This document shows positions 1 to 43,230 of a stretch of 43,230 nt of DNA, one piece after another. A program made the translations under genes and the position numbers. How positions within the stretch are numbered: position 1 is the first letter of the stretch; every line of letters starts with the position of its first letter. Origin of the DNA: an uncultured Holdemania sp. (lineage in GTDB: Bacteria > Bacillota_I > Bacilli_A > Erysipelotrichales > Erysipelotrichaceae); NCBI GenBank assembly GCA_947037125.1, contig CAMQTJ010000011.1, positions 1 through 43,230 of the forward strand. Direction: 5' to 3'. Below the pieces are notes generated by a model that was given only the letters and a program-made list of their open reading frames with translations, was not told the origin of the DNA and did no database searches.

Positions 1-175
1 AACAAGTTCAAATATTGATGGTGAGACTACAGCATTATATTTAAATAAAATATTAAGTAACACAGATACATTAGTTACACGAATAGCCTTTGGACTTCCA
101 ATAGGTGGCTATTTAGATTATGCAGATGAGTTAACACTTATCAAAGCAATCGAAGGTAGAAAGGTAATTAAATAG
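1..175 (+). CDS. recR: Recombination protein RecR, C-terminal fragment
   Basis: The reading frame is open from the window edge (first full codon at position 2) to TAG at 173-175. The 57 residues match the end of RecR: a late Toprim segment with GETTALYL, then [17 protein letters not shown], then a short tail reading LIKAIEGRK. RecR works with RecO/RecF to load RecA at gapped or broken DNA. The zinc finger and most of the Toprim domain lie outside the window. fhs begins 8 nt downstream with its ribosome site (AGGGG) overlapping the recR stop, so the two are probably co-transcribed. Confidence 0.93.
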
Positions 176-183
176 GGGAATAT

Positions 184-1845
184 ATGAAAAGTGATTTAGA
201 AATAGCGCAAGCTAATACAATGGAAAAAATAGAGTATATAGCAAAAAAAGCAAAAATATCAAATGATTACTTAGAATACTATGGAAATTATAAAGCTAAA
301 GTTGATTTATCACTTTTAGATAAATCAAATGGAGATGGTAAGCTAATTTTAGTTACAGCTATTACACCTACTAAAGCTGGTGAAGGTAAGTCAACTACTA
401 CAGTTGGTTTAGTTGATGGTTTATCATATATTGGTAAAAATGTTATTGGTTGTTTAAGAGAACCAAGCCTTGGACCAGTTTTTGGAATTAAAGGCGGAGC
501 AACAGGTGGTGGTATGGCACAAGTTGTACCTATGGAAGATATTAACTTGCACTTTACTGGAGATATGCATGCTATTACAACTGCTAATAATCTAGTTAGT
601 GCAATACTTGATAACTCAATTTATCATGGTAATGAATTAAATATTAATCCAAATGATGTTGTATGGAAAAGATGTTTAGATTGTAATGATCGTACATTAA
701 GAAGTATAACAATAGCGCAAGATAAAATAACAAATGGTGTTGAAAGAAAAGATGGATTTGTAATAACAGTAGCAACTGAAATCATGGCTATCTTATGTTT
801 GTCAGAAAATTTAAAAGATTTTGAAAATAAAGTAAATAAATGCGTAGTAGCTTATACATATGATAGCAAACCGGTTACCATTAAAGATTTAAATATTAGT
901 GGCGCGTTAGCTGTTGTTATGAAAGAAGCAATCAAACCAAATCTAGTTCAAACTTTAGAAAAAACACCAGTACTAATTCATGGTGGTCCATTTGCTAATA
1001 TAGCACATGGTTGTAATAGTATAATTGCTACAAAAATGGCACTTAAACATGCTGACTATGTTGTTACTGAGGCAGGTTTTGGAGCTGACTTAGGTGCTGA
1101 AAAATTCTTTGATATTAAATGCCGTAAAGCAAATTTAAAGCCGAATGCTGTCGTAATTGTTGCAACTGTTAGAGCTCTTAAATTACATGGTGGTGTTGAT
1201 AAAGATGAATTACAAAATGAAAATGTAGAGGCATTATTAGAAGGTGTAAAAAATTTAGAAAAGCACATTGAATCTATCAAAAAGTTCAATGTTCCATATG
1301 TTGTTGCAGTAAACAATTTTGTGAATGATACTAAAAACGAATTAGATGCACTTAAAAAATGGTGTAATGAGAATGATCATTTAGTAGTAAGTTCTGATGC
1401 TTGGAAAAATGGTGGTAAAGGTACACAAGATTTAGCACATGAAGTAGTTAGGCTATGTAATGCTGAGTCATCATTCAATTACTTGTATGATTTAGAAGAA
1501 AGTATTGAAGATAAAATTAGAATCGTATCTAAAGAGATGTACGGTGCAAAAGATGTTGTCTTTACAGATAATGTATTAGAAAAAATCAAATATTATAATC
1601 AACAAGGTTGGAATAAACTACCTATATGTATGGCTAAAACACCAGCGTCTTTATCAGATGATCCTAAACTATTTGGTAGACCAGAAAATTTTGACATACA
1701 TGTAAAAGAATTAAACATTTCAGCAGGGGCAGGATTTATTGTGGTACTTACAGGAAACGTTATGACATTACCAGGACTTCCAAAAGTTCCGTCTGCAGTT
1801 AAGATTGGAATTGATGAATCAGGAAATACAATCGGCTTATTTTAA
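184..1845 (+). CDS. fhs: Formate-tetrahydrofolate ligase
   Basis: This 553-residue protein has the usual length for the family. It makes 10-formyl-THF from formate, THF and ATP in the cytoplasm, feeding purine synthesis and Met-tRNA formylation. The nucleotide-binding loop TPTKAGEGKSTTT lies at about residues 62-74 and is followed by GLVDGL and REPSLGPVFGIKGGATGGG, the folate ligase signature. The C terminus (TGNVMTLPGLPK) is also typical. It sits 8 nt after recR and is closed by a strong terminator, so it ends that transcript. Nothing is unusual. Confidence 0.97.
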   Translation: MKSDLEIAQANTMEKIEYIAKKAKISNDYLEYYGNYKAKVDLSLLDKSNGDGKLILVTAITPTKAGEGKSTTTVGLVDGLSYIGKNVIGCLREPSLGPVFGIKGGATGGGMAQVVPMEDINLHFTGDMHAITTANNLVSAILDNSIYHGNELNINPNDVVWKRCLDCNDRTLRSITIAQDKITNGVERKDGFVITVATEIMAILCLSENLKDFENKVNKCVVAYTYDSKPVTIKDLNISGALAVVMKEAIKPNLVQTLEKTPVLIHGGPFANIAHGCNSIIATKMALKHADYVVTEAGFGADLGAEKFFDIKCRKANLKPNAVVIVATVRALKLHGGVDKDELQNENVEALLEGVKNLEKHIESIKKFNVPYVVAVNNFVNDTKNELDALKKWCNENDHLVVSSDAWKNGGKGTQDLAHEVVRLCNAESSFNYLYDLEESIEDKIRIVSKEMYGAKDVVFTDNVLEKIKYYNQQGWNKLPICMAKTPASLSDDPKLFGRPENFDIHVKELNISAGAGFIVVLTGNVMTLPGLPKVPSAVKIGIDESGNTIGLF

Positions 1846-1851
1846 CAATAT

Positions 1852-1882
1852 AAGATGATTTAGTAAATAAATCATCTTTTTA
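1852..1882 (+). terminator. Intrinsic terminator of recR-fhs
   Basis: A perfect 11-bp stem (AAGATGATTTA / TAAATCATCTT) with a 5-nt loop is followed by a T run at 1877-1881. It starts 6 nt after the fhs stop. Confidence 0.9.
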
Positions 1883-1913
1883 TTATCATTTTCTTTAAAT
1901 AAGTAATTTAATT

Positions 1914-1922
1914 TGTTAAACT
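1914..1922 (+). promoter_or_regulatory. Extended -10 promoter before the EVE-like gene
   Basis: TGtTAAACT lies 17 nt upstream of the ATG at 1940. No good -35 is visible. It follows the fhs terminator directly. The expected transcription start would almost coincide with the ribosome binding site (AGAGGTGAT). Confidence 0.45.
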
Positions 1923-1939
1923 ATATAAGAGGTGATATT

Positions 1940-2821
1940 ATGGCATCAATAGCGTATATAAGTGATCGAACAATGTTAGAGTATCATCGACTTAATGGTC
2001 ACAATGAAATTAACTTTCACAGGCCTGCAAGTGATAAAAAGTTCTCTAATTTTACAGAGGGTGATTTATTATTTTTTCTTTCAAAAAGCAATAGCAAAGT
2101 AAGTGATAAATCCTTATTAGGATACGGTAGGCTAAAAGAAATTGATAGTTTAAGTATTAATAAAATGTGGGATAAATATCATACGCTTAATGGCTTTAAT
2201 GACAAAGAAAAAATGATAGATACAATTACACGGAAAACGAAAAATAATATCACACCAAAACAAATGGACTGCTTATTATTAGAAAATGTAATATTTTTTC
2301 AAACACCAATATATCTAAGTGAAATAGGAATTAATTTATCTAAAAATTTAGAGGGGTATATTTATATTGATCGTAAAGGTAGTATCAATACTTCTAAAAT
2401 ATTAGAAATCGCGAAAAGTGATGGAATCGATATGTGGTCTAATCTAAATGATAGTGAAATAGAAAATGAAGATATTTTTGAATACGATCAAATAAGACAA
2501 ACTCTGAGTAACTCGTTAATTGTTATTAAGGAATTTAATCTTAACAATAAAGAATATAGAGAATTCAAAAAAGTTGTAAATTATTATTTGATTAATATTA
2601 ACTATTATTTTGTAACAGGTTCAAATTTAATTTTGTACAAGATTGATAAAAGCAAAGTTAAAATATTAATACCTATCACAAATACTAATCAAAATCATAG
2701 ATTATTTCGAGAGGTAGTAGCATTTGCATATCTATATAAAAATGAAGTATCAAAAGGGTTAAATGAAAAATATGAATTAGAAGTATATATTGAAGGTATC
2801 GATTATAAACATAAAATATAA
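1940..2821 (+). CDS. Conserved hypothetical protein with EVE/PUA-like N-terminal domain
   Basis: I chose the ATG at 1940 (293 aa) because AGAGGTGAT precedes it at 1928-1936; an in-frame codon 27 nt earlier has no ribosome site and would sit on the promoter. The N-terminal 130 or so residues read like an EVE/PUA-fold domain: YISD near the start, then GDLLFFLSK, LLGYGRL, and NKMWDKYHTLNG, ending in VIFFQTPIYLSEIG. EVE domains bind modified nucleobases or RNA. The C-terminal half is rich in Asn, Ile and Lys and I do not recognise it. The gene is 30 nt upstream of mnmG, a tRNA wobble-uridine modification gene. The neighbour and the fold both suggest a nucleic-acid role, but that is inference; the domain call rests on pattern only. 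Confidence 0.6.
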   Translation: MASIAYISDRTMLEYHRLNGHNEINFHRPASDKKFSNFTEGDLLFFLSKSNSKVSDKSLLGYGRLKEIDSLSINKMWDKYHTLNGFNDKEKMIDTITRKTKNNITPKQMDCLLLENVIFFQTPIYLSEIGINLSKNLEGYIYIDRKGSINTSKILEIAKSDGIDMWSNLNDSEIENEDIFEYDQIRQTLSNSLIVIKEFNLNNKEYREFKKVVNYYLININYYFVTGSNLILYKIDKSKVKILIPITNTNQNHRLFREVVAFAYLYKNEVSKGLNEKYELEVYIEGIDYKHKI

Positions 2822-2851
2822 TGATAATCAATATTACAATGGAGAAAAAAT

Positions 2852-4717
2852 ATGTATGATATATTAGTAATAGGTGCAGGACATGCAGGAATAGAAGCTG
2901 CTTTAGCTAGTAGTAGAATGAATATGAATACTTGTATGGTTACTCAAAGTATTGAAAACATTGGTAAAATGCCTTGTAATCCATCAGTTGGTGGACCGGC
3001 AAAAGGTAACGTAGTCCGTGAAATTGATGCACTAGGTGGACAAATGGGTATTACTGCCGATGCTACAGCAATGCAATTCAAAATGTTGAACACGACTAAA
3101 GGACCAGGTGTACAATCTTTAAGAATACAATCTGATAAAGTTTTATATAGTGAAATGATGCAAGAAGTATGTTTGAATCAACCTAATCTGAAAATAATCG
3201 AATCAATGGTTAGTGAAATTATTGTAGAGGATAATGTTGCAAAAGGTGTGATTTTAAATGATTTTACTAAGGTATATGCAAAATGTGTAATCCTAACTAC
3301 AGGTACTTATATGGCATCATTAATTATGGTATCAGATCAAATAAGTAAGTATGGACCAGATGGTGAAAAAACAACAAGTGATTTATCAAAATCTTTAGTT
3401 GCGAATAATATCGAACTATTTAGATTAAAGACAGGAACACCTGCAAGAGTGAAGGCGGCAAGTATTGATTTTTCTAAAACAGAAGTTCAACCAGGAACAA
3501 ATGAAAAAATTTATTTCAGTGAAATGACTGATGAAGTACTCGCATTTGATAAACAAGCACTATGCTATCTTACGTATACAACGGCAAATACTCATAAGAT
3601 TATTTTAGATAACTTAAAAAAATCAAGTATGTATTCAGGTGCTGTCAAAGGCGTTGGTCCAAGATATTGTCCAAGTATTGAAGATAAACTTGTGAGATTT
3701 AAAGATAAAGAGCGTCATCAAATATTTTTAGAACCAGAGTCTAATACACTTGATACAATTTATGTACAAGGATTTAGCACATCAATGCCTTTTGATATAC
3801 AAGAACAAATGATTCAAAGTTTACCAGGGCTTGAAAATGCAGTTATTGATCGCTACGCCTATGCAATTGAATATGATGCTATTAATCCTGTGCAATTAAA
3901 ATCAACATTAGAACTTAAAAATATACATAACTTATTTTCAGCTGGTCAGATTAATGGTACATCAGGTTACGAAGAAGCAGCAGGTCAAGGCTTAATGGCA
4001 GGGATTAATGCAGCACTAAAGATACAAAATAAAGAACCATTAATATTAAAAAGAAATGAAGCTTACATCGGAGTTATGATTGATGACCTTGTAACTAAAG
4101 GAACACTTGAGCCATATCGTCTTTTAACTAGTCGTGCTGAATTTAGATTGCTTTTAAGGCATGATAATGCTGATCAAAGACTTACACAATTCGGATATGA
4201 TATAGGTCTTGTGAGTGAACAAAGATTTGAACGTTATAATAATAAACTAAATGAACTTAGTAAATTAAAGAATTATTTAATTGAAACAAGATTTACTAGT
4301 AAGTCTGATATTAATGAAACACTTGATTCAAAAGGCTTTGCGAAAATAACTGATGGACAAAGTGCATATGAGTTAATTAAAAGACCGCATATCACATGTT
4401 TTGATTTAATTGCACACTTAGATTATGATATTGATTATGCAATTGCAAAGCAAGTAGAAATCGAATGTAAGTATGTAGGGTATATTGATAAAGCCAATAA
4501 AGAAGCTTCAAGAATTAATAAAATGGATAATCTAAAAATTAGTAGTGAGATTGATTATACACAAGTTGAACATCTTTCATTAGAAGGGCGTCAAAAGTTA
4601 ATCAAAATTAATCCAGCAACAATTGGACAAGCTGGGAGAATTTCAGGTGTTAGTCCATCAGATATAACAATGCTGTTAATGCATATAGAAAATAAAAAAA
4701 GACAAAAAGGAGAATAA
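2852..4717 (+). CDS. mnmG: tRNA uridine-5-carboxymethylaminomethyl modification enzyme MnmG (GidA)
   Basis: With 621 residues this is full length. MnmG with MnmE (encoded at 9866) installs the cmnm5 group on wobble U34 of certain tRNAs, using FAD, methylene-THF, glycine and GTP. The dinucleotide-binding loop GAGHAGIEAA is at residues 8-17, followed by GKMPCNPSVGGPAKG with the conserved Cys. Other family marks are GVGPRYCPSIEDK and AGQINGTSGYEEAAGQG. The C-terminal helical domain that contacts MnmE is present (RISGVSPSD near the end). The start follows GGAG at 2841-2844. The next gene starts 1 nt after the stop, so the two are translationally linked. Confidence 0.97.
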   Translation: MYDILVIGAGHAGIEAALASSRMNMNTCMVTQSIENIGKMPCNPSVGGPAKGNVVREIDALGGQMGITADATAMQFKMLNTTKGPGVQSLRIQSDKVLYSEMMQEVCLNQPNLKIIESMVSEIIVEDNVAKGVILNDFTKVYAKCVILTTGTYMASLIMVSDQISKYGPDGEKTTSDLSKSLVANNIELFRLKTGTPARVKAASIDFSKTEVQPGTNEKIYFSEMTDEVLAFDKQALCYLTYTTANTHKIILDNLKKSSMYSGAVKGVGPRYCPSIEDKLVRFKDKERHQIFLEPESNTLDTIYVQGFSTSMPFDIQEQMIQSLPGLENAVIDRYAYAIEYDAINPVQLKSTLELKNIHNLFSAGQINGTSGYEEAAGQGLMAGINAALKIQNKEPLILKRNEAYIGVMIDDLVTKGTLEPYRLLTSRAEFRLLLRHDNADQRLTQFGYDIGLVSEQRFERYNNKLNELSKLKNYLIETRFTSKSDINETLDSKGFAKITDGQSAYELIKRPHITCFDLIAHLDYDIDYAIAKQVEIECKYVGYIDKANKEASRINKMDNLKISSEIDYTQVEHLSLEGRQKLIKINPATIGQAGRISGVSPSDITMLLMHIENKKRQKGE

Positions 4718-4718
4718 C

Positions 4719-5336
4719 ATGGAAATTAAAGATATAATAAGTAAGGTAGATATATTCGGATTTGATGGTGCAATAATTGGTTCTAAGTATCCAATGGCTA
4801 CGGATTTAAGTGTGGTTACAAGTGAAGTTACAAAGACTGTTAAAAAACTTGGAACTTGTCCAACAGGTGAAGGACATGATAATTTCTTAAATGGTATAGT
4901 AATGCAATTTGATTTAACATTCACTAACAAAGCATGGGTAGAAGCAGAAAGATATCACTTTTTAGACTTTGTAAGTAGTCAATCAACAATGCACAGAATT
5001 ACGCGTTTTGACTTAGATAATTCTTACATTAGTCATGTTGATCAAAGAATGATTGATATTATGAAAGAAAAAGTTGATGAGTACAATGAATTAAACAAAC
5101 AGTATAAATTAAATCCGGATGAAGAAACAAATGAAATTTTAAAAGAAAAATACTTACAAATACTTTATAGTAATCCTGCAGGATTTAAACTTACAGCAAG
5201 AATGGTTACAAATTATCGACAACTTAAAACTATATATAAACAAAGAAAGACTCATAGATTAGAAGAGTGGCGCGTTTTTTGTGATTGGTGTGAAACACTT
5301 CCATATAGTGAATTTATTACAGGAAAAGAGGCATAA
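4719..5336 (+). CDS. Conserved hypothetical protein of a phage-associated family
   Basis: This 205-residue protein has no assigned function. It contains GEGHDNFLNG, QFDLTF, WVEAERYHF, SSQSTMHRITRFD and, at the end, NYRQLKTIYKQRKTHRLEEW followed by FCDWCETLPYSEFI. From memory, this motif order is shared by uncharacterised proteins of Firmicutes and their phages. It loosely recalls the helices of flavin-dependent thymidylate synthase, but the ThyX signature RHRxxS is not present, so I do not call it ThyX. The start lies 1 nt after the mnmG stop with its ribosome site (AAAGGAG) inside mnmG. The stop codon is buried in the terminator hairpin, so it closes the mnmG operon. Confidence 0.75.
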   Translation: MEIKDIISKVDIFGFDGAIIGSKYPMATDLSVVTSEVTKTVKKLGTCPTGEGHDNFLNGIVMQFDLTFTNKAWVEAERYHFLDFVSSQSTMHRITRFDLDNSYISHVDQRMIDIMKEKVDEYNELNKQYKLNPDEETNEILKEKYLQILYSNPAGFKLTARMVTNYRQLKTIYKQRKTHRLEEWRVFCDWCETLPYSEFITGKEA

Positions 5337-5350
5337 TTATGCTTCTTTTT
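5326..5350 (+). terminator. Terminator overlapping the stop codon of the mnmG operon
   Basis: The palindrome AAGAGGCATAA/TTATGCTTCTT (one G-T pair) runs into five T residues. The TAA stop at 5334-5336 forms part of the left arm. Confidence 0.8.
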
Positions 5351-5352
5351 GA

Positions 5353-5358
5353 TATACT
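5353..5358 (+). promoter_or_regulatory. Possible -10 box of the GHL10-like lipoprotein gene
   Basis: TATACT lies 18 nt before the ATG at 5377, just after the terminator. No convincing -35 is visible. Confidence 0.3.
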
Positions 5359-5376
5359 TTAATAGCGAGGTAATTT

Positions 5377-6531
5377 ATGAAAAAAATAACTGGTTTACTA
5401 GCATTAATGATTATGCTTACAAGTTGTACAAGCAATAAGACTGATTTTGATGAAATTAAAGCAATATGGATTAGTTACATAGATTACACTCAAATGTTAT
5501 GGGGACATAGCCAAAGTGAATTTGAAACAAATGTTGATGTCATGTATCAAGACATTGTAGATCTTGGACTAAATACTGTATATGTTCATGCCTCAGCATT
5601 TACAGATGCTTACTATGAATCAGATATTTATCCAACTCAATATGTATCAAATGATATAGGCGATAATTTAGACTTTGACCCTTTAGAAATAATGTGTGAA
5701 AAAGCTGATGAATATGAATTAAGAATAGAGGCATGGATTAATCCATTAAGATCTTTTGATAAAGATAAAATGAGTGAAGTTCCTGATGATTTTATTGTAA
5801 AGAAATGGGTTAATGATGATAGTCGTAATGTAGTTTGGTACGAAAATAGGTACTACTTAAATCCTTATTATGATGAAGTTAAAGATTTGGTAAGTGCTGT
5901 TGTTAGCGAAATACTTGAAAATTATGATGTTGATGGTATTCATATGGATGATTATTTTTATCCTGATATGGTGGATGAGTCATTTGATAGTATTGAGTTT
6001 TCAAATAGTGAATTAACATTGCATGATTTTAGGACAAACAATGTTAATGAACTAATCAAACAAGTTAATCAAACTATTAAAAAGCATGATAAACATTTAG
6101 AGTTTAGTGTAAGTCCGGCAGGTAATTTAGAATATTCAAAATATACAATTTTTGGGGATGTTGAAAATTGGGTTAATAATAATTATGTAGACTACATTGT
6201 TCCACAAATTTATTTTGGTTACACTAATGAAGCAAGGCCATTTTTAAAAACACTTAATCAGTGGCAAGAGGTAGTTGATGGTACCGATGTCGGTTTAGTA
6301 GTTGGACTTGCTAGTTATAAAATTAATCAACCTAGTAGTGCAACAGATAGTGATGAGTGGAATAATGAAAATGATATAATAGCTCGACAAATCACTGATT
6401 CAAAAGCAATGAATAATTATATGGGTTATTCATTATTTAGTTATTATTCAATGTATCATCCTGAAAGTGATGATATAAATGCAATTAATCAACAAATTGA
6501 AAATATTAAAGAACTTAATATAAGTAAATAG
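5377..6531 (+). CDS. Lipoprotein with glycosyl-hydrolase-like (GHL10/YngK-type) domain
   Basis: This 384-residue protein starts with a lipoprotein signal: Lys-Lys, a hydrophobic core, and lipobox LTSC with Cys17. The mature part follows the GHL10 (formerly DUF187) TIM-barrel pattern. AIWISYIDY is strand 1, LGLNTVYVHASAFTDAYY is next, then LRIEAWINPLR, LNPYYDEVKD, YDVDGIHMDDYFYP, and DYIVPQIYFGY late in the barrel. The acidic pair in HMDDYFYP is the usual candidate active site. Members are surface or secreted proteins, probably acting on a cell-wall or environmental glycan, but the substrate here cannot be read from sequence. The ribosome site is GCGAGG and the unit appears monocistronic. Confidence 0.85.
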   Translation: MKKITGLLALMIMLTSCTSNKTDFDEIKAIWISYIDYTQMLWGHSQSEFETNVDVMYQDIVDLGLNTVYVHASAFTDAYYESDIYPTQYVSNDIGDNLDFDPLEIMCEKADEYELRIEAWINPLRSFDKDKMSEVPDDFIVKKWVNDDSRNVVWYENRYYLNPYYDEVKDLVSAVVSEILENYDVDGIHMDDYFYPDMVDESFDSIEFSNSELTLHDFRTNNVNELIKQVNQTIKKHDKHLEFSVSPAGNLEYSKYTIFGDVENWVNNNYVDYIVPQIYFGYTNEARPFLKTLNQWQEVVDGTDVGLVVGLASYKINQPSSATDSDEWNNENDIIARQITDSKAMNNYMGYSLFSYYSMYHPESDDINAINQQIENIKELNISK

Positions 6532-6603
6532 TAGTAAATTATTGGATATATATAATAATATAAGTAAATAAAACTAATACTTATAGAGTAGTTAACATTT
6601 TTT

Positions 6604-6612
6604 TGGTATAAT
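6604..6612 (+). promoter_or_regulatory. Extended -10 promoter of the rsmG-noc-soj-spo0J operon
   Basis: TGgTATAAT is a perfect extended -10. It lies 19 nt upstream of the rsmG ATG and is followed almost immediately by GGACGGAGG. The -35 position has no consensus. Confidence 0.75.
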
Positions 6613-6631
6613 AGAAGGACGGAGGATTAGT

Positions 6632-7330
6632 ATGAATATAGATGAATTTAAAAGTGAATGTGAAAAAAACAATCTATTGCTAACTGAAACTCAAATACAA
6701 CAGTTTGTTAGTTATGCAAGATTATTAAAAGAGTGGAATGAAAAAATGAATTTGACAGGTATAACGGAATTTGAAGAAGTGTTAGATAAACATTTCTATG
6801 ATTCTTTATTAATATCATTTAATATAAGTTTACAAGGTAGCTTATGTGACGTAGGGGCAGGAGCAGGTTTTCCTTCAATCCCATTAAAGATTGCATATCC
6901 AGATCTTAATGTCACAATTTTAGAACCACTTAAGAAAAGAGTAGTATTTCTTAATGCTGTTATAGCGGAATTAAAACTAGAAAAAATTACATGTTATAGT
7001 GAACGAGCAGAAGACTTTGTTATTAATCATCGTCAATCATTTGATTTTGTAACAGCAAGAGCGGTAGCGAATTTAAATATCTTATCTGAGTTATGTATTC
7101 CTTTTGTGAAAATGGATGGTTATTTTATAGCTATGAAAGGTTCACAAGGGGTTAGTGAAGATGAAAATGCTACAAAGGCAATTAATACATTAGGGTGCAA
7201 ACTTTATAATAATGATAATAGACTATTAAGTGATGGTTCTATGCGTGTTAATTTATTTTATAAAAAAATTAAGAATACTCCAATAATTTATCCTAGAAAT
7301 TTTGGGAAAATTAAAAAGAGTCCACTTTAG
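6632..7330 (+). CDS. rsmG: 16S rRNA (guanine-N7)-methyltransferase RsmG (GidB)
   Basis: This 232-residue class I SAM methyltransferase methylates N7 of G527 of 16S rRNA. The SAM loop DVGAGAGFPSIPLKI is at about residues 73-87. The LEPLKKR that follows and the VTARAVANL segment are typical of RsmG. The start has a strong Shine-Dalgarno site (GGAGG at 6621-6625). It is followed after 11 nt by noc, the order found in Bacillus near the replication origin, although here mnmG is separated from rsmG by two other genes. Confidence 0.96.
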   Translation: MNIDEFKSECEKNNLLLTETQIQQFVSYARLLKEWNEKMNLTGITEFEEVLDKHFYDSLLISFNISLQGSLCDVGAGAGFPSIPLKIAYPDLNVTILEPLKKRVVFLNAVIAELKLEKITCYSERAEDFVINHRQSFDFVTARAVANLNILSELCIPFVKMDGYFIAMKGSQGVSEDENATKAINTLGCKLYNNDNRLLSDGSMRVNLFYKKIKNTPIIYPRNFGKIKKSPL

Positions 7331-7341
7331 GGGGAGCAAAT

Positions 7342-8103
7342 ATGCAACAAGTAATATTAATACCTATACATAAAATACGACCTAATGTTAATCAACCAAG
7401 AATTGAATTTAGTAATGAACGTATTGAAGAATTAGCATTATCAATTCAAGAAAATGGTTTGATTCAACCAATTGTTGTTAGGGATAAACTTGATTACTAT
7501 GAAATCATTGCTGGTGAAAGACGATTTAGAGCATGTACATTAAATAAGATGCAAACTATTCCATGTATTTGTGTGACTAAAAATGAACTTGAATCAGCAC
7601 AAATGGCTCTTGTTGAAAATGTGCAAAGAGAAAATTTAAATGCGATTGAAGAGGCCAAAGCATATGTAAATATCATTCGGTTAACTAATTGTACGCAAGA
7701 TAAAATTGCTGAAAAAGTTGGCAAATCACAATCGTCTGTTGCAAATAAAATAAGATTATTAGCATTACCTGAAAATGTGCAAGATGCAATTTCTACAAGA
7801 GTTATTACTGAAAGACATGGTAGAGCGTTATTAAGTGTACAAGAAGAAAATGTTGAAGAAGTATTTAATCATATTGTTACAAGTAAATTGAACGTTTCTC
7901 AAAGTGAAGTTTACATAAAAGATAAATTAGGTAAGAGTAAACCAGTACCAAAAACAAAGGCTGTTGCACGAAATGTTAGGATAGCACTAAATACAATATA
8001 TCAAGCAATGAAAATGATAAAAGATGCCGGTATCAGTATAAATCATACAGAAATAGATAACGATAATGAATATCAAATCATTATTAAAATACCGAAGAAA
8101 TAG
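7342..8103 (+). CDS. noc: Nucleoid occlusion protein Noc (ParB family), short N terminus
   Basis: The protein has 253 residues and the ParB/Noc architecture. The CTP-binding motif GERRFRA is at 58-64, NVQRENLNAIEEA at about 93-105, and the helix-turn-helix at about 117-140. At the four positions that discriminate Noc from ParB it has Q130, K136, A141 and R158, against Q-K-K-R in known Noc and R-T-A-G in known ParB; three of four are Noc-like. Its place between rsmG and soj also matches noc. It begins directly at the ParB core (IPIHKIRPN), so it lacks the N-terminal leader with the membrane-binding amphipathic helix of Bacillus Noc. The ATG follows GGGGGAG, and no in-frame upstream start is plausible. 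Confidence 0.85.
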   Translation: MQQVILIPIHKIRPNVNQPRIEFSNERIEELALSIQENGLIQPIVVRDKLDYYEIIAGERRFRACTLNKMQTIPCICVTKNELESAQMALVENVQRENLNAIEEAKAYVNIIRLTNCTQDKIAEKVGKSQSSVANKIRLLALPENVQDAISTRVITERHGRALLSVQEENVEEVFNHIVTSKLNVSQSEVYIKDKLGKSKPVPKTKAVARNVRIALNTIYQAMKMIKDAGISINHTEIDNDNEYQIIIKIPKK

Positions 8104-8111
8104 GTGAAATT

Positions 8112-8894
8112 ATGGGAAAAATAATCGCAGTGGCAAATCAAAAAGGTGGAGTTGGTAAAACTACTACTAGTGTAAATTTATCATCAGGATTAGCTTATCT
8201 TGGTAAAAAAGTATTGTTAGTTGACTTTGATCCACAAGGTAATGCAACTCAAGGTGTTAGTGGAACGAATTTAAAATTCTCTAAGAGTGTTTATGATTTA
8301 ATTATCAGTGAAGCTACTGGTGTCGAATGTATAACTAAACTTCAAATTCCGCCAATTGATTTAATTCCAGCTACAATTGATTTAGCTGGGGCCGATTTAG
8401 AAATGGCAAATTATAAAGTTGGTAGAGAAGTTCAATTAAAAAAGAAGTTAGATACAGTTAAAGATCAATACGATTATATTATAATTGATTGTCCACCATC
8501 ACTTGGACTTTTAAATACAAATGCACTAACGGCAGCAGATTCTGTTATCATACCAGTGCAATGTGAATATTATGCTTTGGAAGGTTTAACACAACTACTT
8601 TCAACTATTAGATTAGTACAAAGATTATTTAATGATAAATTAGTTATCGAAGGTGTCTTACTTACAATGTTTGATTCTAGAACTAAACTTTCTGTTGAGG
8701 TACAACAAGAAGTTAGAAAATATTTCAAAGAAAGTGTATACAAGAGTTTCATCCCTAGAAATGTTAAGTTATCAGAAGCTCCATCATCAGGTCAAACGAT
8801 ATTCGAATATGATGTTAAATCAGAAGGTGCAAAGGCTTATGCTTCTTTAGCAAAAGAATTAATTATGCACAATGATAGAAAGTCGGTCAAATAA
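8112..8894 (+). CDS. soj: Chromosome partitioning ATPase ParA (Soj)
   Basis: This 260-residue MinD/ParA-type ATPase has the deviant Walker A motif KGGVGKTTTSVNL at about residues 10-22, then DFDPQGNAT (Walker A') and IIIDCPPSLGLL (Walker B). With ParB it segregates origins and, in Bacillus, modulates DnaA. The start follows TAGGTGA 8 nt after noc. The stop overlaps the start of spo0J (TAATG), so the pair is translationally coupled. Confidence 0.97.
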   Translation: MGKIIAVANQKGGVGKTTTSVNLSSGLAYLGKKVLLVDFDPQGNATQGVSGTNLKFSKSVYDLIISEATGVECITKLQIPPIDLIPATIDLAGADLEMANYKVGREVQLKKKLDTVKDQYDYIIIDCPPSLGLLNTNALTAADSVIIPVQCEYYALEGLTQLLSTIRLVQRLFNDKLVIEGVLLTMFDSRTKLSVEVQQEVRKYFKESVYKSFIPRNVKLSEAPSSGQTIFEYDVKSEGAKAYASLAKELIMHNDRKSVK

Positions 8895-9760
8895 TGGCAA
8901 AACTTGGAAAAGGTCTAGAACAAATATTTGGTGAAGGTATTGGAAATGTACTTGAAGAAATTCAAGCTGGAAAATCAGAACATTCAAATAATATTAATGA
9001 AATAGTAATCGAAGAAATTAGATTAAACCCATATCAACCAAGAAAAGTATTTGATGCAGAAAAACTTAAGGAATTAGGATCATCTATTAAAGAACATGGT
9101 GTATTTACACCTATATTAGTAAGAAAAAGTATTCAAGGGTATGAATTAATTGCAGGTGAAAGAAGACTTAGAGCTTGTAAATTAGTTGAATTAAAATATA
9201 TTCCTGCAATCATTTTAGATTTTAATGATGAACAAATGATGGAAGTTGCCTTACTTGAAAATATTCAACGAGAAAATTTGAATATTATGGAAGAAGCAAA
9301 TGCTTATCAACAACTTGTTGAACGTTTAGGATACACTCAAGAAAAACTTGCAGAACGAGTTGGTAAATCACGTGTTTATATTACTAATACTTTAAGATTA
9401 TTAAAATTACCTGCATCTGTACAAAAATTAGTGTCTGAAAATCAATTAAGTATGGGACATGTTAGACCATTAATTACTTTAGAGGATGAAGGTGTAATGT
9501 ACGACATCGCAATGAAGACAATTGAAGAAGGTCTTTCTGTTAGAACTGTAGAAAAATTAGTTAAAGATTATAAAGTTGTAGATACAGAAAAACCAAAAGA
9601 AAAAGTGCGTAATAATAATTTGGTTTATGTTGAAGAAATAATAAAAAATAGATTTCAAACAAATGTTCGTGTTGAAAGTAAATCAATAACAATTGCATTT
9701 AACGATACGAATGATTTAAACCGCATACTTGATATTATGGGGTGTATTGAACAAGACTAA
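8894..9760 (+). CDS. spo0J: Chromosome partitioning protein ParB (Spo0J)
   Basis: This 288-residue protein begins with the short Lys-rich leader LGKGLEQIFGE, the part of Spo0J that stimulates Soj ATPase. The CTPase motif GERRLRA is at 88-94, ENIQRENLNIMEEA at about 122-135, and the helix-turn-helix at about 147-170. At the ParB/Noc specificity positions it carries R160, T166, K171 and G188, so parS recognition is expected and it is clearly the ParB of the pair. Its ATG overlaps the soj stop. I found no convincing parS site in this window. Confidence 0.96.
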   Translation: MAKLGKGLEQIFGEGIGNVLEEIQAGKSEHSNNINEIVIEEIRLNPYQPRKVFDAEKLKELGSSIKEHGVFTPILVRKSIQGYELIAGERRLRACKLVELKYIPAIILDFNDEQMMEVALLENIQRENLNIMEEANAYQQLVERLGYTQEKLAERVGKSRVYITNTLRLLKLPASVQKLVSENQLSMGHVRPLITLEDEGVMYDIAMKTIEEGLSVRTVEKLVKDYKVVDTEKPKEKVRNNNLVYVEEIIKNRFQTNVRVESKSITIAFNDTNDLNRILDIMGCIEQD

Positions 9761-9768
9761 TAGATATT

Positions 9769-9795
9769 AAAAGTTGATTAATTATCAACTTTTTT
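9769..9795 (+). terminator. Terminator of the rsmG-spo0J operon
   Basis: A perfect 10-bp stem (AAAAGTTGAT / ATCAACTTTT) with a 5-nt loop is followed by T residues. Confidence 0.88.
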
Positions 9796-9808
9796 AAATA
9801 TATAATTT

Positions 9809-9823
9809 ATGTTTTTAAAACAT
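9809..9823 (+). promoter_or_regulatory. 15-nt dyad at the -35 position of the mnmE promoter
   Basis: ATGTTTT-T-AAAACAT is a perfect inverted repeat around one base. It covers the expected -35 position (9815-9820) of the mnmE promoter. It could be an operator; the regulator is unknown. Confidence 0.35.
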
Positions 9824-9834
9824 CGTTACAAGTG

Positions 9835-9843
9835 TGGTACAAT
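9835..9843 (+). promoter_or_regulatory. Extended -10 promoter of the mnmE-ispE operon
   Basis: TGgTACAAT lies 22 nt before the chosen mnmE start. Its presence argues against an mnmE start at 9809. Confidence 0.65.
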
Positions 9844-9865
9844 TATAAAGAAAGAAGGTATGTTT

Positions 9866-11194
9866 ATGTTTAATGAGACAATTGTTGCAATATCAACGGC
9901 TAGTTTAGATAATGCAATTAGTATAATAAGATTAAGTGGCGATCAGTCAATTGAGATAGTAAATAAGATTTTTAGTGGTAATTTACTTAGTAAAGAATCA
10001 CATACTATATCATATGGTTTTATTGTAGAAAATAATGAAAAAGTTGATGAAGTTTTAGTTAGTGTATTTAAAGCACCTAAAACTTTTACCAAAGAGAATA
10101 TTGTTGAGATTAATTGTCATGGTGGAAAATATATAACTCGTAAAATATTTAGTATGTGTATTGCAAGTGGCGCTAAAATTGCAACAGCTGGTGAATTCAC
10201 TCAACGAGCATTTATTAATGGTAGAATTGATTTAACACAGGCAGAAGCTGTGAATGACATAATTAATGCAGATAGTGAGAAAAATGCTAAATTAGCAATT
10301 AAAGGAATCGATGGTTCTATTCAAAAAATTGTAAATCCACTGATTGATGATTTATTAGAAATTGTCGCAAACATAGAAGTCAATATTGATTATCCAGAAT
10401 ATGATGATGTACTAATGTTGACTAATGATATTATCTTACCAAGATTAATAAATTTTAAAGCAAAACTTAGTGAGACACTTACAAAATCTGAAAGTGGACG
10501 CATCATGAATAAAGGTGTTAAGACTGCAATTATTGGAAAACCTAATGTTGGGAAAAGTTCTCTTTTAAATTGTTTGATTAAAGAAGATAAAGCAATTGTA
10601 ACTAATATAGAGGGAACAACTAGAGATTTAGTTGAGGGCGTAATCAATTTAGAAAATGTGACATTGCATTTAATTGATACAGCAGGAATTCGTGAGACTG
10701 AAGATATTGTCGAAAAAATTGGAATCGAAAAAACATTAAAAGTAATTAAAGAAGCAGAATTAATTATCTTAGTAGTAGACGGAAGTACAAAAATTGATGA
10801 ATATGATCAAAGATTATTTGAATTAAGTGCAGATAAAAATCGTATTGTTGCTTATAATAAATCTGATATTTTTGAAAGTACGGCTGATCAATTAAATATA
10901 TCTGCGCAGTTTAATAAAGTAGATATGCTTATTAATGAAATTAATAACCGTTATCAAAAACATTTATTTGCTTTAGATGAACCAACCATTAATAACGATA
11001 GACAAATAGGCCTATTAAATAAAGCTATGATTTGTTGTGATAGTGCAATAGATGCCATTAACAATGAATTTGAACTTGATTTAATAACTATTGATCTTCA
11101 AGATTGTTATAGAGCATTAGGTGAAATACTTGGTAATGTAGCAAAGGATGATTTACTTAATGCGATATTTAGTAAATTTTGTTTAGGTAAATAA
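9866..11194 (+). CDS. mnmE: tRNA modification GTPase MnmE (TrmE)
   Basis: I place the start at 9866 (442 aa). It gives the family N terminus MFNETIVAIST and lies 7 nt after AAGAAGG; the ATG at 9860 is too close to that site, and an earlier start would run through the promoter. The N-terminal folate-binding domain is followed by the GTPase domain with GKPNVGKSS (G1), GTTRD (G2), DTAG (G3) and NKSD (G4). The C terminus is FCLGK, the catalytic Cys motif (usually CIGK). It partners MnmG in wobble-uridine modification. tatD starts 1 nt downstream. Confidence 0.96.
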   Translation: MFNETIVAISTASLDNAISIIRLSGDQSIEIVNKIFSGNLLSKESHTISYGFIVENNEKVDEVLVSVFKAPKTFTKENIVEINCHGGKYITRKIFSMCIASGAKIATAGEFTQRAFINGRIDLTQAEAVNDIINADSEKNAKLAIKGIDGSIQKIVNPLIDDLLEIVANIEVNIDYPEYDDVLMLTNDIILPRLINFKAKLSETLTKSESGRIMNKGVKTAIIGKPNVGKSSLLNCLIKEDKAIVTNIEGTTRDLVEGVINLENVTLHLIDTAGIRETEDIVEKIGIEKTLKVIKEAELIILVVDGSTKIDEYDQRLFELSADKNRIVAYNKSDIFESTADQLNISAQFNKVDMLINEINNRYQKHLFALDEPTINNDRQIGLLNKAMICCDSAIDAINNEFELDLITIDLQDCYRALGEILGNVAKDDLLNAIFSKFCLGK

Positions 11195-11195
11195 T

Positions 11196-11966
11196 ATGGG
11201 ATATATTGATAGTCACGCACACCTTTGTTGCAAGGATTTTGAAAATGAATTTGATCAATTATTTGATAAATTTAAAGAAAGTAATATCGAAAGAGTAATG
11301 ATTGTTTGTTGTGATAAAAGTGATTTACTTAAAGCATTAAAACATCAAGGTACAAATGATAAATTCGATATAGCATATGGATTTCATCCAAGTGATATTA
11401 ATAAAATTAATGATAATGATATTGATGAATTAGAACAATATTTATCAAATAATAAAATAGTGGCACTAGGTGAAATAGGACTTGATTATTATTGGGATAA
11501 AGAAAATATTGATAAACAAAAAGAATACTTTATAAAGCAAATTAAACTTGCGAATAAATTAGATTTACCGATGATAATTCATAGTAGAGATGCTGCTTTG
11601 GATACATATGATATTTTAAAAGAATATGATAAAAATGGTAAAGGTATCATTCATTGTTATTCTTCTAGTTATCAGATGGCACAGATGTTTATCAAACTTG
11701 GTTACTTAATTTCACTAGCAGGACCTGTAACATTTAAAAATGCCCTAGTTCCAAAAGATGTTGCGAAAAATATTGATTTAAAAAATTTATTAATTGAAAC
11801 AGATTCACCTTATCTAACTCCTCACCCAAATAGAGGAAAAAGAAATGATAGTAGCAATGTTGTTTATATTGCTCAAATGATTGCAGAACTTAAGGAAATT
11901 GATGTGTTAGAAGTAATGGAGCAAACAACAAAAAATTATTATGATTTATTTAATACCAAAAAATAA
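11196..11966 (+). CDS. tatD: TatD-family metal-dependent DNase
   Basis: This 256-residue TIM-barrel hydrolase carries all the TatD metal ligands. These are DSHAHL near the start, GEIGLDYYWD in the middle, IIHSRDA, IIHCYSS and ETDSPYLTP. TatD proteins are 3'-5' exonucleases or deoxyribonucleases of repair and turnover. It sits 1 nt after mnmE and before the 3D lipoprotein. The order tatD, 3D protein, rnmV, ksgA is the same as in Bacillus. Confidence 0.94.
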   Translation: MGYIDSHAHLCCKDFENEFDQLFDKFKESNIERVMIVCCDKSDLLKALKHQGTNDKFDIAYGFHPSDINKINDNDIDELEQYLSNNKIVALGEIGLDYYWDKENIDKQKEYFIKQIKLANKLDLPMIIHSRDAALDTYDILKEYDKNGKGIIHCYSSSYQMAQMFIKLGYLISLAGPVTFKNALVPKDVAKNIDLKNLLIETDSPYLTPHPNRGKRNDSSNVVYIAQMIAELKEIDVLEVMEQTTKNYYDLFNTKK

Positions 11967-11980
11967 TATTGGAGGATTTA

Positions 11981-12613
11981 ATGAAGAATAAGATATTACT
12001 AATAATGATTATTATTTTATTATGCGGTTGTAGCAAAAATGATTTAAATACAATTGAAGATGTTATCTTTACTTATGATAATTTAAAACTAAATACAGAA
12101 ATATCACAAATTAATCATCCTTTTGGTTATAGTTGGATAACTAATAATAAGGGAATGGTTGAAATCGGTAGTGAAATAACTATGCGAAAAGCAACGGTAT
12201 ATGGTGCTGATTGTGTGGGATGTTATAGCAATAAAGACAGTTCAGCATCGACATCAGCTCAAATTTTATTGAGTGTTAATCAAGTTAGACAAAGCAATGG
12301 TAAATGGCTTGATGGTATAACTTATGATGGATATTATATCGTAGCAATGGATAGTGCCATTCCTTTGTGTACTACAATCAAAATAACAGATCACGGATAC
12401 GTTGGGGCAGGAATTCAAGCGGATCAACCATTCATGGCTATTGTTCTTGATAGAGGAAGTTTAATAAGTGGTAATGCAATTGATTTGTTTAGTGGTTCGG
12501 AAGCGAACAGTAAAGTAAAAGTATTAAGCAATACCAACACTAAAGTAGAAATAATAGAATTTAATGATCTGAAATCAAATTCGTTTGATCAAAAATATTG
12601 TGAAGTTAATTAG
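11981..12613 (+). CDS. Lipoprotein with 3D domain (YabE/MltA-C-like)
   Basis: I start at the ATG at 11981 (210 aa), 5 nt after GGAGG at 11971-11975. A TTG at 11969 is in frame but lies on that ribosome site. The signal ends in lipobox LCGC with Cys17. The C-terminal 3D domain has its three Asp residues in VAMD124, VLD157RG and AID168LF, with GSEA after it. Such domains act as lytic transglycosylases on peptidoglycan. Bacillus has yabE, with the same domain, at this spot between tatD and rnmV. The G5 domain of YabE/resuscitation factors is absent. A Cys pair (DCVGC, residues 78-81) is conspicuous for an exported protein. Confidence 0.87.
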   Translation: MKNKILLIMIIILLCGCSKNDLNTIEDVIFTYDNLKLNTEISQINHPFGYSWITNNKGMVEIGSEITMRKATVYGADCVGCYSNKDSSASTSAQILLSVNQVRQSNGKWLDGITYDGYYIVAMDSAIPLCTTIKITDHGYVGAGIQADQPFMAIVLDRGSLISGNAIDLFSGSEANSKVKVLSNTNTKVEIIEFNDLKSNSFDQKYCEVN

Positions 12614-12624
12614 TAGGAGTTAAT

Positions 12625-13161
12625 ATGAAAATAAATGAAGTAATTGTTGTTGAAGGGAAAAATGATACGAATACCCTAAAGTCTTATATTGAGTGTGATA
12701 CGATAGAAACTCATGGTACTTGCTTATCTAAATATACGTTAGAATATATCAAAAAAATGCAAGCTATAAGAGGTATTATAATCTTTACAGATCCGGATAT
12801 CCCAGGCAATAAAATAAGAAGTATAATTAATGAAAAAATACCTGGATGTAAAAATGCCTTTTTAGCAAGAGAACTTGCAAGAGGTAAAAATAAAATTGGA
12901 ATCGAACATGCCAATAAAGAAGATATTATTGATGCATTAAATAATCACATGACATATAAAGAAAGTATTGAATCATTAAGTTTAGAAGAATACATTGATT
13001 TAGGACTTAGTGGTGGAAATGGTAGTAAAGCTAAAAGGGAATATATTTGTAATAAATTATTCCTTGGCCAAGCCAATGCTAAAACAATGTTTAAACGATT
13101 AAATATGATTGGATGTACCAAAAATAAATTAGAAGAAATTATAAGGAGTATGCATGACTAA
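12625..13161 (+). CDS. rnmV: Ribonuclease M5
   Basis: This 178-residue protein has the Toprim domain of RNase M5. The glutamate motif is in VVEGKND at about residues 8-14 and the DxD-type motif in FTDPDIPGNKIR at about 51-62. The C-terminal half (GLSGGNGSKAKRE) matches the 5S-rRNA-binding part. The enzyme matures 5S rRNA precursors in low-G+C Gram-positives. It has its usual partner ksgA downstream, overlapping by 8 nt. Confidence 0.94.
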   Translation: MKINEVIVVEGKNDTNTLKSYIECDTIETHGTCLSKYTLEYIKKMQAIRGIIIFTDPDIPGNKIRSIINEKIPGCKNAFLARELARGKNKIGIEHANKEDIIDALNNHMTYKESIESLSLEEYIDLGLSGGNGSKAKREYICNKLFLGQANAKTMFKRLNMIGCTKNKLEEIIRSMHD

Positions 13162-14026
13162 ACCTATAGCAAGTGCTCAACGCACAAACGAAATACTTAA
13201 AAAATTTGATATGTACGCAAAAAAAAGCTTTGGACAAAATTTTATTATTGAGGGCGGAATTGTAGAAAAAATTGCAAGAAATTGTAATTGCGATGATGTA
13301 GCAGTAATTGAAATAGGTCCAGGAATTGGAGCTCTTACAGAACAATTGGCTAAAAGAGCAAAGAAAGTTGTTTGTTATGAAATCGACGAAAGATTAAAAG
13401 ATGTACTTGATTATTCACTAGCAGAATATGATAATGTTGAAGTTATTTTCGAAGATTTCTTAAATATTAATTTACTTGAAAAAGTTAATGAACTTAATAA
13501 TCATTATCAAAGAGTTGTTATATGTGCTAATTTACCATATTATATAACTACACCAATTTTATTTAAAATATTTGAAAGTAAAGCTGATGTCGATAATATT
13601 ACTGTTATGATGCAAAAAGAAGTTGCTGATCGTTTCTTAGCAAAGGTTGATACTAAAGATTATAATGCTTTAAGTATCATTGCATCAGTCTATTATAATT
13701 GTAAATCAGTTATGAAAGTATCTAGAACTATTTTTAACCCAAGACCTAATATAGACTCAACAGTTATTCAATTTTACAAGCAAGAAAATGCAATTGAAAT
13801 TAAAGATGAACAAGGATTATTTTTATTAATTAAAGGGTGCTTTAAACAAAGAAGGAAAACAATTTATAACAATTATCGTGAGTTTTTACAAGACAAGGAT
13901 AATGCTACACATGATTTAGAAAAGGCAAACATAGCATTAAGTGCAAGAGCTGAAACTTGTACGTTAGATGACTTTATTAAATTGAAAGGAGTTAAAGATG
14001 AAAGAGAGAGCCTATGCGAAAATTAA
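13154..14026 (+). CDS. ksgA: 16S rRNA dimethyladenosine transferase KsgA (RsmA)
   Basis: This 290-residue protein dimethylates A1518 and A1519 of 16S rRNA. SFGQNF near residue 20 is the family N-terminal mark. The SAM motif is EIGPGIGALTEQL, and the catalytic motif is NLPYYITTP. The start is the ATG at 13154, preceded by AAGGAG at 13143-13148, inside the end of rnmV. The last 29 nt overlap ispE, so the three genes form a tightly coupled block. Confidence 0.96.
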   Translation: MTKPIASAQRTNEILKKFDMYAKKSFGQNFIIEGGIVEKIARNCNCDDVAVIEIGPGIGALTEQLAKRAKKVVCYEIDERLKDVLDYSLAEYDNVEVIFEDFLNINLLEKVNELNNHYQRVVICANLPYYITTPILFKIFESKADVDNITVMMQKEVADRFLAKVDTKDYNALSIIASVYYNCKSVMKVSRTIFNPRPNIDSTVIQFYKQENAIEIKDEQGLFLLIKGCFKQRRKTIYNNYREFLQDKDNATHDLEKANIALSARAETCTLDDFIKLKGVKDERESLCEN

Positions 14027-14837
14027 CTTAAGTATTGATGTTGTACAAAAATTAGAAAATGGTTATCATGAACTAGATATGATAATGGTACCACTTGATT
14101 TTTATGATGTTGTAGAAATAGAAATTGCTGATGAAATGTCTTTTGAATCAAATATTAAATTTCTAGTAATGGATAGTAAAAATACGATTATTCAAGCAAT
14201 TGAAGTTTTGCGTGAGGAATGTGGTTTTAGTGAAAACTTTAGAGTTAACTTAACAAAACATATTCCAACTCAAGCAGGACTTGCAGGTGGTAGTAGTGAT
14301 GCAGCAGCAGCTTTAAAACTTGTCAAAAAACTATTGAAATTAAATATCAGTGAAGAAAAAATGTTGCAACTAGCGAAAAAAGTTGGAGCTGATGTGCCGT
14401 TTTGTTACTATTCATCTCCAGCTGTAGTAAAAGGTATAGGTGAACAAATAGAGCTTATAAATATTGAATCAGATTACTATGTTTTCTTAGCAAAACCAAA
14501 AAAAGGTGTATCAACAAAAATTGCTTTTTCTAAAATTAACTTTGAAACATTGTATCACCCAAATATCGAACAAGTTAAGCAAGACTTAATTAATAATGAT
14601 TATGATAGTCTTTGTAAAAACATCGGTAATTCACTAGAAGAAAGTTCATTTTCGATTGTTCCAAGTATTCAACTTTTAAAAAATAACTTGTTTCATTATG
14701 GCTTTGATGTTGCATTAATGTCAGGTAGTGGATCTACTGTTTTTGCTTTAACTAAGGATAAGTCACTTATGGATAAGGCAGCAATAGAGTTTAGAAAACA
14801 AGGATATTTTGTTAGAAAAACTAAAATATTAAAATAA
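13998..14837 (+). CDS. ispE: 4-diphosphocytidyl-2-C-methyl-D-erythritol kinase
   Basis: This 279-residue GHMP kinase has the N-terminal AYAKINLSIDV and the ATP loop PTQAGLAGGSSDAAAAL at about residues 90-106. The C-terminal glycine motif is MSGSGSTVFAL. It phosphorylates CDP-methylerythritol in the MEP isoprenoid pathway. This shows that the organism makes isoprenoids, presumably including undecaprenyl carrier, by the MEP route. It begins inside ksgA with AAAGGAG upstream, and is the last gene of the mnmE unit. Confidence 0.95.
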   Translation: MKERAYAKINLSIDVVQKLENGYHELDMIMVPLDFYDVVEIEIADEMSFESNIKFLVMDSKNTIIQAIEVLREECGFSENFRVNLTKHIPTQAGLAGGSSDAAAALKLVKKLLKLNISEEKMLQLAKKVGADVPFCYYSSPAVVKGIGEQIELINIESDYYVFLAKPKKGVSTKIAFSKINFETLYHPNIEQVKQDLINNDYDSLCKNIGNSLEESSFSIVPSIQLLKNNLFHYGFDVALMSGSGSTVFALTKDKSLMDKAAIEFRKQGYFVRKTKILK

Positions 14838-14843
14838 TTGATA

Positions 14844-14880
14844 CTACTATCGTGTAATTGGATAAAATAGTAGAAATATT
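14844..14880 (+). terminator. Weak terminator-like hairpin after ispE
   Basis: CTACTAT and ATAGTAG are separated by 16 nt, and only an interrupted T run follows. It may be a weak terminator; read-through into glmU is possible. Confidence 0.3.
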
Positions 14881-14925
14881 TTAACTAATTTGCCAAATAG
14901 ACTATTAATTTATTACAAAAGTTAG

Positions 14926-14931
14926 TAAAAT
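14926..14931 (+). promoter_or_regulatory. Possible -10 box of glmU-prs
   Basis: TAAAAT lies 20 nt before the glmU ATG, without TG extension or a clear -35. Confidence 0.3.
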
Positions 14932-14951
14932 ATAAGAGGAGGATATTTATA

Positions 14952-16307
14952 ATGAAATCTGCAATAATATTAGCTGCTGGTAAAGGCACAAGAATGAATT
15001 CTGATATACCAAAGGTAATGCATAAAGTTTGTGATCAAGAAATGTTGTCACATATTGTTAATAATTGTAAGAAAGCTAATGTTCAACGTGTAGTAACAGT
15101 TGTCGGTTATGGTAAAGATTTAATTATGGATACCATGAAAGATAAATGTGAATATGCTCATCAAGATGTTCAATTAGGAACAGGTCATGCAGTAATGATG
15201 GCTGATACACTTAGCAAAGAACAAGGATATACACTTGTAATTAATGGTGATTGTCCATGTATTCAAACTGAAACATTTGAAGAATTATTAAAAGCATGTG
15301 AAGGTATCGAAATGGTTGTCTTAACAGCAATTGTAAAAGATGCTAGAACATATGGTCGAGTTGTTAGAAATGCAGATAACTCAATTGAAAAAATAGTTGA
15401 ATATAAAGATTGTAATGAACAAGAAAAATTGATAAATGAAATCAATACTGGAATTTATTGTTTCAATAATCAGGTATTATTTGATAATTTACAATGTATA
15501 CAAAGTAATAATGCACAAAATGAATTTTATATCACTGACTTAGTTGAAATTCTTAATAAGAAAAATCTAAAAGTTGGGGCGCTAATTGCTAAATGTAGTG
15601 AAGAAGTTGCAGGGGTTAATGATTGTTATGAACTATCATTAGCAAATGAATGGCTACAAATGAAAATCAATAAAAAACATATGCTTGAAGGAGTTACAAT
15701 AATTGATCCTAAGGCTACTTATATTGGTAGTGAAGTAACTTTTGGAAAAGATGTTACAATTTATCCAAATAGTCATTTTAAAGGTAATGTTCATATTGGC
15801 GATAATTCAGTTATTTTACCTAATTCATTCTTGATAAATAGTACAATTGGGGCAAATACAACTATTGATTCATCTCGCATTACAGATTCAAAAGTTGGTG
15901 ATGAAGTATCAGTTGGACCAAATGCTCATCTAAGAATGAATACAGTAGTAGAAAATAAAAATCGTATTGGTAATTTTGTTGAACTTAAAAACTGTAAAAT
16001 GGGTTATAATAGTAGATGTGCTCACTTAACGTACTTAGGAGATTGTGAAATAGGTGCAAATGTAAACATTGGTTGTGGTGTTGTTACAGTAAATTATGAT
16101 GGAAAAAATAAATTTAAGACAATCGTAATGGATGGTGCATTCATCGGAAGTAACGTAAATATGATCGCTCCACTTACTGTAGGAAAAAATGCAGTAGTAG
16201 CAGCAGGATCAACAATAACAAAAAGTGTAGCTGATGGTGATATGGCAATTGCTAGAGATCGTCAAACTAATTTAGAAGGATACGGAAGTAAATACAAAAA
16301 CAAATAA
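14952..16307 (+). CDS. glmU: Bifunctional UDP-GlcNAc pyrophosphorylase / GlcN-1-P acetyltransferase
   Basis: This 451-residue protein carries both halves of GlmU. The N-terminal pyrophosphorylase has LAAGKGTRMNSDIPKVMHK. The C-terminal left-handed beta-helix is built of hexapeptide repeats from about residue 250, with the acetyltransferase region NFVELKNCKMG and CVVTVNYDGKNKF-type segments. It makes UDP-GlcNAc for peptidoglycan and other wall polymers, which supports a walled cell. The start follows AGAGGAGG. prs lies 16 nt downstream, the common Firmicutes pairing. Confidence 0.96.
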   Translation: MKSAIILAAGKGTRMNSDIPKVMHKVCDQEMLSHIVNNCKKANVQRVVTVVGYGKDLIMDTMKDKCEYAHQDVQLGTGHAVMMADTLSKEQGYTLVINGDCPCIQTETFEELLKACEGIEMVVLTAIVKDARTYGRVVRNADNSIEKIVEYKDCNEQEKLINEINTGIYCFNNQVLFDNLQCIQSNNAQNEFYITDLVEILNKKNLKVGALIAKCSEEVAGVNDCYELSLANEWLQMKINKKHMLEGVTIIDPKATYIGSEVTFGKDVTIYPNSHFKGNVHIGDNSVILPNSFLINSTIGANTTIDSSRITDSKVGDEVSVGPNAHLRMNTVVENKNRIGNFVELKNCKMGYNSRCAHLTYLGDCEIGANVNIGCGVVTVNYDGKNKFKTIVMDGAFIGSNVNMIAPLTVGKNAVVAAGSTITKSVADGDMAIARDRQTNLEGYGSKYKNK

Positions 16308-16323
16308 GGGAGATATAACTAAA

Positions 16324-17277
16324 ATGAAAGAAACAATAATTTTCGCATTAACGGCTAGTGTTGAATTAACCAAGGAAATCTGTAATATTCTAAATTTACC
16401 AGTAGGTAATGTTTCAGTTAAACATTTTGCTGATGGAGAAATCTTAGTTGAACCAGAAGAGTCAGTAAGAGGTAGATCAGTTTATATTGTTCAATCGACT
16501 TGTGCTCCTGTATCGGAAAGACTTATGGAAGTATTGATTGCAGTTGACGCTTGTAAAAGAGCTTCAGCAAAAGAAATAAATGTTGTTATGCCATATTATG
16601 GTTATGCAAGACAAGATCGTAAAGCAAGACCAAGACAACCAATTACTGCAAAACTTGTTGCGGATTTAATCCAAACAGCAGGGGCTGACCGTGTAGTTAC
16701 TTTAGATTTACATGCTACTCAAATTCAAGGTTTCTTTAATATCCCAACAGATGATTTATCAGCAGTACAAATGATCGGACAGTATTTCCGTTCTAAAAAT
16801 TTAGATAACGTTGTTGTTGTTTCTCCAGATCATGGTGGAACTACACGTGCTAGAAGACTTGCTGATTTATTAGATGCTCCAATGGCAATTATTGATAAGC
16901 GTAGACCTAAAGCAAATGTTTGCGAAGCTATGAATGTTATCGGTGATGTTGATGGTAAAAATGTAATTATTATTGATGATATGTGTGATACAGGTGGAAG
17001 CCTTATTGCAGGAATTGATATTCTTAAAGCTCACGGAGCTAAAGATATTTATGTATCTGTTACACATGGTTTATTCTCAGGACCAGCAATAGAACGAATT
17101 AATAATTCAGTAATTAAAGAATTTGTTATAACAAACTCTGTTGCACTTTCTGAAGAAAAGAAAGAAGCTTGTAAAAAAATTACTGTGTTATCAATTGGAT
17201 ATATGCTTGCAAAAACAATCGAAGCAATCCAAACACATGCACCTGTAAGTGAAGTTTACGATTTATTTAAAGATTAA
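16324..17277 (+). CDS. prs: Ribose-phosphate pyrophosphokinase
   Basis: This 317-residue class I PRPP synthase has FADGEILVEPEESVRG, YYGYARQDRKARPRQPI (ATP-binding flexible loop), LDLHATQIQGFF, and the PRPP-binding signature IIIDDMCDTGGS. It supplies PRPP for purine, pyrimidine, His, Trp and NAD synthesis. It is co-transcribed with glmU and ends at a strong terminator. The start follows GGGAG at 16308-16312. Confidence 0.97.
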   Translation: MKETIIFALTASVELTKEICNILNLPVGNVSVKHFADGEILVEPEESVRGRSVYIVQSTCAPVSERLMEVLIAVDACKRASAKEINVVMPYYGYARQDRKARPRQPITAKLVADLIQTAGADRVVTLDLHATQIQGFFNIPTDDLSAVQMIGQYFRSKNLDNVVVVSPDHGGTTRARRLADLLDAPMAIIDKRRPKANVCEAMNVIGDVDGKNVIIIDDMCDTGGSLIAGIDILKAHGAKDIYVSVTHGLFSGPAIERINNSVIKEFVITNSVALSEEKKEACKKITVLSIGYMLAKTIEAIQTHAPVSEVYDLFKD

Positions 17278-17282
17278 TATTT

Positions 17283-17310
17283 AAGCCAGGTAGAATATAC
17301 TTGGCTTTTT
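17283..17310 (+). terminator. Terminator of glmU-prs
   Basis: The stem AAGCCAGGTA / TACTTGGCTT (one G-T pair) has a 5-nt loop and ends in five T residues. Confidence 0.9.
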
Positions 17311-17385
17311 ATTATCTAACTTGATGAATATTAATAATGTATTTATAATCGTTTGAAGCAATTTTTACGAATTTTTATAATTATG

Positions 17386-17394
17386 TGGTAAACT
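17386..17394 (+). promoter_or_regulatory. Extended -10 promoter of the Cys-rich peptide gene
   Basis: TGgTAAACT lies 17 nt before the ATG at 17412. Its presence supports the small gene downstream. Confidence 0.6.
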
Positions 17395-17411
17395 AATATT
17401 GAGGTAATAAT

Positions 17412-17540
17412 ATGAACTTAATTGATTTGATAATAATAATTACAGTTGTAGCACTAGCAATAAATATAATCTATAAAAGATTATTTAAAAAAAATAGTTG
17501 TGATGGAGCATGTAGTAGTTGTAGTAAAAAAAAGAAATAG
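17412..17540 (+). CDS. Small Cys-rich single-pass membrane protein (FeoB-associated type)
   Basis: This 42-residue peptide has one hydrophobic helix (about residues 4-20, LIDLIIIITVVALAINII), a basic stretch (YKRLFKK), then C30-x3-C34-x2-C37 (CDGACSSC) and a Lys tail. This is the layout of the FeoB-associated Cys-rich membrane proteins, which usually lie beside feoAB and may bind iron or a cluster. No feo gene is visible here. It has its own extended -10, ribosome site (TTGAGGT) and terminator, so it is a stand-alone unit. Function is inferred from the family only. Confidence 0.8.
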   Translation: MNLIDLIIIITVVALAINIIYKRLFKKNSCDGACSSCSKKKK

Positions 17541-17546
17541 GAATAA

Positions 17547-17577
17547 AAAAATTGACTAGATTATCTAGTCAATTTTT
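17547..17577. terminator. Bidirectional terminator between the Cys-rich peptide gene and addA
   Basis: A perfect 14-bp stem with a 3-nt loop has A residues on the left and T residues on the right, so it can stop both converging transcripts. The addA stop codon (17565-17567) lies in the stem. Confidence 0.9.
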
Positions 17578-20500
17578 ATCATTTGATTTAATGTAAAACT
17601 ATAAATATATGTATCAATAATATGATTCGGATAAATAATTTTCATATCTTCTTTATATTGAATTAACTGAGATTGATAATTTTCAATATAGTAATTTTCA
17701 TCAACTATATTATCACTTTTAAAATCGATAATCACTATTGATTTGTCGTTTATAGCGAAATAATCTATTATTCCATTCACAATATCGGTATTTTTGATCA
17801 TACTATATTTATACTCACAATATGTTTCATAATTTATAAGAGAGTGAAATAAATCATTATTGTAAAGATCCATAATCTTTATTATATCTTCATCACTTAT
17901 AGTATCCCACAAGCTTTTAATAATATTTGGTGACCAACCAGATTTAGGAAGTAATTCAATAATTTTATGCATATCATTTCCATGAGTGTAAGCCTTTGGA
18001 TTCAAATTAAGTTTAAACTTAGATTTAAAATGAATTGATGGACTAACTCTATTTAAGATAACTTTATTTTGTTTGTAGCGATTAATTAGATTTTTTATAT
18101 TTTGTAATTTATCATTAAGATATAAAATCTTATAATTACAATCAATAACTTTATATTCATAAAATTCATTTATACTAGCAGATGCCGGAAGTATTAAACT
18201 TGTGAATCCCTTTTTCTTATAAAAGGTATTTAAGGAAATTGGTTCATAATTGTAATTAGCGTTATGCTTATCGATCATTATTAATTTTTGTTGAGCACGT
18301 GTTAATGCTACGTATAATAATCTTGTGCTCTCGGCAAATTCTTCGAGTATATTTTTTTGTCTAATTGCAATTTGTTGGATGGTATCAAACTGGATTCTTA
18401 ATGGATAAGTTAAATAACTAAGACCAATTCCTAAATTATCGTCCAAATAATTTTCTCTAATTTTTGTAGTAGAACTTGACCAGTAAAAAACAACTGGAAA
18501 TTGTAAACCTTTTGAATGATGAACTGTCATTATTTTTACGGTGTCATCACTAGGATTTTCATAAATTGCTTCAGATGATCGTAAATCACTAATACTATTT
18601 ATATAACTCATATACAAAGACAAGGAATTACTATTAGACTTCTCGTATAAACTAATTTTTTCTAAAAATAAATCAATATTGGTACGTTGTTGATTAGTTG
18701 TATAATCTTCAAAATAGTTATTTATATTAATTATTTTAGTTACAAGCTTAAATATTGTATCAGTTGAGCTAGCTTTTTTTAGTAATTCATAATCCTTTAT
18801 CAATTGATGTTTATTTTCACTGTTACTTAAATAATTAAACAATGTTGATTTATCTTTTTTTAATGAATAATTAGTTATAGTCTCAAAGCTTTCATTATAA
18901 AAATTAGAACTCAATAAACTTACAATAGATAAATCATTTGGATTATTGATGAAACGTAAAAACTCCAAAATATCCATAATAACTTTCGATTTATAAAAAC
19001 CTGATTTGACGTCCATAGAATATGGAATATTATAATGATCAAATGCATATCTAATTGCATTTTTATATTCGTGTGATCTAACAAGAATACAGTAGTCACT
19101 GAAGTTTTTGAATTCTGTATCAATACGCATTTCCATTATTTTTTTCGCAATGTAATCAGCTTTAATGTCTCCTACAATATCAATTTCCGTATCTTTAATT
19201 TCTTCATCATCACTATCTAATTTGTCTTCAATAATATCTTTATCTAAAGAAGCAAATTCAACTAGTAATTTGTGATTATCATCTTGGCCTAATGTTCCAA
19301 TTGATACAAAATCATATTTATTGTATGTCTGATTAATACCTTTCACATTCATTAAGATATTAAATAATTGATTATTGTATTCCACTATTGATTTTTTAGA
19401 ACGATAATTTTCATTTAAATAAATAACATCATTTGTGTTATCTTCATTTTCTATAAGTTTTGCCATAATCATAGGCTTTGCATTTCTAAATCTATATATT
19501 GATTGTTTAACGTCGCCAACTCTAAAAATGTTGTTGCCTCTAGATATCATAATTATAATTTCGTTTTGTATATCGTTTGTATCTTGAAATTCATCTACCA
19601 AAATATCGATAAATCGTTTTTGGTATTTTTTCGCAACACTTTGATTATTAAAAGATAATATTTGATAAGCGAATTTTTCCATATCATTAAAATCCATAGC
19701 ATCAATTTCTTTTTTGTGTTGATTAAATAATTGAAGATACTTTTGAGAAAAATCAGTTAACGTATTAATAATTTCAGCACAACCATTATTATTTATAACA
19801 GCCATTTCATTAGAAACTACGCTACTAACTAATTTTTTGATTTTATCATTGATGCTTGCTCTTAATAATTTTAATTCAGCATTTTTCGCAATTGGCAAAA
19901 TAGATTCACATAAATTTTTATGACAAACATAAAATTCAAAATAACTTTCTATATTTAATAAATTAATACAATTATTTACTTTTTCAATATTACTTGAAAC
20001 AACATTAGTAAACTTTTCTTCATTACAACCCATTGCAAGATTTAAACAATTATTTAAAGAAGAAGCTAAATCATTTAATATAACTCTTATCGAATCAAAA
20101 TATAAATTAAGATATTTTGGTTCGATCTCTTTAATATTATTAATCTTTATATATGAATTTTTCATATTATCAAAATAATCATCCGGATTAAATGAACCGT
20201 ATGCCTTAATTGCAATTGTTTTAGTATACTCTTTTAATGTGTCAAAATTAGTAGGGGAGCTTGAAAAATAGTTGCACAGTAGATTAAGATTTTCACTATC
20301 AATATTATTGAAGTACTCAAAAGTTTGTTTAAATACTAGTTCATGAATAGAAACTAATTGATCATCGGACAAGATATTTTCTAAAACAGTAGGGGCTAAA
20401 TTAATAATATAATAGTTTTCCTTTATTACAGATAAACAAAATGAGTGAATAGTTGATACATTAGATGTCGCTAATAAAATTAGTTGTTGATTACAATAAT

Positions 20501-20753
20501 CAATTTCTTCTTGATCATTTGATGAATCAATCAATTCACTTAAACTCTTAAATAATCTAATTTTCATTTCACATGCTGCAGCATCTGTGAAGGTCATAGC
20601 TAAAATATTTGATACACTAACTTTGTCTACTGTTATTCTTTTCTTTAATCGTGCAGTTAATACTGCAGTTTTACCAGCACCAGCTGAAGCTGATACAACG
20701 ATATTTTTTCCTAAGCTATTAATAGCTCGTGATTGATTTTCACTATACTTCAT
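17565..20753 (-). CDS. addA: ATP-dependent helicase/nuclease subunit A (AddA)
   Basis: I start at the ATG complementary to 20751-20753 (1062 aa), preceded by GAGGAAG on the minus strand; an earlier in-frame codon lies deeper inside addB. This is a UvrD-like helicase: Q motif ENQSRAI, Walker A SASAGAGKT at 21-29, LVDEFQDTND (motif II), GDVKQSIYRFR (motif III), MTVHHSKGLQFP (motif V) and LLYVALTRAQ (motif VI). The C terminus holds the RecB-type nuclease with GIIDYF, IIDFKSD and YQSQLIQY. With AddB it resects double-strand breaks until a Chi site. It is shorter than the roughly 1200-residue Bacillus subunit. The start overlaps addB by 11 nt. Confidence 0.95.
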   Translation of the reverse strand: MKYSENQSRAINSLGKNIVVSASAGAGKTAVLTARLKKRITVDKVSVSNILAMTFTDAAACEMKIRLFKSLSELIDSSNDQEEIDYCNQQLILLATSNVSTIHSFCLSVIKENYYIINLAPTVLENILSDDQLVSIHELVFKQTFEYFNNIDSENLNLLCNYFSSSPTNFDTLKEYTKTIAIKAYGSFNPDDYFDNMKNSYIKINNIKEIEPKYLNLYFDSIRVILNDLASSLNNCLNLAMGCNEEKFTNVVSSNIEKVNNCINLLNIESYFEFYVCHKNLCESILPIAKNAELKLLRASINDKIKKLVSSVVSNEMAVINNNGCAEIINTLTDFSQKYLQLFNQHKKEIDAMDFNDMEKFAYQILSFNNQSVAKKYQKRFIDILVDEFQDTNDIQNEIIIMISRGNNIFRVGDVKQSIYRFRNAKPMIMAKLIENEDNTNDVIYLNENYRSKKSIVEYNNQLFNILMNVKGINQTYNKYDFVSIGTLGQDDNHKLLVEFASLDKDIIEDKLDSDDEEIKDTEIDIVGDIKADYIAKKIMEMRIDTEFKNFSDYCILVRSHEYKNAIRYAFDHYNIPYSMDVKSGFYKSKVIMDILEFLRFINNPNDLSIVSLLSSNFYNESFETITNYSLKKDKSTLFNYLSNSENKHQLIKDYELLKKASSTDTIFKLVTKIININNYFEDYTTNQQRTNIDLFLEKISLYEKSNSNSLSLYMSYINSISDLRSSEAIYENPSDDTVKIMTVHHSKGLQFPVVFYWSSSTTKIRENYLDDNLGIGLSYLTYPLRIQFDTIQQIAIRQKNILEEFAESTRLLYVALTRAQQKLIMIDKHNANYNYEPISLNTFYKKKGFTSLILPASASINEFYEYKVIDCNYKILYLNDKLQNIKNLINRYKQNKVILNRVSPSIHFKSKFKLNLNPKAYTHGNDMHKIIELLPKSGWSPNIIKSLWDTISDEDIIKIMDLYNNDLFHSLINYETYCEYKYSMIKNTDIVNGIIDYFAINDKSIVIIDFKSDNIVDENYYIENYQSQLIQYKEDMKIIYPNHIIDTYIYSFTLNQMIKID

Positions 20754-23370
20754 CTTCTTCCTCACTTTTCGCAAAAGCATCTACTTGTTCTTGTGGTGAA
20801 ATAATTGATTTAATATGCATTGAATTAAAACGACAGATCGATTTATAATCACAGTAATCACAAGCTCCAAGTACTGGTGTACATTTTATTGAACCATTTT
20901 TTATTTCATTCACAAGATATTTGTATATATAATTTATATGTTTTTCTAATCCATCAATATTCTTAATATAAGCATTTGATGGTAAACCTTCTTTATTTAT
21001 GCTTTTAAAGAAACGGGCTGAAGAATCAATTAAATCAGTTGATAAAAAGTGCCATCCATTGATTTTATTGTTTTTATAAAAAATATCCTCATGATCACAT
21101 TCTACATTTTCACTTATTTCTTTAGCACGTAAATTTAAGCTTGCGAAGCTCATTGAAATATCCTTATAACTCATAGGTACATAATATATGCCACATGGTT
21201 TCGAATTTTGTTGTTTAACTAGCACATACATATAAGTCAGAAGTTGCAGTTGGATACCACTAATAACACTATTTTTAACTAATTTTTTGCTACTACTCTT
21301 ATAATCGATAATTCTTGTGATATCGGCATTCATATCAATGCGGTCTATAATCCCTTTAATTTGAACCATAACTTGATCGTCTTTATATATAGTATCCTTA
21401 AATTCAAATTCACTATATGTTGGTATAAGCTGACTATTATCTTCCATTTCACTTAAATGTTTTAATACTAATTGCAGATTAATAAAACAACGCTTTTTGA
21501 TGATATCTAAGCGACTAAGATCTTTGATATATAGTTTTTCATATTTAGTAAATTCATTAGTGATTAACTCATATAATTCTTCATTGTCACAATTTGCGTA
21601 TTGCTTACCATATTTTTTAGTTAACTTTTCCATAATCAAATGTTGAATTGTACCAAGATTTGCGATATCAAAACTTTTTAAATCGCTCTTATTCAACTTT
21701 AATCCATATTGTAGATAAAATGAGAAGGGACAATTAAAGTATCTCTCAAAACGTGAAACACTTCCTTTTAAAGCATTATCATTGAAAAATAATTTATTGG
21801 CGACATCACTATCAAGATTATCAATAACACTATCATTTATATAGTGATTAGAAATAATATTACTATCACTTATTATATTTTGTAACATAGAGGCTATTTC
21901 AATGCTTGGATCTAAATGCTTACCTTCATAATTACTTAATGCATAACTAAATTGAATATGTTCACCACAGCTATAAATCCAAGATAAATAATTTAAATTG
22001 AATTTTTGTCTGTCGGCCAAAGAGGGGTAATTTGTAACAGTATTACAATAGTCTTCATCAAAAACACCAGAGTTACCACTAAAGTTTGGATAATTTTTTT
22101 GAGTACATCCAATAACAAAAGCATAAACGTTTTGTTCTATTGGATTTTTTAAGTCGGTCACAAAAGTTGCACCCTTAATGATTTGATTATTTACTTTATT
22201 GATACTCTTAATAAATGAAATGATAATATTGTTGTACTTAGGCATTGATGTATATGGATAGTACTTTTCAATAATTCTTTTTAAAGCTACAATTTCGTCT
22301 TCAAAAATATTGATACTAGCTAAGCGACTGTCACAAATAATATCGTAAGCTCTTAAATAATTATTTGAACATTGTTGGAATAAAAGCAATATTTCTTTTC
22401 TTACTATATTGGCGTTTTTCTCCAATTGTATATAGCGATCATATTCATATTTAAAAACTTCACTATCTATATTATTAACTACATGACAAAACTCGTTATT
22501 TAATATAGAAATATCCTCAATGAATAAATCGAAATATAGATTAAAATCATTGATATACTTACTTTCATAAAAACTAGAATTAATGGCATTAATTAAACTA
22601 TCACAATTAGGATTATTTAAAAAATTAAGTATAGCTAGATAACTTTTCGCAACTAAAGATGTTTCATTATTGATAATTGAAAAAGTAGGTATACGATAAC
22701 GTTCAAAAATTGCGTTAAATATTTCAATATCCTTCGCATAATTACACAAAACAATATTTACACTATCAGCCTTTAAATTATTATTGCATATGTATTGTGC
22801 TACATTTTCAATTTCTTGACGTATATTTACACTTCTTATAAATTCCATATTCGTTACATTATTTTGTTTAACTGGATAAATTGTTGCATTATTACTAATT
22901 AAATAGTTAGTGATTTTTTGATTATATAAGTCACTTATTACATTAGAATCAATTTGCACAAGACTAAAATCTTTACTCTTGCTTAATATTGATTCTATAC
23001 TTTTCGTAGATGTATTAAGATCTAAAAGATTTAAAAGAATTGTTTTAATTTCTTTATTTATTAAACTTGTTTCATCAAGTTTAGTTATATCAATATTATA
23101 TTTTATGGTGTCATTGTAGAATTTAAACACTTGTTTAATAAAACTAGTATCATCTATCATATCTTTAAAGAAATTTAAGTTAAGCTTTAGCTCTTGTAAC
23201 TTGTCATAAATTTTGAATAAGCAAATATTATCATCAATTTGATTAGTGCCTAATTTATTAAAAAAGGCGGTTAGTGTCAAATTATCATTTTGCTGTATAT
23301 AAAAATTCTCTTGCATTTTAGATAGTCTAATTAGATTCACATAAGTATTTTCAATTATTGTATTTTTCAT
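20743..23370 (-). CDS. addB: ATP-dependent helicase/nuclease subunit B (AddB), N-terminally short
   Basis: This 875-residue protein has the AddB C-terminal nuclease: GIIDRID, IIDYKSS and IQLQLLTYMYV. It is bracketed by the four iron-sulfur cysteines C547 (FNCPFSFYLQYG) and C837, C840, C846 (CDYCDYKSIC). The N-terminal region is helicase-like only in broad pattern. There is no Walker A motif, whereas Bacillus AddB has GxSGSGKT within the first 20 residues, and the protein is about 290 residues shorter than that homologue. An in-frame TAA lies just upstream of the start, so a longer form is not hidden there. Ribosome site AAGGT. Confidence 0.93.
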   Translation of the reverse strand: MKNTIIENTYVNLIRLSKMQENFYIQQNDNLTLTAFFNKLGTNQIDDNICLFKIYDKLQELKLNLNFFKDMIDDTSFIKQVFKFYNDTIKYNIDITKLDETSLINKEIKTILLNLLDLNTSTKSIESILSKSKDFSLVQIDSNVISDLYNQKITNYLISNNATIYPVKQNNVTNMEFIRSVNIRQEIENVAQYICNNNLKADSVNIVLCNYAKDIEIFNAIFERYRIPTFSIINNETSLVAKSYLAILNFLNNPNCDSLINAINSSFYESKYINDFNLYFDLFIEDISILNNEFCHVVNNIDSEVFKYEYDRYIQLEKNANIVRKEILLLFQQCSNNYLRAYDIICDSRLASINIFEDEIVALKRIIEKYYPYTSMPKYNNIIISFIKSINKVNNQIIKGATFVTDLKNPIEQNVYAFVIGCTQKNYPNFSGNSGVFDEDYCNTVTNYPSLADRQKFNLNYLSWIYSCGEHIQFSYALSNYEGKHLDPSIEIASMLQNIISDSNIISNHYINDSVIDNLDSDVANKLFFNDNALKGSVSRFERYFNCPFSFYLQYGLKLNKSDLKSFDIANLGTIQHLIMEKLTKKYGKQYANCDNEELYELITNEFTKYEKLYIKDLSRLDIIKKRCFINLQLVLKHLSEMEDNSQLIPTYSEFEFKDTIYKDDQVMVQIKGIIDRIDMNADITRIIDYKSSSKKLVKNSVISGIQLQLLTYMYVLVKQQNSKPCGIYYVPMSYKDISMSFASLNLRAKEISENVECDHEDIFYKNNKINGWHFLSTDLIDSSARFFKSINKEGLPSNAYIKNIDGLEKHINYIYKYLVNEIKNGSIKCTPVLGACDYCDYKSICRFNSMHIKSIISPQEQVDAFAKSEEEDEV

Positions 23371-23409
23371 TTTTGTACCTTGGTTGCAATAACCATTCCT
23401 TACTTATCT

Positions 23410-23418
23410 ATTATAACA
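23410..23418 (-). promoter_or_regulatory. Extended -10 promoter of addBA
   Basis: On the minus strand, TGtTATAAT lies 39 nt before the addB start. Confidence 0.6.
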
Positions 23419-23467
23419 AATTCAATGTTATATTACATGACTATTGAATAATAATATTTATAACAAT

Positions 23468-23496
23468 AAAAAAAGCGAAGCATTGCGCTTAGCTTT
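23468..23496 (-). terminator. Terminator of the padR-DUF1700-microprotein unit
   Basis: On the minus strand, AAAGCTAAGC-gcaat-GCTTCGCTTT (one mismatch) is followed by a T run. It lies about 30 nt beyond the microprotein stop. Confidence 0.82.
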
Positions 23497-23526
23497 AATT
23501 AGATCTATTTTTTATGATTTAATAAC

Positions 23527-23610
23527 TTAACAAATCAGTGTGATAATTATTGATAATACAAATAAAGCTACAATGATTATTGCAATTGATTTATATGATT
23601 TTTCATCCAT
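23527..23610 (-). CDS. 27-residue hydrophobic membrane microprotein
   Basis: The peptide starts MDEKSYKS and continues as one hydrophobic helix (AIIIVALFVLSIIITL), ending in Ile-Cys. A good ribosome site (GTGAGGT) is 7 nt upstream of the ATG, and a terminator follows 30 nt after TAA. It aligns without gaps to the 29-residue peptide encoded at 29272-29361 (11 of 27 identical, with a shared EK near the N terminus and the pattern LFxxSxxIT). The two are paralogues. It lies 44 nt after the DUF1700 gene on the same strand and may be co-transcribed with it. I recognise no family, and the function is unknown. Confidence 0.7.
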   Translation of the reverse strand: MDEKSYKSIAIIIVALFVLSIIITLIC

Positions 23611-23654
23611 TATATTACCTCACTTTCCTTAATGATAATTGTGAATAGCAAATT

Positions 23655-25553
23655 TTATTTATTAAATGTAATATAATTACCAACTACATTTAATTTTTCG
23701 ATAACATTTTGATTCGCAATTACTTCAAACTGAATAAAATTTCCTGAATCCATTGATACTATTTTATTAGCTTTTAAAGCATCAAATTGAATTTTCATAA
23801 CACCTTGAACTTCAGCTAAAGTATTATATGCACTAAATTCATAAATTGATACCTCATATAAAGGTGCAATTATTTCTTCTGGTTCTAAAATTTCTTCATT
23901 CTCTTGATTATCATTCGAATTAATATCATATTCAGAACTTTCAAAATAATATGCATCTGTGTGTTTTATTCTAATAATAATTGAATCATCACTCATTGTT
24001 TCATCATTTGTTATTATTGTAGAGTTATGACCATAGCCTGTATGAATGCTATTTAATGACGCTACATCATAACTAAAATCGGTTGTTTGATAATCATTTT
24101 CATCAAAATATTCTTCATAATCAACTATTTCATAATTCAAAAATTCGATAAAACTGCATATTCCACCAAAACCAAAGATAGATGCCATTATACAAATAGA
24201 TATAAATGTTGTAAGGATTGATCCTTTTTTACCTAAAACTATTCGATATGTGAATTCTAATAAGATTACAATTCCAATAAAAATTGAAAACATAATAGCA
24301 GTTAATCCAAAAACACTAACACCTGATATTAATAGGCTGACACAAATCCCAAAACATACTGCCATTATAATTGCTAAGAAGACAAAAGGGATAGTACAAA
24401 GCATTGCGATAGATTTTGTACAAAATACAATAATAGATACAAGTAAACTACCTAAAGAATTGATGAATTGGCCAATGCTATTGTTTGATTTCTTTCTTAC
24501 TTTTGGTTCATTACTATTTAGCTTTTTAGATTGCTTTTGATCATATTTTGCATAATTAGTATCATCACCATTACTGCAATAATTTTGCTTATTCAAATCT
24601 AAATTTAATACATCTTCAGCACTTGAATCATCACTATGACTTGATGTAAAAGTATCTTGATCACCAAGTGAAAATTCATCAGAGGCTACGTTGTCATTCA
24701 TACCTTTATCGATATTATTTTTTTCTATGCATGATTCAGTTGGGTTTTTTTCTTTTGATTCACTTAGAAAATCATCGCCATTGATGTTATCAAGGTCGCT
24801 AAAATTATTGTTGCTATCATTGTTATCGCTGTTAATACCGTCATTATGATTGTTTCGCCTATTTTTTTTATTGAATTTATTACCATAATTATTTTCCTTT
24901 TTATTAGTAGGATTAATATCTTTTTTACCCTTATTGAAGTATTTAGTAACAAAATCGAAATCACTATTTTCACCATCATTTTGACCTGTGATTGATTTAT
25001 AGATACCGATAATAACGATAATTAATATTAATAAGTAAGCCAAGCACGTAAATACCGTCCATACATCACAAAGTACATAACTAATTGAAGAAGGCAAAGC
25101 AATTGAGATAAGTGAATGCCCAATACCTTTAACTAAGTAAAATGGTATTTGCATAAGTGCAATAATAATAAGCACTACAAATATTGAAACGATAACTTTC
25201 GCGATATTATCAATAGATATATTTTTTTCAAAAGAAAATCCGTCAAGAAATTCAACAATACTCTCAATTGCTTTTTTAACTAGTTCAACGATATCATCAA
25301 TTACATCACCAAATTTTGATGATGTGTTTGACTCAGGCTCCTTATAGTTTGATTTAACTTTATAGGCACTAAGGATTTCCTTTGCAAATTCATCAATATC
25401 ACCAAAATCTAAAACAGCATTTTCTTCACTGATACCTTCAGAAATTTTTTCGTCGATACAATCAGAATACTCGTTAATGATATCATCAATTTCGTCATCC
25501 CTTAATATATCTAATTTTGATCTAAGTTGAATTAAAAATTCATTTTTTGTCAT
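23655..25553 (-). CDS. DUF1700/HAAS-domain multi-pass membrane protein
   Basis: This 632-residue protein starts with an HAAS/DUF1700 domain (residues 1-66, e.g. MTKNEFLIQLRSKL, INEYSDCI, FGDIDEFAKEIL). After it come two to three membrane segments (about 115-187), a long Asn/Asp/Ser-rich low-complexity linker (about 190-330), a second hydrophobic cluster of about four helices (about 360-470), and an acidic exported C-terminal region. It lies 1 nt after a PadR regulator, the usual pairing for this family, in which the HAAS protein is thought to relay a membrane signal. The linker and the second membrane block are unlike the short two-helix members I know of. Confidence 0.8.
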   Translation of the reverse strand: MTKNEFLIQLRSKLDILRDDEIDDIINEYSDCIDEKISEGISEENAVLDFGDIDEFAKEILSAYKVKSNYKEPESNTSSKFGDVIDDIVELVKKAIESIVEFLDGFSFEKNISIDNIAKVIVSIFVVLIIIALMQIPFYLVKGIGHSLISIALPSSISYVLCDVWTVFTCLAYLLILIIVIIGIYKSITGQNDGENSDFDFVTKYFNKGKKDINPTNKKENNYGNKFNKKNRRNNHNDGINSDNNDSNNNFSDLDNINGDDFLSESKEKNPTESCIEKNNIDKGMNDNVASDEFSLGDQDTFTSSHSDDSSAEDVLNLDLNKQNYCSNGDDTNYAKYDQKQSKKLNSNEPKVRKKSNNSIGQFINSLGSLLVSIIVFCTKSIAMLCTIPFVFLAIIMAVCFGICVSLLISGVSVFGLTAIMFSIFIGIVILLEFTYRIVLGKKGSILTTFISICIMASIFGFGGICSFIEFLNYEIVDYEEYFDENDYQTTDFSYDVASLNSIHTGYGHNSTIITNDETMSDDSIIIRIKHTDAYYFESSEYDINSNDNQENEEILEPEEIIAPLYEVSIYEFSAYNTLAEVQGVMKIQFDALKANKIVSMDSGNFIQFEVIANQNVIEKLNVVGNYITFNK

Positions 25554-25554
25554 A

Positions 25555-25872
25555 TTAATTATCTCCCTTATTTATAAATGTGTTTATTTGATTACTAAAT
25601 TCCAACCAATCTTTTTTCAAAGCCATCATAGCTAATAAACCATTTGCTGTGATGTGATAATATTTTCTTGGTGGACCCTCAGTTGATTCTTGTAAGTATG
25701 TTTCAAAATAACTTTCGTTTGTCATACGTTTAAGTAACGGGTAGATAGTACCTTCATTTACTTGTACTACTTCACAGACTTTTTTGACTAATTCATAGCC
25801 ATAAATATCTTTTTCACTTACGACGATCATTACTATTAATTCTAAAACACCTTTTTTAAATTGTGTATTCAT
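25555..25872 (-). CDS. PadR-family transcriptional regulator
   Basis: I start at the ATG complementary to 25870-25872 (105 aa), which is preceded by GGGTGATGAG and gives the usual PadR N terminus (MNTQFKKGVLELIVM). An open frame extends upstream but runs through the promoter. The winged helix is seen in DIYGYELVKK, VNEGTIYPLLKRM and GPPRKYYHITANG. PadR proteins usually repress their own unit and the membrane protein coupled to it. The DUF1700 gene follows after 1 nt. Confidence 0.93.
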   Translation of the reverse strand: MNTQFKKGVLELIVMIVVSEKDIYGYELVKKVCEVVQVNEGTIYPLLKRMTNESYFETYLQESTEGPPRKYYHITANGLLAMMALKKDWLEFSNQINTFINKGDN

Positions 25873-25888
25873 CTCATCACCCAATATA

Positions 25889-25917
25889 ATACTATACCTA
25901 CTACTATGTTTTGTCAA
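25889..25917 (-). promoter_or_regulatory. Sigma-A-type promoter of padR-DUF1700
   Basis: On the minus strand there is a consensus -35 TTGACA (25912-25917). The -10 is TAGTAT (25889-25894, spacing 17) or TATAGT (25891-25896, spacing 15). The spacer holds repeated TAGTA units. It is the only consensus -35 I noticed in the window. Confidence 0.65.
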
Positions 25918-25941
25918 GTACTGTAATAAAAAAATAGTAAT

Positions 25942-25969
25942 AAAAAAGATTAACGTTAAGTTAACCTTT
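25942..25969 (-). terminator. Terminator overlapping the stop of the small membrane protein gene
   Basis: On the minus strand, AAAGGTTAAC-ttaac-GTTAATCTTT (one G-T pair) is followed by T residues. The stop codon (25961-25963) is inside the stem. Confidence 0.82.
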
Positions 25970-26272
25970 AGAATCGATGAATTTTTGTTTGTGATAGGCA
26001 CCTATAAGATTCGCAATTAAACATATGCAACCATAGATAATTCCATAAGACATTGCGGTGTAATTAAAATGAATGAATAATGTACTCCAAAATAAAATAC
26101 AGGAAACAATAGGTAAGATGTAATCAAAGCCAGAACGACTCCCTGAAATATAACCAATTGTTGCATTTAAAAAGGGGAATACCAAAAAGAGTAGTAGTAT
26201 AAAATAAAACATATTAATTTTGAAAAAAGGTAAAGTAAAATAAGTTATTAGTAAAATTATATATTTAAGCAT
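25961..26272 (-). CDS. Small membrane protein of unknown function
   Basis: This 103-residue protein has about four hydrophobic segments (IILLITYFTLPFF, MFYFILLLFLVFPFL, ILPIVSCILFWSTLFI, and GIIYGCICLIANLIGAY). I recognise no family. The ATG overlaps the stop of the YigZ-family gene (TAATG), so it is translationally coupled to it. It ends at its own terminator. Confidence 0.72.
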   Translation of the reverse strand: MLKYIILLITYFTLPFFKINMFYFILLLFLVFPFLNATIGYISGSRSGFDYILPIVSCILFWSTLFIHFNYTAMSYGIIYGCICLIANLIGAYHKQKFIDSKG

Positions 26273-26874
26273 TATAGTTTCCTTTCAATTATTTTTGATT
26301 TTATTAAATTAGGTAAATACTTACCTGAAGTTAGTTCCTTTAATATTTGGTGTATATCACAAGACTCACTCATGAAATCAATAATTACATCAATATCATA
26401 TTCAGTATTTAAGATTATTTCATTTTTTAATGCATATGTTATCTTTCCTTGTAGACTATAAGGAATATTAATTTGATAAAAATACATTAATATAGTATCT
26501 AGTTTATCAGCTTTAGCAAGGGTATCACTTACACATCCAGAATAAGCTCGAATAAGTCCACCTGTACCAAGTTTTATCCCGCCAAAGTAGCGTACAACAA
26601 CGGCAACGATATTTTTAATGCCACTACCTTTTAGTGATGCTAAAATAGGCATACCTGCCGTTGATGAGGGTTCACCATCATCACTACTTCTAGTAAGTTC
26701 ATTATTTTCACCAATAATAAATGCACTACAACAATGATTTGCTTTTGGATGTAGCTTTTTAATACTTAATATATAACTGCGTGCCTCTTGTTCATCAAAA
26801 CAACGATTGACATAAGTTATGAATTTTGATTTTTCGATTACGTACTGTTGTGTGCTTTCTTTTTCTAATTGCAT
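26272..26874 (-). CDS. YigZ/IMPACT-family protein
   Basis: This is a 200-residue UPF0029/IMPACT-type protein. The core signature includes SSDDGEPSSTAGMPIL and VVRYFGGIKLGTGGLIRAY, and the C terminus is the usual ferredoxin-like half. I start at the ATG complementary to 26872-26874, since AGGTGAT lies 5 nt upstream; a start at 26883 would overlap it. The family has been linked to translation control and ribosome-related functions, without a firm biochemical role in bacteria. It leads a two-gene unit with the small membrane protein. Confidence 0.92.
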   Translation of the reverse strand: MQLEKESTQQYVIEKSKFITYVNRCFDEQEARSYILSIKKLHPKANHCCSAFIIGENNELTRSSDDGEPSSTAGMPILASLKGSGIKNIVAVVVRYFGGIKLGTGGLIRAYSGCVSDTLAKADKLDTILMYFYQINIPYSLQGKITYALKNEIILNTEYDIDVIIDFMSESCDIHQILKELTSGKYLPNLIKSKIIERKL

Positions 26875-26892
26875 ATATATCACCTATATATT

Positions 26893-26901
26893 ATTATACC
26901 A
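26893..26901 (-). promoter_or_regulatory. Extended -10 promoter of the YigZ-family gene
   Basis: On the minus strand, TGgTATAAT lies 18 nt before the start codon. Confidence 0.7.
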
Positions 26902-27177
26902 CATCAATTGTTTAATGGATAAACATAACTTTGTTGTGAAAAATAAATAAAAATTAGTTATAAAAATTAATAAATTGTAATATAGTTAAATTTGATGAAT
27001 AAGTAATAATATAACACAAGTTAATTAATGATATTAAATAGTTACATTTTATAATAAAAATAATTCGTCATATTTTAATCATAAAATGAATATAATAATC
27101 AATATCATAATGCATCACAATATTGTTGAAATTTGAAAAAATAACTTATAATAGTATCGCTATTACCTGTAAAAAGG
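26902..27177. other. Very A+T-rich divergent intergenic region
   Basis: This stretch separates the YigZ unit (minus) from the carboxypeptidase gene (plus). Beyond the promoter on each side I see no gene, repeat array or hairpin with a T run. It is one of the two longest regions lacking a conventional gene in the window. Confidence 0.6.
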
Positions 27178-27183
27178 TATAAT
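27178..27183 (+). promoter_or_regulatory. -10 box of the VanY-type peptidase gene
   Basis: TATAAT lies 29 nt upstream of the ATG. No convincing -35 or TG extension is visible. Confidence 0.45.
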
Positions 27184-27212
27184 ATAGATGTATAACAATA
27201 AAGGAGAAGCAA

Positions 27213-28010
27213 ATGCAAAAAGTACATAAAAAAAATCATAATGGCAATAATCAAAATAAAATGATGATATCAATAATTCTATTGTGTGCATGTATTACAC
27301 TAATTTGCTACATTACAACACTAGATTTTGATAGTTATACAGATAATAATGATAGTTTAAATAACAATGGTGAAATAGCAACAGCTACACCACAAACAAG
27401 TGTTACACCTACAATAGAACCGACTATAGGACCTACAATTAATACTGATGCTTGGAATCTTATAATTGCGAATCCATGGAATAAGTTGCCTGATGATTTT
27501 AGTGTTGAACTAACTAAGTTATCAAATGGGCACTATATAGATGAAAGAGCATATGAAGATCTTCAAAATATGTTTGATGATGCAAGAGCTGAAGGATTAT
27601 CACCATTTATTTGTTCTTCTTTTAGGTCAAATGAAAAACAAGAAAAGCTGTATAATAACCTTGTAAATAAGTATATTAAACAAGGTGATAGTGAGGAAGC
27701 TGCAAAAACAAGGGCAGCTACACTAATAGCAGTTCCTAAAACTAGCGAACACCAAACAGGACTTACTTTAGATATCGTTGCTAAAAGCTATCAACAATTA
27801 AACACAGAACAAGAAAATACTGATGAACAAAAGTGGTTAAAAGAAAATTCATATAAATACGGTTTTATTTTAAGATATCCAAGTGATAAAAGTGACATTA
27901 CGGGCATTGTATATGAACCTTGGCATTATCGCTATGTAGGAATAGAGGCAGCGAAAGTGATCAATGATGAGTTACTTTGTTTAGAAGAATATCTAGATAA
28001 AGCTAACTAA
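27213..28010 (+). CDS. Membrane-anchored D-alanyl-D-alanine carboxypeptidase (VanY-type)
   Basis: This 265-residue protein has a basic N terminus, one membrane helix (about residues 18-36) and a Thr/Pro-rich linker (about 55-76). The extracytoplasmic LAS/VanY peptidase follows. Zinc ligands and the catalytic base are readable: H180 and D187 in SEHQTGLTLD, E235 and H238 in EPWHYRYVG, and the substrate loop CSSFRS. It trims the terminal D-Ala of peptidoglycan stem peptides. No vanA/H/X genes are near, so this is a wall-maintenance enzyme and not a resistance cluster. The start follows AAAGGAG. Confidence 0.93.
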   Translation: MQKVHKKNHNGNNQNKMMISIILLCACITLICYITTLDFDSYTDNNDSLNNNGEIATATPQTSVTPTIEPTIGPTINTDAWNLIIANPWNKLPDDFSVELTKLSNGHYIDERAYEDLQNMFDDARAEGLSPFICSSFRSNEKQEKLYNNLVNKYIKQGDSEEAAKTRAATLIAVPKTSEHQTGLTLDIVAKSYQQLNTEQENTDEQKWLKENSYKYGFILRYPSDKSDITGIVYEPWHYRYVGIEAAKVINDELLCLEEYLDKAN

Positions 28011-28098
28011 TTTAATTATCAAATTGTTACAAAATCAGTTAACATATTATTTTAAATAATAACAGTAATAATAAATGCATATTTAATATTGTATATAG

Positions 28099-28107
28099 TG
28101 ATATAAT
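28099..28107 (+). promoter_or_regulatory. Extended -10 promoter of the ASCH-like gene
   Basis: TGaTATAAT lies 23 nt before the ATG at 28131. Confidence 0.6.
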
Positions 28108-28130
28108 GATAACAAGTGGAGGGTAGTATA

Positions 28131-28619
28131 ATGACAAAAGAAGATAATAGAGATAATGTTCAACAAGAACTATTTGAGTACAGAGAGAATATATTATTAG
28201 CACTAAGAGAAGAACCATATAAGCAAATAATTGAAAATAATAAAAAATTCGAATATCGCACAAGATTCACAAAAAATAAAACGAGAGCTTATATATATAT
28301 TTCTCAAACAATAAAAAAAATAGTTGCAATTATCGACTTTGATTGTCCAATTAGTGGTACAGCCCAAGAAATCGCTAAGTTTGCACAAGATAATGATGGA
28401 TGCGATTATAATGAAATACTGCAATGGTTAAATTCAAGAGATTGTAATGCACTACCTATTCAAAGAGTTTATCTTATAGAACCAATCGAAATGGATGATA
28501 TAAAAAATCTTGCTTTGAAGTTTTCAGTACCACAATCATATTATAGATTAGATAATAAACAAGATTTACTACAATATCTTGAAAGTAACAGTAAAGTAAT
28601 AAAAACAATTGAATTTTAA
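28131..28619 (+). CDS. ASCH/PUA-like domain protein, function unknown
   Basis: I start at the ATG at 28131 (162 aa), 7 nt after GGAGGG at 28118-28123; a GTG at 28116 overlaps that site. The middle of the protein reads like the ASCH pattern of RNA-binding regulators: EPYKQIIENNKKFEYR, AYIYISQTIKKIVAIIDF. In ASCH proteins the equivalent segment is KPxYAxxIxxGxKxxEFR followed by a strand and a P-rich turn. The C-terminal third (residues 100-162) is not recognised. It is transcribed alone and has no telling neighbour. The fold call is a pattern match only. Confidence 0.62.
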   Translation: MTKEDNRDNVQQELFEYRENILLALREEPYKQIIENNKKFEYRTRFTKNKTRAYIYISQTIKKIVAIIDFDCPISGTAQEIAKFAQDNDGCDYNEILQWLNSRDCNALPIQRVYLIEPIEMDDIKNLALKFSVPQSYYRLDNKQDLLQYLESNSKVIKTIEF

Positions 28620-28623
28620 CTAG

Positions 28624-28637
28624 AATCAAATTTGATT
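28624..28637. promoter_or_regulatory. 14-bp perfect palindrome upstream of the PNPOx-like gene
   Basis: AATCAAATTTGATT is a perfect dyad without a loop, between two plus-strand genes and without a T run. It looks more like a protein-binding site than a terminator. Confidence 0.25.
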
Positions 28638-28739
28638 AACCATTAAATAAACAAAGATAAAAGCATAGATATGCAATAAATTGTACATCGATAATGAATA
28701 TTAAGTATATTTAATATAATTAATAAAAGGAGGATAGTT

Positions 28740-29165
28740 GTGAAGGATTCTAGAATCAATAAAGCTTTAGAAATAATGGATGAAAGATTTGGTAAGGATA
28801 GCTTAATATCAATAGCTACTGTTTGTAATGGTATTCCTTATGTAAGAAATGTTAATAGTTATTATGAAGCAGGATGTTTTTATATAATTACTCATAACTT
28901 ATCAAATAAAATGAAGCAAATAAATACTAATTCGACAGTTGCAATTTGTGGGGAATGGTTTACAGGGCATGGAACTGGAATAAATTTAGGACATGTTTGC
29001 TCAGATAATAATGTTAATATAGAAAATAAATTAAGAAAAGTATTTGAATCATGGTACTCAAATGGTCATATAGATGAAAGTGATGTCAATACTTGTATAC
29101 TATGTATAAAACTAAGTGATGCAGTTTTATTTAGTAATGGTACAAGGTATGATATTGATTTTTAA
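28740..29165 (+). CDS. Pyridoxamine 5'-phosphate oxidase-like flavoprotein
   Basis: This 141-residue protein has a split-barrel flavin-binding pattern: LISIATVCNGIPYVRNVNSYY, CFYIITHNLSNKMKQI, STVAICGEWF, and a late strand with DAVLFSNG. It starts with GTG at 28740, 6 nt after AAGGAGG. The length and pattern match the small uncharacterised members in Firmicutes, not PdxH itself, and the cofactor (FMN or F420-like) and substrate are unknown. Confidence 0.85.
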   Translation: MKDSRINKALEIMDERFGKDSLISIATVCNGIPYVRNVNSYYEAGCFYIITHNLSNKMKQINTNSTVAICGEWFTGHGTGINLGHVCSDNNVNIENKLRKVFESWYSNGHIDESDVNTCILCIKLSDAVLFSNGTRYDIDF

Positions 29166-29231
29166 AATAACTAACTTAATATAAAAAAAACTTCACAATA
29201 ATATAAGTAGTATTTCTTAAATTATAAAATT

Positions 29232-29262
29232 AAAAGAGCTTTCTATAAAGAAAGCTCTTTTT
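29232..29262. terminator. Bidirectional terminator between the PNPOx-like gene and the 29-residue microprotein gene
   Basis: A perfect 12-bp stem (AAAAGAGCTTTC / GAAAGCTCTTTT) with a 6-nt loop has A residues on one side and T residues on the other, so it serves both strands. Confidence 0.9.
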
Positions 29263-29271
29263 GTAACAATA

Positions 29272-29361
29272 TTAAGCACCTTTTAAAAGTGTGATTAATA
29301 CCGATATTGTAAAAAGTGAAATTATTAAAATAATAGCTTTATTGTTTGTTTTTTCCTTCAT
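29272..29361 (-). CDS. 29-residue hydrophobic membrane microprotein, paralogue of the one at 23527
   Basis: The peptide starts MKEKTNNK and continues as one hydrophobic helix (AIILIISLFTISVLITLL), ending Lys-Gly-Ala. A purine-rich ribosome site (AGGAAGAGAG) precedes the ATG on the minus strand, and a strong terminator begins 10 nt after TAA. Its similarity to the 27-residue peptide is gap-free, which supports both as real genes. It stands alone between converging and diverging neighbours, so it has its own promoter; a TTGTTT / TACATT pair with 16-nt spacing lies just upstream. The function is unknown. Confidence 0.7.
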   Translation of the reverse strand: MKEKTNNKAIILIISLFTISVLITLLKGA

Positions 29362-29521
29362 ATTGAATCTCTCTTCCTATTTTTATAATGTATAATCTTA
29401 TTATATATAAACAACACAAAAGGTGTACCTAATAGATTATAGACAAAAATATTTTATACATACAAAAAAAGACAAGAACATATAATATTTTCTTTTCTTT
29501 TGATTCCAATAAGAATTTCTA
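29362..29521. other. Intergenic region downstream of the lipoprotein gene
   Basis: This holds the promoter region of the 29-residue microprotein and the 3' flank of the minus-strand lipoprotein gene. A weak 5-bp hairpin with a T run on the minus strand (around 29466-29500) could end the lipoprotein transcript. Nothing else is visible. Confidence 0.4.
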
Positions 29522-30598
29522 TTATGGAATATAGTGAGCGGCTAAAACATTTTCTTGATCATCTTTAAACTGATATTTGAAATCAAGATATTCTTTTGTT
29601 TCTACATCGTAGAAACTAATAAATTCATTACTCTTTGAATCTCTTTGATATAATGTGACAACGTTTGTATCGTTGGTATTTTCAATAGTTGAAAAATCAT
29701 CATCAATTGTTTCCTCAAGTAGTATAGAAGTTAATATATCATCAGTAATAGTATCTAAATAAAGTTTATTTCCATTATCACTATAATTACTTCTTAAATA
29801 ACTATCGCCATATCTTTCGATTTTATAATTTGTTACATTATTTTCAACTTCAATAACATTTGTTATATCTTTTGGATATTGGTAATATCCATCGTTTCTT
29901 TCAAAGATTAATTCATTATTATCATATGAAAGTATTTTATTTGCTGAACCAACATTAACCTCATTGATGATATTAAAATCTAAATCTAATGTAACAAGGT
30001 TAGAATTATCCATACCATAACCTTCTAATATGTTAATCTCATTATCGACAAGGATTAAATCTAAAATGTTTTCATGATTAGGAATACAAGAATAATCATC
30101 TTGATCATAAGTATTTTTGTCTGTAAAATCTAGATAACATACACTGTTATTAGCACTTGTATCGTCAGTAACTTTTTGACCATTATGATATGAAACATCA
30201 TCAACCTTACTACTTCCACCTATAATAAAGGCCATTGATTTTTCATTCATGGATGTTATATCAATACTATTAAAGGAATCAAGTGTAGCGATTGTTGTAA
30301 TTTCACCTGTTACTAAATTTATTAAAATATTGGTATTATCACCAAGGATTGATACTACATTATTAGAATAGCTAGAATGCCATGGGGTGTTTTCATTATC
30401 GATAACTATTTCTTCAACTAATGTACTATCTTTATTATAAGTTGAAATATTGATTTTTGTAGCAAATAAGCTATCTGAACCTGAAACAATGATATAATCA
30501 CCTAATTCAATATGGGTTGGAACAGGCTTATACTCACTTGCACAGCCAATTAATAGTAAACATATTGCAAGGGTAAATAATTGTCTAATTAATTTCAT
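29522..30598 (-). CDS. Lipoprotein of unknown function, possibly beta-propeller
   Basis: This 358-residue protein has a lipoprotein signal with lipobox LIGC (Cys19). The mature part is a run of strand-turn-strand segments with repeated Asp/Asn-rich turns (e.g. DYIIVSGSDS, VVSILGDNTN, MAFIIGGSSK, INILEGYGMD, NELIFERNDG, KLYLDTITDD). This suggests a repeat fold such as a beta-propeller. No family is recognised. It is monocistronic with its own extended -10 promoter. The ribosome site is GGTGGT. Confidence 0.75.
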   Translation of the reverse strand: MKLIRQLFTLAICLLLIGCASEYKPVPTHIELGDYIIVSGSDSLFATKINISTYNKDSTLVEEIVIDNENTPWHSSYSNNVVSILGDNTNILINLVTGEITTIATLDSFNSIDITSMNEKSMAFIIGGSSKVDDVSYHNGQKVTDDTSANNSVCYLDFTDKNTYDQDDYSCIPNHENILDLILVDNEINILEGYGMDNSNLVTLDLDFNIINEVNVGSANKILSYDNNELIFERNDGYYQYPKDITNVIEVENNVTNYKIERYGDSYLRSNYSDNGNKLYLDTITDDILTSILLEETIDDDFSTIENTNDTNVVTLYQRDSKSNEFISFYDVETKEYLDFKYQFKDDQENVLAAHYIP

Positions 30599-30622
30599 AA
30601 TATACCACCATTTGTTATTTTT

Positions 30623-30631
30623 ATTATAGCA
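30623..30631 (-). promoter_or_regulatory. Extended -10 promoter of the lipoprotein gene
   Basis: On the minus strand, TGcTATAAT lies 24 nt before the start codon. Confidence 0.65.
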
Positions 30632-30833
30632 TAATATAAGTTTTAAATAATTAAGAAAGCCACACGAAATACTTACGAAATTATGATATTAAGATTATTG
30701 ATATCAGTAATACTTGAATATGTAATTAAAAGATTGTATATATTGATTAAATTTTAATTGAAGTATATTCACAATGTCGAAAAAGATATTTTTAAAAATA
30801 TAAAAAAAATACAATATAAATTAATAAACCGTG

Positions 30834-30839
30834 TATAAT
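30834..30839 (+). promoter_or_regulatory. -10 box of the MATE transporter gene
   Basis: TATAAT lies 22 nt before the ATG at 30862. The preceding bases (GTG) are one position out of the extended -10 register, and no -35 is clear. Confidence 0.45.
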
Positions 30840-30861
30840 AGTTACATTAATAGGAGAATAT

Positions 30862-32208
30862 ATGAGCATAAATAAAAGCGATAAAATGGGCACGATGCCC
30901 ATAAAAAAATTATTAATCACGATGAGTTTACCATCAATTTTTTCAATGTTGATACAGGCAATGTACAATATTGTAGATAGTATTTACATTGCACAATTAT
31001 CGGGTGAAGCACTATTTGCAATAGGGCTAGTATTTCCAATTCAAATGGCAAGTTTATCAATAGGTATTGGTGCTGCTGTTGGAACAAATGCTTTGGTTGC
31101 GAAAAGACTTGGACAAAAAAGAAATGAACATGCAAATCAAACAGCAACAACAGGTTTGATAATATCATTTATTCATGGAATAATTTGTGCGATATTTGGT
31201 CTGTTAGTATCAAAAGCTTTCTTACAAATGTTTACTACTGATACAAATGTAATTGAATTAGGTACTAGTTATTTGTTTATTGTCATGGGTTTTGCATTTG
31301 CACCACATGTACAAATTATGGCTGAAAGAATATTACAAGCAACAGGTAACATGATTATACCGATGTTTACTCAATTATTAGGAGCGATAATCAATATCAT
31401 TTTAGACCCTATATTCATTTTTGGTTACTTTGGAGTTCCTGCTATGGGTATGAAAGGTGCTGCCATTGCAACTGTAATTGGTCAAATTTGTGGTATGAGT
31501 GTTATGCTATATATTATCTTAAATGGGAAACATGACATTAAGATTAAGTTTAAGGGATTTAAATTTGAAAAAGTTGTCATCCAAAAAATCTATAAAATTG
31601 GACTTCCTGTAATGGTAATGAATGCCATAGGTTCAGTAACAACAACTTTAATGAATGGTATTTTAGCGACAATAAGTGTGGCAGCAGTTAATACCTTAAG
31701 TATATATTTTAAAGTTCAATCTTTTGTTTTTATGCCTATATTTGGAATGACTCAAGGAGCAATGCCAATACTTGCTTATAATTATGGTGCTAAAAATAAA
31801 GAACGCTATGTATCTACAATCAGATTAATGTTTATTGCATCATTTGTAATCATGTCATTAGGTACAATAATCTTTATGGCTTTCCCACAACAATTAATAT
31901 CAATGTTTAATCCAGATGAACAATTGTTAAGTGTTGGAACTATTGCACTAAGAATTATTTCTACCCATTTTGTTATTGCAGCCTTTGGAATAGTAATGAC
32001 GACTATATTTCAATCGATGGGAGATGGCTTAATTTCAATGATTATGTCTATGTTAAGACAACTTGTATTTATTGTACCTACCGCTTATATATTTGCGAAT
32101 TATTTCGGGCTTAACTATGTTTGGTTTTCATTCACAATAGCATCATTATTAAATGTTATCATTTTTGCGCCATTATGTATCAAACGAGTAAAAAAAGCAT
32201 TTAGATAG
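30862..32208 (+). CDS. MATE-family efflux transporter
   Basis: This 448-residue protein has about 12 hydrophobic helices. The N terminus reads MGTMPIKKLL then TMSLPSIFSMLIQAMYN, the usual start of NorM/DinF-type MATE proteins in Firmicutes. Other marks are LGQKRNEHANQ after helix 2 and GMTQGAMPILAYNYGAKN in the second half. It probably exports cationic compounds using a sodium or proton gradient; the substrate is unknown. It starts after TAGGAG, and the next gene follows by 8 nt. Confidence 0.94.
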   Translation: MSINKSDKMGTMPIKKLLITMSLPSIFSMLIQAMYNIVDSIYIAQLSGEALFAIGLVFPIQMASLSIGIGAAVGTNALVAKRLGQKRNEHANQTATTGLIISFIHGIICAIFGLLVSKAFLQMFTTDTNVIELGTSYLFIVMGFAFAPHVQIMAERILQATGNMIIPMFTQLLGAIINIILDPIFIFGYFGVPAMGMKGAAIATVIGQICGMSVMLYIILNGKHDIKIKFKGFKFEKVVIQKIYKIGLPVMVMNAIGSVTTTLMNGILATISVAAVNTLSIYFKVQSFVFMPIFGMTQGAMPILAYNYGAKNKERYVSTIRLMFIASFVIMSLGTIIFMAFPQQLISMFNPDEQLLSVGTIALRIISTHFVIAAFGIVMTTIFQSMGDGLISMIMSMLRQLVFIVPTAYIFANYFGLNYVWFSFTIASLLNVIIFAPLCIKRVKKAFR

Positions 32209-32216
32209 GAGATTTT

Positions 32217-32807
32217 ATGTCAGTTAAAATTACATATTTTATATATTATTGTACTCTAGCTTTGGGGAGTATTAATCATTTATCACAACAAAATTACGAT
32301 AAAATAATTTATTTACTAATGGCACTTATTTGTCCATACTTAGTATTAAAGCTATTTGATTTAGTTAAATTAAAATATACATCAAGTATTATACTTGTAA
32401 ATTATTGGTTTTGTTTCTTTTCTTTAATAATTGGGAATTTGTTTAAAGGTTATTCAATACCTTATTTTGATAAGGCACTACACTTTACTTCAGGTATATT
32501 AATTACTCTTTTATTTGCAATGCTATTTAAATTTATATGTAATCAAAAAATAAATAATATAATTAAATATGGATTTATATTAGGTATGAATATGCTGGTT
32601 GCTTATCTATGGGAGTTATTTGAATATTTGTGCCTTGTATTACTTGATATCGATGCAATTAATCATTATACCCAAGGTGTTTATGACACTATGAATGATA
32701 TGTCGATATGTTTTGTAGCTAGTTTTATAGTAATTATCTTGATCGCTAAAAAGAATAAACTATTAAATAATTTAATTAATGATTTTGTAGCGATAAATAT
32801 TGATTAA
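32217..32807 (+). CDS. YjdF/DUF2238-like membrane protein
   Basis: This 196-residue protein has about six membrane segments. The second half carries the pattern YFDKALHFTSG, then YLWELFEY, then THE late HYTQGVYDTMNDM, matching the YjdF/DUF2238 arrangement of Asp, His, Trp-Glu and Asp-Thr-x-x-Asp residues within membrane helices. The function of the family is unknown. It is 8 nt after the MATE gene with GGAG upstream, so probably co-transcribed. Confidence 0.75.
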   Translation: MSVKITYFIYYCTLALGSINHLSQQNYDKIIYLLMALICPYLVLKLFDLVKLKYTSSIILVNYWFCFFSLIIGNLFKGYSIPYFDKALHFTSGILITLLFAMLFKFICNQKINNIIKYGFILGMNMLVAYLWELFEYLCLVLLDIDAINHYTQGVYDTMNDMSICFVASFIVIILIAKKNKLLNNLINDFVAINID

Positions 32808-32828
32808 TTCATTAATAAAATCTAAAAA

Positions 32829-32844
32829 TATGCATTATTGCATA
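32829..32844 (+). promoter_or_regulatory. Inverted repeat upstream of the uvrA promoter
   Basis: TATGCA-ttat-TGCATA lies 31 nt before the extended -10. It could be an operator. It does not resemble the Bacillus LexA box (CGAAC-N4-GTTCG). Confidence 0.25.
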
Positions 32845-32875
32845 AAGTGTATGTAGTATAATAGTAAATAAAATG

Positions 32876-32884
32876 TGGTATAAT
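32876..32884 (+). promoter_or_regulatory. Extended -10 promoter of uvrA
   Basis: TGgTATAAT lies 16 nt before the uvrA ATG, with GAGGTGG in between. No -35 consensus is visible. Confidence 0.7.
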
Positions 32885-32900
32885 ACAACAGAGGTGGACT

Positions 32901-35720
32901 ATGGAATTAAATAAAATAATAATAAAAGGTGCAAAAGTAAATAACTTAAAAAATATCGATTTAGAAATACCTAGAAATCAAATGGTTATCATGACAGGTT
33001 TATCAGGATCTGGAAAAACTTCATTGGCTTTTGATACAATTTATGCGGAAGGACAAAGACGTTATGTTGAATCTTTAAGTGCATATGCAAGACAATTTTT
33101 AGGTGGAGTAGAAAAGCCTGATGTAGAACTAATTGAAGGACTAAGCCCATCAATTTCAATTGATCAAAAGACTACAAGTAACAATCCACGTTCAACTGTT
33201 GGAACTGTTACTGAAATATATGATTATTTAAGATTACTTTATGCAAGAGTTGGAACACCGTATTGTCCAAATCACAATGAAGTTATAGAGGCTCAAACAA
33301 TAACTCAAATGGTTAATCGTGTTATGAACTTAGAAAATGGTGCTCGACTAGAAATAATGGCGCCAATTGTAAAGAATCAAAAGGGAACTTTTAAAGATAC
33401 ATTAGAAAAATTACAAAAGGATGGATTTGTTCGAGTAAGAATTGATGGTGAAAACCGTACATTTGATGAAGAAATAGTTTTAGATAAAAATAAGAAACAT
33501 AATATTGATGTAATAGTTGATCGAATTAAAAAAAATGAGGAATCAAAATCAAGGATTCATGATTCAATTGAAACATCAATCAAATTAGCAAGTGGTATAT
33601 GTATTGTGAAAAATGGCGAGGATGAAATATTGTTCTCTAGTTTATATTCATGTAATGTTTGTGGCTTTTCTATTTCAGCACTTGAGCCAAGGTTATTTTC
33701 ATTTAATAGTCCATTGGGTGCCTGTGATGTGTGTAAGGGTTTAGGTGTAACACAAAAAGTTGATATAGATTATTTGATACCAAATCGTGATAAAAGCATC
33801 ATGGAGGGCGGTATTGTCTACTATAAAAATATTCGTGGTACAGAAAATATAGAATGGCAAAAATTTGATATATTATGTAATTATGCAAAAGTTGACGTCA
33901 ATGAACCATTGCGTCTTTTAACCCAAAAACAATTAAATATTATTTTATATGGTTCAGATAAACCAATTCAATATACACTTACTTCATCATCAGGTAATAA
34001 ATATGTGCGTAATGAACATATAGAAGGTATAGTAAGTTTAATTGAAAGACGATATTTAGAAACAACTTCACAAAGTTCTAAAGACTGGTATCAAACATTT
34101 ATGTCTGAAAGTACATGTGCTAAGTGTAATGGACAACGTTTAAATGAAATGGCGTTATGTGTAAAAGTTGGTGGTATAAATATTAATCAATGGACTTGTA
34201 TGTCAGTAGACCAAGCAATTGAATTTATGACAAACTTACAATTGGATGCAACTAAAGCTGAAATAGCGAAATTAGTTAACGTAGAATTATTAAATCGTTT
34301 AAGATTTTTAAAGGATGTAGGACTTGAATATTTAACACTTGATCGAATTGCAGGTTCATTATCAGGTGGGGAAGCACAAAGAATAAGATTAGCGACACAA
34401 ATAGGTTCAAAATTAACTGGCGTATTATATGTACTAGATGAGCCATCAATTGGTTTGCATCAAAGAGATAATGCCAGATTAATTAAGACATTAAAGAATA
34501 TGCGTGATTTAGGAAACTCACTAATAGTTGTGGAACATGATGAAGAAACAATGATGGAATCAGACTATATTATCGATATAGGACCTGGTGCTGGAGTTCA
34601 TGGAGGATATGTAGTTGCAGCAGGAACACCAAAACAGGTAATGGATAATGATGATTCTATTACTGGTCAATATTTGAGCGGTAAAATGAAAATTGATTGG
34701 CCATTAAAGTATCGTAAAGGTAATGGAAATTTTATTGAAGTTATTAAAGCATCAGAAAATAACTTAAAAAATATTAATGTAAAATTCCCATTAGGCACAC
34801 TTTGTGCAGTAACAGGTGTTAGTGGTAGTGGTAAGTCAACACTTGTAAATGAAATATTGTGTAAGGCTGCATTACATCATTTAGGACGGAATAAAGTAAA
34901 GCCTGGAGCTTATAAAGAAATTAAAGGATTAGAAAATATTGATAAGATAATTGAAATTGGTCAAGATCCAATAGGTCGTACACCGCGATCAAATCCTGCA
35001 ACATACACAGGTGTTTTTGATGATATACGTGATTTATTTTCTTTATCACCAGAAGCTAAAATCAGAGGTTATGATAAAGGACGCTTTTCATTTAATGTGA
35101 AAGGTGGTCGCTGTGAAAGATGTCAAGGAGATGGTGTTAAACGTATTTCTATGCACTTTTTACCAGATGTCTATGTACCTTGTGAAGAATGTGAGGGTAG
35201 ACGTTATAATAGTGAAACTTTAGAAGTTACATATAAAGGTAAAAATATTTATGATGTTTTAGAAATGACAGTTGAAGATGCAATTGAATATTTTAGTTCA
35301 ATCTTAAAAATAAGAAATAAGTTACAAACTTTATTTGATGTAGGTCTTGGATATGTAAAACTTGGTCAATCAAGTACAACATTATCAGGTGGAGAAGCGC
35401 AAAGAGTTAAACTTGCAAGTGAACTGCAGAAAAAAGCAACAGGTAAAACAGTCTTTATACTAGATGAACCAACTACAGGATTACATACACACGATGTCAA
35501 AAAATTATTGCAGGTATTACAAAGAATTGTTGATAATGGTGATACAGTTATTGTTATTGAACATAATTTAGATATTATCAAATCAGCAGATCATATTATT
35601 GATATGGGTCCTGAGGGTGGAAATAATGGTGGTACTGTATTAGTGAATGGAAATGTTGAAAAAATAATGAAGTGTGACAAAAGCTATACAGGTCAATACT
35701 TAAAAAAAATAAGAAAGTAA
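32901..35720 (+). CDS. uvrA: Excinuclease ABC subunit A
   Basis: This 939-residue protein is complete. Each half has an ABC ATPase: Walker A GLSGSGKTS near residue 33 and GVSGSGKST in the second half, with signatures GSLSGGEAQR and TTLSGGEAQR and Walker B VLDEPSIGLH and ILDEPTTGLH. Zinc-binding cysteine pairs are in CNVCG...CDVC, CAKCNG and CERCQG...CEECEG. UvrA finds bulky DNA lesions and loads UvrB. uvrB is not adjacent in this window, unlike in Bacillus. hprK follows after 9 nt, so uvrA leads the hprK-lgt block. Confidence 0.98.
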   Translation: MELNKIIIKGAKVNNLKNIDLEIPRNQMVIMTGLSGSGKTSLAFDTIYAEGQRRYVESLSAYARQFLGGVEKPDVELIEGLSPSISIDQKTTSNNPRSTVGTVTEIYDYLRLLYARVGTPYCPNHNEVIEAQTITQMVNRVMNLENGARLEIMAPIVKNQKGTFKDTLEKLQKDGFVRVRIDGENRTFDEEIVLDKNKKHNIDVIVDRIKKNEESKSRIHDSIETSIKLASGICIVKNGEDEILFSSLYSCNVCGFSISALEPRLFSFNSPLGACDVCKGLGVTQKVDIDYLIPNRDKSIMEGGIVYYKNIRGTENIEWQKFDILCNYAKVDVNEPLRLLTQKQLNIILYGSDKPIQYTLTSSSGNKYVRNEHIEGIVSLIERRYLETTSQSSKDWYQTFMSESTCAKCNGQRLNEMALCVKVGGININQWTCMSVDQAIEFMTNLQLDATKAEIAKLVNVELLNRLRFLKDVGLEYLTLDRIAGSLSGGEAQRIRLATQIGSKLTGVLYVLDEPSIGLHQRDNARLIKTLKNMRDLGNSLIVVEHDEETMMESDYIIDIGPGAGVHGGYVVAAGTPKQVMDNDDSITGQYLSGKMKIDWPLKYRKGNGNFIEVIKASENNLKNINVKFPLGTLCAVTGVSGSGKSTLVNEILCKAALHHLGRNKVKPGAYKEIKGLENIDKIIEIGQDPIGRTPRSNPATYTGVFDDIRDLFSLSPEAKIRGYDKGRFSFNVKGGRCERCQGDGVKRISMHFLPDVYVPCEECEGRRYNSETLEVTYKGKNIYDVLEMTVEDAIEYFSSILKIRNKLQTLFDVGLGYVKLGQSSTTLSGGEAQRVKLASELQKKATGKTVFILDEPTTGLHTHDVKKLLQVLQRIVDNGDTVIVIEHNLDIIKSADHIIDMGPEGGNNGGTVLVNGNVEKIMKCDKSYTGQYLKKIRK

Positions 35721-35729
35721 GGTGAATTT

Positions 35730-36698
35730 ATGAATTATGAACTAGAAGGTAGTGTAACGATCAAAGAGATTGTAGATCATTTTGAATATGAAATTATTTG
35801 CGGTAATGAAGATTCTTTATTACGTTGGGTAATAGTTCCTGATATTAATCGTCCAGGACTAGAACTAACAGGATTTTATGAACATACTGAACCAAGAAGG
35901 ATTGTAATTATTGGTGATAAGGAAGAATCGTATATTAAGACATTAGATTATGATACACAAGTAGATCGCTTTTCAAACATCCTTGATGGATTTACGCCTG
36001 CTGTTATTTTGACTAAAGGGCGTGAATGTCCTATGGCCTTAATTGATGTAGCAAGCAAAAGAAATTTCCCAGTTTTATCAACCAAAGCACCAACTTATAG
36101 AGTAATGACAGATATGATTACTTATCTGGATTCAAAACTAGCCCCTGTCGATAATTTGCATGGAGTATTCTTGAACGTTTACGGTGTTGGTGTATTAATT
36201 GTAGGTGATAGTGGCATGGGTAAAAGTGAAACAGCACTAGATCTAATTAAACGAGGTCATATATTAATTGCAGATGATCGTGTTGATGTTAGTCGCGTAC
36301 ATAATAAAATAAAAGGTCGCGCACCAGAATTATTAAAAGGAATGCTTGAAATTCGTGGAATTGGTGTAATAGATGTTGCGAAAATGTTTGGTGTTACTTC
36401 AATATTGGAAGTTAATAATGTTGATTTAGTAATTAAATTAGAGCCTTTTGATAATTGTAATGCCTATAATCGTGTAGGTAATGAAGAAGAACACTGCCTA
36501 AATATTATGGATATACGTGTTCCTATGACAATTATACCTGTAAGTAATGGACGAAATATTGGTGTTTTAGTAGAAACGGCAGTAACAAATTTCAGACTTA
36601 AAGCTAGTGGATTTAATAGTGCAAAAGAATTTGAACAAAGAGTATTAGATTATATAGAAAAGCAAAATGTAATAAATAGACAAGAGGTTAATAAATGA
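35730..36698 (+). CDS. hprK: HPr(Ser) kinase/phosphorylase
   Basis: This 322-residue protein has the P-loop GDSGMGKS at residues 159-166, catalytic His144 in DNLHGVF, and the second signature LEIRGIGVIDV at 206-216. It phosphorylates HPr on Ser46 with ATP or PPi and dephosphorylates it, making PPi, the hub of carbon catabolite control in Firmicutes. The start follows AAGGTGA. The stop is TGA within an ATGA overlap with the lgt fusion gene and is followed directly by an in-frame TAG. The TGA is the only one among the readable genes. Confidence 0.97.
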   Translation: MNYELEGSVTIKEIVDHFEYEIICGNEDSLLRWVIVPDINRPGLELTGFYEHTEPRRIVIIGDKEESYIKTLDYDTQVDRFSNILDGFTPAVILTKGRECPMALIDVASKRNFPVLSTKAPTYRVMTDMITYLDSKLAPVDNLHGVFLNVYGVGVLIVGDSGMGKSETALDLIKRGHILIADDRVDVSRVHNKIKGRAPELLKGMLEIRGIGVIDVAKMFGVTSILEVNNVDLVIKLEPFDNCNAYNRVGNEEEHCLNIMDIRVPMTIIPVSNGRNIGVLVETAVTNFRLKASGFNSAKEFEQRVLDYIEKQNVINRQEVNK

Positions 36699-38155
36699 TA
36701 GATTTTTTCCCAAGTGATAAAATATTTGTAGAAATATTTGGTACATTAAATATAACGTATTATTCATTATCTTATTTACTAGGTACTTTAGTAGCTTGTT
36801 ATTTTGGCTATAAATTATTTAAGAAAAATGGTTATGGAATTGAAGAGATAGAAGATTTGACTATGGGTTGTTTCTTTTTTGGAATTATGGGCGCTAGAAT
36901 TTGGTATTGTCTATTTTATGATTTTAGCTTTTATATGAGTAACCCTGTAGAAATAGTAAAAATCTGGACAGGAGGCCTGGCAATTCAAGGCGGACTTTTT
37001 GGAGGAGCATTATTTGTTATTTATTATTGTAGAAAAAACAAAATAAATGTCTTTAGAATGGGTGATGCAATATTAATTAATATATTATTAGCTCAAGCTA
37101 TTGGGCGTTGGGGTAATTTTGCCAACAAGGAAGCTTATGGTGATGTTGTAAGTGCGAGCTATTTTGACGGTTGGCCAAAATTTATCGCCGATGGAATGTT
37201 TATTGCGGGTGAATATCGTATGCCCACATTTTTCTTTGAAAGTGTTTTAAATTTAATTGGATGGGCATTAGTCTACTTTATATTTAGGAAAATAAAATCA
37301 CGTAAACGTGGTGATATGATGTATGCATATTTAGTATGGTATGGTATTTCACGCTATATCGTTGAAGGATTAAGAACAGATAGCTTAATGATTGGGTCTT
37401 TTAGAATGGCTCAGTTAACATCGATAGTGTTTATCATTATCGGTTTGGTAGGATTTGCCGGTGTATTTAGGAAAATATTTAAATCTAAAAAGCCAGTTAT
37501 CTTATTTGATTTAGATGGAACAATTCTAGATACAGAAAAAGCGATATTGGAAACTTATCGTCAATTATTTATAAAATATAGTACAGAAAAAGAATTTACA
37601 CCTGAACGTCAATTAGAGGTGCTTGGTCCACCACTTAAAAAAATGTTTCCAGTTTATTTCCCGGGACAAAATGTTGATGACTTAATTGTTGAGTATCGTG
37701 CAATAAATATGGATATACATAAAGAATTCGTTGTTGCTATGAACAATGCTGAAAAATTATTACACAGCCTTAAACAACAAGGTTATAAACTAGGGATTGT
37801 GTCAACTAAAATGAATGCAGCGTGTACTTATGGTTTAGAAATAACTAATTTATTACAATATTTTGATATCGTAATAGGAGAAGATGAAGTAAATGTTGGC
37901 AAGCCAAATCCTGAAGGGATATTTAAAGCTTGCGAATTATTAAATGAAGGTCATGATAGTTGTATTTATGTAGGTGATAGTGCAACAGATATTTATGCAG
38001 GTAAAAATGCGGGAGTATATACTATAGGTTATATCTTTAATCAACAACGTAAAGATGTACTTATAAATACAAAACCAAATAAAGTAATAACTGACTTAAT
38101 TGAAATAGAAGAAATTCTAAAGGAGAAAGTACAATGGACACACGATACGATGTAA
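36695..38155 (+). CDS. lgt: Fusion of prolipoprotein diacylglyceryl transferase and a PpaX-like HAD phosphatase
   Basis: The single 486-residue frame joins two proteins. Residues 1-260 are Lgt with seven or so membrane helices and the signature GRWGNFANKEAYG at 137-149; it attaches diacylglycerol to lipobox Cys. Residues 267-480 are a HAD phosphatase with DLDGT (272-276), S370 (VSTK), GKPNPEG (402-408) and VGDSATD, most like PpaX. PpaX hydrolyses the pyrophosphate made by HprK phosphorylase and in Bacillus is encoded separately after lgt. Here the order hprK-lgt-ppaX is kept but the last two are one protein, so the phosphatase would be membrane-tethered. The usual His of the Lgt motif GG-x-x-x-HG is Gln98. 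It overlaps hprK by 4 nt. Confidence 0.92.
   Translation: MIDFFPSDKIFVEIFGTLNITYYSLSYLLGTLVACYFGYKLFKKNGYGIEEIEDLTMGCFFFGIMGARIWYCLFYDFSFYMSNPVEIVKIWTGGLAIQGGLFGGALFVIYYCRKNKINVFRMGDAILINILLAQAIGRWGNFANKEAYGDVVSASYFDGWPKFIADGMFIAGEYRMPTFFFESVLNLIGWALVYFIFRKIKSRKRGDMMYAYLVWYGISRYIVEGLRTDSLMIGSFRMAQLTSIVFIIIGLVGFAGVFRKIFKSKKPVILFDLDGTILDTEKAILETYRQLFIKYSTEKEFTPERQLEVLGPPLKKMFPVYFPGQNVDDLIVEYRAINMDIHKEFVVAMNNAEKLLHSLKQQGYKLGIVSTKMNAACTYGLEITNLLQYFDIVIGEDEVNVGKPNPEGIFKACELLNEGHDSCIYVGDSATDIYAGKNAGVYTIGYIFNQQRKDVLINTKPNKVITDLIEIEEILKEKVQWTHDTM
37656..37669. promoter_or_regulatory. Noc-binding-site-like sequence within the lgt fusion gene
   Basis: ATTTCCCGGGACAA matches 12 of 14 bases of the Bacillus Noc box (ATTTCCCGGGAAAT), including the whole TTTCCCGGGA core. 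CCCGGG is very unusual in this A+T-rich window. It is also simply the code for YFPGQ, so binding is not shown. Confidence 0.3.
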
Positions 38156-39051
38156 TTATTATTGGTGCAGGCCCTGCAGGTATGACAGCAGCGGTTTATG
38201 CATCAAGAGCAGGTCTTAAAGTTTGTATGCTTGAAAAAAGTGCCCCTGGGGGAAAACTTATCAAAACATATGAAATCTCAAATTGGCCAGGAGTAAAAGA
38301 GAGTAGTGGTGTTGATTTAGCAATGCAAATGTTTGAACATTCAACACATTTCAGTGCGGAATACGTTTATGGTGATGTAATAAATATCATCGATGGTGAT
38401 ATCAAACAAGTGGAATGTGCTGATGGAAATATTTATAGTGTAAAAGCTATTATTATTGCAACAGGTACTAATGAAAGACTATTAAATATTGAAAATGAAA
38501 CTAAATTAACTGGTAAAGGTGTATCTTATTGTGCTATTTGTGATGGAGCATTTTTCAAAAATCAAGAAGTAACTGTAATTGGTGGTGGAAATTCTGCTTT
38601 AGAGGAATCACTTTACTTAACACAATTTGTAAGTAAAGTTAATCTTGTTATTCGTAAACAAGAATTTAGAGCTGAACAAGAAATACAAGATAAAGTATAT
38701 GCACATCAAAAAATCAATATCATGAAAGGTTATGTTCCAGTAAAAATTAATGCTGAAAATGATAAAGTTAGTGAAATTGTATTGGAAGATGTCGCAAGTA
38801 AAGAACAAATTATTGTTCCTACAAAAGCAATATTCCCATATATTGGATCTGATCCTGTAACAAGTTTTGTGAAGTCATTAAACATCAGTGATGCACAAGG
38901 TTATATATTGGTTGATGAAAATATGGAAACCTCACACAAGGGAATCTTTTCAGCTGGTGATGTAAACCAAAAGAAATTAAGACAAGTAGTTACAGCTGCA
39001 AGTGATGGTGCCATTGCTGCACAAAGTGCATTTCATTACATTAAAGATTAG
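38134..39051 (+). CDS. trxB: Thioredoxin reductase
   Basis: This 305-residue flavoprotein has an N-terminal FAD loop (IIGAGPAGMTAA), the redox-active CAICDGAFF with CxxC, the NADPH loop VIGGGNSALEES, and the C-terminal FAD contact FSAGDVNQKKLRQV. It keeps thioredoxin reduced. The start overlaps the lgt fusion gene by 22 nt with AAAGGAG upstream. The order hprK-lgt-ppaX-trxB followed by rapZ-mgfK-whiA is preserved from Bacillus. Confidence 0.96.
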   Translation: MDTRYDVIIIGAGPAGMTAAVYASRAGLKVCMLEKSAPGGKLIKTYEISNWPGVKESSGVDLAMQMFEHSTHFSAEYVYGDVINIIDGDIKQVECADGNIYSVKAIIIATGTNERLLNIENETKLTGKGVSYCAICDGAFFKNQEVTVIGGGNSALEESLYLTQFVSKVNLVIRKQEFRAEQEIQDKVYAHQKINIMKGYVPVKINAENDKVSEIVLEDVASKEQIIVPTKAIFPYIGSDPVTSFVKSLNISDAQGYILVDENMETSHKGIFSAGDVNQKKLRQVVTAASDGAIAAQSAFHYIKD

Positions 39052-39054
39052 TAA

Positions 39055-39091
39055 AAAAAGTCTTTTCCATAAAATTTGGAGAAGACTTTTT
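39055..39091. terminator. Terminator between trxB and the convergent small gene
   Basis: The stem AAAAAGTCTTTTCC / GGAGAAGACTTTTT (one G-T pair) has a 9-nt loop. It has A and T runs at either end and so can act in both directions. Confidence 0.88.
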
Positions 39092-39133
39092 CTTATATTT
39101 ATTAATAAATATTAATATACTACAAAATTTTTA

Positions 39134-39409
39134 TTATGAACATTTTAAAATAGTAAGCGTATTTTCAATGATGTCAAAAACTTCTACGGTACTAGCCAAA
39201 CTTTTAGTTGAAACATTTTCATTGTCACCAAATTCAATAAAATAAGCATCTAGAGCCTCACATAGTTTCGCAATAGATTGCTTTAAATCGCAGTCTTCCA
39301 TGTTTATATATTCAAACATCATTTGTTCGATAAATGTAATTAGGTCAATTTTAGAAGTTATTACTTTCTGCAACAATTCAATTATAATATCTCTTTGTCT
39401 ATTTTTCAT
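39134..39409 (-). CDS. Hypothetical 91-residue protein
   Basis: This helical, soluble, acidic protein (Leu/Ile/Glu rich, e.g. IIIELLQKVITSKIDL, IEQMMFEYINMEDCDLKQ) has no membrane segment and no motif I recognise. It starts with ATG after GGAGGGT and has a recognisable promoter, which argues that it is a real gene. It is an insert, on the opposite strand, between trxB and rapZ. Confidence 0.72.
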   Translation of the reverse strand: MKNRQRDIIIELLQKVITSKIDLITFIEQMMFEYINMEDCDLKQSIAKLCEALDAYFIEFGDNENVSTKSLASTVEVFDIIENTLTILKCS

Positions 39410-39436
39410 AAGTACCCTCCAATTGGTATAATGAAT

Positions 39437-39465
39437 ATTATAGTTTCATTTTAGTAATAGTACAA
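39437..39465 (-). promoter_or_regulatory. Promoter of the 91-residue protein gene
   Basis: On the minus strand, TTGTAC (39460-39465) and TATAAT (39437-39442) are spaced by 17 nt, 27 nt before the ATG. Confidence 0.5.
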
Positions 39466-39657
39466 CACTTTTATTGATAGAATATGATATATTCAAGAGT
39501 TATTAAACGTACTTGTAGATATGAACAAATACAGAAAAATAAGTTATAAGAAGTTTTTGAATATATTAATTAATTATATAATATTTGATGCGAAAATTAA
39601 GAATTATTAAAAAAATATAGAGTATAAATATAAATAAGTGAATAATGATGTCTTATA

Positions 39658-39666
39658 TGTTAAAAT
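39658..39666 (+). promoter_or_regulatory. Extended -10 promoter of rapZ-mgfK-whiA
   Basis: TGtTAAAAT lies 19 nt before the chosen rapZ ATG. It argues against a start at 39638. Confidence 0.6.
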
Positions 39667-39685
39667 TAAGAAGCGAGGTGAAAAT

Positions 39686-40546
39686 ATGATAAAAAAAATT
39701 GTATTAGTAAGTGGTATGTCTGGGGCCGGTAAATCAAATGCCACAAGTGTCCTAGAAGATATGGGTTATCATTGTATTGATAATTTCCCGATTCAATTAT
39801 TAAGTTCGTTTGTTAGTGTTATTGAAAGCACTAATGATCAAAGATATAATAAGGTTGCACTAAGTACGAGTGCTGCAGATTTTTCAGAATGTTTTCATGT
39901 AATATCGGCATCAAATTTAGACTTAAGAGTGCTATTTTTAGATGCGACGAATGATGTATTACTTCATAGATATAAGTCTACAAGAAGAATGCATCCTTTA
40001 TTAGTAAATAATTTATGCAATACCTTAGAAGAAGCTATTTCAATTGAGCGTCAAATGTTTTTAAATTATCGTGAATATGCAACAGAAGTTGTAGATACTA
40101 CATTTTTAAAGCCGTATGATTTAAAAAATAAAATTGAAAGCTATTTCGCAATTGCTAATGTCCCAAGTTTTTCAATTAGTTTTATTTCTTTTGGATATAA
40201 AACAGGAGTGCCATTAGATTCAGATTGTATGTTTGATGTGCGTTTTTTGCCAAATCCTTTTTGGGAAGTTGAACTACGACCATTTTCAGGTGATGATAAA
40301 TGTGTCTATGATTATGTAATGGAAAAAGATGAAACGATAAAATATGTAAATAAATTAGTAGAATTTTTAGATTACTCATTTACACAATATATTAAAGAAG
40401 GTAAAAATCACATCACAATATCAATAGGATGTACAGGTGGGCAACATCGTTCTGTATCAATCGTCAATTATTTATTTGATAATTATCAAAAAGACTTTAG
40501 ATGTCATAAGCAACATCGTGACAAAAAGGAAGTGTACAATGACTAA
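39686..40546 (+). CDS. rapZ: RNase adapter / nucleotide-binding protein RapZ (YvcJ)
   Basis: I start at the ATG at 39686 (286 aa), 5 nt after GAGGTG, which puts the P-loop GMSGAGKS at residues 8-15 as in the family. An in-frame ATG at 39638 lies before the promoter. The second part ends with ISIGCTGGQHRSVSIV, the RapZ C-terminal signature, and CHKQHRD. In Firmicutes it is a GTP/ATP-hydrolysing protein of the rapZ-mgfK-whiA set, linked to competence and small-RNA control. It overlaps mgfK by 8 nt. Confidence 0.94.
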   Translation: MIKKIVLVSGMSGAGKSNATSVLEDMGYHCIDNFPIQLLSSFVSVIESTNDQRYNKVALSTSAADFSECFHVISASNLDLRVLFLDATNDVLLHRYKSTRRMHPLLVNNLCNTLEEAISIERQMFLNYREYATEVVDTTFLKPYDLKNKIESYFAIANVPSFSISFISFGYKTGVPLDSDCMFDVRFLPNPFWEVELRPFSGDDKCVYDYVMEKDETIKYVNKLVEFLDYSFTQYIKEGKNHITISIGCTGGQHRSVSIVNYLFDNYQKDFRCHKQHRDKKEVYND

Positions 40547-41483
40547 AAAGGTTGTTGTAATTGGTGGTGGACATGGACAAGCTACTATATTACAAGGAAT
40601 TAAACATATTGAAGATATTGATATAACTGCAATTGTAACAGTTGCCGATGATGGTGGAAGTACTGGACGTTTAAGAAGACAATTTCAAATTCCTGCTATG
40701 GGTGATATTCGAAATGTTATTATTGCAATGTCTAAAAGTGAGAGTTTACTAAAAGGATTGATGGATTATCGATTTGACTTAAGTGATAGTGTAGAAGATG
40801 TCATGGGTCATAACTTAGGAAACCTTATTTTAACCGCTATGATTCAAACATCAGGAAGCTTTACTGAAAGTATTGATGAGTTATGTGATATATTGGATGT
40901 TAAAGGGAGAATAGTTCCATCAACTTTAGATGTTATCACACTATTTGCGAAAATGGATGATGGTACCATTGTTAAAGGAGAATCAAATATTCCTAATATT
41001 GATAATCATATTCAAGAAGTCTATTATGAGTATGAAATAGAGGCGACAAACGAATCAGTTGAGGCAATTAATAATGCTGATTTAATAATATTAGGGTGTG
41101 GAAGTTTATATACTAGTATATTGCCAAACGTAATTATTCCAAAGATAAACAAAGCATTAAATGATAGTAAGGCTAAAATAGTTTACCTATGTAATGTGGT
41201 TACACAACCAGGTGAAACAGATAACTATAATTTAGAAGATCACATTCAAGCATTGAAAGATCATAAAGTCGATATTGATGAAGTTGTTATTGCATCAGAT
41301 AAAATATCACAAGAAATCATTCAAAGGTATATTGATGATAAAAGATCTATCGTACAAATGACTGAAAGTGAACATCAATATAAAATCGTAGAATCAAATT
41401 TATTAAGTTTTGATAAGCTTTTAATAAGACATGATCCTTTAAAAATAAAAAGCTGTATAGAACAACTATTGAAAGAGGTATAA
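40539..41483 (+). CDS. mgfK: Gluconeogenesis/cell-morphology factor MgfK (YvcK/CofD-like)
   Basis: I start at the ATG at 40539 (314 aa), after AAGGAAG. It gives the family N terminus KKVVVIGGGHGQATILQG. Further marks are TVADDGGSTGRLR, IPAMGDIRNVI and GHNLGNLI. YvcK-type proteins bind UDP-GlcNAc and influence cell shape and the wall on gluconeogenic carbon. An earlier in-frame start lies deep inside rapZ and has no support. whiA follows 1 nt after the stop. Confidence 0.95.
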   Translation: MTKKVVVIGGGHGQATILQGIKHIEDIDITAIVTVADDGGSTGRLRRQFQIPAMGDIRNVIIAMSKSESLLKGLMDYRFDLSDSVEDVMGHNLGNLILTAMIQTSGSFTESIDELCDILDVKGRIVPSTLDVITLFAKMDDGTIVKGESNIPNIDNHIQEVYYEYEIEATNESVEAINNADLIILGCGSLYTSILPNVIIPKINKALNDSKAKIVYLCNVVTQPGETDNYNLEDHIQALKDHKVDIDEVVIASDKISQEIIQRYIDDKRSIVQMTESEHQYKIVESNLLSFDKLLIRHDPLKIKSCIEQLLKEV

Positions 41484-41484
41484 A

Positions 41485-42432
41485 ATGTCTTTTACAACTG
41501 ATATAAAAAAAGAAGTAGCAAATAATGAATTAAAAGATTGTTGCGTTATTGCACAACTTAGTGCTTTGATACAATTATGTTCAACTTTACAAATAACTTC
41601 TAATGGGATGATGATTTTAATCAAAACCGAAAATGCATCTGTAGCTAAAAGAATGATCACAATTGTTAAAAAAGAGTTTGGGTGTGAGACTGAATTATCA
41701 GTAATTAAAAAAATGAATCTTAAAAAAAACAATATATATCAAATAAGAATTATTAATAAGTGCAAAGAGATTTTAGATAAATTAGAAATCTTAACCGCTA
41801 AAGGTCTACAGGAACATCCATCATATAACTTAACAAAAAAAGATTGTTGTGCAAGATCATACTTAGCTGGAGCCTTTATGGCAATGGGTTCAGTAAATGC
41901 TCCAAATAAATCTAACTATCATTTAGAAATAAAAACAAATGTTTTATCTCATGGTGTATATATACAAAAATTAATGTTAAGATTTGATTTACCGGCCAAA
42001 ATAATTAAGAGAAGAAATAGCGAAGTGGTTTATATAAAAGCTGCAGATAAGATTGCGGATTTTTTAAGATGTGTAGGATCATTTGAAGGACTAATGAAAT
42101 TTGAAGATATTAGAATAACTAGAGATTTTCGTAATTCAATGACACGACTTGATAATTGCGAACTTGCAAACGAAGTAAAAAGTGTGGCTGCTGCAAACCG
42201 TCAAGTTATTGATATTGCTTTAATTAAAGAAGCATTATTGTTTGATGGACTAGATGATAAAATAAAATCAATAGCTTATTTAAGATTAGATTATCCTGAA
42301 GCAAGTCTTAACGAACTAGCAATAGAATATGAACGAATAAGTGGAGTAGAAATCAGTAAATCTGGAATGAAGCATAGGCTTAAAAAAATTAGTGACATCG
42401 CTCAAAGTATAAAGGATAAAGAGTCTAATTAA
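41485..42432 (+). CDS. whiA: DNA-binding protein WhiA
   Basis: This 315-residue protein has a LAGLIDADG-like N-terminal domain (CCARSYLAGAFMAMGSVNAP and later LRCVGSFEGLM) and a C-terminal helix-turn-helix (SLNELAIEYERISGVEISKSGMKHRLKKI), the WhiA architecture. In Bacillus it affects chromosome segregation and FtsZ; in Streptomyces it is a sporulation regulator. It is last in the rapZ unit. I see no clear terminator after it. Confidence 0.96.
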   Translation: MSFTTDIKKEVANNELKDCCVIAQLSALIQLCSTLQITSNGMMILIKTENASVAKRMITIVKKEFGCETELSVIKKMNLKKNNIYQIRIINKCKEILDKLEILTAKGLQEHPSYNLTKKDCCARSYLAGAFMAMGSVNAPNKSNYHLEIKTNVLSHGVYIQKLMLRFDLPAKIIKRRNSEVVYIKAADKIADFLRCVGSFEGLMKFEDIRITRDFRNSMTRLDNCELANEVKSVAAANRQVIDIALIKEALLFDGLDDKIKSIAYLRLDYPEASLNELAIEYERISGVEISKSGMKHRLKKISDIAQSIKDKESN

Positions 42433-42470
42433 GTAAATTTGAGCAAAATGATGAAAAAAGAATTAAAGTA

Positions 42471-42479
42471 TGTTAAAAT
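42471..42479 (+). promoter_or_regulatory. Extended -10 promoter of the small membrane protein gene
   Basis: TGtTAAAAT lies 27 nt before the ATG at 42507. Confidence 0.5.
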
Positions 42480-42506
42480 CGTAAGATAGAAATTGAGGAT
42501 GAAAAA

Positions 42507-42794
42507 ATGAAATTTTTTAATACAGTGTTCGGGATATTATTTGCTATCGTGCTTTTTAATATATTTTGGCCATTACTAGTGTTTTTTGGAATTGTAATAT
42601 TAATTTATGTAATTTATATTCGTTTTAAAATAAAAAGTGCAATGAATAATCAAGAAAATATGTATCAAGATAATCAAAGTAGTTATGATGAGGAATATAC
42701 AAACACAAGCTATTCGAATACAAGTTCAAATCAAAATAGTTCTAGTGATGTAATTGATGTGGAATACAGCGAAAGAGAAGTAAAAGATAATTAA
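42507..42794 (+). CDS. Small membrane protein with Asn/Ser/acidic tail
   Basis: This 95-residue protein has two close hydrophobic segments (FFNTVFGILFAIVLFNIFWP and VFFGIVILIYVIYI), a short basic patch, and a low-complexity Asn/Ser/Asp/Glu tail ending DVIDVEYSEREVKD. I do not recognise it. The ribosome site is GAGG. The tail motif xxDVIDVEYSE resembles the end of several small uncharacterised Bacillota membrane proteins, which I cannot assign. Confidence 0.72.
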   Translation: MKFFNTVFGILFAIVLFNIFWPLLVFFGIVILIYVIYIRFKIKSAMNNQENMYQDNQSSYDEEYTNTSYSNTSSNQNSSSDVIDVEYSEREVKDN

Positions 42795-42871
42795 GTTAGT
42801 ATATTAATACATTATATAGTTCATTTATAGTTTATAATAATGAATATATAAGTATTAAAAGGGGGATAACG

Positions 42872-43230
42872 ATGATTACTCAAACGCTAATTAATGATAA
42901 AAAACAAATTCAAAGATTGTGGAAACAATCTTTTTGTCATGAAGACAATGGAGTAATCGATGTTTTCTTTAAAAAATATTACAAATCAGAAGATATGTAT
43001 GTAATTAAAGATGGAGATGTTATCTTATCTTGCGCAACAAGAAGCAAAAATGTTATGAAACTACATGATCGTTTTATTAATACTTCGATTTTGATTGGAA
43101 TTTGCACAGACAATGATTATAGAAATAATGGTTATATGACAAGTGTTATGGATACCGTTATTGATCATGCTGAGCATCAAGAGCTAATAACATTAATTCA
43201 AGGTTATAATCCAAGTATATATAAGAAATA
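42872..43230 (+). CDS. GNAT-family N-acetyltransferase (Eis-like), 5' part only
   Basis: The frame is open from ATG at 42872 (after AAAAGGGGGA) to the window end, 119 codons. It reads as the N-terminal GNAT domain of Eis-like acetyltransferases: KKYYKSEDMYVIKDGDVIL is the early strand region, RFINTSILIGICTDNDYRNNGYMTSVM is the acetyl-CoA binding part, and HQELITLIQGYNP is the usual next motif. Eis-type enzymes acetylate amines or aminoglycosides; the substrate here is unknown. The protein continues beyond the window. Confidence 0.85.
   Translation, partial: MITQTLINDKKQIQRLWKQSFCHEDNGVIDVFFKKYYKSEDMYVIKDGDVILSCATRSKNVMKLHDRFINTSILIGICTDNDYRNNGYMTSVMDTVIDHAEHQELITLIQGYNPSIYKK

Follow-up and report, generated by a model that had tools for sequence, protein, structure and literature searches.

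A probable genus-restricted family of single-pass membrane microproteins beside envelope-signalling genes in an uncultured Holdemania

Sensors and transporters are known to be regulated by membrane proteins as small as about 30 residues, the origins of which are hard to trace. Connectors of the MgrB and SafA type are enterobacterial, and in Firmicutes a link to stress signalling is known for Prli42, a very small membrane miniprotein of Listeria. MgrB is a small single-pass membrane peptide that tunes the sensor kinase PhoQ (PMC10576120), and VraH of S. aureus is a small transmembrane (TM) protein made with an FtsX-type-permease ABC transporter under a two-component system and present in a duplicated form, VraH2 (PMC6291627, PMC5786555). 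YohP of E. coli has been proposed to be a free-standing, membrane-acting stress peptide (PMC12719787). On the scale of whole signalling units, PMC11237479 proposes that, in the signalling of membrane stress, HAAS-PadR pairs serve as an alternative to two-component systems. Here we compare with these systems a set of small open reading frames (ORFs), c1 to c5, from an uncultured Holdemania sp., a gut bacterium. We put at roughly 0.55 the probability that c1 is a genuine gene and belongs to a genus-restricted family of 27- to 32-residue single-pass microproteins, probable accessory subunits in the response to envelope stress.

Two of the copies lie on the minus strand of the window, the whole stretch of 43,230 nt that was analyzed. 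Copy c1 (23527..23610; 27 aa, MDEKSYKSIAIIIVALFVLSIIITLIC) reads as the first-pass annotation had claimed, from an ATG preceded at 6 nt by the Shine-Dalgarno (SD) sequence GTGAGGT (23617..23623, minus strand); the same site, AAAGTGAGGT, occurs in copy c4. The terminator announced 30 nt past the c1 stop codon is present as a stem (23496-23472) with a T run (together 23464..23496, minus strand), and is modest by folding (z -1.2). Copy c2 (29272..29361; 29 aa, MKEKTNNKAIILIISLFTISVLITLLKGA), supported by the genome search, the background scan and the shuffle test alike, has an SD-like sequence, AGGAAGAGAG (29369..29378, minus strand), and is followed by a strong terminator with a 13-bp stem (29232..29261, minus strand; fold z -5.3). 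On the same strand, 160 nt upstream of c2, lies a gene for a 358-aa putative lipoprotein (29522..30598), which has a lipobox-like LLIGC by eye and no Pfam family above the cut-off. Between c2 and the PadR-HAAS unit described below sits another putative envelope gene (27213-28010; 265 aa), which reads by eye like a membrane-anchored VanY-type D-Ala-D-Ala carboxypeptidase. Gap-free alignment of c1 with c2 gave the 11 identities of 27 noted at first pass, the initiator methionine included (10 of 26 without it). It had been feared that hydrophobic residues inflate this score; when the polar or charged N-terminus and the hydrophobic part were shuffled separately, the P values were 1e-4 (score) and 0.004 (identity), so that hydrophobicity alone is no sufficient explanation.

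Routine gene annotation passes over proteins as short as these, of about 30 residues. With c1 as the only query, a six-frame search of the host genome gave three additional matches over the full length, c2, c3 (MDRKSYKDLGQLTVVLMLMSIIISIIFI, contig C95) and c4 (MDESNTKSIFMGIFFLFVLAVIVTYLKNTMM, contig C41), and in each the match begins precisely at an ATG that has an SD sequence. In a background scan of 4,256 ATG ORFs of 20 to 40 codons in 859 kb of host genome (made up of the window, parts of C41 and C95, and 20 kb from the start of each of 40 further contigs), c3, c2 and c4 scored 59, 53 and 51 against c1, and the next best ORF scored 28. The scan also yielded a fifth copy, c5 (MCANDIKSIGKKFVFMFLLTIITIIIKSVMLI, L084:7918-7820, with a TTGGAGGTGATGATATG start and a terminator after it), which scored 42 against c4, where no ORF from outside the family exceeded 26. 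The host carries at least five such ORFs of 27 to 32 aa, each with an ATG, an SD sequence and one TM segment, five being a lower bound because about a third of the draft genome was read as stretches. The earlier proposal of two paralogs forming a real family of single-pass peptides is thus supported as to the family, which has at least five paralogs here and orthologs of one of them in two other species, and corrected as to the number.

Chance reading frames, alike only through AT-rich, hydrophobic composition, would be compatible with the 27 codons of c1, its AT-rich DNA and the lack of a c1 ortholog at its own locus, yet the segment-wise shuffles, the background scan and a control search of other genomes make this reading very improbable. 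Across 300 segment-wise shuffles of c1, one gave a single match of 59, and the third-best score never exceeded 32, so that the real third-best score of 51 was reached in none; c1 run against 195 other genomes of the bacterial family found one equally strong match, inside a 308-aa frame. That there are at least five copies, one of them at the front of a conserved envelope-stress operon, also makes the window pair look like real family members rather than chance frames. Taken together, all the copies have little in common apart from a helix. The similarities of c2 to c3 and of c3 to c4 were not significant by segment-wise shuffling, the C-terminal ends vary (IC, LKGA, IFI, LKNTMM and KSVMLI), and some resemblance among short hydrophobic peptides could be convergent. 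The comparison of synonymous with nonsynonymous changes suggested at first pass was uninformative at such divergence; second codon positions did change least in every pair counted, an effect to which hydrophobic composition alone contributes a part. Profile E-values of the family members themselves are circular and were not counted as evidence. Three further matches were discarded: two DNA matches to the c1 region judged to be due to chance, one (70%, in G000:C32) being a prepilin-like N-terminus and the other (C7) lying inside a histidine-kinase-like gene, and a match in G000:C8 (E = 8e-4), which falls on a helix inside a 379-aa membrane protein.

Length, hydrophobicity and several copies in one genome are also what hydrophobic type I toxin-like peptides of the Fst, TxpA or Ldr kind would show, multiplied and checked by antisense RNA, and in four of the five copies a terminator comes immediately behind the gene, those of c2, c3 and c5 being strong (fold z -4.0 to -5.3). 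We nevertheless consider toxins unlikely: no Rfam antitoxin RNA was found near either window copy, no PADLOC or PHROG family was assigned (phrog_5315 matched only at E = 0.057), promoter-like sites were not in excess (61 found against 65 expected), and in three species c4 holds the same leading position in an operon.

Upstream of c1, the PadR-DUF1700 unit named at first pass was confirmed by Pfam for both domains. A 632-aa multi-TM protein (23655..25553, minus strand), with homologs in the bacterial family, carries an N-terminal HAAS (DUF1700-type) domain (PF22564, 37.5 bits; cut-off, 27), and hydrophobic segments are evident in its sequence; it is preceded by a gene for a PadR-family regulator (25555..25872, minus strand; PF03551, 63.4 bits; cut-off, 27), whose start at MNTQFKKGVLEL is placed from relatives. 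The longest padR ORF (25555-26001) is over-extended, relatives beginning at MN(S/P)QFKKGVL, which corresponds to 25872 here. The arrangement is that of a HAAS-PadR dyad, a HAAS domain fused to TM segments and adjoining a standalone PadR-like winged helix-turn-helix protein. From the stop codon of the HAAS gene to c1 there are 44 nt without an intervening terminator. In three relatives the order is PadR, DUF1700 (in one of them), a GNAT-like acetyltransferase and AddB, so that c1 occupies the place that the acetyltransferase holds in relatives. No c1 ortholog was found at this locus in the relatives, and no similar small ORF was found downstream of DUF1700 genes in other genera of the bacterial family. 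In genome G003 the PadR-DUF1700-GNAT-AddB region occurs twice, on contigs C2 and C66, probably as an assembly duplicate.

The search for homologs in relatives, unsuccessful for c1 at its own locus, succeeded for c4, with orthologs in two other species. In the host, c4 opens an operon that continues with a response regulator (RR), a histidine kinase (HK), a PASTA protein, an FtsX/MacB-type permease and an ATPase, and the same six-gene order, microprotein first, runs through the ATPase in G003. A profile search of relatives found a c4 ortholog in G002, a member of the same genus (MAKTRNKDVWIGLLFFALLAVLVTFLKNQLIG), and a search with the regulator found one in G003 (MIKKQIRKIFPGVLCLILLLIEVTLLKNQMLG), each directly upstream of the orthologous RR; the G002 contig is too short to display the whole operon. 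All three genomes of the genus with this operon have the microprotein between the promoter and the RR-HK(-PASTA-FtsX-ATPase) genes. The three peptides share an LKN tail, and their pairwise identities are 11 to 12 of 30 to 31 (P about 1e-4 or less by segment-wise shuffles), c4 matching each ortholog at 11 of 30. The first-pass hint of membrane-stress signalling gains support from these orthologs at the front of a two-component/PASTA/FtsX-ABC operon, a role that we infer from position. Outside the genus, no family member was found in 273 Erysipelotrichaceae genomes. Profile matches there (E = 1e-4 to 0.01) lay mostly in larger frames, the short ones inspected having no ATG with an SD sequence, and the single-peptide matches inspected in other genomes likewise lacked an ATG with an SD sequence or were parts of larger ORFs.

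In the host, a 466- to 481-aa multi-TM protein without a Pfam family (L084 6222-7667) lies between c5 and c4, and UvrB takes its place upstream of the operon in G003. Another microprotein ahead of an RR, unlike those described here, occurs in two genomes of genus g37 (L100 and L101): an ORF of 39 aa with a single TM segment (MLPNNEVFEMLRNYRIHLLIIEFGIIFILFIMSMKRKRV, with a nearly identical copy in the second genome) lies just upstream of the regulator, with an AGGAGG and a stop codon overlapping the regulator start.

Because c4 and its orthologs end 10 to 36 nt before the RR, the small ORF might be a leader peptide or translational coupler, in which the act of translation, rather than the peptide, controls the downstream operon. 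The amino acid sequence is, however, kept between species, and c1, c2, c3 and c5 are followed by terminators, which leave nothing downstream for a leader to control; we regard such a role as quite improbable.

Upstream of the microprotein, a box with the sequence CTAACT-N5-CTAACT occurs exactly once per genome in all three genomes, and only there; in genome G001 the box is absent, and the regulator search found no close RR ortholog. The repeats, spaced 11 bp apart and adjoining a -10-like element, resemble the site of an OmpR-type activator. The box was sought near c1, c2 and c3 and was absent, which indicates that these copies are not under the same promoter as c4. Two outgroup genera, g69 and g57 (two genomes each), have the whole five-gene operon with an RR 50 to 58% identical, and a similar box, with one mismatch in three of the genomes and three mismatches in the fourth, ends 22 nt short of the RR start codon; these operons hold no microprotein, and there is no room for one between box and RR. 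In the 60 nt upstream of the RR at the four loci (L090-L093), the RR start codon follows a few bases after a -10-like element without an SD sequence, which suggests a leaderless mRNA, unlike in the host genus. Since two other genera have the operon and a similar box without the microprotein, its gain in this genus is the simplest reading, and the gene was probably added between promoter and regulator in an ancestor of the genus; loss in the other genera is possible and would need more events. Copy c1 is more similar to c4 (12 of 26 identities) than to the c4 orthologs (4 of 26 and 7 of 26), which fits copying of c1 within the host lineage.

The other copies have varied neighbors. Copy c3 is downstream of the gene for a 124-aa TM protein, with a PLD-family protein and a BrkB protein nearby, c5 is near a contig end, and neither these two nor c2, after its lipoprotein gene, adjoins a sensor kinase or HAAS protein. 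Such diversity, together with the slight conservation beyond a helix, would suit a free-standing membrane-acting stress peptide that has no specific partner and alters the membrane or metabolic state. The fixed operon place of c4 and the position of c1 beside the HAAS protein suggest specific partners instead, and we think a free-standing peptide rather unlikely.

The two copies with informative neighbors, c1 and c4, adjoin two kinds of membrane signalling unit, and the proposal that HAAS-PadR pairs are an alternative to two-component systems (PMC11237479) links these contexts; no partner domain is shared between them. The comparison supports a history in which the family, newly arisen or acquired, began as an additional gene at the head of the RR-HK-PASTA-FtsX-ATPase operon, between the unique direct-repeat box and the regulator, and then multiplied to at least five copies in the host species, one of them coming to lie right after the HAAS-PadR pair. 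Each peptide would consist of one membrane helix, a short N-terminus that carries charge and hardly anything else, which leaves action only via the membrane or a partner. The most likely role, judged from sequence and gene order, would be that of an accessory membrane subunit that tunes envelope-stress sensors by binding a membrane partner made from the same transcript. For c1 this partner may be the HAAS membrane protein; for c4 it may be the sensor kinase or the FtsX-type permease, with the PASTA protein as a further candidate, and the conserved co-operon position favors a partner among these three. As the repeats resemble an OmpR-type activator site, the level of the c4 peptide would increase on activation, and the peptide could thereby feed back on envelope-stress signalling. 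More tentatively, a membrane gene of about 30 codons, born in or inserted into the leader between box and RR, might have become a modular membrane-stress tuner that was copied in one species to other membrane loci, including the HAAS-PadR pair, so that one family would connect two signalling architectures.

Genera with and without the gene are available here for comparison: in two of them the five-gene operon and a similar box occur without the microprotein, and in one the microprotein is present. Together with the later multiplication in one species, this opens to testing how a microprotein gene was born and recruited, and predicts that one membrane-helix family partners with a two-component system as well as with a HAAS-PadR pair.

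Neither Pfam, NCBIfam, PHROGs nor PADLOC has a family that matches the microproteins above curated cut-offs. VraH is the closest analogue in context, c4 being in an operon with RR, HK, PASTA, FtsX and ATPase genes, but it fails in score and motif. Against the VraH model NF033835 (54 positions), c1 reaches 17.2 bits with a cut-off of 40 bits and c2 to c4 do not match; nothing in the genus exceeds the cut-off, and sub-threshold matches also occur in 11 of 14 control genomes. The positively charged C-terminal YYKRREEKGK motif of VraH (PMC5786555) is absent from the family members here, vraH is one of the vraDEH transporter genes whereas c4 stands ahead of a regulator, and no such operon was seen at c1 or c2. 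Prli42 differs too, with no NCBIfam match of its kind at E<=1 and no stressosome gene noticed nearby. The likeness to MgrB and SafA is one of form, a small single-pass peptide, and of the operon position of c4, with no sequence relation apparent; c4 would be made with the kinase, and its position suggests a possible contact. For c1 the closest comparison is the HAAS-PadR dyad (PMC11237479), including the lltR operon of Listeria (PMC6624303), in which the same two genes appear as upstream of c1. The passages on the dyad in these two papers mention no microprotein; the Listeria lltR unit (PMC6624303) continues with a DUF4097 exoprotein, whereas the unit in the window continues with c1.
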